Of a stretch of DNA of 64,000 nt, positions 1 through 64,000 are shown one piece after another. The translations under genes were made by a program, and so were the position numbers. The notes beneath the pieces were generated by a model, which searched no databases, was not told the DNA's origin, and worked only from the letters and a program-made list of their open reading frames with translations. Each line of letters begins with the position of its first letter. Within the stretch, counting starts at the first letter, position 1. The DNA is from Halobellus captivus (GTDB lineage Archaea; Halobacteriota; Halobacteria; Halobacteriales; Haloferacaceae). The stretch lies in NCBI RefSeq assembly GCF_003697845.1, contig NZ_RDQE01000013.1, positions 1 through 64,000 of the forward strand, written 5' to 3'.

Positions 1-70
1 AGTTCCTCTTCACTCAGATGTTCGAGGTGATCTTTCGACGGTCCAGGCATAGTTCGTACTCACACTCTAA

Positions 71-463
71 CATTACAAATTTTTCGGCTATCACTATGGC
101 TCGACGAGCAGCCGGGCGGAGCCCGACGACAGCGTGGAACACGGTTCCACTGGCAGCCGGGCGGAGCCCGACGACAGCGCCGAACACGGCGGCAACGGCG
201 TGACGGTCTCCGCGGGCGTTCTCGCGGACGGGACGGGGATCTATCTCGAGGACGACGGCGCCGGGATCGCTCCCGAGAACCGCGACAAGGTCTTCGACGC
301 CGGCCATTCGACCCGACGCGACGGGACCGGCTTCGGCCTGCGGATCGTCGAGCGGATCGTCGAGTCACACGGCTGGGAGATCAGGGCCACGGAGGGCGAG
401 GCCGGCGGCGCGCGGTTCGAGATCACGGGCGTCGAGTTCGTCGCGGACGACGCCGTCGAGTGA
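71..463 (+). pseudogene. Truncated histidine kinase, HATPase C-terminal fragment
   Basis: The frame is open from 71 (stop just upstream at 68-70). The only usable start inside it is a GTG at 134. From about 181 the translation matches the C-terminal half of a HATPase_c domain: EHGG, the G1 box (EDDGAGI), the G2 region (GTGFGLRIVERIVESHGW) and the typical haloarchaeal ending (GGARFEITGVEF). It closely resembles the end of the complete kinase at 9387-10409. PAS, H-box and most of the N-box are missing, and the sequence upstream of about 100 is AT-richer and non-coding. I read it as the 3' remnant of a kinase, truncated at the N-box, or as a gene whose 5' end was replaced by an insertion. It is unlikely to be functional. 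Confidence 0.75.
101..190 (+). repeat. Tandem 15-codon duplication in kinase N-box
   Basis: Two adjacent 45-bp units (101-145 and 146-190) differ at only a few positions. Each encodes a 15-residue block of the form STxSRAEPDDSxEHG. The end of each block re-creates the histidine-kinase N-box ending (SVEHG / SAEHG), so the duplication is in frame and looks like a repeat expansion inside the ATP-binding domain. Confidence 0.85.
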
Positions 464-488
464 GCCGAAATCGACCGCGCCGACCCGA

Positions 489-680
489 TCACCCGCCGAG
501 ATGCGTGATGTCGCGGCGAAGCGCGTATCCCCTGGGGACCCCGACCAATCCGAGACACGTCTCACACAACACCCGCTCGTAGTCCCGGTTGGTCTCCTTC
601 TCGAGGAGCGACACCGCCTCGAGCGGGAAGACCGACTCGCACCTATCGCACTCCGCCTTGTCGCCGTCGACGATCTTCAT
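489..680 (-). CDS. Small zinc-finger protein (63 aa)
   Basis: A 63-residue protein with two Cys pairs: C11/C14 (ECDRC) and C39/C42 (CETC), spaced as in a small treble-clef or zinc-ribbon fold. A TATA-like element (TTTTATAT read on the minus strand, about 703-712) sits roughly 27 bp before the ATG, so the message is probably leaderless and separate from the ribosomal operon upstream. No enzymatic motif is visible; function unknown, possibly nucleic-acid binding. Confidence 0.75.
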   Translation of the reverse strand: MKIVDGDKAECDRCESVFPLEAVSLLEKETNRDYERVLCETCLGLVGVPRGYALRRDITHLGG

Positions 681-749
681 TCGACAGCCGGTTCGTCGGA
701 CCGATATAAAAGACCGCGGGCGGCGCTATCACTCGTCGAAACGGAGCGG

Positions 750-785
750 TTCAAAAAACGCGGTACTGCGGGGCGATATCGCCCC
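750..785 (-). terminator. Possible terminator of the L1-L10-L12 operon
   Basis: Downstream of rpl12 on the minus strand, a perfect GGGGCGATATCGCCCC palindrome (770-785) is followed by a run of six T residues (752-757 on the complement). T-tracts are the usual archaeal termination signal. The palindrome may help or may be coincidental. Confidence 0.5.
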
Positions 786-811
786 GGCGTCCGACGCGGT
801 GGGTGCCGGGT

Positions 812-1141
812 TCAGCCGAACAGCTCGCCGAGACCCTCGCCGCCGTCGCCTTCGTCCTCGTCGTCGTCGGCTTCGGCCTCCTCGGCCTCCTCCTCCTCGT
901 CGTCGGCTTCGGCCTCCTCGGCCTCGTCCGCGGAGCCGCCGGCGGCCGCGCCCGCGGCGGGAGCCGCGGCGGCCGTCTCGATGGCCTCCTCGATGTCGAC
1001 GTCCTCCAGCGCGGCGACGAGCGCCTTGACGCGGGATTCCTCGACGTCGACGCCGGCGGCTTCCAGCACGCCGGTGACGTTGTCCTCGTTGATCTCTTCG
1101 CCAGTCTCGTTCAGGATGAGCGCAGCGTAAACGTATTCCAT
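812..1141 (-). CDS. rpl12: 50S ribosomal protein P1 (L12P)
   Basis: 109 residues. The N-terminal helical dimerisation region ([14 protein letters not shown]...) is followed by an Ala-rich hinge and a very acidic tail ending in GEGLGELFG. That ending is the conserved archaeal/eukaryotic P-protein C-terminus that recruits translational GTPases. It is the last gene of the L1-L10-L12 operon, 15 bp after rpl10, with an SD-like GAGGT just before the ATG. P1 dimers bind the tail of P0 to build the ribosomal stalk. Confidence 0.96.
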
Positions 1142-1156
1142 TGGTGTAACCTCGTG

Positions 1157-2197
1157 TTATCCGAACATCGCGCCGAGACCCTCGCCGCCGTCGTCGCCGT
1201 CGTCCTCGTCGGCGTCGTCGTCGGTGGAATCCTCGGCGTCTTCCGTGTCTTCGTCCGCCTGTTCTTCCTCGTCGTCGTCGGCCGCCGGCTCCGGTGCCGG
1301 GGCGGCCTCGACGCCCTGGAGCTCCTCGGGGAGCGCCTCCTCGTCGTCGATCTGCGCGGCGAGCGCGCGGAGCTGGGCGTCGGCCTTCCCGATGAGGTCG
1401 GGCACGACGTCCGGGCTCTCGATCTCCGCGAACAGCCCGACCGACTTCGCCTCGCCGGAGGCCTTCGCGAGAAGGGTGCCGGCGGTGGCGGCCGTCGGGT
1501 AGGCGGCGTTGACGGAGAGGTTGCGCGCGGCGGCCGCGGCGGACTGGACGTCCGCGCGGTACTCGTCCACGTCGATGGCGAGCTCGTCCGGCTCGAAGAG
1601 GACGCCCTCGGAGTAGACGCCCTTCAGGTCGAGCCCGACCTCCTTCGGCTCGATGCCGAGCTCGGTCAGGACGTTCGCGAGGTCGTCGTCGACGACCTCG
1701 CCCTCCTCGAGAACCTTCGAGTCCTCGGTGACCTTGATCGACCCGTCCATGATGCGCGCGGACGCGCCCACGGTCTGGAGCTCGCCGACGAACGGTCCCG
1801 GATCGACGCCGGTGTCACCCTCGGGGATGACGACGTCGTTCGGGGCGACTTCGCCCGCGTTGATCGGGGCCGGCGTCTTCGAGGCCTCGAGCTGCTTGTA
1901 GAGCCCGAAGGGGTTGTCGTTGGTCCCGATGAGCGCGACCTGACCGGAGACGTACCCGGTCAGCTCCTCGACGCCCTCGTCGACCTCCTCCAGCGCGCGG
2001 ATCGTGAGCGTGTTGCGGCTCATCCGGACGTCCGCGGAGCCGTGAAGCTCGCGGCGCATGGCCTGGAGCTGGCGGCTCGGGATGCCGGCGACGCCGACGA
2101 TCCCGACGGAGTTGAACGAGTCGATGAACTCGACGAGCTCGTCGACCTCCTCGCGTTTCCACTGCGGGATCGTCTCGGTCTTGCGGACGGTGCTCAT
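1157..2197 (-). CDS. rpl10: 50S ribosomal protein P0 (L10)
   Basis: 346 residues, the normal length for archaeal P0. An N-terminal L10 rRNA-binding domain ([28 protein letters not shown]) is followed by the archaeal/eukaryotic insertion domain, helical binding sites for P1 dimers and an acidic tail ending GEGLGAMFG, nearly the same ending as the P1 protein next door. P0 anchors the stalk on 23S rRNA. The ATG overlaps the rpl1 stop by 4 bp (ATGA), so translation is coupled. Confidence 0.96.
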
Positions 2198-2832
2198 ACG
2201 GGCACCTCCTTCGCGGGACCCATCGTGGTCTTCACGTAGATCCCGTCGATGTTGAGCGGACCCTTCTCGAGGTCGGCCTCGAGTCGGCGGATGATGACGT
2301 CGATGTTGCTCGAGATGTCCTCCGAGGACATGTCCTCCGCGCCGACGCGCGTGTGGAACGTGCGGCGGTCACGGGAACGGAGCTGCACCGTGTTCTTCAT
2401 CCGGTTTACTGTCTCGACGACGTCGTCGTCCGGCTGTAGTGGAGTCGGCATCTTGCCGCGCGGACCGAGGACGGTACCGAGGTACCGACCGATGTCCTGC
2501 ATCAGGTTGGCCTCCGCGACGAAGAAGTCGGTATCGTCGGCCAGGTCCTTCGCGCGGTCGTCGTCGTCTCCGAGGTCCGCGAGGTCCTCGCCGTCGAGGA
2601 CCTCGTCGGCGACTTCGGCGGCGCGGACGGCGGTTTCGCCCTCCGCGAAGACGACGATGCGTGTCTCCTGTCCAGTTCCAGCCGGCAGCACGACGGACTC
2701 GTCGACGCGATTCGACGGATCGTTGAGGTCGAGGTCTCGCAGGTTGACGGCGAGGTCCACCGTCTCGCGGAAGTTCCGCTCGGGGGCCTCATCGAGTGCG
2801 AGGGTCACGGCCTCTTGTATTGTGTCTGCCAT
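2194..2832 (-). CDS. rpl1: 50S ribosomal protein L1
   Basis: 212 residues from the ATG at 2832 ([20 protein letters not shown]). A longer open frame exists upstream, but the L1 family begins here and a strong SD (GGAGGTGA, 2834-2841 on the complement) sits 4 nt before this ATG. Conserved L1 motifs include the [20 protein letters not shown] segment and a C-terminal [15 protein letters not shown]1 binds 23S rRNA at the mobile stalk and in archaea represses its own operon by binding the mRNA leader; a fitting leader structure lies directly upstream. Confidence 0.96.
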
Positions 2833-2923
2833 TTTCACCTCCGTAGTACGCAGGTCGCTCCTACGGGTCAGTGAAACAGGCGAAGCCTGTCTCATCGGAG
2901 AGTGGCCCATCGGACGCTTAAAA
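2833..2923 (-). promoter_or_regulatory. Promoter and structured autoregulatory leader of L1-L10-L12
   Basis: Read on the minus strand: a TATA-like TTTTAAG (2917-2923) predicts transcription from about 2894. The leader begins with a hairpin (2873-2893; GAGACAGG paired with CCUGUUUC around a CUUCG loop, one G-U pair). A second perfect 6-bp hairpin follows (CCGTAG 2861-2866 with CTACGG 2841-2846), and then the SD. Archaeal L1 is known to repress by binding a leader mimic of its 23S rRNA site. Which hairpin is that mimic is my inference. Confidence 0.7.
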
Positions 2924-3134
2924 CCGTCGAAGCGGCGTTCCGCGTGTGAATCGGCGACAGCCCTCGACGCGGCGGAGCGGCGCGGTTCCACTGCGGATCC
3001 GACGTGAATCCGGTGCGGAGCGGCGCGGACCCGAGGCGGAACCGGCCGAGGTCGACCCGTGTACGACGCGTGTCGAACCCCGATATCGTCGGATAGGGGA
3101 ACCCTTTTGACGACGCTCGCCGACGCGTAACCCA

Positions 3135-3158
3135 ATGACTCAGGGTGGTCCGGCGTGA
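3135..3158 (+). CDS. Leaderless 7-codon upstream ORF before pccB
   Basis: ATG to TGA encodes MTQGGPA. A TATA-like TTTTGA (3105-3110) lies 27 bp before its ATG, so the transcript probably begins at this codon. The TGA (3156-3158) overlaps the GTG start of pccB (3155) in a GTGA unit, with an SD-like GGTGGTC just upstream. Ribosomes would finish the peptide and restart on pccB. The same layout occurs at 15323, 16451 and 43940. Peptide production has not been shown. Confidence 0.55.
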
Positions 3159-4705
3159 CGATGGACGACCGCATCGAGGACCTCCGGGACCGCCGCGAGC
3201 GGGCCGCGAAGGGCGGCGGCGACGAGCGGATCGCCGCCCAACACGAGAAGGGGAAGATGACCGCCCGCGAGCGGATCGACTGCTTCCTCGACGACGGCAC
3301 GTTTCACGAGTTCGACCGGTTCCGCACCCACCGGAACCACACGTTCGGGATGGAGGAACAGCGACTCCCGGGCGACGGCGTGGTGACGGGGTACGGCGAG
3401 GTGAACGGTCGGAAGACGTTCGTGTTCGCCCACGACTTCACCGTCTTCGGCGGGTCGCTCGGCGAGGTGTTCGCCGAGAAGGTGTGCAAGGTGATGGACA
3501 AGGCGATGGACGTGGGCGCGCCCGTCGTCGGGCTCAACGACTCCGCGGGCGCGCGGATCCAGGAGGGGGTCGCCTCCCTCGGCGGCTTCGCGGAGATATT
3601 CCGACGGAACACGGAGGCGTCGGGCGTGATCCCACAGATCTCGGCGATCATGGGGCCGTGTGCCGGCGGCGCGGTGTACTCGCCGGCCATCACGGACTTC
3701 ACGTTCATGGTGAAGGACACCTCCCACATGTTCATCACCGGACCGGACGTGATCGAGACGGTCACCGGCGAGGAGGTGAGCTTCGAGGAGCTCGGCGGCG
3801 CGGTCACCCACACTTCGACGTCCGGGGTCGCCCACTTCGCCGAGGAGAGCGAGGAGGACGCCCTCGACGGGATCGCCCGGCTGCTCTCGTACCTCCCGCA
3901 GAACAACGTCGAGGATCCCCCGCGCGTCGAGCCGTGGGACGACCCCGAGCGCGCCGACGAGTCGCTGACCGAGGTGGTCCCCGACGCCCCCCGGAAGCCC
4001 TACGACATGCACGACGTGATAGACGGCGTCGTCGACGAGGGCTCCTTCTTCGAGGTCCAGGAGAACTTCGCGAAGAACGTCGTCGTCGGCTTCGCCCGCC
4101 TCGACGGTCGCTCGGTGGGGATCGTCGCCAACAACCCCCGCGTGAACGCCGGCACGCTCGACATCGAATCGAGCCAGAAGGCCGCGCGGTTCGTCCGCTT
4201 CTGTGACGCGTTCAACGTCCCGATCCTCACCTTCGAGGACGTGCCGGGATTCATGCCCGGGACCGACCAGGAGCACGACGGGATCATCCGGCACGGCGCG
4301 AAGCTGCTGTACGCCTTCTCGGAGGCGACCGTCCCCCTCCTGACGGTCATCACCCGGAAGGCGTACGGCGGGGCCTACTGCGTGATGTCCTCGAAGCACA
4401 TCGGCGGCGACGTCAACTACGCGTGGCCGACCGCGGAGATCGCGGTGATGGGCCCGAAGGGAGCCGTGAACGTCCTCTACCGCGAGGAGCTCGAGGCCGC
4501 CGAGGACACCGAGGCGCACAGACGGGAGCTCATCGACGAGTACCGCGAGGAGTTCGCGAACCCCTACACCGCGGCCGACCGCGGCTTCGTCGACGACGTG
4601 ATCGAGCCGACGGAGACCCGCGCCCGCCTGATCGACGACCTGGAGATGCTGACCGGAAAGCTCGCGCAAGGGCCCGACAAGAAACACGGCAACATCCCGA
4701 TCTGA
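3155..4705 (+). CDS. pccB: Propionyl/acyl-CoA carboxylase, carboxyltransferase subunit
   Basis: 516 residues from GTG 3155 (ATG 3161 is an alternative two codons in). It carries the tandem crotonase-fold carboxyltransferase domains: N-half with [12 protein letters not shown] and [13 protein letters not shown]-half with [31 protein letters not shown] and [16 protein letters not shown], ending GNIPI as in PccB/YngE-type subunits. It transfers the carboxyl group from carboxybiotin on PccA to propionyl-CoA (or acetyl-CoA), giving (S)-methylmalonyl-CoA or malonyl-CoA in the cytoplasm. pccX follows after 1 bp. pccA lies 2.2 kb away beyond an IS element. Confidence 0.93.
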
Positions 4706-4706
4706 G

Positions 4707-5042
4707 ATGGCGACGGACTCGCCCGCGGAGGAGGCCGACACGTCGGGGGAAGGAGACGACACGCCCGGGCCGGACGCCCCGATCGCGTCGGGGGACCTGC
4801 GGATCCCCGACGACGCCGACGACGCGGAGGCGGCCGCCATCGCGGTCGCGGTCGCGGCGCACCTCCGGGACCGCGAGGCGGCGGCTGCGGCCGCCGCGGC
4901 CGACCACGCCGACCTCGGCTGGCGCGGCGACCGTTGGGGATTCGCCGGGCGATTGGAGTCGGTTCGGGGCCGTCGCGCTCGCGTTCCCGAGACCGCGCCC
5001 GCCGACCCGTGGACGGCTGCCGGCCGGCTCGACCGGTTCTGA
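4707..5042 (+). CDS. pccX: Small acyl-CoA carboxylase subunit (PccX-like)
   Basis: 111 residues, starting 1 bp after pccB, so co-transcribed and probably coupled. An acidic, disordered N-terminal half precedes a short Ala-rich helix ([20 protein letters not shown]) and a conserved-looking tail ([14 protein letters not shown]...[14 protein letters not shown]). The position and the helix resemble the small third subunit PccX of haloarchaeal propionyl-CoA carboxylase and the actinobacterial epsilon subunit AccE. The assignment rests mainly on context and this short motif. Confidence 0.75.
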
Positions 5043-5078
5043 GCCCGAGAGCCGGTCGCCCGTCCCGCGCCCGGTCGT

Positions 5079-5303
5079 TCACTCCTCCGGGTCGGGATCG
5101 GGATCGATATCGGGCTCGGCCGCGTTCCCGCCGCGGAGTACCCCGACGACGCGGTTCACGACGATCGGGACGACGCCGGCGATGAGGACGAGGACGGCGA
5201 CCCGGACCAGTACGGAGGCGTCGGTCAGCGCCGAGAGCCCGAGGTAGACGGCCGCGCCGACGAGCACCGACGGCAACACGTAGGGGTTCCCTGCCGAGAG
5301 CAT
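5079..5303 (-). CDS. Small membrane protein, two TM helices
   Basis: 74 residues with two hydrophobic helices (about residues 8-25 and 30-53) and an acidic tail of DP repeats (DIDPDPDPEE). A TTAA-centred TATA-like element (about 5329-5334) lies 28 bp before the ATG, implying a leaderless message. It is convergent with pccX and divergent from the IS element. Family not recognised. Confidence 0.65.
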   Translation of the reverse strand: MLSAGNPYVLPSVLVGAAVYLGLSALTDASVLVRVAVLVLIAGVVPIVVNRVVGVLRGGNAAEPDIDPDPDPEE

Positions 5304-5352
5304 ACCCGACGATCCGGGCTCGGTACCCCTTAACTGTATTCAGGCGCTAAGT

Positions 5353-5411
5353 CCCCTTCCTCACGGAGCAACGCAGGGAGCAAAGCGACCGAGTAGCGCA
5401 GTAGGGAGGGG
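5353..5411 (+). repeat. Left-end hairpin of the IS element
   Basis: CCCCTTCCT (5353-5361) pairs with AGGGAGGGG (5403-5411): nine pairs, one T-G. The loop carries GGAGC and GAGTAG motifs that also occur in the right-end hairpin, so the two ends share a fold. Such hairpins are the recognition structures of IS200/IS605 elements. Confidence 0.6.
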
Positions 5412-5509
5412 ATGCAGCGCCGTCATCGCCTCCCAAACACTCCGCGACAACCGACCCACAGGCCCACACAATCACAACTCTTATTTATGTATCTTGTGTA
5501 TAATGTGTT

Positions 5510-5635
5510 GTGACGACTCGCAAAAACATCTCCATCCGCGACGACCAAGAGGAGTGGATTCAGGACAATCACCTGAATCTCTCTTCATTCGTCCAAGAGA
5601 AACTGGACGAACTTATCGAGGAACGAGAGTCATAG
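5510..5635 (+). CDS. Ribbon-helix-helix mini-protein upstream of tnpB
   Basis: A 41-residue ORF from GTG 5510, ending one base before the tnpB ATG (TAG 5633-5635, ATG 5636). The sequence begins MTTRKNISIRDDQEEWI and continues LNLSSFVQEKLDELIEER, a beta strand plus two helices as in CopG/Arc-type RHH DNA-binding proteins. A TATA-like TTATTTA (5481-5487) is 26 bp upstream, so the message appears leaderless. It may repress its own promoter or be a transposition co-factor; that is inference from fold and operon position. Confidence 0.7.
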   Translation: MTTRKNISIRDDQEEWIQDNHLNLSSFVQEKLDELIEERES

Positions 5636-6865
5636 ATGTACTACAACTACAAGTATCGACTCAACCCACCGGAAGCCTTCTCCGAGACGCTTCTACATCA
5701 CGTCGATACTTGTAGACAACTCTACAACCACGTCCTCTACAAACTCAACGGGACCGACGAGATTCCAGCCCGCTACAAGGTACAGGGAACGCTCCCCGAC
5801 CTCAAATCGTGGTGGGACGACCTGAACGACATTCACTCGAAAGTGTTGCAGATGGTCGTCAAGCGCGTCTACGACAACCTCTCCACGCTCAAAGCACAGA
5901 AAGAGGACGGACGCGCCGTGGGAATGCTCAAGTGGAAACCGCCTCGGGAGTATCGGTCGCTCACCTACAACCAGTCCGGCTTCAAACTCAAGAACACGAG
6001 TGGTCGGCCTGTCCTGTGGTTGAGCAAAATCGGTGAAATACCGATTCACCTTCACCGAGACATCCCCGAGAACGCGACTATCAAACAGGTCACGGTCAAA
6101 CAAGAACCTACGGGCGAGTGGTTCGCTGCGTTCGGCATCGACGTGGACGAAGGCACTCCCGAGAAGTCGGAGAATCCAGAGCGAATCGTCGGAATTGACG
6201 TTGGTACCCTGAAGTACGCACATGATACGGACGGAACCGCTGTCGAGTCACCAAATTTCTCCGACGAGCGCGAACGATTGGAACGTGCCCAACGCGAACT
6301 CTCTCGGAAGGAACACGGCTCGAACAACTGGGAAGAACAACGTAAGACCGTTGCCCAACGTCACGCCGACCTGAAACGGAAGCGCCGAGACTTCTTCCAC
6401 AAATTATCGAACTACTATGCCCGTGAGTACGACCTTGTGGCCGTTGAGGACTTGGATGCGAAGGGGTTGGTTGAACTCCCCGGCAACTCTCGGAACCGAG
6501 CCGGAGCCTCGTGGAGAACGTTCCTGCGAATGCTCGAATACAAGTGCGAACGCGAAGGCACGCACTTCATCGCCGTAGACCCCCGAGGCACGACCAAAGA
6601 GTGTGCGTCGTGCGGAACGGAGACTGACAAACCGTTGTGGGTGCGTGAGCATTCGTGTCCGTCGTGTGGGTTTGAGGCAGACAGAGACGCGAATGCGTCG
6701 TGGAATATCCTTTCTCGCGGTCTTGACGAAGTAGGAGTGGGACACTCCGAATCAACGCCTGTGGAGACTGCGCTCCCTGCGGATACGCCTGTATCTGTAA
6801 AGTGCGTCGTGGAAACAGGAAGCCCCACCCTCAAGGAGCGAACGGCGTCAGCCGTGAGCGAGTAG
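5636..6865 (+). CDS. tnpB: TnpB, RNA-guided RuvC nuclease
   Basis: 409 residues, full length. The split RuvC active site is intact: D188 in GIDVGT, E271 in VAVEDLDAKGL, and Asp in DRDANAS (D349/D351). The inserted zinc ribbon has C323/C326 and C341/C344 (CASCG...CPSCG). The N-terminal helical region begins MYYNYKYRLNPP as in haloarchaeal IS1341 proteins. TnpB proteins cut DNA guided by an omega-RNA made from the element's right end and help the element persist. The stop codon lies inside the right-end hairpin, so mRNA and omega-RNA overlap. Confidence 0.93.
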   Translation: MYYNYKYRLNPPEAFSETLLHHVDTCRQLYNHVLYKLNGTDEIPARYKVQGTLPDLKSWWDDLNDIHSKVLQMVVKRVYDNLSTLKAQKEDGRAVGMLKWKPPREYRSLTYNQSGFKLKNTSGRPVLWLSKIGEIPIHLHRDIPENATIKQVTVKQEPTGEWFAAFGIDVDEGTPEKSENPERIVGIDVGTLKYAHDTDGTAVESPNFSDERERLERAQRELSRKEHGSNNWEEQRKTVAQRHADLKRKRRDFFHKLSNYYAREYDLVAVEDLDAKGLVELPGNSRNRAGASWRTFLRMLEYKCEREGTHFIAVDPRGTTKECASCGTETDKPLWVREHSCPSCGFEADRDANASWNILSRGLDEVGVGHSESTPVETALPADTPVSVKCVVETGSPTLKERTASAVSE

Positions 6866-6900
6866 GGTGGGGTAGTTCACCCGTCCCGGACCGACAGAAT
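6760..6900 (+). ncRNA. Predicted omega-RNA scaffold and guide
   Basis: TnpB omega-RNAs derive from the 3' end of tnpB plus the right end, followed by flanking DNA as guide. Here CCCCACCCT (6823-6831) pairs perfectly with AGGGTGGGG (6864-6872), enclosing a second hairpin ACGGC-gtca-GCCGT (6842-6855). After TAGTTCAC (6873-6880) the host bases from 6881 (CCGTCCCGGACCGACAGAAT) would be the guide. The 5' end of the RNA is a guess. Confidence 0.55.
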
Positions 6901-6931
6901 GAGGTGCGTATTCCGAGAACGGGCCGACAGC

Positions 6932-8797
6932 ATGTTCGACAAGGTACTGGTCGCGAACCGCGGCGAGATCGCCGTCCGCGTGATGCGCGCCTGCGAGGAG
7001 CTGGGCGTCGAGACGGTCGCCGTCTACAGCGACGCGGACAGACACGCCGGCCACGTCCGCTACGCCGACGAGGCGTACAACGTGGGGCCGGCCCGCGCGG
7101 CCGACTCCTACCTCGACGGCGAGGCGGTCGTGGACGCCGCGCGCGCGGCCGACGCCGACGCGATCCACCCCGGCTACGGCTTCCTCGCCGAGAACGCCGA
7201 CTTCGCGGCGCGCGTCGAGGCGGCCGACGGGGTGACCTGGATCGGTCCCTCGAGCGACGCGATGGAGCGGCTCGGCGAGAAGACGCACGCCCGCCGGGCG
7301 ATGGCCGACGCCGAGGTACCGATCGTTCCGGGGACGACGGAGCCCGTCACCGACCCCGGGGCCGTCCGCGAGTTCGGCGCGGAGCACGGCTACCCGGTCG
7401 CGATCAAGGCCGAGGGCGGCGGCGGCGGTCGCGGCATGAAGATCGTCGAGGCGGCCGACGAGGCGGAGGAGGCCCTCGAGTCGGCCAAACGCGAGGGAGA
7501 GGCGTACTTCTCGAACGACTCCGTCTACCTCGAGCGGTACCTCGAGACGCCGCGGCACGTCGAGGTCCAGGTCGTCGCGGACGACGCCGGCGTCGTCCAC
7601 CTCGGGGAGCGCGACTGCTCGCTCCAGCGCCGCCACCAGAAGGTGATAGAGGAGGGCCCCTCCCCCGCGCTCTCCGACGGGTTGCGCGAGCGGATCGGCG
7701 AGGCGGCCCGCCGCGGCGTCGCCGCCGCCGACTACGCCAACGCCGGGACCGTCGAGTTCCTCGTCGAGGAGGACCCCGACCGCGACCCGGCCGAGCCGCT
7801 CGGCCCCGACACGCCCTTCTACTTCCTCGAGGTCAATACCCGGATCCAGGTCGAACACACCGTAACCGAGGCGTTGACGGGAATCGACATCGTGAAGGAA
7901 CAGCTCCGGATCGCGAGCGGCGAGGGGCTCTCGATCGCCCAGGACGACGTCGAGCTCTCGGGCCACGCGATCGAGTTCCGGATCAACGCCGAGAACGCCG
8001 CCGAGGGGTTCCAGCCCGCGAGCGAGGGGCGACTCGACACGTACGACCCGCCGGGCGGGATCGGGGTCCGCGTCGACGACGCGCTGCGGCAGGACGACGA
8101 GCTCGTCACCGACTACGACTCGATGATCGCGAAGCTGATCGTGTGGGGGCGGAACCGCGAGGAGTGTCTCGCCCGTTCGCGGCGCGCGCTCGCCGAGTAC
8201 GACGTCGACGGCGTCGTCACGATCGTCCCGTTCCACCGGCTCATGCTCTCCGACGACCGGTTCCTCGCGGGCACGCACACGACGAAGTACCTCGACGAGG
8301 AGGTCGATCCGGACCGGATCGCCGACGCACAGGAGCGGTGGGGAACGGCGTCCTCCGGATCCTCGAGCGACGACGAGGACGGCGACGGGGAGGTGACCCA
8401 ACGGGAGTTCACCGTCGAAGTGAACGGCAAGCGGTTCCAGGTCGACCTCGAGGAGCGCGGCGCGCCGGCGATCCCGACGTCAGCGGGCGGGTCCGGTGGA
8501 TCCGGCGGCGACCGCCGAGAGCGACCCCCGCAGGCGACCGACACGGGCGACGACGACTCCGGCGGCGTCGACGTCGCGGAGGGCGGCGAGGCGGTGAAAG
8601 CGGAGATGCAGGGGACGATCCTCTCGGTCGACGTCGCGGAGGGCGACGAGGTCGCCGCCGGCGACGTGGTCTGCGTCCTCGAGGCGATGAAGATGGAGAA
8701 CGACGTGGTCGCCGAGCGCGGCGGCACCGTCGCGAGCGTTCACGTCGGGGAGGGAGACGGCGTCGACATGGGCGACGTGCTGGTCGTCCTCGAGTGA
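6932..8797 (+). CDS. pccA: Propionyl/acyl-CoA carboxylase, biotin carboxylase and BCCP subunit
   Basis: 621 residues from ATG 6932 ([20 protein letters not shown], the family's normal start); an in-frame ATG at 6899 would add 11 residues. Biotin carboxylase domain: ATP-grasp with [12 protein letters not shown] near residue 160, [16 protein letters not shown] and the [14 protein letters not shown] motif. After an acidic linker, a C-terminal biotinyl domain contains AMKM, whose Lys carries biotin. It carboxylates biotin with ATP and bicarbonate and hands it to PccB. No clear SD precedes 6932, and the IS element 50 bp upstream may have separated the gene from its original promoter. Confidence 0.94.
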
Positions 8798-8828
8798 TCG
8801 GCACGGCCACGACCCGTGCGACGGCGAC

Positions 8829-9206
8829 TCAGGGCGCCACGACCGCGACCCCGTAGATCGCCACCGCGAGGAGGCCGCCGACGGCCAGCGACTTGACGTT
8901 CAACCGAACCGCTCGCCGCCGGTCGGCGGCGAGCGCCTCCGGGTCGTCGACCCGTTCCGTTCCGTCGCCCGCGTCGAAGACGCCCATGCCGGCGAAGCCG
9001 ACGCAGAACCGCTCGCGATGCTGGAAGTATCCCATCGCCGCCCCGTACAGCGGGAACGTCGTGAGAACCAGCGTCCAGCGCGGCCACCCGACCGCGAGGA
9101 TCGCGGCGACGAGGGCGGCCGCGGCCAGAAGCGAGACGACGCCGAGCAGGAGCCGTCGCCGCCGCTGGGCCGGCCCGATGTTGCAGACCCCGGGTTGATA
9201 CTCCAT
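8829..9206 (-). CDS. Membrane protein with CNIGP motif
   Basis: 125 residues. It starts MEYQPGVCNIGPAQRRRR, then has two adjacent TM helices (about 21-40 and 46-62), a Cys-containing cytoplasmic-looking segment (RERFCVGFAGMGVFD) and a third helix near the C-terminus. The YxPGVCNIGP opening and the second conserved Cys suggest a defined family, but I cannot name it. The TATA-like element CCTTTTGG (minus strand, about 9231-9237) is 28 bp from the ATG, so leaderless. Convergent with pccA. Confidence 0.75.
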   Translation of the reverse strand: MEYQPGVCNIGPAQRRRRLLLGVVSLLAAAALVAAILAVGWPRWTLVLTTFPLYGAAMGYFQHRERFCVGFAGMGVFDAGDGTERVDDPEALAADRRRAVRLNVKSLAVGGLLAVAIYGVAVVAP

Positions 9207-9386
9207 GTCGGGCGTTCGACCGGACGGCCAAAAGGACGTCGCGGATCGGTGGAGGGTCGACCACGCGAACCCGACCGCGTCGAAGTCGACCGACGCGGAC
9301 GCGACGGAAGATCGACCGGATCCCGTCGAGGGCCGCCCGGACGACCTTTTATATCCCGTAGGGCCACAGTACGGATCGAACCGGGA

Positions 9387-10409
9387 ATGACCGATCGATC
9401 ACGCGAGGAGACGGACCTACGGCGGTACGAGACCGTCCTGGAATCGCTCGACGACGGCGTCTACGCCGTCGACCCGGAAGGGGTCATCGTCTACGTCAAC
9501 GACCGGTACGCCGAGATGAAGAACACCGGTCGCGAGGAACTCCTCGGGACCCACATCTACGAGTGGGCAACCGACGAAGCGGCGAGGAAGGCGCGTCGGG
9601 CACGCGAGGAGGTCGACGCGGGCGACCGCGACGTCGGGGTGATCGAGTACGACTTTCAAACTGCCGCCGGCGAGACGTTCCCCGTGGAGATGCGGTTCGC
9701 CCGGGTCCCCGAGGACGACGGCATCGACCGCGTCGGCGTCATCCGCGACATCACCGACCGGAAACGGAACGAGGAGGAACTCCGGCGGAAGAACGAGCGG
9801 CTCGACGAGTTCGCGAGCATCGTCTCACACGACCTCCGGAACCCGCTCAACGTCGCGACCGGGCGGCTCGAACTCCTCCGCGAGGAGTGTGACTCATCAC
9901 AGATCGACGACATCGAGCGCGCACACGACCGGATGCGGTCGCTCGTCGACGACCTCCTGTCGCTGGCGCGGGCGGGCGACGAGCTGGACGAGGCGGAGCG
10001 GGTCGAACTCGACGCGCTCGTCCGAGCGGCATGGCGGAACGTCGCGACCCGGGACGCGACGCTGCGAGTCGACGGCGACCTCGCGTTTTCGGCCGACGAG
10101 AGCCGGCTCGTGGGACTCCTGGAGAACCTGATCCGAAACGCGATCGAACACGGCGGCGACGAGGTGACCGTCACCGTGGGCGCTCTCGCCGACGGCGGGT
10201 TCTACCTCGCGGACGACGGCCCCGGGATCCCGGAGGACCATCGTGAGGCGGTCTTCGAGAGCGGCTACACCACCGTGGAGGGGGGAACCGGATTCGGCCT
10301 GGGCATCGTCGAACAGGTCGCCGAGGCGCACGGTTGGAGGGTTCACGTGACCGAAGGAACCGAGGGCGGCGCACGCTTCGAGGTCCGGGGCGTCGAGCCC
10401 GCGGAGTGA
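9387..10409 (+). CDS. PAS-domain sensor histidine kinase
   Basis: 340 residues from ATG 9387 (MTDRSREETDLRRYETVLESL); the frame extends further upstream, but PAS starts here and the promoter (TTTTATAT, 9347-9354) fits. One PAS domain (about 13-125, LDDGVYAVDPEGVIVYVND) is followed by HisKA with phospho-acceptor H148 (VSHDLRNPLN) and HATPase_c with N-box NLIRNAIEHGG, G1 DDGPGIPE and G2 GTGFGLGIVEQV. No TM segment, so cytoplasmic. Ligand and partner regulator are unknown. The 3' end is close in sequence to the broken kinase at the window's left edge. Confidence 0.9.
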   Translation: MTDRSREETDLRRYETVLESLDDGVYAVDPEGVIVYVNDRYAEMKNTGREELLGTHIYEWATDEAARKARRAREEVDAGDRDVGVIEYDFQTAAGETFPVEMRFARVPEDDGIDRVGVIRDITDRKRNEEELRRKNERLDEFASIVSHDLRNPLNVATGRLELLREECDSSQIDDIERAHDRMRSLVDDLLSLARAGDELDEAERVELDALVRAAWRNVATRDATLRVDGDLAFSADESRLVGLLENLIRNAIEHGGDEVTVTVGALADGGFYLADDGPGIPEDHREAVFESGYTTVEGGTGFGLGIVEQVAEAHGWRVHVTEGTEGGARFEVRGVEPAE

Positions 10410-10505
10410 ATCGAAGGCCGGCGGACGGGGGAACGGTTCGCGGTGGCTCCCGGCGATCGCCCCCGCGGTAGCAATCCTGAATAGGGGGCCCCTCGATCGA
10501 CGGAC

Positions 10506-11552
10506 GTGAAACGGATCCAACTCGGGAACACCGTCTTCGAGGGCGAGAACGACGCCTACCTCATCGAGGCGGACCGGACGACGCTCGTCGACACCGCCGT
10601 CGCGGTCCCGTCGGCGCGCGCGGACCTGCGGGAGGGACTCTCGGAACACGGCGTCGAGTTCGCCGACGTCGACGCGGTGGTGCTCACACACTGGCATCCC
10701 GATCACGCCGGGCTGGCCGGCGAGATCCAGGCGGCGGGCGACGCGACCGTGTACGTCCACGAGGCGGACGCCCCGCTCGTCGACGGCCGGGAGCGTCCCT
10801 TCGCGATGGACCCCGCGGCCCAGCGTGAGACGTTCGACCGATGGGGGCTGCCGACGGACGCGCGCGAGCGGTTGACGACGTTCTTCGAACGGGAGGGAAC
10901 CGACATCTACGGCCGCGAGGCCGACGTGACGCCGATCGTCGACGGCGAGACGATCGACCTCGGCGGGGTGGAACTGGAGGCGGTCCACCTGCCCGGACAC
11001 ACCGCGGGGCTCTGCGCGTTCGCGTTCGACCCGCGGACGGTTCCGGGACACGATCCCGTCCGCGGGGGCGACCGAGCGGGCGAGGACCCGCCGGCGGAGG
11101 CGTTCACCGGCGACGCGCTGCTCCCGCGATACACGCCGAACGTCGGCGGGGCGGACGTCCGGGTCGAGGAGCCGCTCGCCGCCTACGCCGGCAGCCTCGT
11201 CCGGATCGTCGAGCGGGACTGGGACGCCGCACACCCCGGCCACCGCGAGCGGATCGACGAGCCGAGCCGGCGGGCCGCGGAGATCCTCGACCACCACCGC
11301 GACCGCACCCGGCGGGTGCTCGACGTCCTGGAGTCCGGACCGGCCACCGCCTGGGAGGTGTCGGCGGAGCTGTTCGGCGACCTCGAGGAGATCCACACGC
11401 TTCACGGGCCCGGGGAGGCGTTCGCACACCTCGACCACCTCGAGCGTGCGGGCGTTCTCGAGCGCGACGGGACCGCCTACCGCCTCCTCGACCCGGACCC
11501 GATCGTGGCCGATCTGTTCCCGACGACGGCGCTCGACGCGGCGAGTCGATGA
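10506..11552 (+). CDS. MBL-fold metallo-hydrolase
   Basis: 348 residues from a GTG that lies about 26 bp after a TATA-like TGAATA (10478-10483), so probably leaderless. Metallo-beta-lactamase motif THWHPDHAG near residue 60-68, later metal ligands in HLPGHTAG and FTGDALLP and in AHPGHRERID, then a C-terminal winged-helix-like segment (HRDRTRRVLDVLESGPATAWEVSAELFG). This two-part layout is common in broad-specificity hydrolases of the LACTB2/BLACT class. Substrate unknown. Confidence 0.88.
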   Translation: MKRIQLGNTVFEGENDAYLIEADRTTLVDTAVAVPSARADLREGLSEHGVEFADVDAVVLTHWHPDHAGLAGEIQAAGDATVYVHEADAPLVDGRERPFAMDPAAQRETFDRWGLPTDARERLTTFFEREGTDIYGREADVTPIVDGETIDLGGVELEAVHLPGHTAGLCAFAFDPRTVPGHDPVRGGDRAGEDPPAEAFTGDALLPRYTPNVGGADVRVEEPLAAYAGSLVRIVERDWDAAHPGHRERIDEPSRRAAEILDHHRDRTRRVLDVLESGPATAWEVSAELFGDLEEIHTLHGPGEAFAHLDHLERAGVLERDGTAYRLLDPDPIVADLFPTTALDAASR

Positions 11553-11644
11553 CCCGACCGCCCGGATGATCCCGCCCCTCCGCCGACCTGGAGGCCCGCC
11601 GCCCTCGCCGAAAGCTATTCCCGCTCGAGCGCGCATCTACCGTC

Positions 11645-12601
11645 GTGAAGCGGGAGACTCTCTCGACCGCCCTCCTCGCCCTCCTCGCGGTCGTCGCCCT
11701 CGGCATCGCGGCCGCGACCCTGGACTCCGCGGTCGCCGTCGACGGGGGCGGCGGGTTCAGCGGCGGCGTCGAGGGCGGCGCCGGCCCGACGGACGACCCC
11801 GGCGAGGTCAGCCCCTCGGAGACGTCGGGCGGGCCGACGGTCCTGGCGTTGCCGCCGATCTGTTATCCCGTCCTCCGGAGTCCGTCGGCGCTGTTGCTCC
11901 TCGCGGCGGGCCTGTTCGTGATCGGCGCGCTCGCGTACCGCGATACCGGATCGCGGTTCGCCGCGGCCGTCGTCGCGGGTACGGTCGGGTTCCCGGTCGG
12001 CGTGGTGTGGTACGGCCTCTCGAGCTGTCGGGACCCAGAGACGGTCGGGGAGCTCGACCTCGGGCTCGCGGGCGAGGAGGAGGGGTTGCTCCCGGCGGGC
12101 GGCGGCGGGGGATCGGGGCTCGCTGGCGGCTCCGGGAACGTCTCGACGCCCGAGGCGGTGTTCCTCGCCGTCGTCGTCCTCGCGATCCTCGTCAGCCTCC
12201 TCGTGTTGGTGGCGGCCGCCGGCGACGACGACGAAGCGTCTCCCGGGAGCCGCGGACCCGCGGAGCCCGAGCCGGACCGGACGGATCCGGACCTCGCCGC
12301 GGTCGCACGAGCCGCGGGGGAGGCGGCCGACGGGATCGAGGGCGACGCCGGCGACAACGGGGTGTACCGGGCGTGGCGCGGGATGACCGAGGCGCTCGAG
12401 ATCGACCGTCCCGCCTCCGCGACGCCGACGGAGTTCGCGGCCGCCGCGGTCGAGGCCGGCGTCGACGAGGAGCCCGTCTCGGAGCTCACCGAGGTGTTCG
12501 AGCGGGTGCGGTACGGCGGCGCGGACCCGACCGACGACCGGGAGCGACGGGCCGCGGCCGCGCTCCGTCGCATCGAGGCGGAACACGGGGGTGAGCCGTA
12601 G
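11645..12601 (+). CDS. DUF4129-domain membrane protein
   Basis: 318 residues, GTG start about 28 bp after a TATA-like GCTATT. It has an N-terminal signal/anchor helix, further TM helices near residues 78-98, 100-122 and 175-195, and a cytoplasmic C-terminal DUF4129 region (VYRAWRGMTEALEIDRPASATPTEFAAAAVEAG...LTEVFERVRYG). In haloarchaea DUF4129 proteins sit with DUF58 and MoxR genes in cell-surface or protein-maturation clusters. It opens such a four-gene operon here. Confidence 0.85.
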   Translation: MKRETLSTALLALLAVVALGIAAATLDSAVAVDGGGGFSGGVEGGAGPTDDPGEVSPSETSGGPTVLALPPICYPVLRSPSALLLLAAGLFVIGALAYRDTGSRFAAAVVAGTVGFPVGVVWYGLSSCRDPETVGELDLGLAGEEEGLLPAGGGGGSGLAGGSGNVSTPEAVFLAVVVLAILVSLLVLVAAAGDDDEASPGSRGPAEPEPDRTDPDLAAVARAAGEAADGIEGDAGDNGVYRAWRGMTEALEIDRPASATPTEFAAAAVEAGVDEEPVSELTEVFERVRYGGADPTDDRERRAAAALRRIEAEHGGEP

Positions 12602-13215
12602 TGCGCCCGCTCGCGGCCGTCGGGATCGCGGCGGTCGCCGCCGGCTTCCTCGTCGCCGTCGACCGGGGGCTCGCGAGCACGCTCGACTTCTCGTGGGTCG
12701 TCGTCACGCTGATCGGCCTGCTCGGCGTCATCCAGGGCGTTCGGTACGCGAGCGCGCGCCGCGGTCGGGAGCGACGGTCGACCGACCTCGGCGAGCCCGA
12801 GCGACGGGAGCGGGCGGCGGTCCCCGGCGCGGACTTCGACGCGACGGTCGCTCGCGCCGCGTCCGCCCGTCGGCGTCGCGGTCGCGCCGCCCGTGACGAC
12901 GTGCGATCGCGGGTGCGGGCGGCCGCGGTCCGGACGGTCGCCCGGGAGCGGAACTGCTCGCGCGAACGCGCCGCCGAACTCGTTGAGGAGGGGACCTGGA
13001 CCGACGACCGCACCGCCGCGGCGTTCCTCTCGCGGTCGGCCAGCTACCCGCTCCGCGATCAGATACGGGGCGGGTTGCCCGGAAGGTCGACGTTCCGGAT
13101 CGGCGTGACCGCCGCCGTCGACGCCCTCGAACGGGCGACGACCGGGATCGACGCCGGCGGGCAGCGAGTCCCCGGGCGGAGCGAAACCGACGACGGAACG
13201 GGAGGGAGCGAATGA
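12601..13215 (+). CDS. Membrane-anchored protein of the DUF58 cluster
   Basis: 204 residues; its GTG shares one base with the preceding TAG, so the two are coupled. Two N-terminal TM helices (about 2-20 and 28-46) precede a basic, Arg/Ala-rich cytoplasmic domain (VRAAAVRTVARERNCSRERAAELVEEGTW). The length and context match the conserved small protein found between DUF4129 and DUF58 in haloarchaea. Function unknown. Confidence 0.8.
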   Translation: MRPLAAVGIAAVAAGFLVAVDRGLASTLDFSWVVVTLIGLLGVIQGVRYASARRGRERRSTDLGEPERRERAAVPGADFDATVARAASARRRRGRAARDDVRSRVRAAAVRTVARERNCSRERAAELVEEGTWTDDRTAAAFLSRSASYPLRDQIRGGLPGRSTFRIGVTAAVDALERATTGIDAGGQRVPGRSETDDGTGGSE

Positions 13216-14669
13216 CGGCGGCCGAACGGGATCGAGTCGATCCGGCGACGACCGCGGCGTCGGAACCGGACGAGGTGGTCGGAGGGGACGGCGATCCGGC
13301 GTCGACCGATGACGGCACGAGCCCCGCCGCCACCGACCGTGAAGACGGCGGGGACGCCGCCCGCGACTCGCCGACAGAACGCCGGGCGCTCCGCGCGTTC
13401 GACACGGGGCGGTGGGTCGGGGTCACGGGCGTCGCGCTCACGCTGGTCGGGATCGGCATCGCGCTCAGGCAGCCGGGGACGGTTCTCGTCGGGGCCGCGG
13501 CGGTCGGGTACGGGTTGTACGCGCGCCTCGGCGAGGCGGACGAGGCGGAACTCGCGGTCGAGCGCGAGGTGAGCGACCGGACGCCGGACCCCGGCGACGC
13601 CGTGACGGTGACGGTGCGCGCGCGAAACGTCGGCGACGCGCCGTGTCTCGACCTGCGGCTCGTCGACGGGGTGCCGCCGGGACTCGAGGTCGTAGCCGGT
13701 CCTGCGCGGGTCGCCACCGCGCTCCGATCGGGCGCGAGCGTGACGTTCTCGTACGCGGTCCGCGCGAGCCGCGGGGACCACGAGTGGGGGACGATCCGGG
13801 CCGTGGTCCGCAACGCCGCCGGCTCCCGCGAGCGCCTGACGGAGCTCGAGACGCCGACCCGGCTGACGTGTACCCCGGAGCTGGCCGCGGGCGGCGAGCT
13901 CCCGCTTCGGGGGTTGACGACGGTCTCGCACGGTCGCGTCCCGACCGACGTGGGCGGGTCCGGCGTCGAGTTCTACGCGACCCGCGAGTACCGCCGGGGC
14001 GACCCGCTCAAGCGGGTCGACTGGAATCGGCGGGCGCGAACCGGCGAGCTGGCGACGCTGGAGCTCCGCGAGGAGCGGGCCGCGACGGTCGTCCTGCTCG
14101 TCGACGCCCGCGAGCCTGCGTACGTCGCCGCGAGGCCCGATGCCGACACCGCGGTGGAGGCGAGCGTCGAGGCCGCGGGGGCCGTGTTCACCGCGCTGCT
14201 GGCCGGCGGCGACCGGGTCGGGATCGCGGCGATGTCGCCGCGCGACTGCTGGCTGCCGCCGGGCGCGGGGACCGACCACGCCGTGCGCGGTCGCGAGACG
14301 CTGGCGACGAACCCCGCGCTCGCGCCGACGCCGTCCGAGGACCGGTTCTACCGAACCCTGTGGCGCCGTCGGTTCCGACGGCGGCTTCCGGGCGACGCCC
14401 AGGTCCTGTTCTTCACCCCGCTCGTCGACGACGTTCCCGTCGACACGGCGCGCCGGCTCGACGCGTACGGCCACCTCGTCACCGTTCTCTCGCCGGATCC
14501 GACCGCGTCGGCGTCGCGGTCGACGGCCACGCCCGGTCGCAGGCTGGCCGCGGTCGAGCGCCGGGAGCGGATCCGGACGCTGCGGGGCGCGGGGATCCGC
14601 GTGGTCGAGTGGGGTGACCGCTCGTTCGCGGCGGCGGTCGCGGGCGCGAACGGACGGTGGTCGCGATGA
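13212..14669 (+). CDS. DUF58-domain protein (vWA-like)
   Basis: 485 residues, overlapping the previous gene by 4 bp (ATGA). Two TM helices near 72-105 precede a beta-rich region (CARDB/DUF11-like) and the DUF58 signature ([27 protein letters not shown]) that leads into a vWA-type fold ([13 protein letters not shown]). DUF58 proteins work with MoxR AAA+ ATPases; a MoxR gene is encoded 5 kb away on the other strand (20419-21381). Confidence 0.9.
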
Positions 14670-15247
14670 GCGCGAACGGGAGCCGCGGGATCGAACCGGG
14701 CGGGGAGCGTGGACCGGAGACGAGCGAGGGCCGCGGTTCCGGGGCGGACGAGGACCGCGAGCGCGACACGCGTCCGCCGCTCCTCGCGGTCGTGGCGAGT
14801 CTCGTCGCCGCGACGGTCGCGACGGCCGCCGCGGTCGTCGCCGCGCCGACGGGCGGCGCGGTCGTCGGGGCGTCGATCGTCTGTCTCGCGGCCGGGTCGC
14901 TTCTCGGCTCCGCGCGCGTCCTGTCGTGGGGGGCCGCCGCGGGGATCGGCGGGATCGCGCTCGCGGCGGAGTTCGGCGGCGGCGCGGAGCCGCTCCTCGT
15001 GGCCGGCGTGGCGCTCGCGGTCGCGTGGGACGTCGCCGACCACGGGCTCTCGATCGGCCGCCAGGTTGGAAGGGAGGCCCGAACCCGTCGAAACGTGGCG
15101 GTCCACGCCGGCACGTCCCTGCTCGTGGGAACGCTCTCCGCAGTGGTCGTCTACGGGACGTACGTCGTCGCGGCCGGCGGCCAGCCGATCGCCGCGCTCG
15201 CGCTGTTGTGCTTCGGCGGTGTCGTCCTGGCGTCGGCGTTCCGGTGA
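14666..15247 (+). CDS. Multi-pass membrane protein of the DUF58 cluster
   Basis: 193 residues from ATG 14666, which overlaps the DUF58 stop (ATGA). A GTG at 14657 is a less likely start. An acidic N-terminus precedes about five TM helices (from [21 protein letters not shown] onward). It is the last gene of the DUF4129 operon. Family not recognised beyond this conserved position. Confidence 0.8.
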
Positions 15248-15322
15248 GCGGGACGGACCGACGGCCGACCACGGCGACCTCGGATCGGCGTCGCTTTTGT
15301 ACCCGGCGGTCGACGGGCGGGC

Positions 15323-15364
15323 ATGGACACCGACGCGACCGCGCCGACGGGGTGGTCGGCGTGA
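15323..15364 (+). CDS. Leaderless 13-codon upstream ORF before the sugar kinase
   Basis: Encodes [20 protein letters not shown] (15295-15301) lies 25 bp before the ATG, so transcription would start at or next to it. The TGA overlaps the kinase's GTG (15361) as GTGA, with GGTGGTC just before. The junction GGTGGTCGGCGTGACGG is almost the same as the pccB junction (GGTGGTCCGGCGTGACG). Confidence 0.55.
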
Positions 15365-16317
15365 CGGACCTCGTGACGTTCGGCGAGACGATGCTCCGGC
15401 TCTCCCCGCCGCGGGGCGAGCGACTGGAGCGGACCCGCGAGCTCGACGTCCAGGCCGGCGGCGCGGAGAGCAACGTCGCGGTCGGTGCGGCGCGGCTCGG
15501 CGCCGACGCGGTCTGGTTCTCGAAGCTCCCGGAGTCGCCGCTCGGCCGCCGGATCGTGAGCGAGCTCCGGAGCCACGGCGTCCGCACCGGCGTGGCGTGG
15601 ACCGACGCCGACGCCGGCCGCGTCGGGACCTACTACCTCGAACACGGCGGCGAGCCACGGGGAACGGACGTGATCTACGACCGCTCGAACGCCGCGATAA
15701 CGACCGTCGAGCCCGGGGAGCTGCCGACGGCCGCGCTCGAGTCGGCCGACTACTTCCACACGACGGGGATCACGCCGGCCCTCTCGGAGACGACGCGGGA
15801 GACGACGCGGTCGCTGTTGCGGGCGGCGGGCGACGCGGGCGTCACCCGGACGTTCGATCTGAACTACCGCTCGAAGCTGTGGGACCCGGCGACTGCGCGA
15901 CGGGCCTACGAGACGCTGTTCGCGGACGTCGACGTGCTGTTCGTGCCACAGCGGGACGCCCACGAGGTGCTCGACCGCGAGGGCGACGCGGTCGAGATCG
16001 CCCACGGCCTCGCCTCCGAGCACGACCTCGAGTGCGTGGTCGTCACGCGCGGAACTGGCGGTGCGGTCGCGCTCCGGGACGGATCGGTCCACGAGCAGGG
16101 CGTCTTCGAGGCGGAGACGTTCGACGCGATCGGCACCGGCGACGCGTTCGTCGCCGGCTTCCTCGCCGAGCGGATCGACGGGGGCGACGTGCCCGCGGCC
16201 CTCGAGCGCGCGGCCGCGACCGCGGCGCTCAAACGCACCGTCGGCGGCGACATCGCGGTCGTGACGTCCGAGGAGGTCGACCGCGTCCTCGAGGGCGACG
16301 CCGGGATAGACCGGTGA
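15361..16317 (+). CDS. kdgK: PfkB-family sugar kinase, probable 2-keto-3-deoxygluconate kinase
   Basis: 318 residues, GTG start inside the GTGA overlap with the upstream mini-ORF. PfkB signatures are present: the N-terminal [15 protein letters not shown] and the C-terminal [14 protein letters not shown] with the catalytic Asp. The opening [15 protein letters not shown] and the central [10 protein letters not shown] match archaeal/bacterial KDG kinases, which make 2-keto-3-deoxy-6-phosphogluconate in the semi-phosphorylative Entner-Doudoroff route of haloarchaea. A fructose or other ketose kinase cannot be excluded. Confidence 0.82.
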
Positions 16318-16450
16318 CGTTTCCGACGGCGTAAGCACCGTCCATCGTCCCGCTATCGGGCGGTCGAGTTCGCGGCGGATCGGGCGGTCGAATATCGGAT
16401 CCGACAATCGACGGGAAACCGTTAATATCCGACTGGCGGAAGATCGACAC

Positions 16451-16561
16451 GTGACCGGAAGAACGATCGGCCCGTCCACGATCGGACGGCGGGACTACAG
16501 CTCCGCCACGGACCGTCCGACGACGGAGCGGAGCGCAGGGCGACGGATGGATGACCGCTGA
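16451..16561 (+). CDS. Leaderless 36-codon upstream ORF before the giant kinase
   Basis: From GTG 16451, 26 bp after TTAATAT (16422-16428), an uninterrupted frame runs 36 codons and ends at TGA 16559-16561, 11 bp inside the kinase gene in another frame. Ribosomes ending here could step back to ATG 16551. The peptide is Arg-rich and resembles nothing I know. It also explains the otherwise long distance (about 125 bp) between promoter and kinase start. Confidence 0.45.
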   Translation: MTGRTIGPSTIGRRDYSSATDRPTTERSAGRRMDDR

Positions 16562-19500
16562 GGGACGACCCCTCCACGTCGGGAGCGTGCCGAACGCGTC
16601 GTGGAGCGTGCTTCCCGAGGGGACGCGAACCGTCAGCCGGGTCCCGGAGGCCGACGCCGGCGACGACGTCGTCGTGGTCCTGCTCCGTCTCGACGGGGAC
16701 CCGACCGAGTCCGACGACGACCGTCCGGACGAGAGACATCGCGACGGGCGGGAGGAGCGAACCGAGCGTGGAGAACGCACCGACCGGGGAGAACGACTCC
16801 GACGGGTCAGCGACCGGTTCCCGGAGACGCCGATCCTCGCGTACACCGCGGACGACGACGTCGACGCCGCGATCGACGTGGGACGACGCGGGATCGAGTA
16901 CGTCTCCGGCCGTCGTCTGGCGGCGGACGAAGAGACCCTTGCGGAGCGGGCGGTTCGCCTCACCGAGGCCGCCGAAAAGAACGAGGGGACCAACGACGAG
17001 TTCCTGGAGCGGTTCCTCCGGATCACCGCGGACCGCTCGTTGGAGGTCGAAGCGAAGATCGATCGGTTGCTCGAGCTCGGCCGCGACCGGCTCGACCTGA
17101 CGATCGGGTTCACGTCGCGGATCGATGACGACGAGTTCGAGCTCACCCGCCAGCTGGGTGCCGACGACCTGCTTCGGTCCCTCGTCGAGGCCGGGGCGGT
17201 CGGTCCGGACGGCACCGTCCCGCTGGAGACGACGTACTGTCGCCGGACGATAGAGGACGGCGGGGTCACCGCGTTCTCGAAGGCCGATGCCGACGGATGG
17301 GCGGGCGATCCGGCCCACGAGGTGTTCGGACTGGAGACGTACATCGGCGGGCGCGTCGTCGTCGACAACGAGGTCCTCGGGACCCTGTGTTTCGCCGACG
17401 AGGAGACGCGCGATCGGGCGTTCACGCCGGACGAACGACTGTTCGTCGAGCTGCTCGCCGAGTGGCTCGGACAGGAATTCGAACGCCAGCGGGCCAGAGA
17501 CCGGCTTCAGTCGGCGCGGAAACGGCTCGAGAACACCCTCGAGCGGATCGACGACGCGTTCTTCGCGCTCGACGACGACTGGGAGTTCACCTACGTCAAC
17601 GCGAAGGCGGCGATGCTCCTCGAGCGTGACGCCGACGATCTCGTCGGCACCAACGTCTGGAGCGAGTTCCCCGACGCACTCGAGGAGGCCTACGAGTCCG
17701 CCTATCGCGAGGCGATGGAGACGCAGCAGCCGGTCGTCTTCGAGCAGCACTACGAGCCGCTCGACCTCTGGACGAAGGCGCGGGCGTACCCCTCCGAGGA
17801 GGGGCTCTCCGTCTTCTTCACGGACGTGACCGACCGGAAGCGTCGCGAGCAGCGACTCGAGCGTCTCCTCGGGACGACGGAGGGGCTCCAGCGCGCGTCG
17901 GATGTGGAGGGGATCGCGGAGCGGCTCGTCGACGCCGCCGAGGACGTTCTCGGATACGAAATAAACGGCGTCAGATTGTACGATCCCGGGATCGACGCGC
18001 TCGAGGTCGTCGCGCTGAGCGACGGGGCCGCGGACCGTCTGGGGGTTCGACCGCCGCGGGATCCCGGAGACGGCGTCGTCGGCGAGGCCTTCGCAACGGG
18101 CGAACCGGTGATCACGCCGGACGTCTCCTCGCGGGATGACGGACGAGAGTACGGGGGCGTCCGGTCGGTGATCGCCGTTCCGCTCGGGGAGCACGGCGTC
18201 TTCTCCGTGGCGTCGGCGGAGCCGGACGCCTTCGATGAGTCGGACGTCTCCATCGTCAAGCTGCTGGCAACGAACGGGGCGGCGGCGTTCGAGCGGGTGG
18301 AGCGACAGCGACGCCTCCGCACGTACGAGCTGGCGCTCGAGAACGTCGACGACATGGTGTGCGTTCTCGACGTCGACGGGCGGGTCACGTACGCGACGGA
18401 GCCGTTCGCGGCGTGGCTGGGAGTCGATCGGGAGTCGCTCGTCGACCGGCCGCTCTCGGCACGCCTCCCGGACGCGAGCGCCGACGCCGTGGCGGAAGCG
18501 CTCGCCTCCGTCGTCTCCGGAGCGGACGAGAGAACGGCGAGCGTCGATCTGTGGATCGAACGCGACGGAGAACGGGTCGAGGGCGGACGGGAGGAGGCCA
18601 CGCGTCGTCGCGGCGAGCTCCGACTCTCCGGGCTCGGGGACGACTCGGCCGGCGTCGTCGGATCGCTCGCCGACACGACCGACCTGTATCGGGCCCGAAG
18701 CGAGCTCTCGCAGGAACGCGACCGGTTCGATCGGCTGTTCGAGCGGCTCCCCGACCCGGCCATCGAGGTGATTCATCGAGGTGATGATACGATCGTCCGG
18801 GCGATCAACCCGGCGTTCGCCGAACGGTTCGGCTACGACGAGTCGGCGATCCGGGGCGAGCCGGTCACGACGCTTGACCTCCGATACGACCCGCTCGACG
18901 AGTCGGCGATCCGGGGCGAGCCTTCGCTCGATCGACGGGTCCGCGAGGAGGGATTCGTCACCGACGAGGTCCGACGACGAACCGTCGACGGTCCTCGGGA
19001 GTTCCTCTTCCGCGGGTTCACCTACGAGACGCCGGAGGGAACGCATGCGTTCGGGATCTACACCGACATCACCGAGCGCAAACACCGGGAACGGTATCTC
19101 ACCATCGTCAATCGAATTCTCAGACACAACCTCCGGAACGAGCTGAACGTCGTCTTCGGGTTCGCGAGCGAGATACAGGGAATGACGGGCGACGACCGCG
19201 TCCGCGACTACGCCGCCCGGATCGAGGCGACCGCGGAGCGGCTCGTCGCCCTGGGCGACGGGGCCCGCGAGATCAAGGAGATCGTCGACGAGGGCGTCGA
19301 GAGCGATCCCGAACCCGTCTCGGTCGCACCGGTCGCACGGACGGTTGCCGACCGCTGGCGGGACGACCGGCCGGAGGCGCGGATCGACGTGGCGGTTCCT
19401 CCCTCGATCGCGGTCCGCGCCGACGACCGGTTCGAGCGGGTCCTCGACCACCTCGTCGAGAACGCGATCGTCCACGCCGGGTCGGGGTCACCGCGGGTGT

Positions 19501-19763
19501 CGATCGCGGCCGAGCCCGACCCGGACGGCGCGGGCGTCACGGTGACCGTCTCGGACGACGGCCCGGGGATTCCGGAGGCGATCCGCGAGGTCGTCGCGGG
19601 CGACACGGAGGTGACCCAGCTCCGACACAACTCCGGACTCGGGCTGTGGATCGTCGCCTGGGTCGTCGAGTCGTACGGGGGGACCGTCCGGTTCGGACCG
19701 GGGATCGACGGAGCGGGGACGGCGGTCCACCTCCGTCTGCCCGCCGCCGACGGGGCGGAGTGA
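16551..19763 (+). CDS. Multi-domain GAF/PAS sensor histidine kinase (1070 aa)
   Basis: Order: a receiver-like N-terminal module (1-140, degenerate, [29 protein letters not shown]), GAF (about 145-310), PAS (about 320-425), GAF (about 435-575), PAS (580-705), PAS (about 720-845), HisKA-like helix with H859 ([13 protein letters not shown]), and HATPase_c (N-box [11 protein letters not shown]1 [10 protein letters not shown]2 [16 protein letters not shown]). No TM helices, so cytoplasmic. This layout is typical of haloarchaeal light/redox-type kinases; the signal is unknown. PAS 3 contains a 60-bp partial duplication. No regulator gene adjoins it. Confidence 0.9.
18836..18922 (+). repeat. 60-bp-spaced direct repeat inside a PAS domain
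   Basis: The same 27 bases (encoding DESAIRGEP) occur at 18836-18862 and 18896-18922, in frame and 60 bp apart. The result is [15 protein letters not shown]...[15 protein letters not shown]. The identity at every codon position suggests a recent in-frame slippage or duplication. Confidence 0.85.
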
Positions 19764-19837
19764 CGCCACGCGTCACGAGGGCCCGCGGCCCCCGCGGTTC
19801 CGACCGGTTTATGGTCGCTCCGCGATCCGGATCGGAC

Positions 19838-20395
19838 ATGACCGACGACGACCGACGGGACGGGCTGATCGCGGCGTTGCGCGCGGCCGACGCCGTGAAG
19901 TTCGGCGAGTTCGAACTCTCACACGGCGGCACGAGTGACTACTACGTCGACAAGTACCTCTTCGAGACCGACCCCGACTGCCTGGGGCGGATCGCCGACG
20001 CGTTCGCCGACCGGCTCGCCGACACGGACGCGAAGCTGGCGGGCGTCGCGCTCGGCGCGGTCCCGCTCGTGGCGGTGACCGCGGAGACGCTCGGCCGACC
20101 CTACGTCATCGCGCGCAAGCAGGCCAAGGAGTACGGCACCGGCAACCGGATCGAGGGCCGGCTCGAGGCGGGCGAGGAGGTCGTCGTCCTGGAGGACATC
20201 GCGACGACCGGACGATCGGCCGTCGACGCGGTCGAGGCGCTCCGGGAGGCGGGCGCGACCGTGAACCGGGTGCTCGTCGTCGTCGACCGCGAGGAGGGTG
20301 CTGCGGAGCTCCTGGCCGACCACGACGTGGAGCTGGAGGCGCTGTTGACCGCGTCGGAGCTGCTCGCGGACCGCGGCGCGGACGACGGGGCGTAG
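19838..20395 (+). CDS. pyrE: Orotate phosphoribosyltransferase
   Basis: 185 residues. The start chosen is ATG 19838 because the TATA-like TTTATGG (about 19808-19814) lies 28 bp upstream; a longer in-frame start exists at 19811. The PRPP-binding motif [18 protein letters not shown] is clear, with [15 protein letters not shown] before it and the N-terminal [21 protein letters not shown] loop. It adds ribose-5-phosphate from PRPP to orotate in UMP synthesis. Confidence 0.93.
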
Positions 20396-20418
20396 TGCCC
20401 GTTCCCCGCAGGTCGCTC

Positions 20419-21381
20419 TCACGCCTCCGGCGACTCCACCGTCGGGACCGCGACGCGGTCGAGCGCGTCGGCGATCACGTCCGCCTTCGACACGTCATTG
20501 ACGGTCGCGTCCGGCGTCAACACGAGCCGATGCGCGAGCGTCGGCTCCGCGACGCGTTTCACGTCGTCGGGAGTGAGAAAGTCCCGGCCGGCGACGGTCG
20601 CGTTCGCGCGGGCGGCCTCGAAGAGCCGCTGGGTCCCGCGGGGGGAGACGCCCACCTCGACCCGGCGGTCCTCGCGGGTCCGGTGGACGACGGACGCCAT
20701 GTACGCGAGGAGGTCGTCGTCGACGCGGACCGTCTCCGGGACCGCCCGGAGGTCGGCCACGTCCGCGGGATCGAGCACCCGTTCGGCGGTCGGGCTCCGG
20801 TCGGTGCGGCCGGCACGCCGGCGGAGGATCTCGGCCTCGCCGGCCTCGTCGGGGTAGCCGAGCGACGTCTTGATCATGAACCGGTCGAGTTGCGCCTCCG
20901 GAAGCGGGAACGCGCCCTCGCTCTCGACGGGGTTCTGCGTCGCGATGACGTAGAAGGGCGTCGGGAGGTCGTGGGTCTCGCCGTCGACGGTGACCTGTCC
21001 CTCCTCCATCGCCTCCAGTAACGCCGCCTGGGTCTTCGGCGGGGCGCGGTTGATCTCGTCGGCGAGCACGACGTTCGCGAAGATCGGCCCCGGCGAGAAG
21101 GTGAAGGTGCCGTCCCGCTCGTCGAAGACGTTCGTGCCGGTCACGTCGGAGGGGAGGAGGTCCGGCGTGAACTGGACCCGCGAGAACTCCAAGCCGAGCG
21201 CGGTCGCGAACGACCGCGCCGAGAGGGTCTTACCGGTTCCGGGCACGTCCTCTAAGAGCACGTGGCCGCGGGCGATGATCCCGAGCGTGACCCGTTCGAG
21301 GAACTCGCGGTCGGCGACGACCGCTGACCCGATCTCGTCGATCACGCGGGCACAGGCGTCGGCCGCGTCGGGGACGTCCAT
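20419..21381 (-). CDS. MoxR-family AAA+ ATPase
   Basis: 320 residues from ATG 21381, placed by a TATA-like CCTTTTG (minus strand, about 21403-21410) 26 bp upstream. Walker A EDVPGTGKT (44-52), Walker B VVLADEINRAPPK, sensor YVIATQNPVESEG, then the MoxR lid. MoxR ATPases act as chaperone-like partners of vWA/DUF58 proteins; the DUF58 cluster (11645-15247) lies 5 kb away in the opposite orientation, so the usual operon has been split. Confidence 0.92.
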   Translation of the reverse strand: MDVPDAADACARVIDEIGSAVVADREFLERVTLGIIARGHVLLEDVPGTGKTLSARSFATALGLEFSRVQFTPDLLPSDVTGTNVFDERDGTFTFSPGPIFANVVLADEINRAPPKTQAALLEAMEEGQVTVDGETHDLPTPFYVIATQNPVESEGAFPLPEAQLDRFMIKTSLGYPDEAGEAEILRRRAGRTDRSPTAERVLDPADVADLRAVPETVRVDDDLLAYMASVVHRTREDRRVEVGVSPRGTQRLFEAARANATVAGRDFLTPDDVKRVAEPTLAHRLVLTPDATVNDVSKADVIADALDRVAVPTVESPEA

Positions 21382-21475
21382 ACCACCGCCAGCGGGGGAG
21401 ACGACAAAAGGATTGTCCGGGAGATCGCGGGATCCGAGGTCGATCCTCCGGATCTGCCGTTGCAGATGCACATCT

Positions 21476-21634
21476 GCGGTGACGCGCGCCCGCGAGCGCC
21501 GCCTCGCGGCGCGAGCGGATCGCGCGAGGGAATCGCGAGTGCAAACGAGCGATGAGGCTGGGGAGGCGTGAGGTGCGGGACGGTCGGGTGGGACTCGAAG
21601 GGTCAGATCTGACGGTGTTCTCCGCGATCGAGCG
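21476..21634 (+). repeat. Intergenic structured repeat, copy R1 (short)
   Basis: Fills most of the 343-bp space between the divergent moxR and tRNA-Ser genes. It begins GCGGTGACGCGCGCC, has a variable hairpin-rich part, the core GGGGAGGCGTGAGGTGCGG, GGTGGGACTC, and the tail GGTGTTCTCCGCG. The long 3' hairpin seen in R3-R5 is missing or collapsed. The remainder of the gap holds the moxR promoter and nothing else I can see. Any ORFs through the element are artefacts. Confidence 0.8.
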
Positions 21635-21724
21635 GTCCGTTTCGCCCGGAAGACGACCGGTCCGACGGAGACGGCGAACCACGATCGAAACCCATAACAT
21701 CGCAACCGTCGAACCCGGAGACGA

Positions 21725-21809
21725 GCCGAGGTAGCCTAGCCTGGCCAAGGCGGTAGATTCGAAATCTACTGTCCATTCGGACACCGGAGTTCAAATCTCC
21801 GCCTCGGCG
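21725..21809 (+). tRNA. tRNA-Ser(CGA)
   Basis: 85 nt. Acceptor GCCGAGG pairs with CCTCGGC; anticodon stem GTAGA/TCTAC around loop TTCGAAA gives anticodon CGA (21760-21762). A long variable arm (GTCC/GGAC) and T arm GGAG-TTCAAAT-CTCC mark a class II serine tRNA. CCA is not encoded. No intron. Confidence 0.95.
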
Positions 21810-21896
21810 CTTTCTCTCGACCCTCACGTCGACGGCGAGACGCGTCGTCGTCGACTACGTGTCGATCTCGTCCTCGAGCGTGGGGCGGGTTCCCGA

Positions 21897-22208
21897 TCAG
21901 AGCGGATTCCCGAGCGACGCCTGTTCGCGGTCGGCGTCGCCGCGGAGCCGTCGTCGGCGCTTGTCGTAGGCCGCCTCGAGCTTGGCGTTCGTCGCCCGCG
22001 AGACCAGATAGAGGTCGGCGACGTCGCCGTCTCGGGGGTGAGCGGCGGCCACCCAGACGTGGCCGTCGCCCGTCGAGAGGTCGTCGGCCCACCGCTCGGC
22101 GGCGGCGCGGCTCTCGAACGCGTGGCGGGAGCCGTCCTCGAAGACGAGCCGCCCCACCTTCGCGTTGCGCTTGCGCGCGGACGGTTTGACCGCGACGACG
22201 ACGCTCAC
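21897..22208 (-). CDS. Conserved-looking small protein (103 aa)
   Basis: From GTG 22208, which lies 27 bp after a TATA-like TTTTTAAT (minus strand), so probably leaderless. The protein starts MSVVVAVKPSARKRNAKVGRLVFEDGSRHAF and contains HVWVAAAHPRDGDVADLYLVSRATNAKLEAAYDKRRRR. A mixed alpha/beta, basic C-terminus suggests nucleic-acid contact. Family not recognised. Confidence 0.7.
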   Translation of the reverse strand: MSVVVAVKPSARKRNAKVGRLVFEDGSRHAFESRAAAERWADDLSTGDGHVWVAAAHPRDGDVADLYLVSRATNAKLEAAYDKRRRRLRGDADREQASLGNPL

Positions 22209-22316
22209 GACCGACACTGGGGGCTCATCGATTAAAAACCCCGTCAGACGAGAGGGAGCGGCGAGCGACCGCGGCGATCGAAAGGAATCACACCCCCGGC
22301 CCCCATAGCGACCGGC

Positions 22317-23963
22317 ATGACCGAGCCCGAGTGGTACGAGGACGCGACGATCTACTCGCTCGACGTGAAGACGTTCGACGACGCCGACGGCGACGGATGG
22401 GGGGACTTTCGGGGGGCGATGGACCGACTGCCGTACCTCGACGACCTCGGCGTCGACGCCGTCTGGATCCGTCCGTTCTACCCGAGCCCGCTGCGGGACA
22501 ACGGATACGACGTCGCCGACTACTACGCGGTCGACGACCGGCTGGGGACGCTCGAGGACTTCCGGGAGTTCGCCGAGCGCGCACACGAACGCGGAATCTA
22601 CGTGCTCACCGACCTCGTCTTCAACCACACGTCCGACGAACACGAGTGGTTCCGGCGCGCCCGAGAGGACCCCGAGTCGGAGTATCACGACTACTACTGC
22701 TGGACGAGCCACCTCGAGGACGCCCACCACCGCGGCAACATCTTCCCGGAGTACGAGGACGGCGTCTGGTCGTACGACGACGTCGCCGGGAAGCACTACT
22801 TCCACCAGTTCTACGGCCACCAGCCGGACCTCAACGTGGCGAACCCCGCCGTCCGCGAGGAGCTGTACGACGTGCTCCGCTTCTGGCTCGATCAGGGCGC
22901 GGACGGCTTCCGGATCGACGCCGCCCACCCCATGCTGATGCCCAAGGGGCATAACGCGACGACGCTCGAGGACACCGAGCTCGACGAGCCCATCGACCTG
23001 TTCAAGCGGATGCGCGAGGTCGTCGAGGCCGAGCAGTCCGACGCCGTCCTGCTGGCCGAGGCCGACGACGAGCCCGCGAACCTCGACTACTACTTCGGCG
23101 ACGGCGAGGCGTTCCACCTCCAGTTCAACTTCGTGATGAACGCCCACCTCACGTACGCTGTCGGGGTGCGGGACGCGTGGCCGCTCTACCGAGCCCACGA
23201 GATCCTCCCCGACGTCCACGGGGTCGGCGGCTGGGTGAACTTCCTGCGGAACCACGACGAGTGGAACCTGCTGAAGCTGCCCGAGGAGGCGTTCGAACAC
23301 GCCCGCGAGTACTTCGGCGACGATCGGGGCGACTCGTGGATCTTCGAGCGGGGCCACCGGCTCCGGCTCGCGGACCTGTACGACGGCGACCCCGACCGGA
23401 TCGCGTTGGCCCACGGCCTGCTCTTCTCGCTTCCCGGCTCCGTCGCGCTCCAGTCGGGCGACGAGATCGGCATGGGCGCGGACCTCTCGCTGCCGGAGCG
23501 CGAGGCGGTCCGCACGCCGATGCAGTGGGACGACTCGGAGAACGGCGGGTTCTCGACGGCCGACCAGGCGGACTGTTACAACCCGGTCGTCGACGAGGGG
23601 ACGTACGCGTACGACCGGGTGAACGTCGCGGCCCAGCGCGACGACCCCGACTCGCTCCTCTCGCGGGTCCGCGAGCTCTCACGCGCCCGCGACGGTTGCC
23701 CGGAGATCGCCCGCGGCGACTTCCGGATCGTCGACGCCGAACCCAAGGAGATGTGGGCGCACCGCTTCGATCACGAGGGGGATGTCCTCCTCTGTGCCCA
23801 AAACTTCGCCGCGGAGCCGCGCGACGCAGTCTTCGGGTTCGACGTCGATCCCGAGGCGGCCGAGCGCGTCGTCGGAGGCGGGAGCTATCGCGTCGCGGAC
23901 GGCGGCGTCACCGTCATGCTGGACGCTCACGAGTACGTCTGGCTGCGCGGGGAGAAGCGGTAA
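22317..23963 (+). CDS. GH13 alpha-amylase-family enzyme, trehalose-synthase-like
   Basis: 548 residues. The (beta/alpha)8 GH13 motifs are all present: DLVFNHTSDEH, DGFRIDAAHP (nucleophile Asp near residue 201), LLAEADDEP (acid/base Glu near 247) and NFLRNHDEWNL (transition-state Asp). The opening WYEDATIYSLDVKTFDDADGDGWGDFRG and the RTPMQWDDSENGGFS segment are typical of trehalose synthases and oligo-1,6-glucosidases; a small C-terminal beta domain follows. No signal peptide, so intracellular. Likely role: maltose/trehalose interconversion or alpha-glucoside hydrolysis. The exact substrate is uncertain. Confidence 0.88.
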   Translation: MTEPEWYEDATIYSLDVKTFDDADGDGWGDFRGAMDRLPYLDDLGVDAVWIRPFYPSPLRDNGYDVADYYAVDDRLGTLEDFREFAERAHERGIYVLTDLVFNHTSDEHEWFRRAREDPESEYHDYYCWTSHLEDAHHRGNIFPEYEDGVWSYDDVAGKHYFHQFYGHQPDLNVANPAVREELYDVLRFWLDQGADGFRIDAAHPMLMPKGHNATTLEDTELDEPIDLFKRMREVVEAEQSDAVLLAEADDEPANLDYYFGDGEAFHLQFNFVMNAHLTYAVGVRDAWPLYRAHEILPDVHGVGGWVNFLRNHDEWNLLKLPEEAFEHAREYFGDDRGDSWIFERGHRLRLADLYDGDPDRIALAHGLLFSLPGSVALQSGDEIGMGADLSLPEREAVRTPMQWDDSENGGFSTADQADCYNPVVDEGTYAYDRVNVAAQRDDPDSLLSRVRELSRARDGCPEIARGDFRIVDAEPKEMWAHRFDHEGDVLLCAQNFAAEPRDAVFGFDVDPEAAERVVGGGSYRVADGGVTVMLDAHEYVWLRGEKR

Positions 23964-24068
23964 GCTGGGAGACCCGTTCGAGGGGTCGAGCGTCAGACGA
24001 CCGTCCGTACGCCTCGGAAGTCACCCGGGGACGGTCAGTACAGCCTAAGCAACGAACGAGTCCGCATC

Positions 24069-24255
24069 ACGGTGGCGTCGCCGGCGCTTCGCGCCGGCTT
24101 CAAGCGAGAGCTCTGCTCTCGCCCTGCGCCTCCGAACGCCCGGGAGGACACGAACAGCCCGCGAGGGACGCCGTGAGCGCGTGAAACGCGCGAACGGCGA
24201 GGCTGGGGAGGCGTGAGGTGCGGGGCTGTGCGGGTTGAAGAGCGGATTCACAGAT
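24069..24255 (+). repeat. Intergenic structured repeat, copy R2
   Basis: Lies in the 577-bp space between two converging genes. It starts ACGGTGGCGTCGCCGG, has hairpins such as GCCGGCGCTTCGCGCCGGC and GAGAGCTCTGCTCTC, then the core GGGGAGGCGTGAGGTGCGG and GGCTGTGCGGGTTG. The long 3' hairpin of R3-R5 is absent. The rest of the gap (24256-24540) has no gene; it holds only a small inverted repeat at 24361-24396. Confidence 0.8.
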
Positions 24256-24360
24256 CGACCGGAGACGACGCCAGCAGACGACGAGCACGGCGAGGCGTTT
24301 CACCGACGGAGCCGTCGAAGACGGCGGAGTCGGCTCTTTCCCTCCAGGTTTTTCGAGGAG

Positions 24361-24396
24361 GGGTTCTCGAAGCGAACGTAGTGAGCGAGAGAACCC
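24361..24396. repeat. Small inverted repeat
   Basis: GGGTTCTC (24361-24368) pairs with GAGAACCC (24389-24396) around a loop containing AGCGAACGTAGTGAGCG, itself partly self-complementary. It lies downstream of both converging genes and could be a termination or repeat-end structure. Confidence 0.5.
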
Positions 24397-24540
24397 GACG
24401 ATGAAAAAGGTGGATGTGCAGGCGGACTCTGACTGACGATTCGTCGAAGTGCGCCCGGGAACGAACCGCTCGCGAGCCTCTCGAAAACGGCCACGCGGTC
24501 GCGGACGAAACGAGATCTGACCCGGCTCGACGGACCCGTC

Positions 24541-25416
24541 TCAGGCGGTCTCCATCTCGCGTTCGAGGTCGCGGAGCCGCTCGATCCGCTTCTCCGTCGG
24601 CGGGTGCGTGGAGGCGACCCGGCTCAGGAACCCCGCGCGGATCGGGATGATGAAGAAGGCGTTCATCTCGGCGCTGCCGTCACGGAGGTCCTGATCCGGG
24701 ACGCGGTCCATCCGACCGTCGATGCTGATCAGTGCGGACGCCAGCGCGCCGGGCTGGCCGGTGATGACCGCCGCGCCGCGGTCCGCGGAGTACTCGCGGT
24801 ACCGCGAGAGTGCACGGATGAGCAGGAACGAGACGATCCAGACGACGATCGACACCGCGATGGCGACGATCACGGGCGCGCCGCCCTGTCGGTTGTTCCC
24901 GCCGAAGAGCCACCCCCACCGCACGATGAAGAAGGCGATGGTCGAGAGGAACGACGCGATGGTCATCACCATCACGTCGCGGTTCTTCACGTGGGCGAGC
25001 TCGTGGGCGAGCACGCCGTCGAGTTCGTCGGAGTCGAGGGTGCGAAGCAGTCCCGTCGTCACCGCGACCGTCGCGTTCTTCTTGTTCCGGCCGGTCGCGA
25101 ACGCGTTCGGCACCTGCGTGTCGGAGACGGCGACCTTCGGCTTCGGGAGGTCGGCCTGCTGGCTCAGTCGCTCGATCCGGCGGTGGAGCTCGGGATACTC
25201 CTCGGCGCTCACCTCGCGCGCGCCCATCCCCCGGAGGGCGAGCTTGTCGCTGAAGAAGTACTGCGCGATCGCGAACCCGCCGAGCATGATCAACGGGAAC
25301 AGCCCATTCTCGAAGTAGAGGGTGAGGAACCCGACGAACACGAGATAGAGGGCGAACAGGAGGAACATCGTGAACGCCATCCGTCCACGCAGTCCCCAGT
25401 CCGTGTTCCAATCCAT
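24541..25416 (-). CDS. htpX: M48 family membrane zinc protease HtpX
   Basis: 291 residues from ATG 25416; a TATA-like CTTTACC about 28 bp upstream supports this start. TM helices at about 13-30 and 35-52, then the zinc motif HELAH (H138, E139, H142) and a third ligand Glu in RYREYSADRGA, with more TM helices between (around 152-170 and 185-205). The catalytic domain faces the cytoplasm. HtpX degrades damaged membrane proteins. Confidence 0.93.
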   Translation of the reverse strand: MDWNTDWGLRGRMAFTMFLLFALYLVFVGFLTLYFENGLFPLIMLGGFAIAQYFFSDKLALRGMGAREVSAEEYPELHRRIERLSQQADLPKPKVAVSDTQVPNAFATGRNKKNATVAVTTGLLRTLDSDELDGVLAHELAHVKNRDVMVMTIASFLSTIAFFIVRWGWLFGGNNRQGGAPVIVAIAVSIVVWIVSFLLIRALSRYREYSADRGAAVITGQPGALASALISIDGRMDRVPDQDLRDGSAEMNAFFIIPIRAGFLSRVASTHPPTEKRIERLRDLEREMETA

Positions 25417-25542
25417 GCTCGAACGTAGCCGTTCGGTCCGGTAAAGCCTACCGGAGGCGAGCGGTTCCGGCCGCCGGATCGCTCCCGGTTCGGTTGCCCC
25501 GGACACCGTCGTCCTTTAGTCCGCCTCGATCGAGATTCCGCC

Positions 25543-26466
25543 ATGGCAACGGTCCTGGTCACGGGCGGACGCGGGGCGTCGGGAACGTGGGTGGTGGACC
25601 GGCTCGCCGGCGACCACGAGGTCGTCGTCGTCGACCGCGAGCACCCCGGACTCGGCGTCGACCCCGCGCCGAACGTCTCGTTCCGGGCGGCCGACCTCGC
25701 GGATCGCGGCGAGGCGCTCGACGTCGTGAGCGCGGTCGACCCGGACGCGGTCGTCCACTGGGCCGCGATCCCCGTCGCGGGCACCCACCCGGAGGGGCGC
25801 GTCTTCGAGACGAACGCGCTCGCCGCCCACAACGTCCTGACGGCGGCGGGCCGTGCGGACGCGCCGGTCGTCCAGGCGTCGAGCGACGGCGCGTACGGCT
25901 TCTTCTTCGCCGACCCGACGCCGCTGCCGGACGAGCTCCCCGTGACCGAGGACCACCCGCTGCGACCCGAGGACCCCTACGGGCTCTCGAAGGTGACCGC
26001 CGAGGAGACGGCGGCGGCGGTCGCCAGGCGGCACGGGGTCTCGACGGTCTCGATCCGCCCCTCGTGGATCCAGTACCCCGGCGCGTACGCCTGCCGGGAG
26101 GAGGGGTACGTCGAGGAGCTCTCGGCCGGCGCGGGCAACTTCTGGTCGTACGTCGACGTCCGGGACGTGGCCGACCTCGTCGCCGTCGTGGTCGCCGACC
26201 TCCTCGGCGAGGACCCAGCCGTCGAGCCGGGGACCCACGAGGCGGTCAACTGCGTCGCCGCCGACAACGCGCTCGGCCGCCCCCTGCTCGACCTCCTGCG
26301 GGAGGCGTACGGCGGGCTCCCCGCGGACGTCGACGTCGCCGAGGGCGACGACCGGGGCGCGTACGCGATCGCGAAGGCGAATCGGCTGTTCGGCTGGGAG
26401 CCGGACCGCTCGTGGCGAGAGGCGGCCGACGCGGACGTGGCGGAGCCAGCGCTGTTCGACGTGTAG
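25543..26466 (+). CDS. NAD-dependent epimerase/dehydratase (extended SDR)
   Basis: 307 residues. The N-terminal Rossmann motif TGGRGASGTW binds NAD(P), and the SDR catalytic YxxxK appears as PYGLSKVTAEE near 146-150, with a preceding Ser in QASSDGAYGF. A TATA-like CTTTAGT about 28 bp before ATG 25543 indicates a leaderless message. Sugar-nucleotide epimerase is the broad class; the substrate cannot be told. Confidence 0.85.
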   Translation: MATVLVTGGRGASGTWVVDRLAGDHEVVVVDREHPGLGVDPAPNVSFRAADLADRGEALDVVSAVDPDAVVHWAAIPVAGTHPEGRVFETNALAAHNVLTAAGRADAPVVQASSDGAYGFFFADPTPLPDELPVTEDHPLRPEDPYGLSKVTAEETAAAVARRHGVSTVSIRPSWIQYPGAYACREEGYVEELSAGAGNFWSYVDVRDVADLVAVVVADLLGEDPAVEPGTHEAVNCVAADNALGRPLLDLLREAYGGLPADVDVAEGDDRGAYAIAKANRLFGWEPDRSWREAADADVAEPALFDV

Positions 26467-26514
26467 GCGGAAAACGCTGCTTCGAGACGATTCCGTGCCG
26501 GGGTCGGCCATACT

Positions 26515-26778
26515 ACGGTCGGCGCGCCCGGGAGCGGGCCAGCGGCCCGCGACCGGCACGCGAGGGAGTTGCGAGCGCGAAAGCGCGAGCAACGAGGCTG
26601 GGGAGGCGTGAGGTGCGGTTGCGGGGCGGTCGGGTGGGACGCAAAGGGGCAGTCACGAGGGCGAAGTCCGACGAAGCAAGCACTGAGGGAGAGCACCGCG
26701 AGCGACCGAAGCGCACAGCGAGTCACACGAGTCCTCGCGACTGGGGCTTTGGCGGTGGGCTCCGCGCTAGCAACGACG
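26515..26778 (+). repeat. Intergenic structured repeat, copy R3
   Basis: Between two converging genes (26467-26840, no ORF of its own). It starts ACGGTCGGCGCGCCC and has a variable GC-rich hairpin part, the core GGGGAGGCGTGAGGTGCGG and GGTGGGACGCAAAGGGG. The long hairpin pairs CAGTCACGAGG (26650-26660) with CCTCGCGACTG (26733-26743), ten of eleven bases, and is followed by GGGGCTTTGG and a GCTCCGCGCTAGC tail. Confidence 0.82.
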
Positions 26779-26802
26779 TACGGTCGAGAGATCGGGAACT
26801 TT

Positions 26803-26824
26803 GAGACGATCGAAACGTCGTCTC
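26803..26824. terminator. Hairpin just beyond the archaellum operon
   Basis: GAGACGA (26803-26809) and TCGTCTC (26818-26824) form a perfect 7-bp stem, 17 bp after the arlJ stop on the minus strand. No T-run follows it, so it may be an RNA 3'-end stabiliser rather than a classical terminator. Confidence 0.35.
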
Positions 26825-26840
26825 ACGGGACCCGAGCGTG

Positions 26841-28577
26841 TTAGATCGAGAGGATCGCGTTCACGAGCGTCCGGGTTGCGATCGCGGTGGCCGCGCCGAG
26901 CCACGTCAACAACACGAAGTGGATGTAGCCGTTCGCGGGGTTGCCGCCGTCGATCTTCCGGATCATCTGCGAGGAGAGCGCGGCGTTGAAAAGCACCACC
27001 GTGAGCAGCAGATACTCGATGAGCGGGATGTCGTACGCGCCGGGGTAGACGATCTGGCCGATGTCCATCTGGTCGATCTCGAAGTCGGCGGTCAACTCGG
27101 CGAGGATGGCGACGATCTCCAGCCCGATGAAGAAGGCGAACGTCGCCGCGGCCGTGATCCCGTAGAGGAGCCCGATGAACGTCACCGCCGACTGCCGACG
27201 CTGCTCGCGGAGCTGGTTGACGGTGTTCATGTTCGTCGAGATCAGCTCGCCGAGCAGCTTCGGGTCGCCGCCCATCCGCCGCCCGACGAGGTACATCTCG
27301 GAGAACTTCTGGATGAGGTACGACCGGGTGTCACGCGAGAAGGCGCGCCACGCGCCCTCCGTGCTGATACGCATGTTGAGCCGGCGGTAGAGCCGCTCGA
27401 TCGACGGCGAGAGCGCGCCGAAGTCCTTGTCGCGAAGCGTCGTCAACACGTCCGAGGTCGTCGACTGCTTCGCGCTCTCGGTCGCGCCGAGCGCCCGGAC
27501 GAACGAGGGGAACTCCCCGTCGCGGGCGGTGATCGCGCCCTCCTCGGCCCGGAGGACGACCCCGGTGAGAAAGAGCGGGGTGATCGGGACCGCGAGGTAC
27601 AGCGGGAGCCGGACGTCGTCGAGGAAGAAGAGGAGGCCGGGCAGTCCCGGGCCGTACCCGAACATCCCGGCCGCCGTGAATCCGATGAGCAGAAGCGAGA
27701 GCCCGGCACCGACCCCGAGCGACGCCCACAGCTTGCGGTCGCCGGGCGCGCGCTCCTCGGGGTGATACCAGATCGGGTCGTACGGGGAGGTCGCCCGGAT
27801 CATCGCGTAGAAGCCGAGCTGAACGAAGACGAAGAGGACGATCACGGCCGAGACCGTCGCCGTCGGGTCGTTGCCCGTCAGGATGGGGAGCACGATGGCG
27901 AACACCAGCGCGAACGTCATCGAGAGGATCATCGACATGTACAGGTCCTTCATCACCTCCAGGTTCGACAGCGACGACTCGTAGAGCGTCTCGTACTTCG
28001 CCAACATCACGTCCTGTTCGGAGACGAGGAAGTCCTCGAGCGACTGGCCGGCCCCGAGGGTGTAGCCGAGCCGGTCGAAGAAGTCGGCCATCGCGTCGGA
28101 GGGGACCTCCTTGGCGCGCCGGCGACACGCGTCGTCGAGGCTCTGGTTCCAGGTGTCCACGAGGTGGACGACCCGGCCGATCTCCTCGGCTGCGGCCCCG
28201 TACTCCTCCTCCTTCGCCAGCGTTCGGAACACCTCCATGCGGTCGATGTTCGTCGTCGACAGCACGGTCATGTGCGTCATCACGAGGTGGAGCTGGTTGT
28301 CGATCCGGTTCTCGACGCCGCTGAGGTAGATCTTGGGATAGACGACCGCCGAGATCAGCGTGAGCGCGCCGAACATCGGGATCGGTACCCGTGCGGCGAC
28401 GGGTAACGGAAGGACGAACGCTCCGATCACGGTAGCCACGAACACCAGGATCGCCGGGACGAGCACGTACCCGACGTACTGCCGCTTGGAGATGTCGAGC
28501 TTCCCGTAGGAGTCGAGCACCTCCTCGGTCAGCCGCATCGCGACCGCGAGCCCGTCCCCAGCCGCCTTTACGTTCAT
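26841..28577 (-). CDS. arlJ: Archaellum assembly membrane protein ArlJ (FlaJ)
   Basis: 578 residues with about nine TM helices and two T2SSF/GspF-type cytoplasmic domains, the first with AAEEIGRVVHLVDTWNQSLDDACRRRAKEVPSD, the second with SFVRALGATESAKQSTTSDVLTTL. It is the platform protein of the archaellum motor on which the ATPase ArlI works. Last gene of the operon, 4 bp after arlI. Confidence 0.95.
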   Translation of the reverse strand: MNVKAAGDGLAVAMRLTEEVLDSYGKLDISKRQYVGYVLVPAILVFVATVIGAFVLPLPVAARVPIPMFGALTLISAVVYPKIYLSGVENRIDNQLHLVMTHMTVLSTTNIDRMEVFRTLAKEEEYGAAAEEIGRVVHLVDTWNQSLDDACRRRAKEVPSDAMADFFDRLGYTLGAGQSLEDFLVSEQDVMLAKYETLYESSLSNLEVMKDLYMSMILSMTFALVFAIVLPILTGNDPTATVSAVIVLFVFVQLGFYAMIRATSPYDPIWYHPEERAPGDRKLWASLGVGAGLSLLLIGFTAAGMFGYGPGLPGLLFFLDDVRLPLYLAVPITPLFLTGVVLRAEEGAITARDGEFPSFVRALGATESAKQSTTSDVLTTLRDKDFGALSPSIERLYRRLNMRISTEGAWRAFSRDTRSYLIQKFSEMYLVGRRMGGDPKLLGELISTNMNTVNQLREQRRQSAVTFIGLLYGITAAATFAFFIGLEIVAILAELTADFEIDQMDIGQIVYPGAYDIPLIEYLLLTVVLFNAALSSQMIRKIDGGNPANGYIHFVLLTWLGAATAIATRTLVNAILSI

Positions 28578-28581
28578 CGAC

Positions 28582-30255
28582 TCACCTGACGTTCCGGTGC
28601 ATCTCGAAGGGAAGCCCCTCGACGCCGTCGCGCTGGAAGGCGTCTATCGCCCGGTTCACCTCGTGGTAGCCCAGGATTCCCTCCCCGATCATCCGCTCTA
28701 TCAGCTCCGCGCGGAAGTCGAGGTCGTCGTAGATGTCGCGGGTGTCCGCGTACCCCAGAAGCGTCGCGATCTGCTCCTCCAACACGTACGAGTTGTTCAT
28801 CCCCTGGAAGACGATGTCGTCCTCGACGGGGTCCCAGCTGAACACCTCGCGGGTGACGACGCCATCCATCTCCTTCGAGTAGCCCTCGATCTCCTGGACG
28901 CTCGTCACCCGCCGGAGCACGTCGTCGCCCTGTTTCACCCGGTTCTGGAACAGCGCCACGTCGGCGTTGTCCATGAACGTCTCCGGGACGTTGATCGGCT
29001 CGGAGGTGAACCGCTGGATCATCGAGACGATGTCGGAGGCGTGGAACGTCAACATGACCGGGTGACCCGTCTGGGCCGCCTGGAACGCCATGCGACCCTC
29101 CGCACCGCGGACCTCGCCCACGATGATGTAGTCGGGTCGCGACCGCAACGCGGCGGCGACCAGATCGAACATGTCGACGTCCGAGGACCCCTCCCCGCCT
29201 CCCTCCCGAGTGAGGAGCTGCTGCCAGGTGTTGTGCGGCGGGATCACCTCGGCGGTGTCCTCCGCCGTGTATATCTTCGAGTCCTGTGGAATGTACGAGA
29301 GGATCGCGTTCAGCGTCGTCGTCTTCCCCGAGGCCGTCTCCCCGACGACGAAGACGGTCTGTTCGTTCTCCAGACAGAGCCAGAGATACGCAGCCAGCTG
29401 CGGCGAGAGCGTCCCCCAGTTCGTGATCTGGTTGATCGAGAGGGGAACCTCCTCGCCCTGGCGGATCGTGAGCGAGGACCCCTTGAGCGAGACGTCGTCC
29501 GAGTAGATGATGTTGATACGCGAGCCGTCGGGGAGCGTCGAGTCGACGATGGGGTCGGAGTCCGAGAGCGGGTCGCCGATCCGCTCGCCCATGTTGCGCA
29601 GCCAGTTGTCGAACTCCTTCGGGGTGCCGAAGTCGACGGTCGTCTCGAGCATGCCGAACGTGCCGTGGTCGACGTGGCACTCGTGGGGGCCGATCACGTG
29701 GATGTCCTCGTTGGCCGGGTCGCGCATCACGGGCTCGAGCGGCCCGAGTCCGACGATGTCGCGATTGAGCCGGTACCGGATGCTCTCGTAGGTCTCCTCG
29801 GTGACGGAGAGCTTGCCGACGTTGAGGAGCTTCGAGGCGGTCGCCTTCCAGCCGGTCCGTCCGTTCTGGATGTGCGTGACGTCCTCGAGCAGTTCCTCGA
29901 TGAGGTCGTCGTACTCCGCCTCGGAGTCCGGCGCGGTGTGGCCGCCGCTGGCGGCGAGCAGCTTGTTCTTCACCTCGTTGAGGACGGTCGCCTGCGGGCC
30001 GGACATCTCCGGCTCGATGGCGTAGTACTTCGTCTCCTGGCCGAGATCGCCGTACACGTGGCAGTAGATCGGCCCGCCGACCGGGTAGAGCACGTTGGGG
30101 CGGGCCGACTCGTACTCGTCTTTCGGCTCCTCGATGAAGAGCGGGAACTCGCCAGTGATCTGTTTGAACTCCTTGAGGTGTTCTCTGAGGTGGGGCCGGC
30201 GCATGGCGGCCTTCCGGAGCTCGTCGGACGGTTTCGCTGTGCCGTGTTCGGTCAT
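28582..30255 (-). CDS. arlI: Archaellum motor ATPase ArlI (FlaI)
   Basis: 557 residues, a GspE/PilT-type secretion ATPase. Walker A VGETASGKTTTLNAIL, Asp box YTAEDTAEVIPP, Walker B IIVGEVRGAEGR and His box MLTFHASD are all visible; an N-terminal domain (about 1-200) fits archaellum ATPases. It powers filament assembly and rotation. A 75-bp gap, unusually long for this operon, separates it from arlH and contains a short hairpin. Confidence 0.95.
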   Translation of the reverse strand: MTEHGTAKPSDELRKAAMRRPHLREHLKEFKQITGEFPLFIEEPKDEYESARPNVLYPVGGPIYCHVYGDLGQETKYYAIEPEMSGPQATVLNEVKNKLLAASGGHTAPDSEAEYDDLIEELLEDVTHIQNGRTGWKATASKLLNVGKLSVTEETYESIRYRLNRDIVGLGPLEPVMRDPANEDIHVIGPHECHVDHGTFGMLETTVDFGTPKEFDNWLRNMGERIGDPLSDSDPIVDSTLPDGSRINIIYSDDVSLKGSSLTIRQGEEVPLSINQITNWGTLSPQLAAYLWLCLENEQTVFVVGETASGKTTTLNAILSYIPQDSKIYTAEDTAEVIPPHNTWQQLLTREGGGEGSSDVDMFDLVAAALRSRPDYIIVGEVRGAEGRMAFQAAQTGHPVMLTFHASDIVSMIQRFTSEPINVPETFMDNADVALFQNRVKQGDDVLRRVTSVQEIEGYSKEMDGVVTREVFSWDPVEDDIVFQGMNNSYVLEEQIATLLGYADTRDIYDDLDFRAELIERMIGEGILGYHEVNRAIDAFQRDGVEGLPFEMHRNVR

Positions 30256-30330
30256 CGTTCGTGTCTCGTGCCGTCTCGTTCGTGTCTGGTGGTCTCGATC
30301 CTCGCCGAAGGCGTTCCCTCGGCGGTCGCC

Positions 30331-31083
30331 TCAGGCGACACTGCGGCTCTCGATGACGATCCCCGTCCCGGAGCGGACGGAGAAGCCGATGGTGTCGCCG
30401 ACCTGTTCGCCCATGCCCGCGAAGCGTTTCACGTTGATCTGTCGGCGGATATCGTTGCCGACCTCGATCATCTCGAGTTGAATGAAGACGTCGGCGATCG
30501 ACCGGAACGGCCCGATCGCGTCGTCGTCGACCGCCGAGGGGTCGACGGTGAGCACGACGACCTTCCCCTGGGAGATGATCTCCCGGAAGAACGAGATGAT
30601 CTCGAGTGCCGCCTGTCGCTCCTCGTTCTTCCGGACGAGCGCCTCGAACGTCGGGTCGTTCCGGAAGATGGCGTCGAACGTGTCGAGGAAGACCACGTCC
30701 GACCGCCACATCGCGTCGGCGTTCATCAGCCGCTTGAGCAGCTCCTTTCGCTCGCCGTCGTCGTCGGAGAACGCCCCCCCGGAGTCGAAGTCGGCGTGTA
30801 AGAAGAGCAGCTCCTCGTTCAAGAGCGGCTTCACCACGTCGTACTCCAGCGAGTGCATCTGGTCGATGAAGCCGCGGACGGTGAGCTCCGTCGACATCAG
30901 CGTCACCGACGCCCCCTCCTCGACGAGCCCGTAGGAGAACCGCTGGGAGATCGCGCTCTTTCCCGCGCCGTAATCGCCCTCGATGAGCACGATGCTCCCG
31001 CGGGGGATCCCGCCGCCGAGCTCCTTGTTCAGCCGGTCGCGCTCGCCCAGTCCGAGCGACAGCAGGTTGTCGGCGCGGGGCAT
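30331..31083 (-). CDS. arlH: Archaellum ATP-binding protein ArlH (FlaH)
   Basis: 250 residues, RecA/KaiC-like fold. Walker A IEGDYGAGKSA (35-44) and a Walker-B-like segment SDVVFLDTFDAIF, then VVVLTVDPSAVDDDA. ArlH binds ATP, forms a ring under ArlI and is thought to regulate assembly versus rotation. It directly abuts arlG (ATG next to the preceding TAG). Confidence 0.94.
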   Translation of the reverse strand: MPRADNLLSLGLGERDRLNKELGGGIPRGSIVLIEGDYGAGKSAISQRFSYGLVEEGASVTLMSTELTVRGFIDQMHSLEYDVVKPLLNEELLFLHADFDSGGAFSDDDGERKELLKRLMNADAMWRSDVVFLDTFDAIFRNDPTFEALVRKNEERQAALEIISFFREIISQGKVVVLTVDPSAVDDDAIGPFRSIADVFIQLEMIEVGNDIRRQINVKRFAGMGEQVGDTIGFSVRSGTGIVIESRSVA

Positions 31084-31578
31084 CTACGCCTCCACCCGGA
31101 ACCGGAAGGTCTCCTCGTCCCCGTTGACCGTGAGGTACACCCGGTGGTCGGTGGTCCCATCACCGCCGAGGCTCCCGACGTCGTCGACCGCGTCGAGGTC
31201 GATCGTGAGCTCGAGGACGTCGCCGCGGCTCCAGGCGGTCGCGCCGTCGACGGAGACGAGCTCCCCGGCCGTTCCGTCCGGGGCGACGTAGTGGCCGTCG
31301 AAGACCACGTCGAGCCCGGACCCGTCCGGAGCGAGCCGCTGTGTGCCGGTGTTCTTCACGAGAAGGGTCACGTTGTTCTCGGTTCCGTTGTACACCCCGC
31401 CGTTGGGGTCGGAGATCACCGTCACGTCCGTTCGGAGCTGTTGGGTCGCGTCGAGGCTACCGTCCTCGACGGCCGCGCTCACGCGGTCGACGCCGGTGGT
31501 GACCGTGCCGACGACGCCGGCGGCGATCACGAGGCTGGCGACGAACAGGATGAGGTGGGAGACCGGAACGCTCGCCAT
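31084..31578 (-). CDS. arlG: Archaellum stator protein ArlG (FlaG)
   Basis: 164 residues: one N-terminal TM helix (HLILFVASLVIAAGVVGTV) and an extracellular beta-sandwich (NVTLLVKNTGTQRLAPDGSGLDVVFDGHYV). ArlG forms a filament capped by ArlF in the pseudoperiplasm and acts as stator. Abuts arlF. Confidence 0.9.
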   Translation of the reverse strand: MASVPVSHLILFVASLVIAAGVVGTVTTGVDRVSAAVEDGSLDATQQLRTDVTVISDPNGGVYNGTENNVTLLVKNTGTQRLAPDGSGLDVVFDGHYVAPDGTAGELVSVDGATAWSRGDVLELTIDLDAVDDVGSLGGDGTTDHRVYLTVNGDEETFRFRVEA

Positions 31579-32046
31579 TCAGGCGCTCACCTCCGCGGCG
31601 TCGCGAACGCCCGACTCCGTGACGACGACGACGCGGCTCGCGTTCGCGAGGTCGGCGTCGACCGCCGCGTCCGGGATCGCGATCGAGAGCGTCTCGCCGT
31701 CGAGCCAGAGGTCGGTGTCGCCCGTGCCGTCGACGCTCGTCCACGACTCGTCGGCCGCGACGTCGACGTACTCGTTGTCGACGACGAGGCTCGCGTCGCT
31801 CACGACGAGGCCGACGGTCCCCTCGTTGGTCGCGTTCACGACGAGCTCGTCGTTTCCGCTCGCGTTGAACGTCGCGGACTCGACGGTGACGGCCGTGTTC
31901 TGGCGTTCGATCGCCCCCTCGTGGAGGTCGCGTTCGCCCTCGGTGACGCGCTCGAACCCGTTCGCCGCGACGGGGTAGAAGGCGGTGAACGCGAAGAACA
32001 TCCCCGCGACGATGACGGCCGTCGACGCCGAGACGCTAACGCCCAT
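31579..32046 (-). CDS. arlF: Archaellum stator protein ArlF (FlaF)
   Basis: 155 residues: an N-terminal TM helix (ASTAVIVAGMFFAFTAFYPVA) followed by a beta-sandwich with TAVTVESATFNASGNDELVVNATNEGT and several N-glycosylation sequons. ArlF binds the S-layer and caps the ArlG filament. Its ATG lies 11 bp inside the end of arlCDE. Confidence 0.9.
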   Translation of the reverse strand: MGVSVSASTAVIVAGMFFAFTAFYPVAANGFERVTEGERDLHEGAIERQNTAVTVESATFNASGNDELVVNATNEGTVGLVVSDASLVVDNEYVDVAADESWTSVDGTGDTDLWLDGETLSIAIPDAAVDADLANASRVVVVTESGVRDAAEVSA

Positions 32047-33901
32047 CTCCCCACCCTCCGTCCGCCGGGTCGGCGCGGTCGGGATGCGGATCGGGGTCGT
32101 TCATCGGACGGGGCGAGTCGCCGTTCCGGCCGCTACCGGCGTCGGATCGCGGGCGGCGGTCGCGACCGTCCCGCCGAGCCGCCCCGTTCGACCGCTCGTG
32201 GGCGTGTTCGTCGTTCCCGTCGGACCGGGAATTCCGTCGGCCGTGGCCGCGGTCGTGGGGGCCTCGAGCGGATGCCGGGGGCTCGCCGCCGACAAGCGAC
32301 CCGCCGGCGAGGTCGTCCCACCGGTCCAAGAGGACGAGGTGCCCGCCCGTGCCGTTGAGCTGCGTGATGTACCGCAGACTTCGCGTGTGATGCTCCCGGA
32401 CCAGTCGGTCGGTTCCCGGCCGGTCGACGACGTTGCGGTCGATCGTCCCGAATCCGGAGAGGAAGTCCCGGAGCCGCGCGGCGGCGTCGGGGCCGATCCA
32501 CTCGATCCGCTCGTAGTAGTTCACCGCGCGCACCGCGTCGGTGACGTCGCTCTCGGCGACGAGGAACTCCAGCCACTCCATCACGAGCAGGTCGCCGACG
32601 TAGTCGCCGGGCAGCTCGGTGAGGTATGGCTTGCCGCGCCGGCCCGCGAGGTCGTCTCGCCCGACGTACTCGAAGCCGCCCCCGTTCGCCTCGGCGGGAT
32701 CGCCGCCGGGCGTCGGTCCGCGCGACCCGGCCGCCGAGGCCGGGTCCGGCTCCCCGTGGGCGTTCCCCTTCGGATCGGTAGCCGCTCCGACGGGGTCGTC
32801 CTCGAACCCCTCGCCGCCGGCACCGACGTCGTCATCGAGGCCGTCATCGAAGGCGTCGTTCCCGATCCCATCGTCGAGATCGCCGTCGACATCGTCGTCG
32901 AACGGCTCCGTTCCGTCCTCGAAGGCGCCCTCCTCGGGTGCCGTCTCGTCGCCGGCGTCGTCGGCCCAGTCGGCCTCCCCGGCGTCGTACTCCTCTTTGA
33001 GTTCGCTGAAGCTCTTTCCGTCGTCGTTCATGTCGTCGTCTTCCGCCGCCGGTTCGGTCTCGGACGCGGCGTCGGCGGGGTCGCCGTCGTCCGGTTGGCC
33101 GTTCGATTCGCCCTCGTCGTCCGCCTCCGCGAGGTCGTCGAAGTCGTCGAGCCCGTCGTCGTCGAGTCCGTCCTCGTCGAGCAGCTCCTCGTCGAAGAAG
33201 CCGTCCGCGTCCGCGCTCGCGACGTCGTCGTCGAGTTCCGCGTCGGCCTCGTCGTCGCCGTCGTCGTCGAAGAGGCCGAAGGAACTGTCCGCGGCACCGC
33301 CGCCGTTGAAGCCGCTGGACTCGTCGACGAAGGGGTTGATCCCGCGGGTGACCATCTCGTAGATGTCGAGGAGGTTCCGAACGTCCTCCTCGATGTCGTC
33401 GACCGCGGCGGAGATCTCCTCGTTCTCCGACCGCACCGTCGACACCGTCGAGGAGAGGGTGGCGACCTCGGCCTCGAGGTCGTCGAGACGCTTCTCCAAC
33501 TCGTCGGTGTCGGAACCGCCCCCGCCGTCATCGAAGCCGTCGTCCCACTCGTCCATGCCGTCGAAGTCGTCGAAGCCGCCGTCTCCCATTCCACCGTCCA
33601 GACCGCCACCCATTCCACCACTTCCGCCGCCACCCATACCGCCACCGCCCCCCATCCCACCACTTCCGCCGCCACCCATACCGCCACCGCCCCCCATCCC
33701 ACCACTTCCGCCGCCCGTTCCGCCGCCTCCCATACCGCCGCCACTGCCCATTCCACCGCCACCGAAGACGTCGTCGCCACCGTCCGCGTCGTCCCCGTCG
33801 TCGTCGAGGAACCGGTCGAGAACGCTCGCACCGACGAGCCCCAGCGTGGCGACTGTCCAAGCGACCGTCGAGACGCCCCACACCGATAGTTCGAGGCCCA
33901 T
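32036..33901 (-). CDS. arlCDE: Fused archaellum protein ArlC/D/E
   Basis: 621 residues, first gene of the operon. N-terminal TM-like helix (VSTVAWTVATLGLVGASVLDRFL), a Gly/Met repeat (about 55-100), a coiled coil (DTDELEKRLDDLEAEVATLSSTVSTV), the FlaC-like segment (RNLLDIYEMVTRGINPFVDES), a long acidic linker, the FlaD/E domain (KPYLTELPGDYVGDLLVMEWLEFLV...VNYYERIEWI...LSGF), and a disordered tail. In euryarchaea it links the chemotaxis signal (via CheF) to the motor. The promoter TATA-like GATATTTTG (minus strand, about 33944-33951) gives a leader of about 20 nt. Confidence 0.92.
   Translation of the reverse strand: MGLELSVWGVSTVAWTVATLGLVGASVLDRFLDDDGDDADGGDDVFGGGGMGSGGGMGGGGTGGGSGGMGGGGGMGGGGSGGMGGGGGMGGGGSGGMGGGLDGGMGDGGFDDFDGMDEWDDGFDDGGGGSDTDELEKRLDDLEAEVATLSSTVSTVRSENEEISAAVDDIEEDVRNLLDIYEMVTRGINPFVDESSGFNGGGAADSSFGLFDDDGDDEADAELDDDVASADADGFFDEELLDEDGLDDDGLDDFDDLAEADDEGESNGQPDDGDPADAASETEPAAEDDDMNDDGKSFSELKEEYDAGEADWADDAGDETAPEEGAFEDGTEPFDDDVDGDLDDGIGNDAFDDGLDDDVGAGGEGFEDDPVGAATDPKGNAHGEPDPASAAGSRGPTPGGDPAEANGGGFEYVGRDDLAGRRGKPYLTELPGDYVGDLLVMEWLEFLVAESDVTDAVRAVNYYERIEWIGPDAAARLRDFLSGFGTIDRNVVDRPGTDRLVREHHTRSLRYITQLNGTGGHLVLLDRWDDLAGGSLVGGEPPASARGPHDRGHGRRNSRSDGNDEHAHERSNGAARRDGRDRRPRSDAGSGRNGDSPRPMNDPDPHPDRADPADGGWGDGR
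33615..33718 (-). repeat. Perfect 42-bp tandem repeat in arlCDE
   Basis: Units at 33615-33656 and 33657-33698 are identical, with a third partial copy of 20 bp at 33699-33718. Each encodes a 14-residue Gly/Met/Ser unit of the type GSGGMGGGGGMGGG. Perfect identity suggests recent slippage, so copy number probably varies between strains. Confidence 0.9.
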
Positions 33902-33999
33902 TGTTCACAGGAACCCGTAGACGACACTTCAACCCACCCCTCAAAATATCAGGCGTGAGAACATGGCTGACGACGGGATCCTGTCCGCCCCGGCGGACG

Positions 34000-34551
34000 C
34001 TACAGGGTGCGTTCGAACCCGTCGGCCGCCCGGACGGCGAGGTCGCCGCCGGGCAGGAACCGGACCGTCCGACCGACCGCGTCGCCGACCTCGCTGGCGA
34101 CGACGGGTATCCCGGCAACCTCCAGCCTTTCGCGGGCGCGCTCGACGTTTCGCGGGCCGACCGCGGCCGTGAGATCGAGCATCTCCGCGCCGCCGACGAG
34201 CCGCGCCTCGAGTCGACGGGGCGACGCGCCGGCCGACGCGAGCTCGTCGACCAGCGTTTCGAGCCCCGAGTCGACGTACTTCGCCGGGCGAGGGGATCGT
34301 GAGACGCTCCCGTCGGCGGACGGCAGCATGGCGTGGAGGAGTCCGCGGATCCCGGTCTCGGGGTCGACGAGCGCGACCGCGACGCAGGAGCCGAGCCCGC
34401 TCGTCGTCAGGGTCGCGCCGTCGCTCACGACGGCGAGGTCGCCGACGCCGACCTTCACGCGTCGAGGGGCGTCATTCCGGGCCGGATCGGATCGATCCGG
34501 ATCGGTCCAACCCGAGGCGGGCCGGTCTCCCGACGGCGTGAGGTGGCTCAT
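34000..34551 (-). CDS. cheD: Chemoreceptor glutamine deamidase CheD
   Basis: 183 residues. The catalytic Cys/His lie in the CheD motif (TTSGLGSCVAVALVDPETGIRGLLHAMLP), followed by KYVDSGLETLVDELASAGA and LEARLVGGAEMLD. It deamidates receptor glutamines and interacts with CheC. It overlaps cheC by 4 bp (ATGA). Confidence 0.94.
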   Translation of the reverse strand: MSHLTPSGDRPASGWTDPDRSDPARNDAPRRVKVGVGDLAVVSDGATLTTSGLGSCVAVALVDPETGIRGLLHAMLPSADGSVSRSPRPAKYVDSGLETLVDELASAGASPRRLEARLVGGAEMLDLTAAVGPRNVERARERLEVAGIPVVASEVGDAVGRTVRFLPGGDLAVRAADGFERTL

Positions 34552-35747
34552 GTCTCGGCGAGGCGTTCCAGCGCTGCCGCCAGCTCGCGCTCGTCGGGGA
34601 GCGCGTACACGTCACAGCGTGCCTGTTCCCCCTCCATTCGGATCGCGGCGTCGATGACGAACCCGTAGTCCTGGCGGCGGCTCAGCGAGGCGACGAGCGG
34701 GCTGACCGTCGCCGAGCCGATGTCGTGGACGAACTCCGGCGGCGAGTGCGAGATGGACGTCCCGAGCACGTTCGCCCAGCCGTCGATGAATCCGCTCGTC
34801 ATCACGTTGCCGAGTTCACGGAGCGCGTTCTCGGCCGTCCCGCCGAGCGGCTCGTCCGGCTCGGTCGGGAGCATCGCCTCGGCGACCGCGGCCGCCGACT
34901 CCTCCGAGAAGAGGATCGCGAGGTAGCCGCTCGGTTGTCCCTGGAGCTCGAAGACGGTCCCCGCGTGCGGCTCCGTTCCCACCTCGCTCGGCACGTCCGC
35001 GAGCGGGACGAACCGAAGCCGGCTCACGTCGACGGTGGTCTCGAGGCCGGTCATCATCCCGACGTTGTCGGCGGCGTTCGCGGAGCCGCGCTTCGCCAGC
35101 GACGCGAACGTCGAGAGCGACTCGTACGGGACCGCGGTGGTGGCACCCGCCGCGGAGCCGCCGGCACCCTCCGCGCCCGCGGTCGCCGCCGTGGCGGTCT
35201 TCCCGACGACGAGGTCGCGAAACGGCCCGGAGTCGGGCAGCATGTAGATGGAGAAATCGAGGTCGGTCGCCGTGGCGTCGAGCCGGCTCTCGAAGAGGAA
35301 GACGCCATCGCCGGCGAGCGCGCCGTCCGGCAGCACCGCCGCGCCGTCGGCCTCGAAGTACCGCGGCGGGGTCATGTCGATCGCCCGACCGAGGTAGTTG
35401 GCCCAGCCGTCGAGGAACCCGCCGAGCGCGATGTTGCCGACCTCCGTCACCGCGCTCCGACCCATCGACGCGCCGCCGGGCAACACCGAGAGCAGCCCGT
35501 CGACCTGGTCGGCGTCGAACGCGAGCACGGCCGATCCTTCCAGGCCGCCGTCGAGTCCGACGCGCACGCCGATCGACTCGCGGCCGGAGAAGGCCTCCGC
35601 GAGGTCCTCGCCGGTGGCGACGCTCGCGCCCGTCACCTCGACCGCGAGGTCCGACCCCGTCAGCTCGCCCAGCGCGTTGGCGGCGCGTTCGGCACCGCGC
35701 TCCGCGAGCCGGTTACACGCGCCGAGCGCTCGAACGTCGACGCGCAT
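34548..35747 (-). CDS. cheC: Two-domain CheC family phosphatase
   Basis: 399 residues from ATG 35747. Two CheC-like repeats each carry the ExxN phosphatase motif: TEVGNIALGGFLDGWANYL (N-half) and RELGNVMTSGFIDGWANVL (C-half), joined by an Ala/Gly linker. CheC dephosphorylates CheY-P and, with CheD, feeds adaptation. The ATG overlaps the cheY stop by one base (TGATG), so the pair is coupled. Confidence 0.9.
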   Translation of the reverse strand: MRVDVRALGACNRLAERGAERAANALGELTGSDLAVEVTGASVATGEDLAEAFSGRESIGVRVGLDGGLEGSAVLAFDADQVDGLLSVLPGGASMGRSAVTEVGNIALGGFLDGWANYLGRAIDMTPPRYFEADGAAVLPDGALAGDGVFLFESRLDATATDLDFSIYMLPDSGPFRDLVVGKTATAATAGAEGAGGSAAGATTAVPYESLSTFASLAKRGSANAADNVGMMTGLETTVDVSRLRFVPLADVPSEVGTEPHAGTVFELQGQPSGYLAILFSEESAAAVAEAMLPTEPDEPLGGTAENALRELGNVMTSGFIDGWANVLGTSISHSPPEFVHDIGSATVSPLVASLSRRQDYGFVIDAAIRMEGEQARCDVYALPDERELAAALERLAET

Positions 35748-36103
35748 CAGACCGCCGACCCGATGGCGTCGAGGACGTTCGGCTTCTGGAACGGCTTCGT
35801 GATGTACCCCTCCGCGCCGGCCTTGATCGCCGCCTTCATCTTCTCCTCCTGGCCGACGCTCGTGCACATGATCACCGTCGCCTCCGGGTCGTCGCCCTTG
35901 ATCTCCGTCGTCGCCTCGATCCCGTCGCGGATCGGCATCACGATGTCCATCATCACCAGGTCGGGTCCGTGTTCGTCGTACATGTTCACCGCCTCCACCC
36001 CGTTCTCCGCCTCGCCGACGACCTCGAACTCGCCCTCGAGTATCTCACGGAGCAGGTTCCGCATGAACTCCGAATCGTCCGCGATGAGCACGCGCTTCGC
36101 CAT
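35747..36103 (-). CDS. cheY: Chemotaxis response regulator CheY
   Basis: 118 residues from ATG 36103, 28 bp after a TATA-like GGTTAAG, hence leaderless. Single receiver domain: acidic pocket D9/D10, phospho-acceptor D53 (VMMDIVMPIRDG), T81/S82 and K103 (ITKPF). CheY-P signals to the archaellum through CheF/ArlCDE. Heads cheY-cheC-cheD just upstream of the arl operon. Confidence 0.95.
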   Translation of the reverse strand: MAKRVLIADDSEFMRNLLREILEGEFEVVGEAENGVEAVNMYDEHGPDLVMMDIVMPIRDGIEATTEIKGDDPEATVIMCTSVGQEEKMKAAIKAGAEGYITKPFQKPNVLDAIGSAV

Positions 36104-36192
36104 ATACACGAACCCGGAGCGGGCGTCCACTTAACCGCTCGCCCGCGGTTCTCACCGTTGAGAACGCTCTCCGTCGGGCATGCGATCGGAAC

Positions 36193-38601
36193 TCAGACCC
36201 AGTGGCCGATCAGGTACGTCGCGCCCACGACGACCGTCCCGCCGAACGCCTCGCGGGTTCCGACGGGGATGAGCGCCGGCGTCGACGAGGTGTCGGTCTC
36301 GTCGGGAGCGTTACCGCCGTTTCCGTCGGGGTCGGACCCGTTCCCGCTCTCCGTCCCGTTCGCGGTGTCGGTTTCCTCTCCGGCGTCCGTCCCGTTCGCG
36401 GTTTCCGTGTCGCCTCCACCGTCCGTGCCGTTTCCAGCCCCGGCGTCGCCTCCGTTCCCCGTGTCGTCCTCGGTTTCCGTTCCGTTCGTCGATCCCGCTT
36501 CGTTCCCGGGTTCCGTTCCGTTCGAGACCTCGGTTCCGTTTTCGGTTCCGCTCCCGTCGTCCCCGTCGTTTCCGTCCGCTTCGTCGTCTCCGGCCGCCTC
36601 GTCGTCGATCTGAGTCACGGCCGGGTCCGGCTCGACCGTGAGCGTGCCCGTCGTCTCGTCGCCGTCGATCGCCAGCGTGTACGAGTACGTCCCGGGATCG
36701 AGGTCGACCGTCGTCCCGTCGAACGTCTCGTTCCGTGGCTCGTCCGGGGCGACGGTCACGTACCGTTCCTCGTATAGCTCCCCGCCGGCGACCTCGAGCG
36801 ACAGCGGTTCCCGGTTCTCGACGACGCCGGCGTTGCGAACCGTCACGGACAGCTCGGAGAGCGTGTCGCCGCGGGTCACGTTGAGCTCGGTCGTCTCGTC
36901 GTCGAGCCGGAGCCGGTCGGGCTCGTCGGCGTCCGCGACCACGATCGCCGTCCGGCTGTCGTAGGGTCCCGAATCGGCGTACAGGTCGACCGTCAGTCGA
37001 TCGCCGGGCTGCGCCTCGCCGATCCCGGGATCGATGCTGAAGTTCCCGTCGTCGTCGATGCGGACCGTCGACTCCGCGGTCCGCGGCGTCTCGCCGCCGT
37101 CGTAGGCGAACACGGCGGTCAACTCGGTCGCGGGGAGAAGCGTCGTGGTTCCGGTGACTCCGTCACCGTCGACGAGGATCTCGCCGTCGTCGGTGACGTG
37201 ATCGTATCGGAGGTATCGCTCGCTGACCGAGAACGTCGAGTCGACGGAGACGCCCGTCCCGTCGGTCGAGAGGTACGGGAACTGCTCGGGCACCCCGTCG
37301 TCGCCGACGGAGGCGGCAGCGAAGGGCGCGTCGGCGTCGACGGCGTCCGGATCCTCGGCGAACCGATACCGCTCGCCGTCCGCTCCGTCGAGGCCGAACT
37401 CGACGCGGTACTCCTCGCCGGGATCGAGCCGGTCGCCGATCGCGTTCCCGTCGCTCGTGTCGATCACGAGGTAGAAGCGGCCGGCAGTCGGGTCGTCCGG
37501 CGCGCTCTCGAGCTCGCTCGCCGACTCGAAGATCAGCGTGGCGTCCTCGAGCTCGTCGGGGCCGATCCGCGTCGGCGCGCTGTTCCGGCCGGGGTTCGTC
37601 TGTTCGATCTCCAGGAACACCCCCTCCTCCGCGGCGAGCAGGTCGCCGAGGACCGCACCGGTCGCGTTCTCGCCGGCGGTGACCGTGCCGGCTTCGTGCT
37701 CGTCGGCGAGGTGCGAGAGCGCGCCCCAGATCCCGGCCGCCTCGACGCCGATCACGAGCCGGTCCCCCTTCGTGACGGCCGAGCGCTCGAGCCCGTCGCT
37801 TCGCAGCGAGCCGACCGGCTCGATCCCCTCGGGATCCGAGTCCGGATCCGCCGGCATCGTCGTGAACACCTCCACCTCCTCTGCCACCCGGTGCTCCGGC
37901 TCGGTCAAGACGAGTTCCGAGCGCTCGGATTCGGCCGCTGGGGCGACGGTGCCGTCCCCGCCAACGGTGAAGGTCGCGTTGTCGACGAGCGAGAGCCGAT
38001 AGCGCTCCGGCGCGAGCGGCCGGACCGTCCCGTCCGCGCCCGTGTTCGACGGGAGTCCTCCGAGACCGCTCGCGACTGACTCGCCCTCCTCGTCGACGAA
38101 GTCGAGCGAACAGCCGGTCGCCGCACAGCTCGTCGCGCTTCCCTCCTCGCTCGTGACGGAGACGTAGTCCACTCCCGTGCCGGCCACGCGAGTGTTGAGG
38201 GTCAGGGTGACCGAGCCCTCGCCGTCGACCTCGACGACGTCGACGAACCCCACCGGACCCCCCGAATCGCTGAGGCGGTTCCCGCCGACGAGGAGATACT
38301 TGGGTCCGTTCTCGACGCTCACGGTCACCTCGGCGAGGTCGCCGGCGGTCGTCGTGTACGTATCGGATCCGAAGGACGCGTTCACCGCGGCGGGAGCCTC
38401 CCCGACCGGTCCGGCGTCGATCGCCGCCGTCTCGACGGAGACGGGTGAGTCCCCCGCGGTCGCCGTGCCGACCGCGGGAAGCGTGCTCACGATGAGGAAC
38501 CCGACGAGGAGGACGCCGAGGAGACACGCGACCGCTCGGCGGGCGGGGATCGCGGGGAGGAGGGGGTCGTTCGTCGACGGTGAGGGGGAGTGCTGTGGCA
38601 T
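36193..38601 (-). CDS. Large secreted surface glycoprotein (S-layer/BGTF-like)
   Basis: 802 residues. Signal peptide (RRAVACLLGVLLVGFLIVSTLPAVGTATA) near residues 21-49, then beta-sandwich domains with typical haloarchaeal surface-protein phrases (FTVGGDGTV, TKGDRLVIGVEAAGIWGAL, FTVSV-like strands), a CARDB-like domain (LSVTVRNAGVVENREPLSLEV), a long Thr/Glu/Asn-rich stretch with many NGT/NGS sequons (about 690-770) and a weak hydrophobic C-terminus (VGTREAFGGTVVVGATYLIGHW). It is likely exported, N-glycosylated and anchored at the cell surface. Its partner or ligand is unknown. Confidence 0.85.
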   Translation of the reverse strand: MPQHSPSPSTNDPLLPAIPARRAVACLLGVLLVGFLIVSTLPAVGTATAGDSPVSVETAAIDAGPVGEAPAAVNASFGSDTYTTTAGDLAEVTVSVENGPKYLLVGGNRLSDSGGPVGFVDVVEVDGEGSVTLTLNTRVAGTGVDYVSVTSEEGSATSCAATGCSLDFVDEEGESVASGLGGLPSNTGADGTVRPLAPERYRLSLVDNATFTVGGDGTVAPAAESERSELVLTEPEHRVAEEVEVFTTMPADPDSDPEGIEPVGSLRSDGLERSAVTKGDRLVIGVEAAGIWGALSHLADEHEAGTVTAGENATGAVLGDLLAAEEGVFLEIEQTNPGRNSAPTRIGPDELEDATLIFESASELESAPDDPTAGRFYLVIDTSDGNAIGDRLDPGEEYRVEFGLDGADGERYRFAEDPDAVDADAPFAAASVGDDGVPEQFPYLSTDGTGVSVDSTFSVSERYLRYDHVTDDGEILVDGDGVTGTTTLLPATELTAVFAYDGGETPRTAESTVRIDDDGNFSIDPGIGEAQPGDRLTVDLYADSGPYDSRTAIVVADADEPDRLRLDDETTELNVTRGDTLSELSVTVRNAGVVENREPLSLEVAGGELYEERYVTVAPDEPRNETFDGTTVDLDPGTYSYTLAIDGDETTGTLTVEPDPAVTQIDDEAAGDDEADGNDGDDGSGTENGTEVSNGTEPGNEAGSTNGTETEDDTGNGGDAGAGNGTDGGGDTETANGTDAGEETDTANGTESGNGSDPDGNGGNAPDETDTSSTPALIPVGTREAFGGTVVVGATYLIGHWV

Positions 38602-38689
38602 CGTGTGGCTCGTCCGCGAGGTCCGTCCAGGGACGGACCGTCGTCGTTCGGCCTCGACTCCATCGCACGCCGACTAAAACGTGCGCCCC

Positions 38690-38745
38690 TGATTATCAAT
38701 GTAGAAAATATTCGGAACTATCGATATTTTTCTTTAGAGGGCCTG
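38690..38745. promoter_or_regulatory. AT-rich control region of the surface-protein gene
   Basis: About 55 bp of unusually AT-rich sequence (TTATCAATGTAGAAAATATT...GATATTTTTCTTTAGAGG) in GC-rich surroundings, upstream of both the surface protein (minus) and the zinc-ribbon protein (plus). A TATA-like GTTTTAG (minus strand, 38673-38680) adjoins it and would give a leader of about 50 nt for the surface-protein gene. Confidence 0.5.
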
Positions 38746-38826
38746 TGTGTGGCTATCCGGACGTCGAGATCCGCGTCGGATCGGGTAGCGGACCGAAGAG
38801 TTAAGCCCGCTCGCGGTGCCGTTTCG

Positions 38827-39315
38827 ATGAGGATGAAGTCCTGTCCCCGCTGTGAGGCGTCGATGGACGACTCCGCCCGGTTCTGCTCGGAGTGCGGCGC
38901 GCCGCAGACCGAGGAGGCGGCCGAGGAGCTCGACCAGTACGTACAGCGCCAGGCGAAGCAGGTGGCCGCGCAGTCGGGAGGGATCAGGGGCGACGGCGGG
39001 TCGACCGGCGGGGGAACCGGGTCCGGAGACGTCACCGCCGCCGACGTCTTCGGCGTCGCCGCCGAGGAGCTGACCGAACGCGAGCAGCTGTGGCGGCGCG
39101 GGACCTACGTCCTCGGGTACGCCACCGTCGTGATCGCGCTCACGCAGATCGCGAACCCCGGCGCGTGGTTCCTCCTCCTGGGCGGGATCGCGATCCTGCC
39201 GCCGACCCGGCGACTGCTCGGACTGCCGGTCGGCGGGACGTTCAAACGGGAGGCGATGGCGGGGCTGTACGCGGTCTTCGTGGTACTCGGCGCGGTGCTG
39301 TTCTTCGTGTTGTAG
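38827..39315 (+). CDS. Zinc-ribbon membrane protein
   Basis: 162 residues from ATG 38827 (leaderless: TTAAG about 25 bp upstream). N-terminal zinc ribbon CPRCEASMDDSARFCSECGAP (C6, C9, C20, C23 region), a Gly/Ser linker, and three TM helices at the C-terminus (about 98-160). Common haloarchaeal architecture with unknown role, perhaps a membrane-tethered regulator. Confidence 0.8.
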   Translation: MRMKSCPRCEASMDDSARFCSECGAPQTEEAAEELDQYVQRQAKQVAAQSGGIRGDGGSTGGGTGSGDVTAADVFGVAAEELTEREQLWRRGTYVLGYATVVIALTQIANPGAWFLLLGGIAILPPTRRLLGLPVGGTFKREAMAGLYAVFVVLGAVLFFVL

Positions 39316-39378
39316 CGTGGGAACCGCCGAGCTCCGTCGATCCGTGGCCGATCCGTCTGCGATCCCGTTCGTTCGACT

Positions 39379-39701
39379 GCGGTGGCGTGCGCCGGTGAGC
39401 GACCGTCAGGGCGCGAACCGACCGCACGAGGGAGTCGAGTGGTCGAAGGGAAGCGGAGACCGCTCGACAGGGGGAGAGCGAAGCTCTCGCTTGAAACCGG
39501 ACGCAGTCCGGTGATGAGTCTGGGGAGGCGTGAGGTGCGGGGCTGTGCGGTTTGGGTGGGGCTCAAAGGAACAGTCGCGAGGACGACGCACGGCGCAGCA
39601 AGCACCGCAACGAGGGAGCGATAGCGACCGAGTGAGGAGCACAGCGAGCCGCGCGAGTCGTCGCGGCTGGGGCTTTGAAGACATGGTCCGCGGTCACGAA
39701 C
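39379..39701 (+). repeat. Intergenic structured repeat, copy R4
   Basis: Fills the 422-bp gap between converging genes (39316-39737). It starts GCGGTGGCGTGCGCCGG, then hairpins (GAGAGCGAAGCTCTC; CCGGACGCAGTCCGG), the core GGGGAGGCGTGAGGTGCGG, and GGTGGGGCTCAAAGG. The long hairpin pairs CAGTCGCGA (39572-39580) with TCGCGGCTG (39661-39669), with a T-G at the position that is C-G in R5 and T-A in R3. Ends GGGGCTTTGAAG...GTCCGCGG. Confidence 0.82.
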
Positions 39702-39737
39702 GTACCGAACTCTTCGGCTCCAAACGATATATGTCTC

Positions 39738-40364
39738 TCACTCGATCCGGAAGCCGCCGGCGTCCTCGGCGGCGCGGATCAGGTCCGCGATGGAGTCGTT
39801 CGCGGAGAGCCCTTGGCTCGCGGCGAAGCGTTTGATCGCCACCGGCGGCACGTCGACCGGGCTGTCGGCGGCGACGAGCAGCAGCCCGAGCGCCTCGGCG
39901 GGGTCCGTTCCCGGGCCGGCGTTGGCGACGAACCACGAGAGGGTGTTGTCGAAGGTGGCGGTCACGTCGTTCGAGACCATGCGATTGCGCGCGGTCGAGC
40001 CCTTCGCGTGGAGCGTCATGTCCACCCCGTAATCGAAGCCGTCATCGTCGAAAGAGTTCGCCAGCCACCGGCTCACGGCGCGGCGGTCGACGTCGCCTTC
40101 ACCCGCACTACTCGTGCCGCCCGCACCGCCTCGATCACCGGCGACCGGCTCGCGCTCGGCGGCGGGGCTGGGGTTCGTCGCCGACTGGAACCCCGACCCG
40201 TTGACCGGCTCGGGGTCCGGTGCGGACGCCCGTGATCGCCGCCGGACGTTCGGGCGGCCGTCGGTCCCAACGACGTACCGGCCCTGCCCGATCTCGACGA
40301 CGCTCTCGTCGTCGGTGAAATCGAGGTCGTCGGGGTCGGCCGGCGGTGCGTCGTGGTCACTCAT
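39738..40364 (-). CDS. Conserved haloarchaeal protein near archaellins
   Basis: 208 residues: an acidic N-terminus (DFTDDESVVEIGQGRYVVGTDGRPNV), a disordered middle, and a helical C-terminal domain (VSRWLANSFDDDGFDYGVDMTLHAKGSTARNRMVSNDVTATFDNTLSWFVANAG...FAASQGLSANDSIADLI). The message is leaderless (TATTTT about 27 bp upstream). No enzymatic motif. Position next to the archaellin genes hints at a motility or taxis link, which is inference only. Confidence 0.7.
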   Translation of the reverse strand: MSDHDAPPADPDDLDFTDDESVVEIGQGRYVVGTDGRPNVRRRSRASAPDPEPVNGSGFQSATNPSPAAEREPVAGDRGGAGGTSSAGEGDVDRRAVSRWLANSFDDDGFDYGVDMTLHAKGSTARNRMVSNDVTATFDNTLSWFVANAGPGTDPAEALGLLLVAADSPVDVPPVAIKRFAASQGLSANDSIADLIRAAEDAGGFRIE

Positions 40365-40449
40365 GGGGAAAGCGTGGTCGCGCGAGAAAATAGGTGTTCC
40401 GGGCGACCGGATCCGCCGGAAAAGCGGTTAGCGGGCGGTTCGTGGCTCG

Positions 40450-41379
40450 TTAGAGCCTGACGGCTTCGTCCTGGCTGTTGAACAGATCAGGCGCACGAAG
40501 TTCAACCTGCGTCGTCGCACCGGCGGGCGAGACGATGTCGAGCGTGGCCTGCTCACCCTCACCGAAGGCAGTACCGCTCTCTTGGAACGCGCCCGCGTTC
40601 GGGTTCAAGAGGATCTGGAACTGCGACTCGCTGTCGAGGACGGCAGTTTCCTGGAGCGTACCGTCGTCACGGACAGCAAACTCAGTACCGGTAAGATCGC
40701 TCGTACTACTGGCCAGATCGATGACTTCGATAGTATCGGTACCGTACTCAGTCGGTCCCGTCGTATCAATGAGCGTCACGTCGATAGTCTCACCGTCATC
40801 GATGGTGAGTGTCGAGATATCGAGGTCACTGTTGACGGAATCCGCCGTAATGGAAGTCGCTCTCGTAGTCGTTCCATCAGCGTCTTCGAATTCGATCTCG
40901 TAGTCGGTTTCAGTTCCCGAGAGGGTGCTCACGGCCACATCAACGGTCGTATCTCCCGGGTCAACTTGGGTTTGCGCATCGATCTCATCGTCTCCACTCG
41001 GGATGGATGTCGACTCATCAAGAGTTCCACCCGCCTTGAAGACGAGATTCTCCTGTCCACCCGGGCCCACTGCCTGAATGGTCGTTTCAGTTAAGTCGAT
41101 GTTGTCAGATCCAGGTGCTCCAGAGACTGAGACGCGGATCTCGTTGAGCGTGTCGGCTCCCGAAGCGACGATACCGACCGTGCTCCCGACTTCAATTCGC
41201 TCGGACACGAGGTCCGTGCTCTCCTGCCCGGTCGCTTCCGCCTGTGATTGGAGGAAACCGGCCGTGTTGATCAGCACGCCAGCGGCGATCGCTGCCACCA
41301 GCACCATCGCGATGAACACGATGAGCGTCCCGATCCCCACTTGACCGCGATCCTCGGGGTTAGTGATGAATTCGAACAT
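40450..41379 (-). CDS. arlB: Archaellin (type B flagellin)
   Basis: 309 residues. Class III signal sequence: charged start [13 protein letters not shown], cleavage expected after the GQ-type site before [41 protein letters not shown], the conserved archaellin core helix. A variable extracellular domain rich in Thr/Ser/Asp follows, longer than in the neighbouring paralogue. It polymerises into the filament. Two bp separate it from the upstream archaellin. Confidence 0.93.
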
Positions 41380-41381
41380 CG

Positions 41382-41981
41382 TTACAGCCTCACCGAGTTG
41401 TCTTCGCTCGTGATGGTCGTCGGGACACGGATCTCCTTCGTCGTCGTCGCGCCCGCAGCCGTCGTGAACGTCACCGTCAGTCGCTCACCTTCGCTGAGGA
41501 CGTTGTAGTCGATGTCTCCCGTATTACCGTCGAGAAGGATTCGAACGTTGACGCGGTCGCTGTTGTCGGTGAGAATGTGTCCGCTGTCGGTGCCGATGAT
41601 GTCGTCCGTCGTGACTTCACTCACGTCCGTCTCGTGGAGATCGAACGTCGCCTGTCCGCCCTGGCCGATGAATTCGGCCGTCGTCTGTTGGAGGTCGACC
41701 GGGCTCGACCCGGGTGCGAGCGCCACGACGAAGTTGACCGCTTCGATCTCGTCGTAGTTCGCCGTGTTCACCTCGCCGGAGGTACTGACGACCTGAAGTC
41801 GATCGCTCACTTGACTCGTACTCTCCTGTCCCGTCGCCTCCGCCTGCGTCTGGAGGAAGCCGGCCGTGTTGATCAGGACGCCGGCGGCGATCGCCGCCAC
41901 CAGTACCATCGCGATGAACACGATGAGCGTCCCGATCCCCACTTGACCGCGCTCTTCCTCGTCGAATATGGTTTCGAACAT
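41382..41981 (-). CDS. arlA: Archaellin (second paralogue)
   Basis: 199 residues from ATG 41981 ([25 protein letters not shown]); a longer in-frame start lacks the archaellin opening and is rejected. The signal helix is almost identical at DNA level to the other archaellin, and the outer domain is about 110 residues shorter. A promoter TTTAATAGG (minus strand, about 42046-42053) gives a leader of some 40 nt. Confidence 0.93.
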
Positions 41982-42039
41982 TGGTTTGTTGTGTGGGCCC
42001 GCGGCCTGCCCGACGGGCGTTATCGCTACGGAGCGGGAA

Positions 42040-42150
42040 TTCCCTATTAAAGACACGGGGCGGGTTATCTATGTTGATAAACGACTGCTGTCATGCGTTT
42101 TTCGGGATTAATTCTACTAGTTAGTTACAGAATTCAACAACGACGAGCCG
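42040..42150 (-). promoter_or_regulatory. Archaellin promoter with AT-rich upstream region
   Basis: TATA-like CTTTAATAGG (42046-42053 read on the minus strand) is preceded by about 90 bp of AT-rich DNA (CATAGATAAC, AGAATTAATCCCG, TTCTGTAACTAACTAG on the complement), unlike the GC-rich surroundings. It is a good place for activator sites of the archaellin operon. Confidence 0.5.
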
Positions 42151-42179
42151 ACCTGGCTATCAGATCTGGATCCGAGAGG

Positions 42180-42518
42180 TCACCGCTCGCGAAGCTCGGC
42201 CACGTCGACCTCGGAGATCACGAACTCCCGCGTGCCTGGCTCATAGACGGCGAGGCTGCCGGCGACGAGCGCCATCGATCCCGCGAGCAGGCCGGTGTTG
42301 ACGAGGAGGAGCGCCGGGGGGTTCGCGAACGCGGTCCGGAACGCGGCGAACGGGGTGGCGAGCGCGGCGACGACGACCAGCCCGAACCCGACGGCGAGGT
42401 ACGCCATCGCCGTCCGTCCCGAGGAGCGGTACGCCGTCACCGCGAACGCCGACAGCGTCGCGCCCGCCCCCGCGAGCACGGTGGTCGTCACGAGGTACAG
42501 CCCTTCGATGAGGTCCAT
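42180..42518 (-). CDS. Four-helix membrane protein (112 aa)
   Basis: Four TM helices in 112 residues (LYLVTTTVLAGAGATLSAF, MAYLAVGFGLVVVAALATPF, PALLLVNTGLLAGSMALVAGS and one shorter), with a charged tail. A TATA-like element (GGTTTATCG, minus strand) lies 27 bp before the ATG and a palindrome sits between them. It is divergent from the winged-helix gene at 42733, a common regulator-target arrangement. Function unknown. Confidence 0.75.
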   Translation of the reverse strand: MDLIEGLYLVTTTVLAGAGATLSAFAVTAYRSSGRTAMAYLAVGFGLVVVAALATPFAAFRTAFANPPALLLVNTGLLAGSMALVAGSLAVYEPGTREFVISEVDVAELRER

Positions 42519-42526
42519 ACGCGGCC

Positions 42527-42549
42527 TGTCCGTCCGGACACGATAAACC
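42527..42549 (-). promoter_or_regulatory. Promoter with operator-like palindrome
   Basis: TGTCCG-TC-CGGACA (42527-42540) is a 6-bp inverted repeat placed between the TATA-like box (42541-42549) and the start of the membrane-protein gene. A second palindrome GGTATCAATACC (42560-42571) follows. A repressor bound here would block the leaderless start. The adjacent winged-helix protein is a candidate binder. Confidence 0.45.
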
Positions 42550-42732
42550 TCCGGTGTGCGGTATCAATACCGATACTCCGGACGGATGCCGGACGCTCGA
42601 TCGGAACCGAGAGCCGAGCGAACGGGACGTGCCCAGAGCCGCATTCCCCGCGCCTTCGACGGGGATCGGCTCCCGCGATCGAACCCAGCACCGATATCTT
42701 TTTGCGTGAAAGACTCATATTTGATAACGATA

Positions 42733-43074
42733 ATGGCGGGGGACGACCTGATCACGGTACTCGGGAACAAATACAACACGGACATCCTGAGCGCGACGGG
42801 GGACGCCAAGTCGGCTCAGGACCTGAGCGAGGAGCTGGAAGTCCCCATCGCGACGTGTTACCGGCGGATCAACGAGCTGGAGGAGGCGGACTTGCTCGAG
42901 CTCCACGACCGGCCCCTCTCGGACGAGCACCGCCGCGTGAAGGTGTACCGCCGGAAGGTGGACGGCGTCGACGTCGACTTCCGCGACGGGCTCACCGTCG
43001 AGATCAAGGAGCGCTCCGCGGTCAAGAACCGTCTCGACGACGTGTGGCGCGACCTCTCCGCGAGGGGAGATTGA
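42733..43074 (+). CDS. Winged-helix transcription regulator
   Basis: 113 residues from ATG 42733. ArsR/HxlR-type helix-turn-helix: LITVLGNKYNTDILSATGDAKSAQDLSEELEVPIATCYRRINELEEADLLELHD, then a wing and a C-terminal dimer helix. No metal-binding cysteines beyond one. A longer open frame upstream is rejected because it lacks domain sequence. Convergent with the KaiC-like gene (1-bp gap); divergent from the four-helix membrane protein. Confidence 0.85.
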   Translation: MAGDDLITVLGNKYNTDILSATGDAKSAQDLSEELEVPIATCYRRINELEEADLLELHDRPLSDEHRRVKVYRRKVDGVDVDFRDGLTVEIKERSAVKNRLDDVWRDLSARGD

Positions 43075-43075
43075 G

Positions 43076-43804
43076 TCAGAACGACGGCTCGTCCGACCGG
43101 CTCATCATCGAGAACCCGCCCGCGCGCTCGTGGACCGTGATCCCGCCCTGTCCGATGTCCATCGGGAAGATGTCCGTGTCGATGTCCTGTTTGCGCATCT
43201 TGGCGACCCAGACGTAGCGGTTGACCCCCGAGTCCGTCGGCGTCTGGATGAAGTAGATGTTGCCGTCGGTGAGGAAGTTCTCCAAGCCGACCTCGGTGTC
43301 GGGAAACACCGCGCCCTGCTCGTTGATCAGCAGGGAAGTGAGCCCGTTCGCCTTGAGGATGTCCGAGAACTTCAGCAGGTACGTCCGTTTCTCCTGTTCG
43401 TCGTCGAAGAACAGCTGGAACATCGACAGCGAGTCGAGCACGAGCCGGTCGAACTCCTCGCCCTCGATCGTGTCGAGCAGCTTGTCGACGGCCGTCGAGA
43501 AGTCCGTCTCTCGAAGCATCTGGCGCTTGTCGAGGATCACGATCTCGCCGTCGTCGACTAACTCGCCGAAGTCGTCGAACCCGACCGACTCGGCGGCGGC
43601 GCGGATGTCGGCTTCGTCCTCCTCGAAGGAGACGTACACGCCGCGCTGGTCGTGGTCGGTGACGCCCGTGTAGAGGTACTGGATCCCGAAAATGCTCTTT
43701 CCGGTGCCGGGGTTCCCGGAGATCAGGACGGTCGATCGCTCCGTGATGCCGCCGGTGAGGATCGAGTCGAGCCCCTCGACTCCGGTAGAGACGAGTTCTG
43801 ACAT
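43076..43804 (-). CDS. KaiC-like RecA-superfamily ATPase
   Basis: 242 residues from ATG 43804, 28 bp after TTTTATATG, so leaderless. It is a single KaiC domain: TGVEGLDSILTGGI opening, Walker A SGNPGTGKS (29-37), Walker B LVLDSLSMFQLFF. No autophosphorylation Ser/Thr pair can be judged. Single-domain KaiC-like ATPases are common in haloarchaea and are linked to signalling; the context (HTH, HalX regulator) agrees. Confidence 0.88.
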   Translation of the reverse strand: MSELVSTGVEGLDSILTGGITERSTVLISGNPGTGKSIFGIQYLYTGVTDHDQRGVYVSFEEDEADIRAAAESVGFDDFGELVDDGEIVILDKRQMLRETDFSTAVDKLLDTIEGEEFDRLVLDSLSMFQLFFDDEQEKRTYLLKFSDILKANGLTSLLINEQGAVFPDTEVGLENFLTDGNIYFIQTPTDSGVNRYVWVAKMRKQDIDTDIFPMDIGQGGITVHERAGGFSMMSRSDEPSF

Positions 43805-43939
43805 TCGCCTTGGCCTTCGCGTCGGGAACATATAAAAGACGGTCCGTTCGAACCGCCGTACCGAACGCGAGGACGACCCGGTCTCCGTGACGGAGGGGAC
43901 GGCGATAGCTTTATTCGTCGACACGCCGCCACGTCCAGT

Positions 43940-43987
43940 ATGCCCGGTGAAACGTACCCCGTCGCCCTCGACGGTGATCGACGGTGA
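43940..43987 (+). CDS. Leaderless 15-codon upstream ORF before the HalX regulator
   Basis: Encodes MPGETYPVALDGDRR. A TATA-like CTTTATT (43909-43915) is 28 bp before the ATG, so the mRNA likely begins at it. The TGA (43985-43987) overlaps the regulator's GTG (43984) as GTGA, and a near-perfect SD, GGTGATC, lies a few bases upstream within the mini-ORF. Confidence 0.6.
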   Translation: MPGETYPVALDGDRR

Positions 43988-44547
43988 GCGAAGCGACGGT
44001 CCTCGTCGTGGAGGACGAGCCGGACATCTCGGCGTTGTACGCCGGCTTCCTCGAGGAGCGCTACGACGTTACCGTGGCCGAAACGGCCGCCGAGGCGATG
44101 GACACCGTCGACGAGACCGTCGACGCCGTCCTGCTCGACCGGCGGCTCCCCGACGGGAGCGGCGACGACGTGCTCGAATACATCCGAGAGAACGACCTCG
44201 ATTGCCGGGTCGCGATGGTGACCGCGGTCGAGCCCGACTTCGACATCATCGGCATGGGATTCGACCTCTACTTGACGAAGCCGGTGAGCCGGGCGAACCT
44301 CCTGGCCGCGCTCGAGACGCTTCTGACCCGCGACGAGTACGACGACCTCCTCCAGGAGGCCGCGGCCCTGGCGAGCAAACGTGCGGTCCTCAAAGCACAG
44401 AAACCGACCGCCCAGCTCGACGGGAACGAGGCGTTCGACGAACTCGTCTCCCGGCTCGACGAGCTCAACGCCGACATGGACGCCATCGCCGAGTCGCTCT
44501 CGACGGACGACTACCGCGCGATGTTCCGGGACATCGGCGAAGCTTGA
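43984..44547 (+). CDS. Response regulator with HalX domain
   Basis: 187 residues, GTG start in a GTGA overlap with the mini-ORF. Receiver domain: acidic pocket E10/D11, phospho-acceptor D52 (LLDRRLPDG), Lys in LTKPVSR. The C-terminal HalX helices (DLLQEAAALASKRAVLKAQKP...LVSRLDELNADMDAIAESL) are a haloarchaea-specific output/coiled-coil module. It probably pairs with one of the orphan kinases nearby. Confidence 0.9.
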   Translation: MSEATVLVVEDEPDISALYAGFLEERYDVTVAETAAEAMDTVDETVDAVLLDRRLPDGSGDDVLEYIRENDLDCRVAMVTAVEPDFDIIGMGFDLYLTKPVSRANLLAALETLLTRDEYDDLLQEAAALASKRAVLKAQKPTAQLDGNEAFDELVSRLDELNADMDAIAESLSTDDYRAMFRDIGEA

Positions 44548-44560
44548 CGTCCCCCCTGCT

Positions 44561-45982
44561 TCACGAGAGCTGATCGCCGACCAGCGCGTCCGCCGCCGCG
44601 AGGAACGCGTCGCGTTCGTCGATCGGGATCGTCGCGCCGGCGGCGACGTCGTGGCCGCCGCCGTCGCCGCCCACGGACCGGCTCGCCTCCCGCATCACGG
44701 CCGAGAGGTCGAGTCCCTGTCGAACCAGCCGCCCGGTCCCGCGCGAGGAGACCTTCAGCTCCTCCGCGTTCTTCTCCGCGAACGCGACGACGGGCTTCGA
44801 GCGGTCGACGGCTGGCGACCCGGCGGCCATTCCGGCCACGATCCCGACGATGGTCTCGCGGATCCGCGAGCCGGCGTCGAACCACTGGAGGTGCTCCTCG
44901 TGGGTCACGCCCTCGGATTTCACCCACTGGAGTCCCTCCGAGAGGTTCCGTCTGTGGTTCCGAAGCAGCCGTCGTGCCTCCGCGAGCGCCGCGTCGCGGT
45001 CGCCGAGACAGACCGCCAGCCCCACGTCCGCACGCTCGTACCGGGCGGTCGCGTTGAGCAGCGTCGAGAACTCGCTGACGTCCCGAAGCTCGGTGCCAGA
45101 TTCCTCTCCGAGCAGCGTGTAGGAGGTGCCGACGAGCGTCTCGATCCGGTCGGCCGGAACGCCCGAGGCGACGGCACGCTGCATCAGCGCGGAGACGAGC
45201 GTCCGGCGCTCGTCGCCGTCGAGATCGACCCAGCGCCGCCACTCTCCGTCGCGTTTCACCTCGACGTCGAGGTCCCGAAGGAACCCGATCGCGCCCGCCT
45301 CGTCGTTGGATATCCCCGGGATCTGAACGTCCGAGGCGTACTCCAGCAGCTTCGGGAGCGGACGCGTCTGTCGGCCGTAGAGGTCGAGGTCGGTGCGCTC
45401 CTCCAGGACGCCCGCGTCGACGCCGTCGGCGACGATCGCCTCGTTCGCGCCGACGAGCCCGCCCCCGCCGTCCTGCATGTCGCCGACCGCGCCGACGACC
45501 GCCAGCCCCGCCAGGTCGCGGTTGTCGCCGTCGGCGTCCTCGAGCGCCCGGGCGAGGACGTAGCTCGCGCCCGCCCCCGAGAGCTCGCTCGCGCCGTCTA
45601 TCCCCTCGAGAAGCGGGTTGAGATGGAACTCCGTGTCGTCGTCGGCGGGCCGGTGATGGTCGGCGATCACGGGAACGAAGTCGCCGCGGGCCTCGTGGTC
45701 GGCGATCACGTCGAGCTGTCCGGAGCCGAAGTCGGTGAAGAGCACGACCTCGAACTCGCGGGCGGCGATCCCCGCGACCGACTCGGCGTCGAGCCCCTTC
45801 TCGAAGACGACCTCGTGGTCGATCCCGGCCCGCGCGAGCGCCGACGACGCGACGGCGGCGCTCGTGAGCCCGTCGGCGTCGATGTGTGAAGCGAGCAGGA
45901 CGCGGTCGGCCTCACGTAGCCGGTCGGCGCAGGCGCGGGCCCGTTCGCCGAGAGCGGGAACCGGAATGTCGGCGGCTGCCAT
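44561..45982 (-). CDS. DHH/DHHA1 phosphoesterase (RecJ-like)
   Basis: 473 residues from ATG 45982, chosen because a TATA-like GTTTATCC (minus strand, about 46008-46015) is 28 bp upstream; earlier ATGs are too close to that box. DHH motifs: HIDADG (33-38), TDFG, ADHHRPADD, VGAVGDMQ; a C-terminal DHHA1 GGGHDVAAGATIP. Archaeal RecJ-like/GAN enzymes are 5'-3' or 3'-5' single-strand exonucleases linked to replication (CMG) and repair, with Mn2+. Confidence 0.88.
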   Translation of the reverse strand: MAAADIPVPALGERARACADRLREADRVLLASHIDADGLTSAAVASSALARAGIDHEVVFEKGLDAESVAGIAAREFEVVLFTDFGSGQLDVIADHEARGDFVPVIADHHRPADDDTEFHLNPLLEGIDGASELSGAGASYVLARALEDADGDNRDLAGLAVVGAVGDMQDGGGGLVGANEAIVADGVDAGVLEERTDLDLYGRQTRPLPKLLEYASDVQIPGISNDEAGAIGFLRDLDVEVKRDGEWRRWVDLDGDERRTLVSALMQRAVASGVPADRIETLVGTSYTLLGEESGTELRDVSEFSTLLNATARYERADVGLAVCLGDRDAALAEARRLLRNHRRNLSEGLQWVKSEGVTHEEHLQWFDAGSRIRETIVGIVAGMAAGSPAVDRSKPVVAFAEKNAEELKVSSRGTGRLVRQGLDLSAVMREASRSVGGDGGGHDVAAGATIPIDERDAFLAAADALVGDQLS

Positions 45983-46090
45983 TACCGGCCGATGGGTCGT
46001 CATGGGGGATAAACGCACGTTTCGCTCGACGCGTTACCGTGTCGATCCGTCCCGGGTTCCTCGAATCTCACCGTTCCACCGTCAGGGACC

Positions 46091-48343
46091 TCACCGTTCC
46101 ACCGTCAGCTCGAGCCGGGCGTCCCGTGCGGAACGTCCGACCTCGACGGCGTACTCCCCGGCGTCGACGGTCCAGCCGTCCTCGGGGTCGTACCGGGAGA
46201 ACGCGAGGTCGTCGAGCCGCACGGTGACGGTTTCGCTCTCGCCGGCGGCGACGGCGACGCTCTCGGCTCCGGCGAACTCGCGGACGGGGCGGTCGACGCC
46301 CGCGACGTCCGGCGGACGGACGTACGTCTGGACCACCTCGCGGCCGTCGCGGTCTGCGACGTTCGCGACGGTGACCGTGACGGCGACGTCGTCGAAACGC
46401 TCATCGCCGCCATCGCCCTCCTGGACGACCTCGAAGCTCGCGTCGCGATACTCGAACTCCGCGTACGAGCGGCCGTGGCCGAACGGGTAGGTGGGCTCGG
46501 GGTCGCGGGCGTCGAACCAGCGGTAGCCGACGAGGACGCCCTCGTCGTGGCTGACGCGCCCGTCGACGCCGGGGAAGCGCCGGCGGTCGGCCGTCGGATA
46601 CGCCGACTGCGGCGCGAACGTGACCGGGAGCCGACCGCCCGGGTCGACGTCCCCGTACAGGAGCGCCGCGAGCGCGTCGCCGTGGACCTGCCCGGGGTAC
46701 CAGTTGAGGAGGACCGCGTCGACCGCGCCGCCCCACGGGAGTTCCACCGGGCCGCTCGCGGCGATCGCGACGACGGTCCGGTCCGCGGCCGCGGCGACCG
46801 CCTCGATCAGTTCGTCCTGGCTGCCGGGGAGGCCGAGCTCGTCCCGGTCGAGCGCCTCCGTCGTGGTGTCGCGGACGACGACGACGGCGACGTCCGCGGC
46901 CTCGGCGGCCGCGACCGCCGAGTCGATATCGTCGTCGAGGTCGTCGGTCGTGGAGTCGTCCTCGGTATCCGTCGCGTCGACGGGATCGGCCACATCGTCG
47001 GTATCGGTCACGCCGACGGGGTCGATCCCGTCGGCGCTCTCTCCCGTCTCCTCCTCTCCGCCCGTCACGAGGTCGAGCATCGAGACGCCCTCGATCGGCG
47101 GGTGACCCGGGACGACGGTCACGGCTCCGTCGGCGCGCGCCTCGAGGCCCTCCCGCGGCGCGGTGCTCGTCTCGGGTGTCGTCTCCGAGGAACCGCCCCC
47201 GCCGAGGACCGGCTCGTCCACCGTGGGGCCGACGAGCGCGACGTCGGCGTCGGCCGGAAGCGGGAGGGATCCCTCGTTCTTCAGCAGGACGGACCCGCGC
47301 GTCGCCACCTCGAACGCGGTCCGGCGGTGGGCCTTCGCGTCGACCTCGACGGGAGAGCGGTCGCCGTCCAACACCCCGGCCCGGTCCATCGTCCGGAGGA
47401 CGCGCGTTGCCATGTCGTCGAGCCGCTCCCGCGGGAGCGACCCGTCCCGGACCGCCGCCGGGAGCGTCTCGTCGAACGGCTCGCACGTCTCCGAGTCGGG
47501 CATCCCGCGAGCGATCTCGGGTGGGATCGGGTCGTCGGAGGCGGGGGCGTCGTCATCGCCGTCGTCCGCCATCGCATCCGACGTCCCCCCCATCGGGACG
47601 CCCGGCATCTCGACGTCGAGGCCGGCGGCCGCGGCGTCGACCGCGCCCTCGGTCCCGTACCAGTCGGAGACGACGTAGCCGTCGAACCCCCACTCCCGCT
47701 TCAACACGTCCGTCAGCAGTCGCCGGTGGTCGCTCATCCGGGTCCCGTTCACGCGGTTGTACGCCGACATCACCGACCCGGCACCGGCCGCGACCGCGGC
47801 GCGGAACGACGGGAGGTACAGCTCACGGAGCGCCCGCTCGTCGATCTCGGCGCTGACCGTCGCACGGTCCGTCTCCTGGGCGTTCGCGACGTAGTGTTTC
47901 GGCGTCGCGATCACGCCCTCGGACTCGATCCCCTCGACGACGCTCGCGGCGGTCGCGGCGGACGACACGGGGTCCTCGGAGAAGTACTCGAAGTTCCGCC
48001 CGCCCTGCGGGACGCGGATCAGGTTCGTCCCCGGCGCGAGCAGGGCGTCGGCCCCGGCCGCCCGGGCCTCGCGACCGAGCGCGGCTCCGTGTTCGCGGGC
48101 CAACTCGTCGTCGAACGTCGCTGCCAGCGCGATCGGAGCGGGGAACGCGGTCGCCGATTCGTCGGGGATCCGGACGCCGAGCGGCCCGTCGACCATGCAA
48201 AGCGGGGGGACGTCGAGCCGTTCGACGCCCGCGAGGTATCCCGTCGCGCGCCCGGTCGGGTCCGTCGTTCCGGAGACGAGACGGACGGTCTCCTCGAGCG
48301 TGAGCGCCTCGACCAGCCCGCGAACCGGCGTGTCCTCGGTCAT
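46091..48343 (-). CDS. GH3 family beta-glucosidase/xylosidase
   Basis: 750 residues from ATG 48343 (leaderless, CCTTTGG about 26 bp upstream); upstream extension rejected. GH3 TIM-barrel with MVDGPLGVR, GRNFEYFSEDP, TPKHYVANAQE and nucleophile Asp in YVVSDWYGT (near residue 225); (alpha/beta)6 domain with SVLLKNEGSLPLP; C-terminal fibronectin-III-like domain (VTVTVANVADRDGREVVQTYVRPP). An acidic insertion (about 400-450) is a halophilic addition. No signal peptide, so intracellular oligosaccharide hydrolysis. Confidence 0.92.
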   Translation of the reverse strand: MTEDTPVRGLVEALTLEETVRLVSGTTDPTGRATGYLAGVERLDVPPLCMVDGPLGVRIPDESATAFPAPIALAATFDDELAREHGAALGREARAAGADALLAPGTNLIRVPQGGRNFEYFSEDPVSSAATAASVVEGIESEGVIATPKHYVANAQETDRATVSAEIDERALRELYLPSFRAAVAAGAGSVMSAYNRVNGTRMSDHRRLLTDVLKREWGFDGYVVSDWYGTEGAVDAAAAGLDVEMPGVPMGGTSDAMADDGDDDAPASDDPIPPEIARGMPDSETCEPFDETLPAAVRDGSLPRERLDDMATRVLRTMDRAGVLDGDRSPVEVDAKAHRRTAFEVATRGSVLLKNEGSLPLPADADVALVGPTVDEPVLGGGGSSETTPETSTAPREGLEARADGAVTVVPGHPPIEGVSMLDLVTGGEEETGESADGIDPVGVTDTDDVADPVDATDTEDDSTTDDLDDDIDSAVAAAEAADVAVVVVRDTTTEALDRDELGLPGSQDELIEAVAAAADRTVVAIAASGPVELPWGGAVDAVLLNWYPGQVHGDALAALLYGDVDPGGRLPVTFAPQSAYPTADRRRFPGVDGRVSHDEGVLVGYRWFDARDPEPTYPFGHGRSYAEFEYRDASFEVVQEGDGGDERFDDVAVTVTVANVADRDGREVVQTYVRPPDVAGVDRPVREFAGAESVAVAAGESETVTVRLDDLAFSRYDPEDGWTVDAGEYAVEVGRSARDARLELTVER

Positions 48344-48533
48344 GACTGACCGTCGGTCGCCCGGCCCAAAGGCGTTCGGTCGACGGCGGACGGAAGCTCG
48401 TGGCCGGCGGAACGCGGCCAGCAGACCGTAGCCACCAGAACGCGAACCGCGCTCGACCCCGACCGCGGCCGGGTCCGGCAGACCTTGCCGTAACTGACAG
48501 TTATAGACGCCTAAAGATATATGCGCTACATAC

Positions 48534-49883
48534 ATGACACGTGGGTTCGACACCCGGAGTCTCCACGCCGGATCGTCCGCCGATCCGGCGACCGGGGCTC
48601 GCGCGACGCCGATCCATCAGACGACGTCCTACGAGTTCGAGGACGCCGACTCGGCGGCCGATCTGTACGCGCTCCGGGCGGACGGGGACGTCTACTCCCG
48701 CGTCTCGAACCCGACCGTGCGCGCGCTCGAGGACCGCCTCGCCGACCTGGAGGGCGGGTCGGGAGCGGTCGCGACCGCCTCCGGAATGGGGGCGTTCGAC
48801 GCGATCACGACGGTTCTCGCGAGCGCGGGCGACAACGTCGTCGCCAGCGAGGAGATGTACGGCGGCACCGCGACCCACCTCACGAGCGTCGCGAACCGCC
48901 GCGGGGTCGAGGCCCGCCTCGTCGGCACGACCGACTACGAGGCGTACGACGACGCCATCGACGACGACACCGCCTTCGTCCACGTGGAGACGATCGCGAA
49001 CCCCTCCCTCGTCACGCCCGACTTCGAGCGTCTCGCGGGGATCGCCCACGCGAACGCGGTCCCGCTCGTCGTCGACAACACGTTCGCGACGCCGCACCTC
49101 TGTCGGCCGATCGAGCACGGCGCGGACGTCGTCTGGGAGTCGACGACCAAGTGGATCACCGGCAACGGCACCACCGTCGGCGGGGTCGTCGTCGACGGCG
49201 GCACCTTCCCGTGGGACCACCCCGAGGCGGAGTACGCGGAACTCTCGGGCGAGTCGCCGGCGTTCCCGATCGACTTCGTGGAGCGGTTCGGCGACGCCGC
49301 GTTCGCGAACGTCGTCCGCCAGCGGGCGGTCCGTCCGACGGGGAGCCAGCAGTCCCCCTTCGACGCCTGGCAGACCCTCCAGGGCGTGGGAACGCTCCCG
49401 CTCCGGATGGAGCGCCACTGCGAGAACGCCCGACGAGTCGCCGAGTTCCTTCGCGAGGACGACCGGGTCGACTGGGTGACGTATCCAGGGTTCGAGGAGC
49501 ACCCGACTCACGCGAACGCGAACGAGTACCTCGACGGCGGGGACGACCCCGACGACGGCGACGACCCCGGGTCCGGCTACGGCGGGATGATCACCTTCGG
49601 GGCCGCGGGGGGTTACGCGGCCGCGAAGACGCTCTGTGAGTCGGTCGACCTCGCGAGCTTCCTCGCGAACATCGGCGACGCGAAGACGCTCGTCATCCAT
49701 CCCGCCTCCACCACCCACGCACAGCTCGACGCGGAGGCGCGGGCGGCGGCGGGCGTCCGGGAGGACATGGTCCGGCTCTCGGTCGGCATCGAGGACCCGG
49801 ACGACGTGATCGCCGACCTCGACGCGGCGCTGTCGGGGGCGGTGAACGCCTCGGGGACGGACGACGGAACGGGGAGGGAGTGA
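48534..49883 (+). CDS. metY: O-acetylhomoserine sulfhydrylase (MetY-type PLP enzyme)
   Basis: 449 residues. Cys/Met-metabolism PLP family: opening [54 protein letters not shown] and the PLP-Lys K206 in [15 protein letters not shown]. The length and the TKWITGNG motif fit O-acetylhomoserine aminocarboxypropyltransferase (sulfide to homocysteine). metX follows directly. An Asp/Gly-rich insertion near 340 ([15 protein letters not shown]) is unusual. Confidence 0.9.
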
Positions 49884-49885
49884 GG

Positions 49886-51178
49886 ATGGCGGCCACGCCC
49901 ACCGACGCCGGCGTCGCGACCCTCGGGGAGTTCACCTTCGAGTGCGGGCAGTCGATCCCCGAGCTGCACGTCGGCTACGAGACGTACGGCGAGTTCGACG
50001 GCGACAACGTCGTCCTCGTGTGTCACGCGCTCACCGGCAGCCAGAACGTCGCCCGGACGCCCGAGCGCGACGCGGACGCGGGACAGGCCGGACAGGCGCG
50101 CGCGTGGTGGGACGACGTGGTCGGCCCGGGAAAGGCGATAGACACGACCGAGTACTACGTCGTCTGTGCGAACGTTCCCGGTTCCTGTTACGGCACCTCG
50201 GGGCCGGCCAGCGAGCGCCCGGCCGATCTGAACCTCCCCGGCGACGAGCCCGACCACGACCGCTGGGGGACGGCGTTCCCGCCGGTTCAAGTCGAGGACT
50301 GGACGCGCGCACAGCGCCGCCTGCTCGACCACCTCGGCGTCGGCCGGCTCCGGGCGGTCGTCGGCGGGAGCGTCGGCGGGATGAACGTCCTCGAGTGGGC
50401 GAAACGCTACCCCGACGACGTCGACCGTATCGTTCCCGTCGCCGCCGCGGCCAGGCTCGACGCGCAGTGTCTCGCGCTCGACGCCATCGCCCGCCGGGCG
50501 ATCCGGTCGGACCCGAACTGGAACGGCGGCGACTACTACGGCGAGGGTCGCGAGTCGCCCGACACCGGGCTCGCGATGGCCCGGCAGATCGGCCACGTGA
50601 TGTACCTCTCGAAGGCGTCGATGGAGCGGAAGTTCGGCCGACGTTCGGCCGGCCGGGACTCGCTGAGCCGGGAGGAGGGTGACCTCGGACTGGCGGCCGA
50701 TCCCGCGGCCGCCTTCTTCCCGTACCGCGAGGTGGAGTCGTATCTCGACTATCAGGCGGAGGGGTTCGCGGAGCGGTTCGACGCCAACAGCTACCTCTAC
50801 CTCACGCGCGCGATGGACGAGTACGACCTCGCCGCCGGCTACGGCTCCGATGCCGACGCGCTCGCCGCCTTCGAGGGCGAGGCGCTCGTGGTGAGCTTCA
50901 CCGGCGACTGGCACTTCACCGTCGAGCAGGCCGCCTCCGTCGCGACCGCCTTCCGCGAGCGCGACGTCCCCGTCGCCCACCACGTGATCGACTCCGACCA
51001 CGGGCACGACGCGTTCCTCGTCGAGCCCGAACACGTCGGCCCCCCGCTGCGCGACTTCCTCGCGGACGGGGTCGAGGGGCACGCGGTCGACGACCAGGGT
51101 GGCGACGGCTCCCCGCGAGACGAACCCGACCGCGACCCGGACCACGCCCCCGTCCACTCCAGCCTGTTCGGCGGGTAA
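49886..51178 (+). CDS. metX: Homoserine O-acetyltransferase
   Basis: 430 residues from ATG 49886, 2 bp after metY; a GTG at 49880 overlapping the metY stop is the alternative. Alpha/beta-hydrolase: oxyanion CHALTGSQ, nucleophile S162 ([12 protein letters not shown]), Asp in [10 protein letters not shown] and His in [10 protein letters not shown]. It makes O-acetylhomoserine for MetY, so the pair performs homoserine to homocysteine. A charged tail ([21 protein letters not shown]) is specific to this protein. Confidence 0.92.
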
Positions 51179-51235
51179 CGCTGGCAGATGGCGAGTCGGA
51201 TTCGGTGGTGAAACCATCGTAACGATCGACGTCTC

Positions 51236-51540
51236 GCGGTGGCGCGCCTGCGAGCGCCCGCAAGGGTGCGAGCAGAACGCGAGGGACGCGGCGAGGGAGG
51301 TGCGAGTGGAACGAGCACCTCGGTTGCGAGCGGTGAAACCGCGAGCAACGAGCCGCGAGGTTGGGGAGGTGTGAGGTGCGGGGCTGTGCAGTTGGGTGGG
51401 ATTCAAAGGGGCAGCCGCGAGGAGCGCGCAGGCGACGCAAGCACTGGAAGGAGCGAACGAAGTGAGCGACTGAAGCGCACAGCGAGCGTGCGCGCTCCTC
51501 GCGGCTGGGGCTTTGGAGGTGTTCTCCGCGCCAGCGACGA
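51236..51540 (+). repeat. Intergenic structured repeat, copy R5 (best preserved)
   Basis: Lies in the 517-bp gap between metX and tRNA-Val (51179-51695), whose right part holds only the att-like repeats. It starts GCGGTGGCGCGCCTGCG, has hairpins (GCGAGCGGTGAAACCGC), the core GGGGAGGTGTGAGGTGCGG, and GGTGGGATTCAAAGGGG. A 19-bp perfect stem follows: 51412-51430 with 51489-51507, enclosed by CAAAG (51404-51408) with CTTTG (51511-51515) across a GGG/GGG internal loop. The tail is GGTGTTCTCCGCGCCAGCG. Confidence 0.85.
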
Positions 51541-51585
51541 TTATTAAACGGCCGGAGTACACTCGAAGCGATCGCGTCCCAGAGA

Positions 51586-51649
51586 TGGGCTCGGGCGGGT
51601 TCGAACCTCACTCACTCCGCTCGCTTCGTTCCCTGCTTCGAACCCGCCC
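51586..51649. repeat. Duplicated tRNA-Val 3' end (att-like) with inverted copy
   Basis: The 22 bases at 51586-51607 are identical to 51696-51717, the 3' end of tRNA-Val including the discriminator base. A 13-bp inverted copy (TTCGAACCCGCCC) follows at 51637-51649 and can pair with 51593-51605. Duplicated tRNA 3' ends are footprints of tyrosine-integrase elements. Only 90 bp separates the copies, so this looks like a scar rather than the border of a present element. Confidence 0.7.
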
Positions 51650-51695
51650 TCGCATCACGTCGCCGTCGCTCGCGGATCGCTCGCGACAGCGACAG

Positions 51696-51769
51696 TGGGC
51701 TCGGGCGGGTTCGAACCGCCGACCTCAGCCTTGTAAAGGCCGCGTCATAACCAGCTAGACCACGAGCCC
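51696..51769 (-). tRNA. tRNA-Val(UAC)
   Basis: 74 nt on the minus strand. Acceptor GGGCTCG/CGAGCCC, D arm GTC..GAC, anticodon stem CGGCC/GGCTG (one G-U) around TTTACAA giving anticodon UAC (51733-51735), T arm GGCGG-TTCGAAC-CCGCC, discriminator A. CCA not encoded. Its promoter TTTTCC (minus) lies near 51797-51805. Confidence 0.93.
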
Positions 51770-51894
51770 CCGTCGAGGGAAGCCGCCGCGAGCGGAAAAC
51801 GGTTTCTACTCAACGTCGACAGAACTCGTAAGACCGCCCGAACGCCGTCCGATCAGCCTGCTACCGGCGTCTCGAGACACGGGGTGACGGCCTG

Positions 51895-52035
51895 ATGGCG
51901 GTCGCGTCCGGGCCGTTCTGCGGAGCGCTCGGCTGTCGCGACGAGGCCGACCACGTCATCCGCCTCGAGGACGGTCGCGAGCGTCCGACGTGTGCGTCGG
52001 ACGCTCGCGACGGGACGGTGATCCGCGATGTCTGA
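51895..52035 (+). CDS. Small Cys-containing viral protein (46 aa)
   Basis: MAVASGPFCGALGCRDEAD... then TCASDARDG: three or four Cys in a short ORF of the kind common in haloviruses as mini zinc fingers. Its stop overlaps the next start by 8 bp. Too short for a firm call. Confidence 0.4.
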   Translation: MAVASGPFCGALGCRDEADHVIRLEDGRERPTCASDARDGTVIRDV

Positions 52036-52531
52036 AGACGACATCTCCGCGCGTGACGCCCTCGCCGTCGCCCAGAGAGCGCTCGCTCGTGTCAACGACT
52101 TCGAAGAGCGGATAGATCAGCTCGAAGCGTCGCGTGGAGAGCTCCAGGAAGACCTCACCGCGGTGAAGCTCCGGCTCTCGGAGATCGACGAGGATCGTCC
52201 GTACGAATCGCTGTCGATCAACGAGAAGGTCGGCATGGTCCGCGAGCACGCGTTTCGGAAGGCGACCGACCGCAACGGACGCGCGAAGTTGGACTACGAC
52301 GACGTGATGTACGAGGTGTTCGACGGGAAGCCCGGATCGAAGCACTGCTACAAGCTCATCCGGCTCGCAGCGGGACTCGACGCAGACGAGAAGACCGGCG
52401 GGACGATCCCGGGGTTCACCGCTCGCGACCCCTCGAGCGGCAACTACCACCTCGCCGTCGACGCTGTCGAAGCCAAGCGCGGCGAGGTCTTTTTCCCGAG
52501 AACAAAACCCGACGGGGAGGGGGTGGCCTGA
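52028..52531 (+). CDS. Viral coiled-coil protein, unknown function
   Basis: 167 residues. N-terminal coiled coil (ALARVNDFEERIDQLEASRGELQEDLTAVKLRLSEID), then a helical domain (LSINEKVGMVREHAFRKATDRNGRAKLDYDDVMYEVFDGKPGSKHCYKLIRLAAGL) suggestive of a winged-helix or DNA-binding fold. First substantial gene of the provirus and directly before the candidate origin, so a replication-initiator or origin-binding role is possible. Its 3' end contains the left arm of the 18-bp inverted repeat. Confidence 0.7.
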   Translation: MSEDDISARDALAVAQRALARVNDFEERIDQLEASRGELQEDLTAVKLRLSEIDEDRPYESLSINEKVGMVREHAFRKATDRNGRAKLDYDDVMYEVFDGKPGSKHCYKLIRLAAGLDADEKTGGTIPGFTARDPSSGNYHLAVDAVEAKRGEVFFPRTKPDGEGVA

Positions 52532-52705
52532 GCATGCCCTCGTTCGCCCGCGGTATCCCACCTCCGTTGTACTGGATGAAGATCCCGTTGTAGATCAGTC
52601 TGTAAACAACTGTCCGCTAGCCGAGAGGCCGTCGTTTAGGCCGACGTTTGGCCGACGTCGACGGTCGCGGACAACGCCGCGGTGGCGTTTGTTCTCGGGA
52701 AAAAG
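52489..52705. other. Candidate viral replication origin, 18-bp inverted repeat upstream of mcm
   Basis: CTTTTTCCCGAGAACAAA (52489-52506) and its exact reverse complement (52688-52705) flank about 180 bp. The left arm is followed by a G-rich run (GACGGGGAGGGGG), as haloarchaeal origin-recognition boxes often are. Inside, an AT-richer stretch (GTAGATCAGTCTGTAAACAAC) and a direct repeat GGCCGACGT (twice) occur. Placement right before a replicative helicase supports an origin. This is inference; no Orc1/Cdc6 gene is seen in the window. Confidence 0.5.
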
Positions 52706-52713
52706 ACCACACG

Positions 52714-54834
52714 ATGTCCACCACCCACGACCGACGCAAGGAGACCGAGACACTGACCGAGACGCTGATCCGATTCATGCGGGAGCGGTGCCGTGACGAG
52801 CTCGGGACGCTCGCCCAGCGCTACCCGAATGAGCAGCGGTCGCTCGTCATCGACTACGACGAGCTCTACGAGTTCGACCACACGATCGCCGAGGACTACC
52901 TCGCGGAGCCCGAGCAGACACGTGAGTACTTCGAGGAGGCGCTCCGGCAGTACGACCTCCCGGCCGACGTGTCTCTCGATCGAGCTCACGTGCGCGTGGC
53001 GAACCTCCCGGCTGAGTACACGCACTATCCAGGGCACTTCAGTCCGACCAAGATTCACCGCGACGAGCCGTACATCAGCGTCGAGGGTGAGATCGTCGCG
53101 GCGAGCGACGTCCACCCGAAGGTGACAGAGACCGCGTTCGAGTGCAAGCGCTGCGGGACGAAGACCTACGTCCCGCAGACGGATCGTGGCTACCAGGAAC
53201 CACACGAGTGTCAGGGATGTGAGCGGCAAGGGCCGTTCCGCGTCAATTTCGAGGAGTCGGAGTTCATCGACGCCCAGAAGATCCGTCTCTCGGAGCCGCC
53301 GGAGGTCGCTGGCGGTGACGGGCAGACGATCGACATCTTCGTCGAGGATGACCTCGCCGGCGAGGTGACGACGGGAGACCGCGTCGCTATCACTGGACAC
53401 CTCCACCTCGAGCAGCGCACCAAAGGCAACGAGAAGAAGTCGACGTTCGAGCCGTATCTGAACGGCCACGCCATCGAGATCCAAGAGTCGGATCAGACGA
53501 CGGTCGAGGTCTCGCCGAGCGAGCGCGAGGAGATCGCCGACATCGTCGACGGCGAGCTGGGCGATCCTCTCGAGGTCGCTGCCCAGTCGATCGCGCCCGG
53601 TGTGTTCGGCGAGCAGTACGACCACATGAAGTGGGCGATCGTCCTCACCGTGGTCGGCGGCGACTGGGTCGAGGGGAAGGACGGGAGCGTCGAGCGTGGC
53701 TCAATCAGCATGCTCCTCGTGGGTGATCCGTCGACGGGGAAGTCCGCGCTGATCAACCAGGCCGAGTCGAACGCGCCGCGGGCCGTCGGTGTCTCAGGGA
53801 AGGGCGCTCGCGAGGCCGGCATCACCGCCTCGGCCGTCCGCGACGACTTCTCCGATGGTGAGTGGACACTCAAAGCGGGTGCGTTCGTGAAGGCGAACGG
53901 CGGGATCGTCCGGATCGACGAGCTCGACGACATGCCGCCGGACGTCCGGTCGGCGATGCTGGAGCCGATGGCGAACGGGAAGATCAACGTCTCGAAGGCC
54001 GGGATCAACGCGACGCTCCAGACGCGCGTCGGCGTCGTCGCCGCAGCCAACCCGAAGTATGGTCGGTTCGACCCGTACGAGCCGGTGGTCGAGCAGGTCG
54101 AGCTCGGCTCGACGCTCATCTCACGGTTCGACCTCGGGTTCACTGTCACCGAGACGGACGAGGTCGACACCGTCAAACAGGTCGCTCGGGACATCGTCGG
54201 CCGTCGCGAACACAAGAAGCGCCTCGACGTCGCCCCCGAGACGATCGAGCCGGGGGAGACCGACAAGTACGACCCGCCCGTACGCAGCGAACTCCTCCGG
54301 AAGTGGCTGGCACTCGCGAGCGATCAGCCGTCACCCGTCATCGCGAGCGAGGAGCTGGAGCAACGGATCGCCGACGAGTTCTCTGACTTCAAGACGAAGC
54401 ACATGGGCGAGGACGCGCCCGTCCCGGCGACGTGGCGCGACCTGGAGGCACAGCTCCGGCTCGCCGAGGCAGCCGCGAAACTGGAGTTCTCCGAGACGAT
54501 CGAGGAGCGGCACTTCAGGACGGCGCTCTCGCTGACGATGCGGTCGATGCGGGACTTCGGGATGAACGAGGACGGTGAGTTCGACGCCGACATGCGGGAG
54601 TCGGGGACGTCGAAGACCCAGCGTGACCGTATCACCGTGCTCGAGGACATCGTCGAAGAGCAGTGTGCTTCGGGCGACACCAACGGCACCGCTGTCGAGG
54701 ACGTCCTCGGGGAGGCAGAGGCCGAGGGGATCGACCGCAACCGGGCAGAGAAGACGCTCCGGAAGATCAAAGAAGAGATCGGGTCGCTGTACGAGCCGAC
54801 CGATGGGACGCTCAAGTGGCTCGGGAGGGCGTGA
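52714..54834 (+). CDS. mcm: MCM replicative helicase (viral)
   Basis: 706 residues from ATG 52714. N-terminal OB domain with zinc finger C144/C147/C166/C169 (CKRCG...CQGCE), then the AAA+ core: Walker A GDPSTGKSALI (337-347), Walker B RIDELDDM (400-407), sensor-1 VGVVAAANPKYGRFD, arginine finger in LISRFDLGF; a C-terminal winged-helix tail (VLEDIVEEQCASGDTNGTAVEDVLGEAEAEG). Full length for archaeal MCM, so probably active. It unwinds DNA 3'-5' at the viral origin. Confidence 0.95.
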   Translation: MSTTHDRRKETETLTETLIRFMRERCRDELGTLAQRYPNEQRSLVIDYDELYEFDHTIAEDYLAEPEQTREYFEEALRQYDLPADVSLDRAHVRVANLPAEYTHYPGHFSPTKIHRDEPYISVEGEIVAASDVHPKVTETAFECKRCGTKTYVPQTDRGYQEPHECQGCERQGPFRVNFEESEFIDAQKIRLSEPPEVAGGDGQTIDIFVEDDLAGEVTTGDRVAITGHLHLEQRTKGNEKKSTFEPYLNGHAIEIQESDQTTVEVSPSEREEIADIVDGELGDPLEVAAQSIAPGVFGEQYDHMKWAIVLTVVGGDWVEGKDGSVERGSISMLLVGDPSTGKSALINQAESNAPRAVGVSGKGAREAGITASAVRDDFSDGEWTLKAGAFVKANGGIVRIDELDDMPPDVRSAMLEPMANGKINVSKAGINATLQTRVGVVAAANPKYGRFDPYEPVVEQVELGSTLISRFDLGFTVTETDEVDTVKQVARDIVGRREHKKRLDVAPETIEPGETDKYDPPVRSELLRKWLALASDQPSPVIASEELEQRIADEFSDFKTKHMGEDAPVPATWRDLEAQLRLAEAAAKLEFSETIEERHFRTALSLTMRSMRDFGMNEDGEFDADMRESGTSKTQRDRITVLEDIVEEQCASGDTNGTAVEDVLGEAEAEGIDRNRAEKTLRKIKEEIGSLYEPTDGTLKWLGRA

Positions 54835-54836
54835 CC

Positions 54837-55289
54837 ATGCCTGCCACGAGCCAACACAACGAGCAGGCGGCCACGACGCCGAACCCGTTCCCCGGGCCGG
54901 CCGCAGAGTACGGCGAGAACCCGGCGCGGTTCCTCGCGAACGAACGCGTCGTCGACGATGGCGATGGCACGAGGGGCGAGCTCATGCTCGCGCGGATCCG
55001 CGGGCTCGAAACCATCGAACTGTGTGGGTTCTGGCTCGCCGTCGAGCGAGCGCTCGCGAACAAGGAGGGCCGGGAGCCTCGCGACCGTGTCGAGCGCGCG
55101 ATCCGTGAGCGGAAGGCGCACCTGGAGGAACACGGCGAGGGGCTGCCGCAGGCCGGGATGACGTCCGCCGAACGTCGAGAGGCTGCCGCCGACCGCGACA
55201 GCGAGTCGGCCGCCGTGCTCCTCGACGAGGATGGCGAGGAAGTCTCGTGGAGTCGACAGCGTGGCGCGTCCGTGGGGGCGAGCCGATGA
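54837..55289 (+). CDS. Viral protein, unknown (150 aa)
   Basis: 2 bp after mcm. Acidic with a helical core (MLARIRGLETIELCGFWLAVERALANKEGREPRDRVERAIRERKAHLEEHG) resembling short adaptor proteins; repeated Glu-rich tail. No known motif recognised. Confidence 0.65.
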   Translation: MPATSQHNEQAATTPNPFPGPAAEYGENPARFLANERVVDDGDGTRGELMLARIRGLETIELCGFWLAVERALANKEGREPRDRVERAIRERKAHLEEHGEGLPQAGMTSAERREAAADRDSESAAVLLDEDGEEVSWSRQRGASVGASR

Positions 55290-55567
55290 GTGATCAATCC
55301 GACGGAGGACTTGAACGCGAAGAGTGTGCCGAGTGCGGGGGTCCGATCGACCCGACCGAACCGGGGCACTACAAGAGCGCGGACGACGAGACGTTCGTTC
55401 ACTCGGTGTGTTTCGAGGAGGGAGAGCCGTCGAAGGTCCTCGATCTCCTCGACGAGTACCCGTTCAAGCGGCAGATGGGGCGTCAGTACGGTTGCGGCCA
55501 CTACGCTCACGGACCACCGGCAGATCTCCCCGACGAGTGTCCTGAGTGCGAGGTGCCGGCTCCATGA
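55286..55567 (+). CDS. Viral zinc-binding protein (93 aa)
   Basis: ATGA overlap with the previous gene. Cys/His pairs: CAECGG (near 14-17), SVCFEEG, GCGHYAHG and PECEVP, together a probable treble-clef or double zinc ribbon. Nucleic-acid binding likely; function unknown. Confidence 0.6.
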   Translation: MSDQSDGGLEREECAECGGPIDPTEPGHYKSADDETFVHSVCFEEGEPSKVLDLLDEYPFKRQMGRQYGCGHYAHGPPADLPDECPECEVPAP

Positions 55568-55725
55568 CGACCGACGTTCAGATCTGCTCTGATTGCGGCT
55601 GGCAGCGGTCGGGTAGTGACAAGATCAACCCTCACAGGAAGCAGTGCCCGAAGTGTGGTGCGTACTTCTTCGGCCGGGAAGAGATCCAGTGGTTCGGCGG
55701 AAATGAACCGGGGTACAAACCATGA
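55564..55725 (+). CDS. Viral zinc-ribbon mini-protein (53 aa)
   Basis: MTTDVQICSDCGWQ...QCPKCGAYFFG: two CxxC knuckles, 53 residues. ATGA overlap with the gene before. Typical halovirus zinc ribbon. Confidence 0.6.
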   Translation: MTTDVQICSDCGWQRSGSDKINPHRKQCPKCGAYFFGREEIQWFGGNEPGYKP

Positions 55726-55790
55726 CGAGTGATCGATCCGGAGACGGAACCGAACGCAATTCCGACCAGTCCGACGGAGGTGAGCGATGA
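55722..55790 (+). CDS. Tiny ORF (22 aa) linking two zinc-ribbon genes
   Basis: Starts in an ATGA overlap and ends in another. It may exist mainly to carry the SD of the next gene (GGAGGTGA, 5 nt before ATG 55787). Its peptide is Ser/Asp/Arg-rich (SDQSDGGER), similar to the opening of the 93-aa protein. Coding status doubtful. Confidence 0.35.
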   Translation: MTSDRSGDGTERNSDQSDGGER

Positions 55791-55912
55791 GCACCACCGA
55801 CCTCGTCCAGTGCGGCTACTGCCATCGCACGATCAAGCGGTACGCCCGAACACCACACGGCCGCCGGTACTGCCCGGACTGCGGCGCGATCAAAGCTGAG
55901 GACCAGCGATGA
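55787..55912 (+). CDS. Viral zinc-ribbon mini-protein (41 aa)
   Basis: MSTTDLVQCGYCHRTIKRYARTPHGRRYCPDCGAI: a compact CxxC-CxxC ribbon with a basic middle; ATGA overlaps on both sides and a strong SD (GGAGGTGA). Confidence 0.6.
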   Translation: MSTTDLVQCGYCHRTIKRYARTPHGRRYCPDCGAIKAEDQR

Positions 55913-56022
55913 GCGAGCGCTACCCTGAAGAGGTCGTCGAGGCGGTTGCGAAGCGCTGGCGCATCCCCAAGCCCGAGGCACGCCGCCTGCTCGCGACGAG
56001 CGACATGGAGGTGGATGCGTGA
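55909..56022 (+). CDS. Tiny helical viral ORF (37 aa)
   Basis: MSERYPEEVVEAVAKRWRIPKPEARRLLATSDMEVDA: looks like one helix-turn-helix unit (VEAVAKRWRIPKPEARRLL). Overlaps both neighbours (ATGA / GTGA). Confidence 0.45.
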   Translation: MSERYPEEVVEAVAKRWRIPKPEARRLLATSDMEVDA

Positions 56023-56429
56023 GCCTCTTCGAGGACGTCGTCGAGGCTCACTACCAGGCGGCCACCTACCGCGACCACGTCTCCGGGCCGTGTGAGGTCG
56101 ACACGCTCGTCGAGGCGCTCCAGGAGGTGACGCCGCAGCATCGCGACGACGCGGTCGTCATCCTCGACCGGCAGTCGGCCGCAACGATCAGCGAGCACCT
56201 CGGAGACGACGTCCATGTGACGGTCGAGACTCCGCATGCCCTCCGAGAGCACGTCTATCTCGTTCCGAAGCGGATCGAGCAGGCGCTGGGTGGCGAGACG
56301 ATGGTTCTCACCGAAGGGAGTCAGACACGGTTCGGGCTCGTGATGGATCCGAGCTGCGTCACCTACGCGAACGAGGTCATCGACCCGGCCGGCGTCGTCG
56401 GCATCTCGTGGGTGGTCGACGATGAGTGA
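56019..56429 (+). CDS. Viral protein, unknown (136 aa)
   Basis: GTG start overlapping the preceding stop (GTGA). Alpha/beta composition (AVVILDRQSAATISEHLGDDVHVTVETPHALREHVYLVP). No motif recognised. Confidence 0.6.
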   Translation: MSLFEDVVEAHYQAATYRDHVSGPCEVDTLVEALQEVTPQHRDDAVVILDRQSAATISEHLGDDVHVTVETPHALREHVYLVPKRIEQALGGETMVLTEGSQTRFGLVMDPSCVTYANEVIDPAGVVGISWVVDDE

Positions 56430-56682
56430 TGATACAGAGGCGGAGATACTGTACGTCGCTGGGCGGCAGAACGGCGGTGGCGGGTCGCGTAAGGCTCACA
56501 CAACCGATCAGTGTCCGATGCTCAAACAGGCGAATACAGTTCTCGAACGTCCTCGAGACACCTTTGCATCGGAGCCGGGCTGGTGTAAGGTCTGCACCGA
56601 AGGTATCGACCGACCGGATTCGCAGGATGTCTCGCACTACAACGCGCTCGTCGCTGCTGCGTCGGAGGCCGATCAATCATGA
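56422..56682 (+). CDS. Viral protein with Cys/His pair (86 aa)
   Basis: Contains HTTDQCPMLKQANTVLERP and GWCKVCTEG: one His/Cys and one CxxC, consistent with a single zinc site. Overlaps both neighbours. Function unknown. Confidence 0.55.
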   Translation: MSDDTEAEILYVAGRQNGGGGSRKAHTTDQCPMLKQANTVLERPRDTFASEPGWCKVCTEGIDRPDSQDVSHYNALVAAASEADQS

Positions 56683-57350
56683 GACAACAAACTCGCGAAA
56701 AGGCACTCACAGAACGGCAGTTCGAGCGGCTGCTCATCGGCGCGATGCGGATAGAGAATCCCGAACAGGCGATGGAGACGAGGGCGATGCTGCTCATCGG
56801 TGGTCGACTCGGCCTCCGCCCAGGCGAGGTCACCCATCTCGACGCCTCGTGGGTCAACCGCCGCCGAGAGATGTTGTCGATCCCGGGTCACGACTCCTGC
56901 TCAAAAGGCCGCGACGACCAGCCCTGTGGATACTGCCGTCAGGCGGCTCGCCAGCAGGTCAAACACGACGACAGCAAAGAGTTCGAAGACGTCGTCGACA
57001 CCTATTGGAACCCGAAGACCGACGCCGCGGTTCGGGATGTCCCGTTCGGCTGGGATCAGCGCATCTCAGTCGCGATCGAGTGGCTGATCGACACGCACGG
57101 CGGGTGGCCGTACTCGTTCTCGACGCTCCAGCGCCGACTTGAGATGGCGCTTGAAAAAGCCGATGACCTCGAACCAGAGGACACCAGCCTTCATGGGCTC
57201 CGTGGGACGGCCGCCTCTTATCACGCCGGTCGTGGACTCGACTCCGGGCCACTTCAGTCGATGTTCGGCTGGAGCGATCTGTCCACCGCGAAGAACTACA
57301 TTGCCGTCGACGGCGAGATGACGGCCCGGGCTCTTGGTGAGGTGCACTGA
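56679..57350 (+). CDS. int: Tyrosine recombinase (provirus integrase)
   Basis: 223 residues. Catalytic residues: R47 in RLGLRPGEVTHL, H172 and R175 in LHGLRGT, W198 in FGWSD and nucleophile Y207 in KNYIAVDG. A Cys-rich insertion (HDSCSKGRDDQPCGYCRQA; C74, C83, C86) between the first and second motifs is characteristic of haloviral integrases. It lacks a long N-terminal arm-binding domain. It lies mid-way in the provirus, not at its border. Confidence 0.85.
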   Translation: MRQQTREKALTERQFERLLIGAMRIENPEQAMETRAMLLIGGRLGLRPGEVTHLDASWVNRRREMLSIPGHDSCSKGRDDQPCGYCRQAARQQVKHDDSKEFEDVVDTYWNPKTDAAVRDVPFGWDQRISVAIEWLIDTHGGWPYSFSTLQRRLEMALEKADDLEPEDTSLHGLRGTAASYHAGRGLDSGPLQSMFGWSDLSTAKNYIAVDGEMTARALGEVH

Positions 57351-57586
57351 TGAGCGATACAGAGTGTTGTGTGGTCTGTGGAGCGCCACGAGAGGAGTTC
57401 ATACAGGCAGTCCTGATCGGAGAACTAACCGTTGCTGAAGTGAACTATGACCGAGAAGAAGAAGATCTGGAGCCAATCTGCGGCCGTCATGACTGTAAGA
57501 TAGCCGTCTCCGAAGAGTTGATAGATATGTACGGGACGCTCTCGAAAGCAGCGCGCTTCGGTGGGCCGGGGTGGCGAAACCTATGA
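57350..57586 (+). CDS. Viral zinc-finger protein (78 aa)
   Basis: MSDTECCVVCGAPREEF... CGRHDCKIAVSEELIDMYG: two CxxC/CxxxxC pairs in a treble-clef arrangement. Shares one base with the integrase stop. Confidence 0.6.
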   Translation: MSDTECCVVCGAPREEFIQAVLIGELTVAEVNYDREEEDLEPICGRHDCKIAVSEELIDMYGTLSKAARFGGPGWRNL

Positions 57587-57840
57587 CTGACGCCGCCCTC
57601 GGCGACCTCGACCGACCCACCCGCGAGCAGCTCGCCGACCTCCCGCCGACGGCGTCGCTCGTCTACCTCGAACTCTACGCCGCCGACGGCCCGCGGACGC
57701 TTCGCCAGCTCACGTACCGGATGGCTCGCCCGGAGACGTCGATCCACCGCGCCCTCCGGCAGCTTCACGACGAGGGGCTCGTCTCGTGTGACCCTCGCCA
57801 CACCGATCCGCCGTCGTCGGAGTGGAGTGTTGACGGGTGA
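57583..57840 (+). CDS. Winged-helix DNA-binding protein (85 aa)
   Basis: LPPTASLVYLELYAADGPRTLRQLTYRMARPETSIHRALRQLHDEGLVSCDPRHTD is a MarR/ArsR-like winged helix. As the only clear HTH in the visible provirus it is the best candidate for a transcription regulator. ATGA overlap with the previous gene. Confidence 0.75.
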   Translation: MTDAALGDLDRPTREQLADLPPTASLVYLELYAADGPRTLRQLTYRMARPETSIHRALRQLHDEGLVSCDPRHTDPPSSEWSVDG

Positions 57841-57992
57841 CTCCCATTATGGGATTCATGCGACGACTTAACCGTTGGGCCAAGCAACGAGGAGATGACG
57901 ACGCATCGCCACAAGGTGCCAAGGCGCTACAAGTTCATGACCACCCGAGAGTGGGGCCGTGGGGGAGGCTACGTATAGAGAACCACCGATGA
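57837..57992 (+). CDS. Small basic viral ORF (51 aa)
   Basis: GTG start overlapping the previous stop (GTGA); basic and Arg/Trp-rich (MRRLNRWAKQRGDDD). Ends in an ATGA overlap with the next gene. No family. Confidence 0.45.
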   Translation: MTPIMGFMRRLNRWAKQRGDDDASPQGAKALQVHDHPRVGPWGRLRIENHR

Positions 57993-58483
57993 TCGATTTT
58001 CAGGAAGACGTTCTGAACGACAGCCACATCTGTCGGAACTGCTTCGCGCTTCGGCGCCGGGCAGTAGAGAAGACTCTCCGCTGGGAAGGCTCGACGACCT
58101 ATCACGAGCGGGTACGCTGGAACACGGTCGTCGACGACATCCCTGACGTGCCTACCTCGGAGTCGCGGACGCTCTTTTGCGAGTGTGGCGCGCCATCGGC
58201 GTACGTCCGTATCTGGGAAGACCACGAGATAGATGCGCCACGCCTCCGAGAGTTCTTGAAGAACCTTTACGAGGCACTCACGGCGAAGGGGTACGATGTC
58301 GACGTGCGCCAGCTGGCTCGCGGTGCTGATGAGGCGTATCACAAGATGCCACCAGCAGGCATTCCCGGTCGCGGGATCGGTCCACACCAGCCTGACGATA
58401 TCCTCGAGATCGACGCAATCCTCAAACAAGCCGTCGGAGAGGGCATCCAAGAACCGCCCGATAAGCAGGTGATCAACCGGTGA
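57989..58483 (+). CDS. Viral protein with zinc-binding Cys (164 aa)
   Basis: From ATG 57989. CxxC pairs in HICRNCFALRRR and FCECGAPSAYVR; the C-terminal half is helical (LREFLKNLYEALTAKGYDVDVRQLARGADEAYHKMP). An upstream extension of the frame is rejected. Function unknown. Confidence 0.65.
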   Translation: MIDFQEDVLNDSHICRNCFALRRRAVEKTLRWEGSTTYHERVRWNTVVDDIPDVPTSESRTLFCECGAPSAYVRIWEDHEIDAPRLREFLKNLYEALTAKGYDVDVRQLARGADEAYHKMPPAGIPGRGIGPHQPDDILEIDAILKQAVGEGIQEPPDKQVINR

Positions 58484-59115
58484 GCACAACGTACACAGGC
58501 GAACGGTGGAGAATGAATCGATCGGCTGCTCTAGCGAGGGACAACCGCCGGTGTCAGGACTGCGGTGCTCGTGAAGATCTCCATGTCCATCACATCGACC
58601 CGGTCCGAGATTTCGCAGACTCGAAGGAGGCGCACTACCTCGAGAACCTGGTGACGCTTTGTAAATACTGCCATCCGAAGTGGGAGGGCCGAGACGGGGG
58701 GCCGGTTCTCTTGTCACCGTCTGCTGGAGCGCATCTGGCCGATGTCGTAGAAGGACTCGTGATGGATTGGGTCGATCGAAACTGGGTGCGGCTCTCCCCA
58801 GAATCCGCGTTCACAACTGCCGTCTGGCACAACAGTAGCGCCTGCAACAACTGCTTTTCCCGGTTGGACGGCAGATCTGATTGCTCGGTGTGCGGAACGA
58901 ACGGCTCCGCAACACCGGAATCCGATTCCAAAAATCAAGTGACGAAACGAGCGCGACGTATCGGCGATCGCCTCGAGGAGCAGGACATCGCTGTCGACCG
59001 GCCAGCGCTCCGTCGAGCAGTTCGGACGCTCAAGTCGAAGCCGGAGCTGGAGGCGCTCGACACGGAGATCTACGAGCGCGCCACGAAGATCGCCGTCCGG
59101 AGGGCCCAGCGATGA
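58480..59115 (+). CDS. HNH endonuclease
   Basis: 211 residues, GTG start overlapping the preceding stop. Classic HNH core: CQDCGAREDLHVHHIDPVRDF...YLENLVTLCKYCHPKWEG, with two CxxC zinc pairs; a further zinc pair later (CNNCFSRL...CSVCG) and a helical C-terminus. Located just before the terminase genes, as in many tailed phages where HNH helps packaging. Confidence 0.9.
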   Translation: MSTTYTGERWRMNRSAALARDNRRCQDCGAREDLHVHHIDPVRDFADSKEAHYLENLVTLCKYCHPKWEGRDGGPVLLSPSAGAHLADVVEGLVMDWVDRNWVRLSPESAFTTAVWHNSSACNNCFSRLDGRSDCSVCGTNGSATPESDSKNQVTKRARRIGDRLEEQDIAVDRPALRRAVRTLKSKPELEALDTEIYERATKIAVRRAQR

Positions 59116-59288
59116 GCACGTCGCAGTACAACCGCGTCGCGTTCGACTTCGCCGGTCGCGATCTCGTCGGTACCGTGGCCGACTACCTCGCCGCCGGCGA
59201 TGTCTCCGGGCCGGACGGGCTCCTGGTCGTCGACGTCGACGGCGCTCGCTACCGGGTCGCAGAATCGGATGCCGAGCCACTGAGGTAG
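59112..59288 (+). CDS. Small viral protein (58 aa)
   Basis: MSTSQYNRVAFDFAGRDLVGTVADYLAAGDVSGPDGLLVVDVDGARYRVAE: a short beta-rich protein with a PRC-barrel-like look. ATGA overlap with HNH. Its stop lies inside a tRNA-like hairpin (59275-59325). Confidence 0.5.
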   Translation: MSTSQYNRVAFDFAGRDLVGTVADYLAAGDVSGPDGLLVVDVDGARYRVAESDAEPLR

Positions 59289-59325
59289 ACCCCGATCGCG
59301 GGTTCGACTCCCGCGAGTGGCTTTC
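59275..59325 (+). other. tRNA-like minihelix
   Basis: AGCCACT (59275-59281) pairs with AGTGGCT (59319-59325) and encloses a T-arm-like GCGGG-TTCGACT-CCCGC. D and anticodon arms are missing, so this is not a working tRNA. With the next structure it makes up a 305-bp gene-free stretch (59289-59593). Confidence 0.35.
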
Positions 59326-59485
59326 CCCGAGGGCGTGGTCTCGAAGTCTTTTCGACGCCAGGCCAGGTCAGCGCCCGAGGGGAGTGTTGAGACACACGAG
59401 TGGCCGGCAGTGCCTCTCGCGAGGGACGACGATCGTGTTCCATTCCACGTCTCCTGTGCTGACCAATTCACAAGTCCGGCCACCT

Positions 59486-59587
59486 TGCGACGCCACTGGT
59501 GTGGTCACGGACGGTCCTATGGGCTCGGGCGAAACCAAAGCCTGAGACGGGCCTACCCCGTGCCGGGTTCGATCCCCGGCGTCGCTC
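59486..59587 (+). other. Degenerate class II tRNA-like structure
   Basis: Acceptor-like 59486-59492 with 59580-59586 (six of seven pairs), D-arm-like ACTG/CGGT, a 7-bp stem CTCGGGC/GCCTGAG with 9-nt loop where the anticodon should be, variable-arm-like ACGGG/CCCGT, and T arm CCGGG-TTCGATC-CCCGG. The anticodon loop lacks U33 and the spacing is wrong, so I treat it as a remnant or mimic. It contains ATGGGCTCGGGCG (59518-59530), shared with the duplicated tRNA-Val end at 51585. Confidence 0.3.
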
Positions 59588-59593
59588 TCGAAG

Positions 59594-59719
59594 ATGTCTC
59601 GATCTACAGACAAGCCGCCGATCCCGTCGCGGTATCGCCCGGACCGTTGCTCGGAGTGTGGGTGTCCGTCCACCTCCGCAGTCCCGTGCGACTGTCAACC
59701 CTACGCGGATGTATCATGA
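59594..59719 (+). CDS. Viral zinc-ribbon mini-protein (41 aa)
   Basis: MSRSTDKPPIPSRYRPDRCSECGCPSTSAVPCDCQP: Cys-rich, 41 residues, ATGA overlap with the next gene. Probably a real tiny zinc protein, like those at 55564 and 55787. Confidence 0.45.
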   Translation: MSRSTDKPPIPSRYRPDRCSECGCPSTSAVPCDCQPYADVS

Positions 59720-60030
59720 GCATTTCAGCACCTTCCCGGCCGTGGTACTGCCGGGACGACGTCGTCGACGAGTACAAACAGACGCTCGCGGAGGACGGTG
59801 AGCAGCTCCCGATGATCAAGACGCTGAAGATCATCCGGGCGATCATCGTCAACGTCGGGCTCTTCGCCGGCTGGCTCTACGCACTATACCTCGGCGGCGA
59901 CCCGACGATCATCACGGTGTTCGCACTCGCCGTGGTGGGGGCGTACAACGGGCTCGAACTCGGCGACTACCTCGCACTCGTCCAGGCCTACAACGAGATC
60001 CAGACGGAAGCGAACGACCAGGACGACTGA
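59716..60030 (+). CDS. Viral membrane protein with two TM helices (104 aa)
   Basis: From ATG 59716. TM helices IIRAIIVNVGLFAGWLYALYL and IITVFALAVVGAYNGLELGDYL. A holin or superinfection/membrane protein is possible but unproven. A longer open frame upstream is rejected. Confidence 0.65.
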   Translation: MSISAPSRPWYCRDDVVDEYKQTLAEDGEQLPMIKTLKIIRAIIVNVGLFAGWLYALYLGGDPTIITVFALAVVGAYNGLELGDYLALVQAYNEIQTEANDQDD

Positions 60031-60036
60031 TCCGCC

Positions 60037-60630
60037 ATGACTGAAGACCTCACCAGCATCGACGGCGTCGGCCCGGCGATAGCGGAGCAGCTGCGCGAGG
60101 CCGGCTTCGAGACCGTCGCCGACGTCGAGGGCGCGACCGTCGACGAGCTCGCCGACGTCCACATGCTGGGTGAGTCCTCGGCCGAAGCGATCCTCGAAGG
60201 CAACGACGAGCCACATGGCGGCCGAGACTCGACGTTCACGGACGAGCTCGCACGGCGCGCGATCAGCGCTGCCGAGAAGGGAAAGAGTCAGGCTGGTATC
60301 GAGCGCGAGGTCGGTGTCGGCGACCGGACCATCTTCGGCGACGACGGCTGGATCGATCAGGAGTTCACGTTCGTCGACGAGGATGGCGAGCAGCGTCAGT
60401 TTTCCCGCGCTCTCAGGCGCGCGCGAGGCCGGGGTGAGGACGACTGGATCCACCAGGGCCGCGACGAGGACGGCGACTCGTCGTTCGCGAAGTTCATGCT
60501 CGCGAGCTCGTACGACTACAAGAAGACCGAGAAGCGCGAGGTCACCGGCGACGGCGGTGGTCCGGTACAGGTCACCTTCGAGGAGGAGGTCGTCGAGACG
60601 CCGTGGGAACCTGACGAGGGGGGCGAATGA
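60037..60630 (+). CDS. terS: Terminase small subunit with N-terminal HhH domain
   Basis: 197 residues. An HhH/SAM-like opening (LTSIDGVGPAIAEQLREAGFETVADVEGATVDELADV) precedes a terminase-small-type helical core (FTDELARRAISAAEKGKSQAGIEREVGVGDRTIFGDDGWID...SSFAKFMLASSYDYKKTEKREVTGDGGG). It recognises viral DNA for packaging. It overlaps terL by 4 bp (ATGA). The HhH fusion is an extra DNA-binding module. Confidence 0.78.
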   Translation: MTEDLTSIDGVGPAIAEQLREAGFETVADVEGATVDELADVHMLGESSAEAILEGNDEPHGGRDSTFTDELARRAISAAEKGKSQAGIEREVGVGDRTIFGDDGWIDQEFTFVDEDGEQRQFSRALRRARGRGEDDWIHQGRDEDGDSSFAKFMLASSYDYKKTEKREVTGDGGGPVQVTFEEEVVETPWEPDEGGE

Positions 60631-61970
60631 GCGCAGCGACAGCGACCACCGTCGAGTACAAGTGGACGAACTATCAGGCCCACGTCCGCGACACGCTCGA
60701 GGCGGGCGACGTCGACTTGGTCGCGCTCCGGACAGGCTACGGTGGCGGGAAGTCCCGCTGCGGCGGGCAGTGGATCCACCGCGGGGCGATCGCCGACACC
60801 CAAGGCATGGGCGAGAGCCTCGTCCTCGCGCAGGACTACCAGAAGGGGAAGTCGACGACGTACTCGGTCTTCTTCAAGATCCTGCCCGGCGAGGAGACGA
60901 ACCCGTTCAAGGACGGCGACCCGGAGAACAGCCCAATCGTCGACACCTGGCACTCGAACGACAAGCGCCTCGTGTACGTTACGGGCCACGTCGCGTGGCT
61001 CGGCGGCGCGGACAAGTGGAACCGCTTCGCCGGCGGAGAGTACTGTCGCATCTGGTGTGACGAGGTCGGTCACTACCCACCGAACACCGACCTCTACGAG
61101 CTCCATGAGATGCTCATCACGCGCCAGCGGACGGAGGTCGGCCCGAACACGACGCTGTGGACGTCGACGGGGAACGGGTTCAACCAGTTCTACGACATCA
61201 CCGAGCGGCAGGTCAACGGCGACGACGAGCCACTCCCGTGGGCTGACCAGATGGACGTCGTCGTCGCGTCGACCGAGCACAACACGCTGCTCCCACCGGA
61301 CGGCCTCGAGAAGATCCGCCGGCAGTTCAAAGGGACTGCCCGGGAGGACCAGGGCCTCCACGGCGGCTTCGCGGCTGCTGAGGGGCTGGTGTACGACGAC
61401 TTCACGCGCAACACTCACGTCGTCGACGCCGGCGATGTCGCTAGACAGCTCGTCGAGGACCGCGCGATCTACGGCTACGACGCTGGGTGGGACGACCCAC
61501 GAGTCGTCGTCGACGTCCGCCAGACGCACGCCGGCCAGTGGGTCGTCTGGGATCACTACTACGAGACGGAGTCGCGGCTCGCCGAGGTTGTCGACCCCGA
61601 CGACGTCCTCGAGGGCCGTCGGCCATGGATGATCGGCCGGCCGAAAGGGCCGATCTACTCGGAGCACGAGCCGTCGCACATCCAGCAGTTCCGGAAGGCC
61701 GGCTGGTCAGCGGTGAAAGCTGAGAAAAGCCTCGACGGCGGCATCGACCACGTCCGCGATCGTCTCACCACTGACGGTGAGGGGCGGCCGGGGCTGTTGG
61801 TCACCGAGCGCTGTACCGACCTCATCCAAGAGTTCCTCTCGTACAAAGAGGAGCACGTCGGCAAGAACGGCGCAAAGGATCACGCACTCGACGCTACCCG
61901 GTACGCGCTGTTCACGCACACGCCACGTCGGACTGACGATGACGACTCCAGCGGGGTAAGCTACCTATGA
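60627..61970 (+). CDS. terL: Terminase large subunit
   Basis: 447 residues. ATPase: Walker A TGYGGGKS (36-43), Walker B CRIWCDE (D145, E146); nuclease (RNase H fold): IYGYDAGWDDP, the central DHVRDRL and KDHALDATRYALF acidic residues. It powers DNA packaging and cuts concatemers. Overlaps the portal gene by 4 bp. Confidence 0.93.
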   Translation: MSAATATTVEYKWTNYQAHVRDTLEAGDVDLVALRTGYGGGKSRCGGQWIHRGAIADTQGMGESLVLAQDYQKGKSTTYSVFFKILPGEETNPFKDGDPENSPIVDTWHSNDKRLVYVTGHVAWLGGADKWNRFAGGEYCRIWCDEVGHYPPNTDLYELHEMLITRQRTEVGPNTTLWTSTGNGFNQFYDITERQVNGDDEPLPWADQMDVVVASTEHNTLLPPDGLEKIRRQFKGTAREDQGLHGGFAAAEGLVYDDFTRNTHVVDAGDVARQLVEDRAIYGYDAGWDDPRVVVDVRQTHAGQWVVWDHYYETESRLAEVVDPDDVLEGRRPWMIGRPKGPIYSEHEPSHIQQFRKAGWSAVKAEKSLDGGIDHVRDRLTTDGEGRPGLLVTERCTDLIQEFLSYKEEHVGKNGAKDHALDATRYALFTHTPRRTDDDDSSGVSYL

Positions 61971-63964
61971 GTTCTGACACCACTGACGACGTCGAAGAGG
62001 AGATCGAGCTATCGATTGAGGGTGTCGGCGGCAACAACGCGCTCTCGAAGGCGGACACGAGCACGCAACTGCCGTCGCGACGCGTCCGGTCGCTCAACGT
62101 CGGCGTCAAGCCGCCGTACAACCCACACTATCTCGCGTCGTTCCTCGAGAAAAACGAGACGCATGCGGTGTCCATCCGCAAGAAGTCACGGTGGGAGGTC
62201 GGCTTCGGCTTCGATATCGTCCCGGCGCAGGGCCTCGACGCCGACGAGGCTGACGACCAGGAGCGCGCGGTCGCCGAAGCGTTCTGGCGCGGTCGCGATT
62301 CGAAGTGGCTCACCGGGCCGAATCAGTCGGCCGAGCCGACGACGCCCGAGGAGGTGATGGAGCTCGCCCGACAGGACTACCACAGCGAAGGGTGGCTCGC
62401 GCTCGAGGTCCTCACCGACATCGAGGGGCGGCCCGTCGGTCTCGCGCACGTGCCGGCACCCACTGTCCGCGTCCGCCGGCCGCAGTCCCGATACGACCAG
62501 CCTCGGCACCCCGAGGACGGAACGTTCGTCGGTGGCGAGGGCGCGCATCTCGCGAGTCGGGGCTACGTTCAAAAGCGCGATGGAAAGCGACGCTACTTCG
62601 GTGAGTTCGGCGACCGCTACCGAGGTGTGGACGTCGAGATCGTCGGTGGCGAAGGTGACGATCCGAAAGTGCGGTACGACATGCCCGGGGAGAGTGCGGA
62701 CGAGCAACCCATCTTCGTCGACCGCGAGACGGGCGACGTCGCGACCGGCTCCGCTGCGGAGCTCGACAACGAGCCAGCGAACGAGCTCATCTTCGTTCGC
62801 AACCCCTTCCCGACCGAGCAGGACTACGGGATCCCTGACTGGGTGAGCGCCATTCGAACGATGTCTGCCGACGAGGCTGCGAAGGACTACAACCGAGAGT
62901 TTTTCCAGAACGACACGATCCCGCGGATGGCCATCAAGGTCACTGGTGGGACGCTTTCCGAGAAGTCGAGGAGCGATCTCCAGAAGATGCTCGACGGCCT
63001 TCGCGAGGAGTCACACCGCGCCGTCATCCTCGAGACCGAGGAGTTCTCACAGAACCTCGACGAAGACGTCCAGATCGAGATCGAGCCCATCGGCCAGGGG
63101 ATCAGCGAGGAGATGGACTTCCGGCAGTTCCGCGAGAAGAACGAGCATGAGATAGCCAAGGTCCACGAAGTGCCGCCGATCCTCATCGGGGTGACCTCGA
63201 CGTCGAACCGCTCGAACTCGAAAGAGCAGGTGCAAGACTTCGCGACCGAAGTGGTCCAACCGGAGCAGCACAAGTTCAGCGAGCGGCTCTACCAGACGAT
63301 CCACCAGGTGGCGCTGGGCGTTAGCGACTGGACGATCGAGTACGAGCTCCGCGGCGCAGACAACGAAAAGGAGGAGGCACAGCTGGCCGAGCAGAAAGTC
63401 CGGGCGATGCGTCTCGCCGGCGTCGGGACCGTCAACGAGGCGCGCGTCGAGCTCGGACTCGAGCCGTTCCCGAACGACGACCCACGGGGCGACATGACGC
63501 TCGCGGAGTTCGAAGCCGAGACGCAGCAGGGTGGCGGGGGCGGCGAAGACGAGGGCGACGACGGGTCCACCGAGGCGGCTGCCGCACACGCGCCGCCCCA
63601 GGAAAACAAGGTGGGTGAGCGTGACTGGCCGGCGGTCAAGTCCGATCTCCTAACGAAGGATCCGATCGAGCAGATGCAGTTCTCGAGCTCGAACCTCGAC
63701 GAGGGGCTCTACGACTTCGGCGAGAACGAACTCTACCTCTCGTTCCTCCGCGGCGACGGCGAGTCGTCGCTCTACGTGTACGTCGACATCCCGACGAGCG
63801 AGTGGAGCGCACTGGCCAACGCCGGCAGCCACGGCAGCTACCACTACGACAACATCCGTCTCGAGTATCCGTACATCGAGATCACGAACTTCCACTCGCG
63901 ACTGCCGGAGGGGCCGTCGCCCGATCCCGAGGACGTCCCCGACGACGTTCCGTCCGATATCTAG
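61967..63964 (+). CDS. Portal protein with C-terminal KTSC domain
   Basis: 665 residues. Portal core (about 30-500): NVGVKPPYNPHYLASFLEKNETHAVSIRKKSRWEVGFG, then DAAKDYNREFFQNDTIPRMAIKVTGG and EVPPILIGVTSTSNRSNSKEQVQDFATEVVQPEQHKFSERLYQ, typical of PBSX/SPP1-type portals. After an acidic linker, the C-terminus (about 560-640: LDEGLYDFGENELYLSFLRGDGESSLYVYVDIPTSEWSALANAGSHGSYHYDNIRLEYPY) resembles the KTSC domain known from lysyl-tRNA synthetases and phage proteins. The fusion is unusual. The portal is the DNA gate of the capsid. Confidence 0.88.
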   Translation: MSSDTTDDVEEEIELSIEGVGGNNALSKADTSTQLPSRRVRSLNVGVKPPYNPHYLASFLEKNETHAVSIRKKSRWEVGFGFDIVPAQGLDADEADDQERAVAEAFWRGRDSKWLTGPNQSAEPTTPEEVMELARQDYHSEGWLALEVLTDIEGRPVGLAHVPAPTVRVRRPQSRYDQPRHPEDGTFVGGEGAHLASRGYVQKRDGKRRYFGEFGDRYRGVDVEIVGGEGDDPKVRYDMPGESADEQPIFVDRETGDVATGSAAELDNEPANELIFVRNPFPTEQDYGIPDWVSAIRTMSADEAAKDYNREFFQNDTIPRMAIKVTGGTLSEKSRSDLQKMLDGLREESHRAVILETEEFSQNLDEDVQIEIEPIGQGISEEMDFRQFREKNEHEIAKVHEVPPILIGVTSTSNRSNSKEQVQDFATEVVQPEQHKFSERLYQTIHQVALGVSDWTIEYELRGADNEKEEAQLAEQKVRAMRLAGVGTVNEARVELGLEPFPNDDPRGDMTLAEFEAETQQGGGGGEDEGDDGSTEAAAAHAPPQENKVGERDWPAVKSDLLTKDPIEQMQFSSSNLDEGLYDFGENELYLSFLRGDGESSLYVYVDIPTSEWSALANAGSHGSYHYDNIRLEYPYIEITNFHSRLPEGPSPDPEDVPDDVPSDI

Positions 63965-63966
63965 AC

Positions 63967-64000
63967 ATGAGTGACCAACGAAAGCCGAAGATCTGGATAG
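63967..64000 (+). CDS. Start of the next viral head gene (partial)
   Basis: ATG 63967 opens a frame (MSDQRKPKIWI...) that runs off the window. After a portal gene one expects a minor head protein or protease. Only 11 residues are visible. Confidence 0.5.
   Translation, partial: MSDQRKPKIWI

Follow-up and report, generated by a model that had tools for sequence, protein, structure and literature searches.

What is the role of an inverted repeat that stands directly in front of a helicase gene in an integrated haloarchaeal virus? A sequence-only reading of the 64,000 nucleotides from Halobellus captivus analysed here (the window) had described an 18-bp perfect inverted repeat before a viral mcm. 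The repeat is real and even longer, as its arms are perfectly complementary over 21 bp with a loop of 181 bp. The left arm GGTCTTTTTCCCGAGAACAAA (52486–52506, forward strand) lies within the 3' end of a gene of 167 codons that we call P167, and the right arm is an inverted, non-coding copy (52688–52708, reverse strand) that ends 5 bp short of the mcm ATG. Each arm is itself dyad-like. Allowing up to 3 mismatches, the window holds these two copies only and 100 dinucleotide shuffles gave none; the 17-bp arm core has, at up to 2 mismatches, one further site in the 3.6-Mb assembly (2 mismatches, on another contig).

The repeat belongs to an integrated tailed virus and sits close to its left end, and the terminase, portal and HNH genes come after it. 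A tRNA-Val (UAC) gene adjoins this end (51695–51769, reverse strand; ARAGORN, Rfam tRNA 64.5 bits), and the 14-bp sequence GGAAAACGGTTTCT at 51794–51807 recurs identically at 92605–92618 of the same contig, so that the two copies are probably attL and attR of the provirus; a tyrosine integrase, assigned by homology, lies at the right end beside attR. The 3' end of tRNA-Val is duplicated over 22 bp at a distance of 110 bp from the intact gene (51586–51607 and 51696–51717), with further inverted copies between the two stretches, and the duplicate may have been left behind by a previous integration event. Within the provirus a small gene (51895–52032, forward strand), detected by tblastn as a homologue of HrrHm1_275 from Humcor1 with 59% identity, is followed by the P167 gene (52028–52531, forward strand), whose product is predicted to consist of a coiled coil and a winged helix, belongs to PHROG 33103 and is our proposed binder of both arms. 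Just 5' of the P167 start, at 51974–52011, there is another perfect inverted repeat of 17 bp with a 4-nt loop, possibly a strong hairpin. The gene behind the right arm is indeed a viral mcm (52714–54834, forward strand), showing MCM_N, MCM_OB, P-loop and AAA-lid domains and an ATG at 52714. The genome around the window is of the Halorubrum type, with close matches in Hrr. coriense, Hrr. tebenquichense and Hrr. aidingense of that genus.

The interval between the arms had been called gene-poor, which holds in part only, since the P167 gene reaches into it and is followed by a conserved micro-ORF, MPSFARGIPPPLYWMKIPL (52534–52593, forward strand), that is translationally adjacent to the P167 stop and has Pro-Pro-Pro (PPP) at codons 9–11. 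The G-run that had been noticed near the left arm is present as GGGGAGGGGG (52514–52523, forward strand), but it represents the last P167 codons. It aligns with a conserved GGAGGTG before the micro-ORF start in the relatives and is the probable Shine-Dalgarno sequence of the micro-ORF; as no G-run is found at the right arm and only one arm is thus flanked, it is not the G-string of an origin recognition box (ORB). Downstream of the micro-ORF follow a conserved AT-richer core, TGTAAACAACTGTCCGCTAGC (52601–52621, forward strand), and then tandem direct repeats of 11–12 bp at 52627–52659 on the forward strand (GGCCGTCGTTTA / GGCCGACGTTT / GGCCGACGTC; GGCCGACGTTT type). The AT-richer centre and the internal direct repeats of the earlier reading are thereby both recovered, the former with 50% AT at 52560–52625 against 32% for the whole window.

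Using P167 searches over haloarchaeal families and requiring at least 15 of 21 matches between the arms, we compiled 41 distinct loci with this layout from haloarchaeal viruses, proviruses and plasmids. A single-sequence search of viral contigs with P167 gave no match, whereas the genome searches gave many. Position, spacing and symmetry of the repeat are kept in all 41 loci, Humcor1 and BJ1 among them, and the arm sequence differs by lineage, with TTTTTCCCGAGAACAAA in Humcor1 and Hrr. coriense, GTGTTTTCCGCCGGAAAAA in the Hrr. aidingense group, GTTTTCGTCCGCGAATAAA in BJ1 and Hrr. rubrum and GTTTTATTCCGCGAA in Halosimplex. Of the 40 loci for which the inner spacing was measured, 35 have 179, 181 or 183 bp and 38 fall within 178–183 bp, the two outliers (171 and 172 bp) being shorter by about one helical turn. 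The parts between the arms are conserved as well. At the P167 stop codon a micro-ORF of the MxxFxRGIPPP kind is present in every one of the 41 loci (mean in shuffles 0.2 of 41), with the start codon always at −4 to +2 nt of the stop and the three prolines at codons 9–11 in most; among 391 genomes searched with this pattern it occurs at this locus type only. The proline codons differ between loci at their third position but not at the first two, which is a coding signature. The core has the consensus tgTGTAag.Aa...tc.g.TAgc, the AT fraction across loci rises from about 0.38 to 0.58 in the central bins, and tandem repeats of 10–12 bp score at least 0.9 in 63% of the loci compared to 1% of shuffles.

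In some loci the cassette occurs without mcm, the next gene being a different HTH gene or a gene on the opposite strand, and in another one an McrB-like gene follows some 85 bp further on. Thus, the cassette is self-contained and not simply an operator of mcm. Conversely, the distant MCM-encoding haloviruses HATV-3, HSTV-1, HRTV-29, HFTV1 and BLv36 are devoid of this inverted repeat. The sequence-only reading had named a lack of conservation in related viruses as its refutation, and it survived this test. Viruses of the HJTV-4 type carry a distant P167 homologue, gp2 (E 6e-7), adjoining an inverted repeat whose arms differ (GGTGTTGCG type); a PPP micro-ORF is present there as well, and the core is similar. 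We had also considered HJTV-4 gp1 as a P167 equivalent with a swapped domain and dropped this idea, as gp2 is the distant homologue and gp1 shares the N-terminal motif only. Short upstream proteins with nothing but this motif (xxEDALQVAQRALAKV) are encoded in L036 (314–469), L073 (2115–2267) and L074 (2115–2270) as well as by HJTV-4 gp1, and they could be partners or competitors for the target of that helix.

P167 has no family match in Pfam or NCBIfam, and no AAA+ domain was found in it. AlphaFold2 predicts a long N-terminal helix (residues 7–53) followed by a winged helix with the recognition helix at residues 104–114 (SKHCYKLIRLA; codons 52337–52369, forward strand, placed by the model and by the column scan described below). 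The model is of moderate quality (mean pLDDT 75, pTM 0.58), with pLDDT values of 83–89 over most of residues 61–130. Foldseek detected nothing significant for the model in PDB or BFVD, and its winged-helix structural neighbours reach Z scores of up to 6.8. One of them is F-112 of SSV1 (PDB 2vqc), which matches residues 61–146 with Z 6.7 and an rmsd of 2.4 over 68 residues; a Z below 8 may reflect a common arrangement only, and no shared function is implied.

A winged-helix protein encoded next to dyad-like sites is an obvious candidate for their binder, and we looked for covariation between 126 P167 columns and the non-coding right arm only, corrected for overall protein identity. Residue 105, the second position of the predicted recognition helix, ranks top of all 126 columns (partial r 0.515; 99% maximum of the permutations 0.227; 0 of 1000) and residue 104 ranks third. 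The P167 columns between the helix and the arm score lower than residue 105, which argues against mere linkage. Helix and arm classes run parallel, as K105 is mostly found with AGAAC or AAACAA, N105 or S105 with CGGAA and D105, G105, A105 or M105 with G[CT]GAA, with the exception of L181, where K105 occurs with CGGAA. The comparison of single loci points in the same direction. Between the window and L049 the helix is 82% and the arms are 95% identical, against 48% for the rest of the DNA-binding region and 54% for MCM. Between the window and the Hrr. aidingense-type loci the rest of the DNA-binding region is 63–67% identical, the helix 55% and the arms 74–79%, and MCM is about 87–90% identical to that of their Halorubrum members. 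P167 of the window is thus overall nearer to the Hrr. aidingense type (63–67%) than to L049 (48%), yet its helix and arms go with L049, and it is possible that a short block carrying helix and arms has been exchanged together, although the weaker covariation of the columns between helix and arm speaks against this. In L049 the same left-arm DNA is read in another codon frame (FFPENK instead of FFPRTK), showing that the DNA is kept and not the peptide. A P167 tree built without the helix yields 2–3 phylogenetically independent contrasts per trait, none of them contrary and too few for significance on their own. As residue 105 best predicts the sequence of the right arm, we regard it as very probable that P167 binds both arms, and from these sequence data P167 rather than MCM is the likely arm binder.

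How would such a protein act at this place? The anatomy is origin-like, comprising paired inverted sites, an AT-richer core, tandem repeats and the gene of a replicative helicase, and the persistence of the whole cassette in loci where mcm does not follow also fits an origin. That the repeat might be a viral origin which loads its own MCM had been suggested before, and anatomy and conservation make an origin plausible, while the loci without mcm and the distant MCM-encoding haloviruses without the repeat limit that suggestion. Judging from sequence and conservation, the reading that we favour is a viral replication origin bound by P167 as its initiator, the odds for it being in our opinion even. 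P167 dimers, formed via the N-terminal coiled coil, would occupy both inverted sites about 200 bp apart from centre to centre and fix the geometry of the AT-richer core and the tandem repeats between them; as initiator P167 would then assist in melting the core and recruit the viral MCM, whose gene comes directly after the cassette. Physical binding, origin activity and MCM recruitment are what we infer from the computed sites, their fixed spacing and the covariation with the predicted fold, and the same applies to any role of the PPP micro-ORF, which might couple translation or ribosome pausing to the use of the cassette. Proline triplets are described as a ribosome-pausing motif that is relieved by aIF5A/EF-P in the available parts of PMC6105217 and PMC11611912, and by analogy the ribosome may pause at the PPP of the micro-ORF. 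The most far-reaching version, which we put forward tentatively and consider rather doubtful, is a kind of initiator-origin cassette not described before, shared by tailed viruses and plasmids of haloarchaea. In it P167 would recognise a pair of sites at fixed distance and change its site specificity mainly via one residue of the recognition helix, and translation of the enclosed, conserved polyproline micro-ORF, possibly with ribosomes stalling at PPP, would control the firing of the origin or the supply of helicase.

The GC skew, computed for Humcor1, BJ1, HJTV-4, the provirus of contig C5 and two plasmids, has no extremum that coincides with the inverted repeat and gives no clear indication for or against an origin. 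In Humcor1 the detrended minimum is located at orc1 (31.1 kb) and the repeat at 39.2 kb. The maximum lies 1.9–2.8 kb from the repeat in Humcor1, BJ1 and HJTV-4, which share a similar, mostly one-stranded gene order, and 37.5 kb from it in the circular Actinarchaeum element. Humcor1, BJ1 and HJTV-4 each have an orc1 gene of their own at another place, and this gene could specify a different origin; no obvious ORB-like pairs were seen by eye near the viral orc1 genes. On the contig of the window no Orc1/Cdc6 was detected by a TIGR02928 search of the assembly or with viral Orc1 queries. At 86.9–87.9 kb of contig C5 (L092) the provirus apparently lacks the orc1 of Humcor1 and BJ1, its gene order being otherwise related.

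Winged-helix proteins are often plain transcription factors, and P167 could also act as a repressor or activator, sitting on both sites, looping out the 200 bp between them and controlling mcm and perhaps its own operon. This would agree with the predicted fold, with the position of the right arm in what is probably the promoter region of mcm and with two outlier spacings that are off by about one helical turn. In most loci a few to about 25 bp separate the right arm from an ATG, and the arm often begins with a TTTATT-like sequence. However, arms, micro-ORF and core stay together also in front of other genes, whereas an operator of mcm should always be upstream of mcm; an operator of other genes is conceivable. 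The left site is placed inside the 3' end of the gene of the regulator itself, and a pair of operators needs neither a conserved core nor tandem repeats, so that we consider a looping operator, the main rival, possible but somewhat unlikely. A partition site is improbable. In this case P167 would be a segregation adaptor sitting on centromere-like arms for plasmid-like maintenance, for which its coiled coil and winged helix would be suitable and for which a ParA-like gene after mcm in L200 and the ParA and ParB genes of the Actinarchaeum element might be quoted, but in most loci read ParA is not adjacent, the locus of the window is an integrated provirus and linkage to mcm is far commoner than to parA.

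If the arms were recognition boxes for the host Orc1/Cdc6, this would account for two inverted repeats on either side of AT-richer DNA and for the single G-run close to the left arm. We regard this as very improbable, as an orc gene is neither adjacent nor present on the contig, the right arm has no G-string and viruses of the same host genus differ widely in their arm sequence, which follows the P167 helix instead. Even slightly less probable is a hairpin of RNA or single-stranded DNA, with the arms pairing in a transcript or as a cruciform. The single strand of the window does fold with z = −5.65 and the arms as a long stem, but good folding is expected of any perfect inverted repeat and the value is therefore circular. 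Among 93 arm-arm mismatches only 6 are G-U compatible compared to 23 of the A-C transition type, Rfam gave no match besides the tRNA, and each arm is dyad-like and tracks a P167 residue. The consensus fold of 22 loci shows no pairs either, an argument weakened by the alignment register, since MAFFT aligned the arms by codon frame and one column off. Finally, inverted repeats can flank invertible DNA, but in 41 of 41 loci the micro-ORF comes straight after the P167 stop and reads the same way, a second orientation was not found among them and the sequence of the right arm follows a DNA-binding residue of P167, which makes site-specific recombination exceedingly improbable.

With respect to known systems, the putative P167-bound origin resembles the haloarchaeal origins next to orc/cdc6 genes (PMC3528665, PMC3936714) in having inverted protein-binding repeats around an AT-rich stretch, in site sequences that go with the family of the DNA-binding protein encoded next to them and in diverse site types among relatives. 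Unlike there, the neighbour is P167 instead of Orc1/Cdc6, the two sites do not both have a G-string, the spacing is nearly fixed, and a conserved micro-ORF lies between the sites with usually a helicase gene behind them. We thus rejected its membership in the ORB origins, as inverted repeats do flank an AT-rich element but no adjacent orc and no paired G-strings are found. The closest relatives are the MCM loci of Humcor1 and BJ1 (Graaviviridae; PMC7911831, PMC2194725) with the same order of small gene, P167 and mcm and the same kind of inverted repeat, Humcor1 even having the arm core of the window; both also possess orc1, which was not found for the window provirus. As far as its text was available, the BJ1 paper (PMC2194725) lists inverted repeats without this one and proposes no origin here, and the accessible text of the Humcor1 paper (PMC7911831) mentions neither the repeat nor a relation of P167 to the arms nor the micro-ORF. 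The cassette is not mentioned in taxonomy and provirus surveys (PMC8651126, PMC11705971), and in the open-licence literature we found no prior description of it. In the pRN1-type replicon (orf56/orf904) a small DNA-binding protein is likewise encoded beside the gene of a replication enzyme, with nearby cis elements needed for replication, but according to the available part of PMC4234260 the small protein is described there as a transcriptional repressor, and no sequence relation is shown. The cassette therefore follows a known scheme, a linked binder and paired sites beside a replication gene, and the micro-ORF is its most unusual part.

No origin of an MCM-encoding halovirus is described in the literature searched, and the cassette offers a concrete candidate. 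With two short sites, one protein of 167 residues and one helicase, this candidate system bears on the question how a viral MCM is loaded, and the natural variants predict which P167 should bind which site. If the proposal is true, it would provide a minimal archaeal helicase-recruitment system that works without Orc1/Cdc6 or alongside it, and would reveal how a winged-helix family naturally encodes the recognition of its sites. A conserved polyproline micro-ORF of archaeal viruses has moreover been missed by annotation.

Some further observations concern the surroundings of mcm and P167 genes in other elements. One genome (G456:C1) contains three P167 loci (L131, L153, L155) with two helix and arm classes, of which L155 seems to have lost a recognisable inverted repeat. 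HATV-3, HSTV-1, BLv36, HRTV-29 and HFTV1 (L086–L090) encode an unrelated coiled-coil protein directly before mcm, in some of them with a start that by eye resembles a ribbon-helix-helix, and a DNA-binding coiled-coil partner ahead of mcm may be a general rule. In the Haloprofundus plasmid NZ_CP083668 (L117/L201, 30–36 kb) a P167-type cassette without mcm stands directly before an McrB-like AAA gene and mcrC. The circular element NZ_CP071309 (L203/L204, 84.9 kb), annotated as an Actinarchaeum plasmid, carries genes for tape measure, baseplate, ParA/ParB, Orc1, a P167-like protein and MCM, and by its appearance looks like a virus genome.
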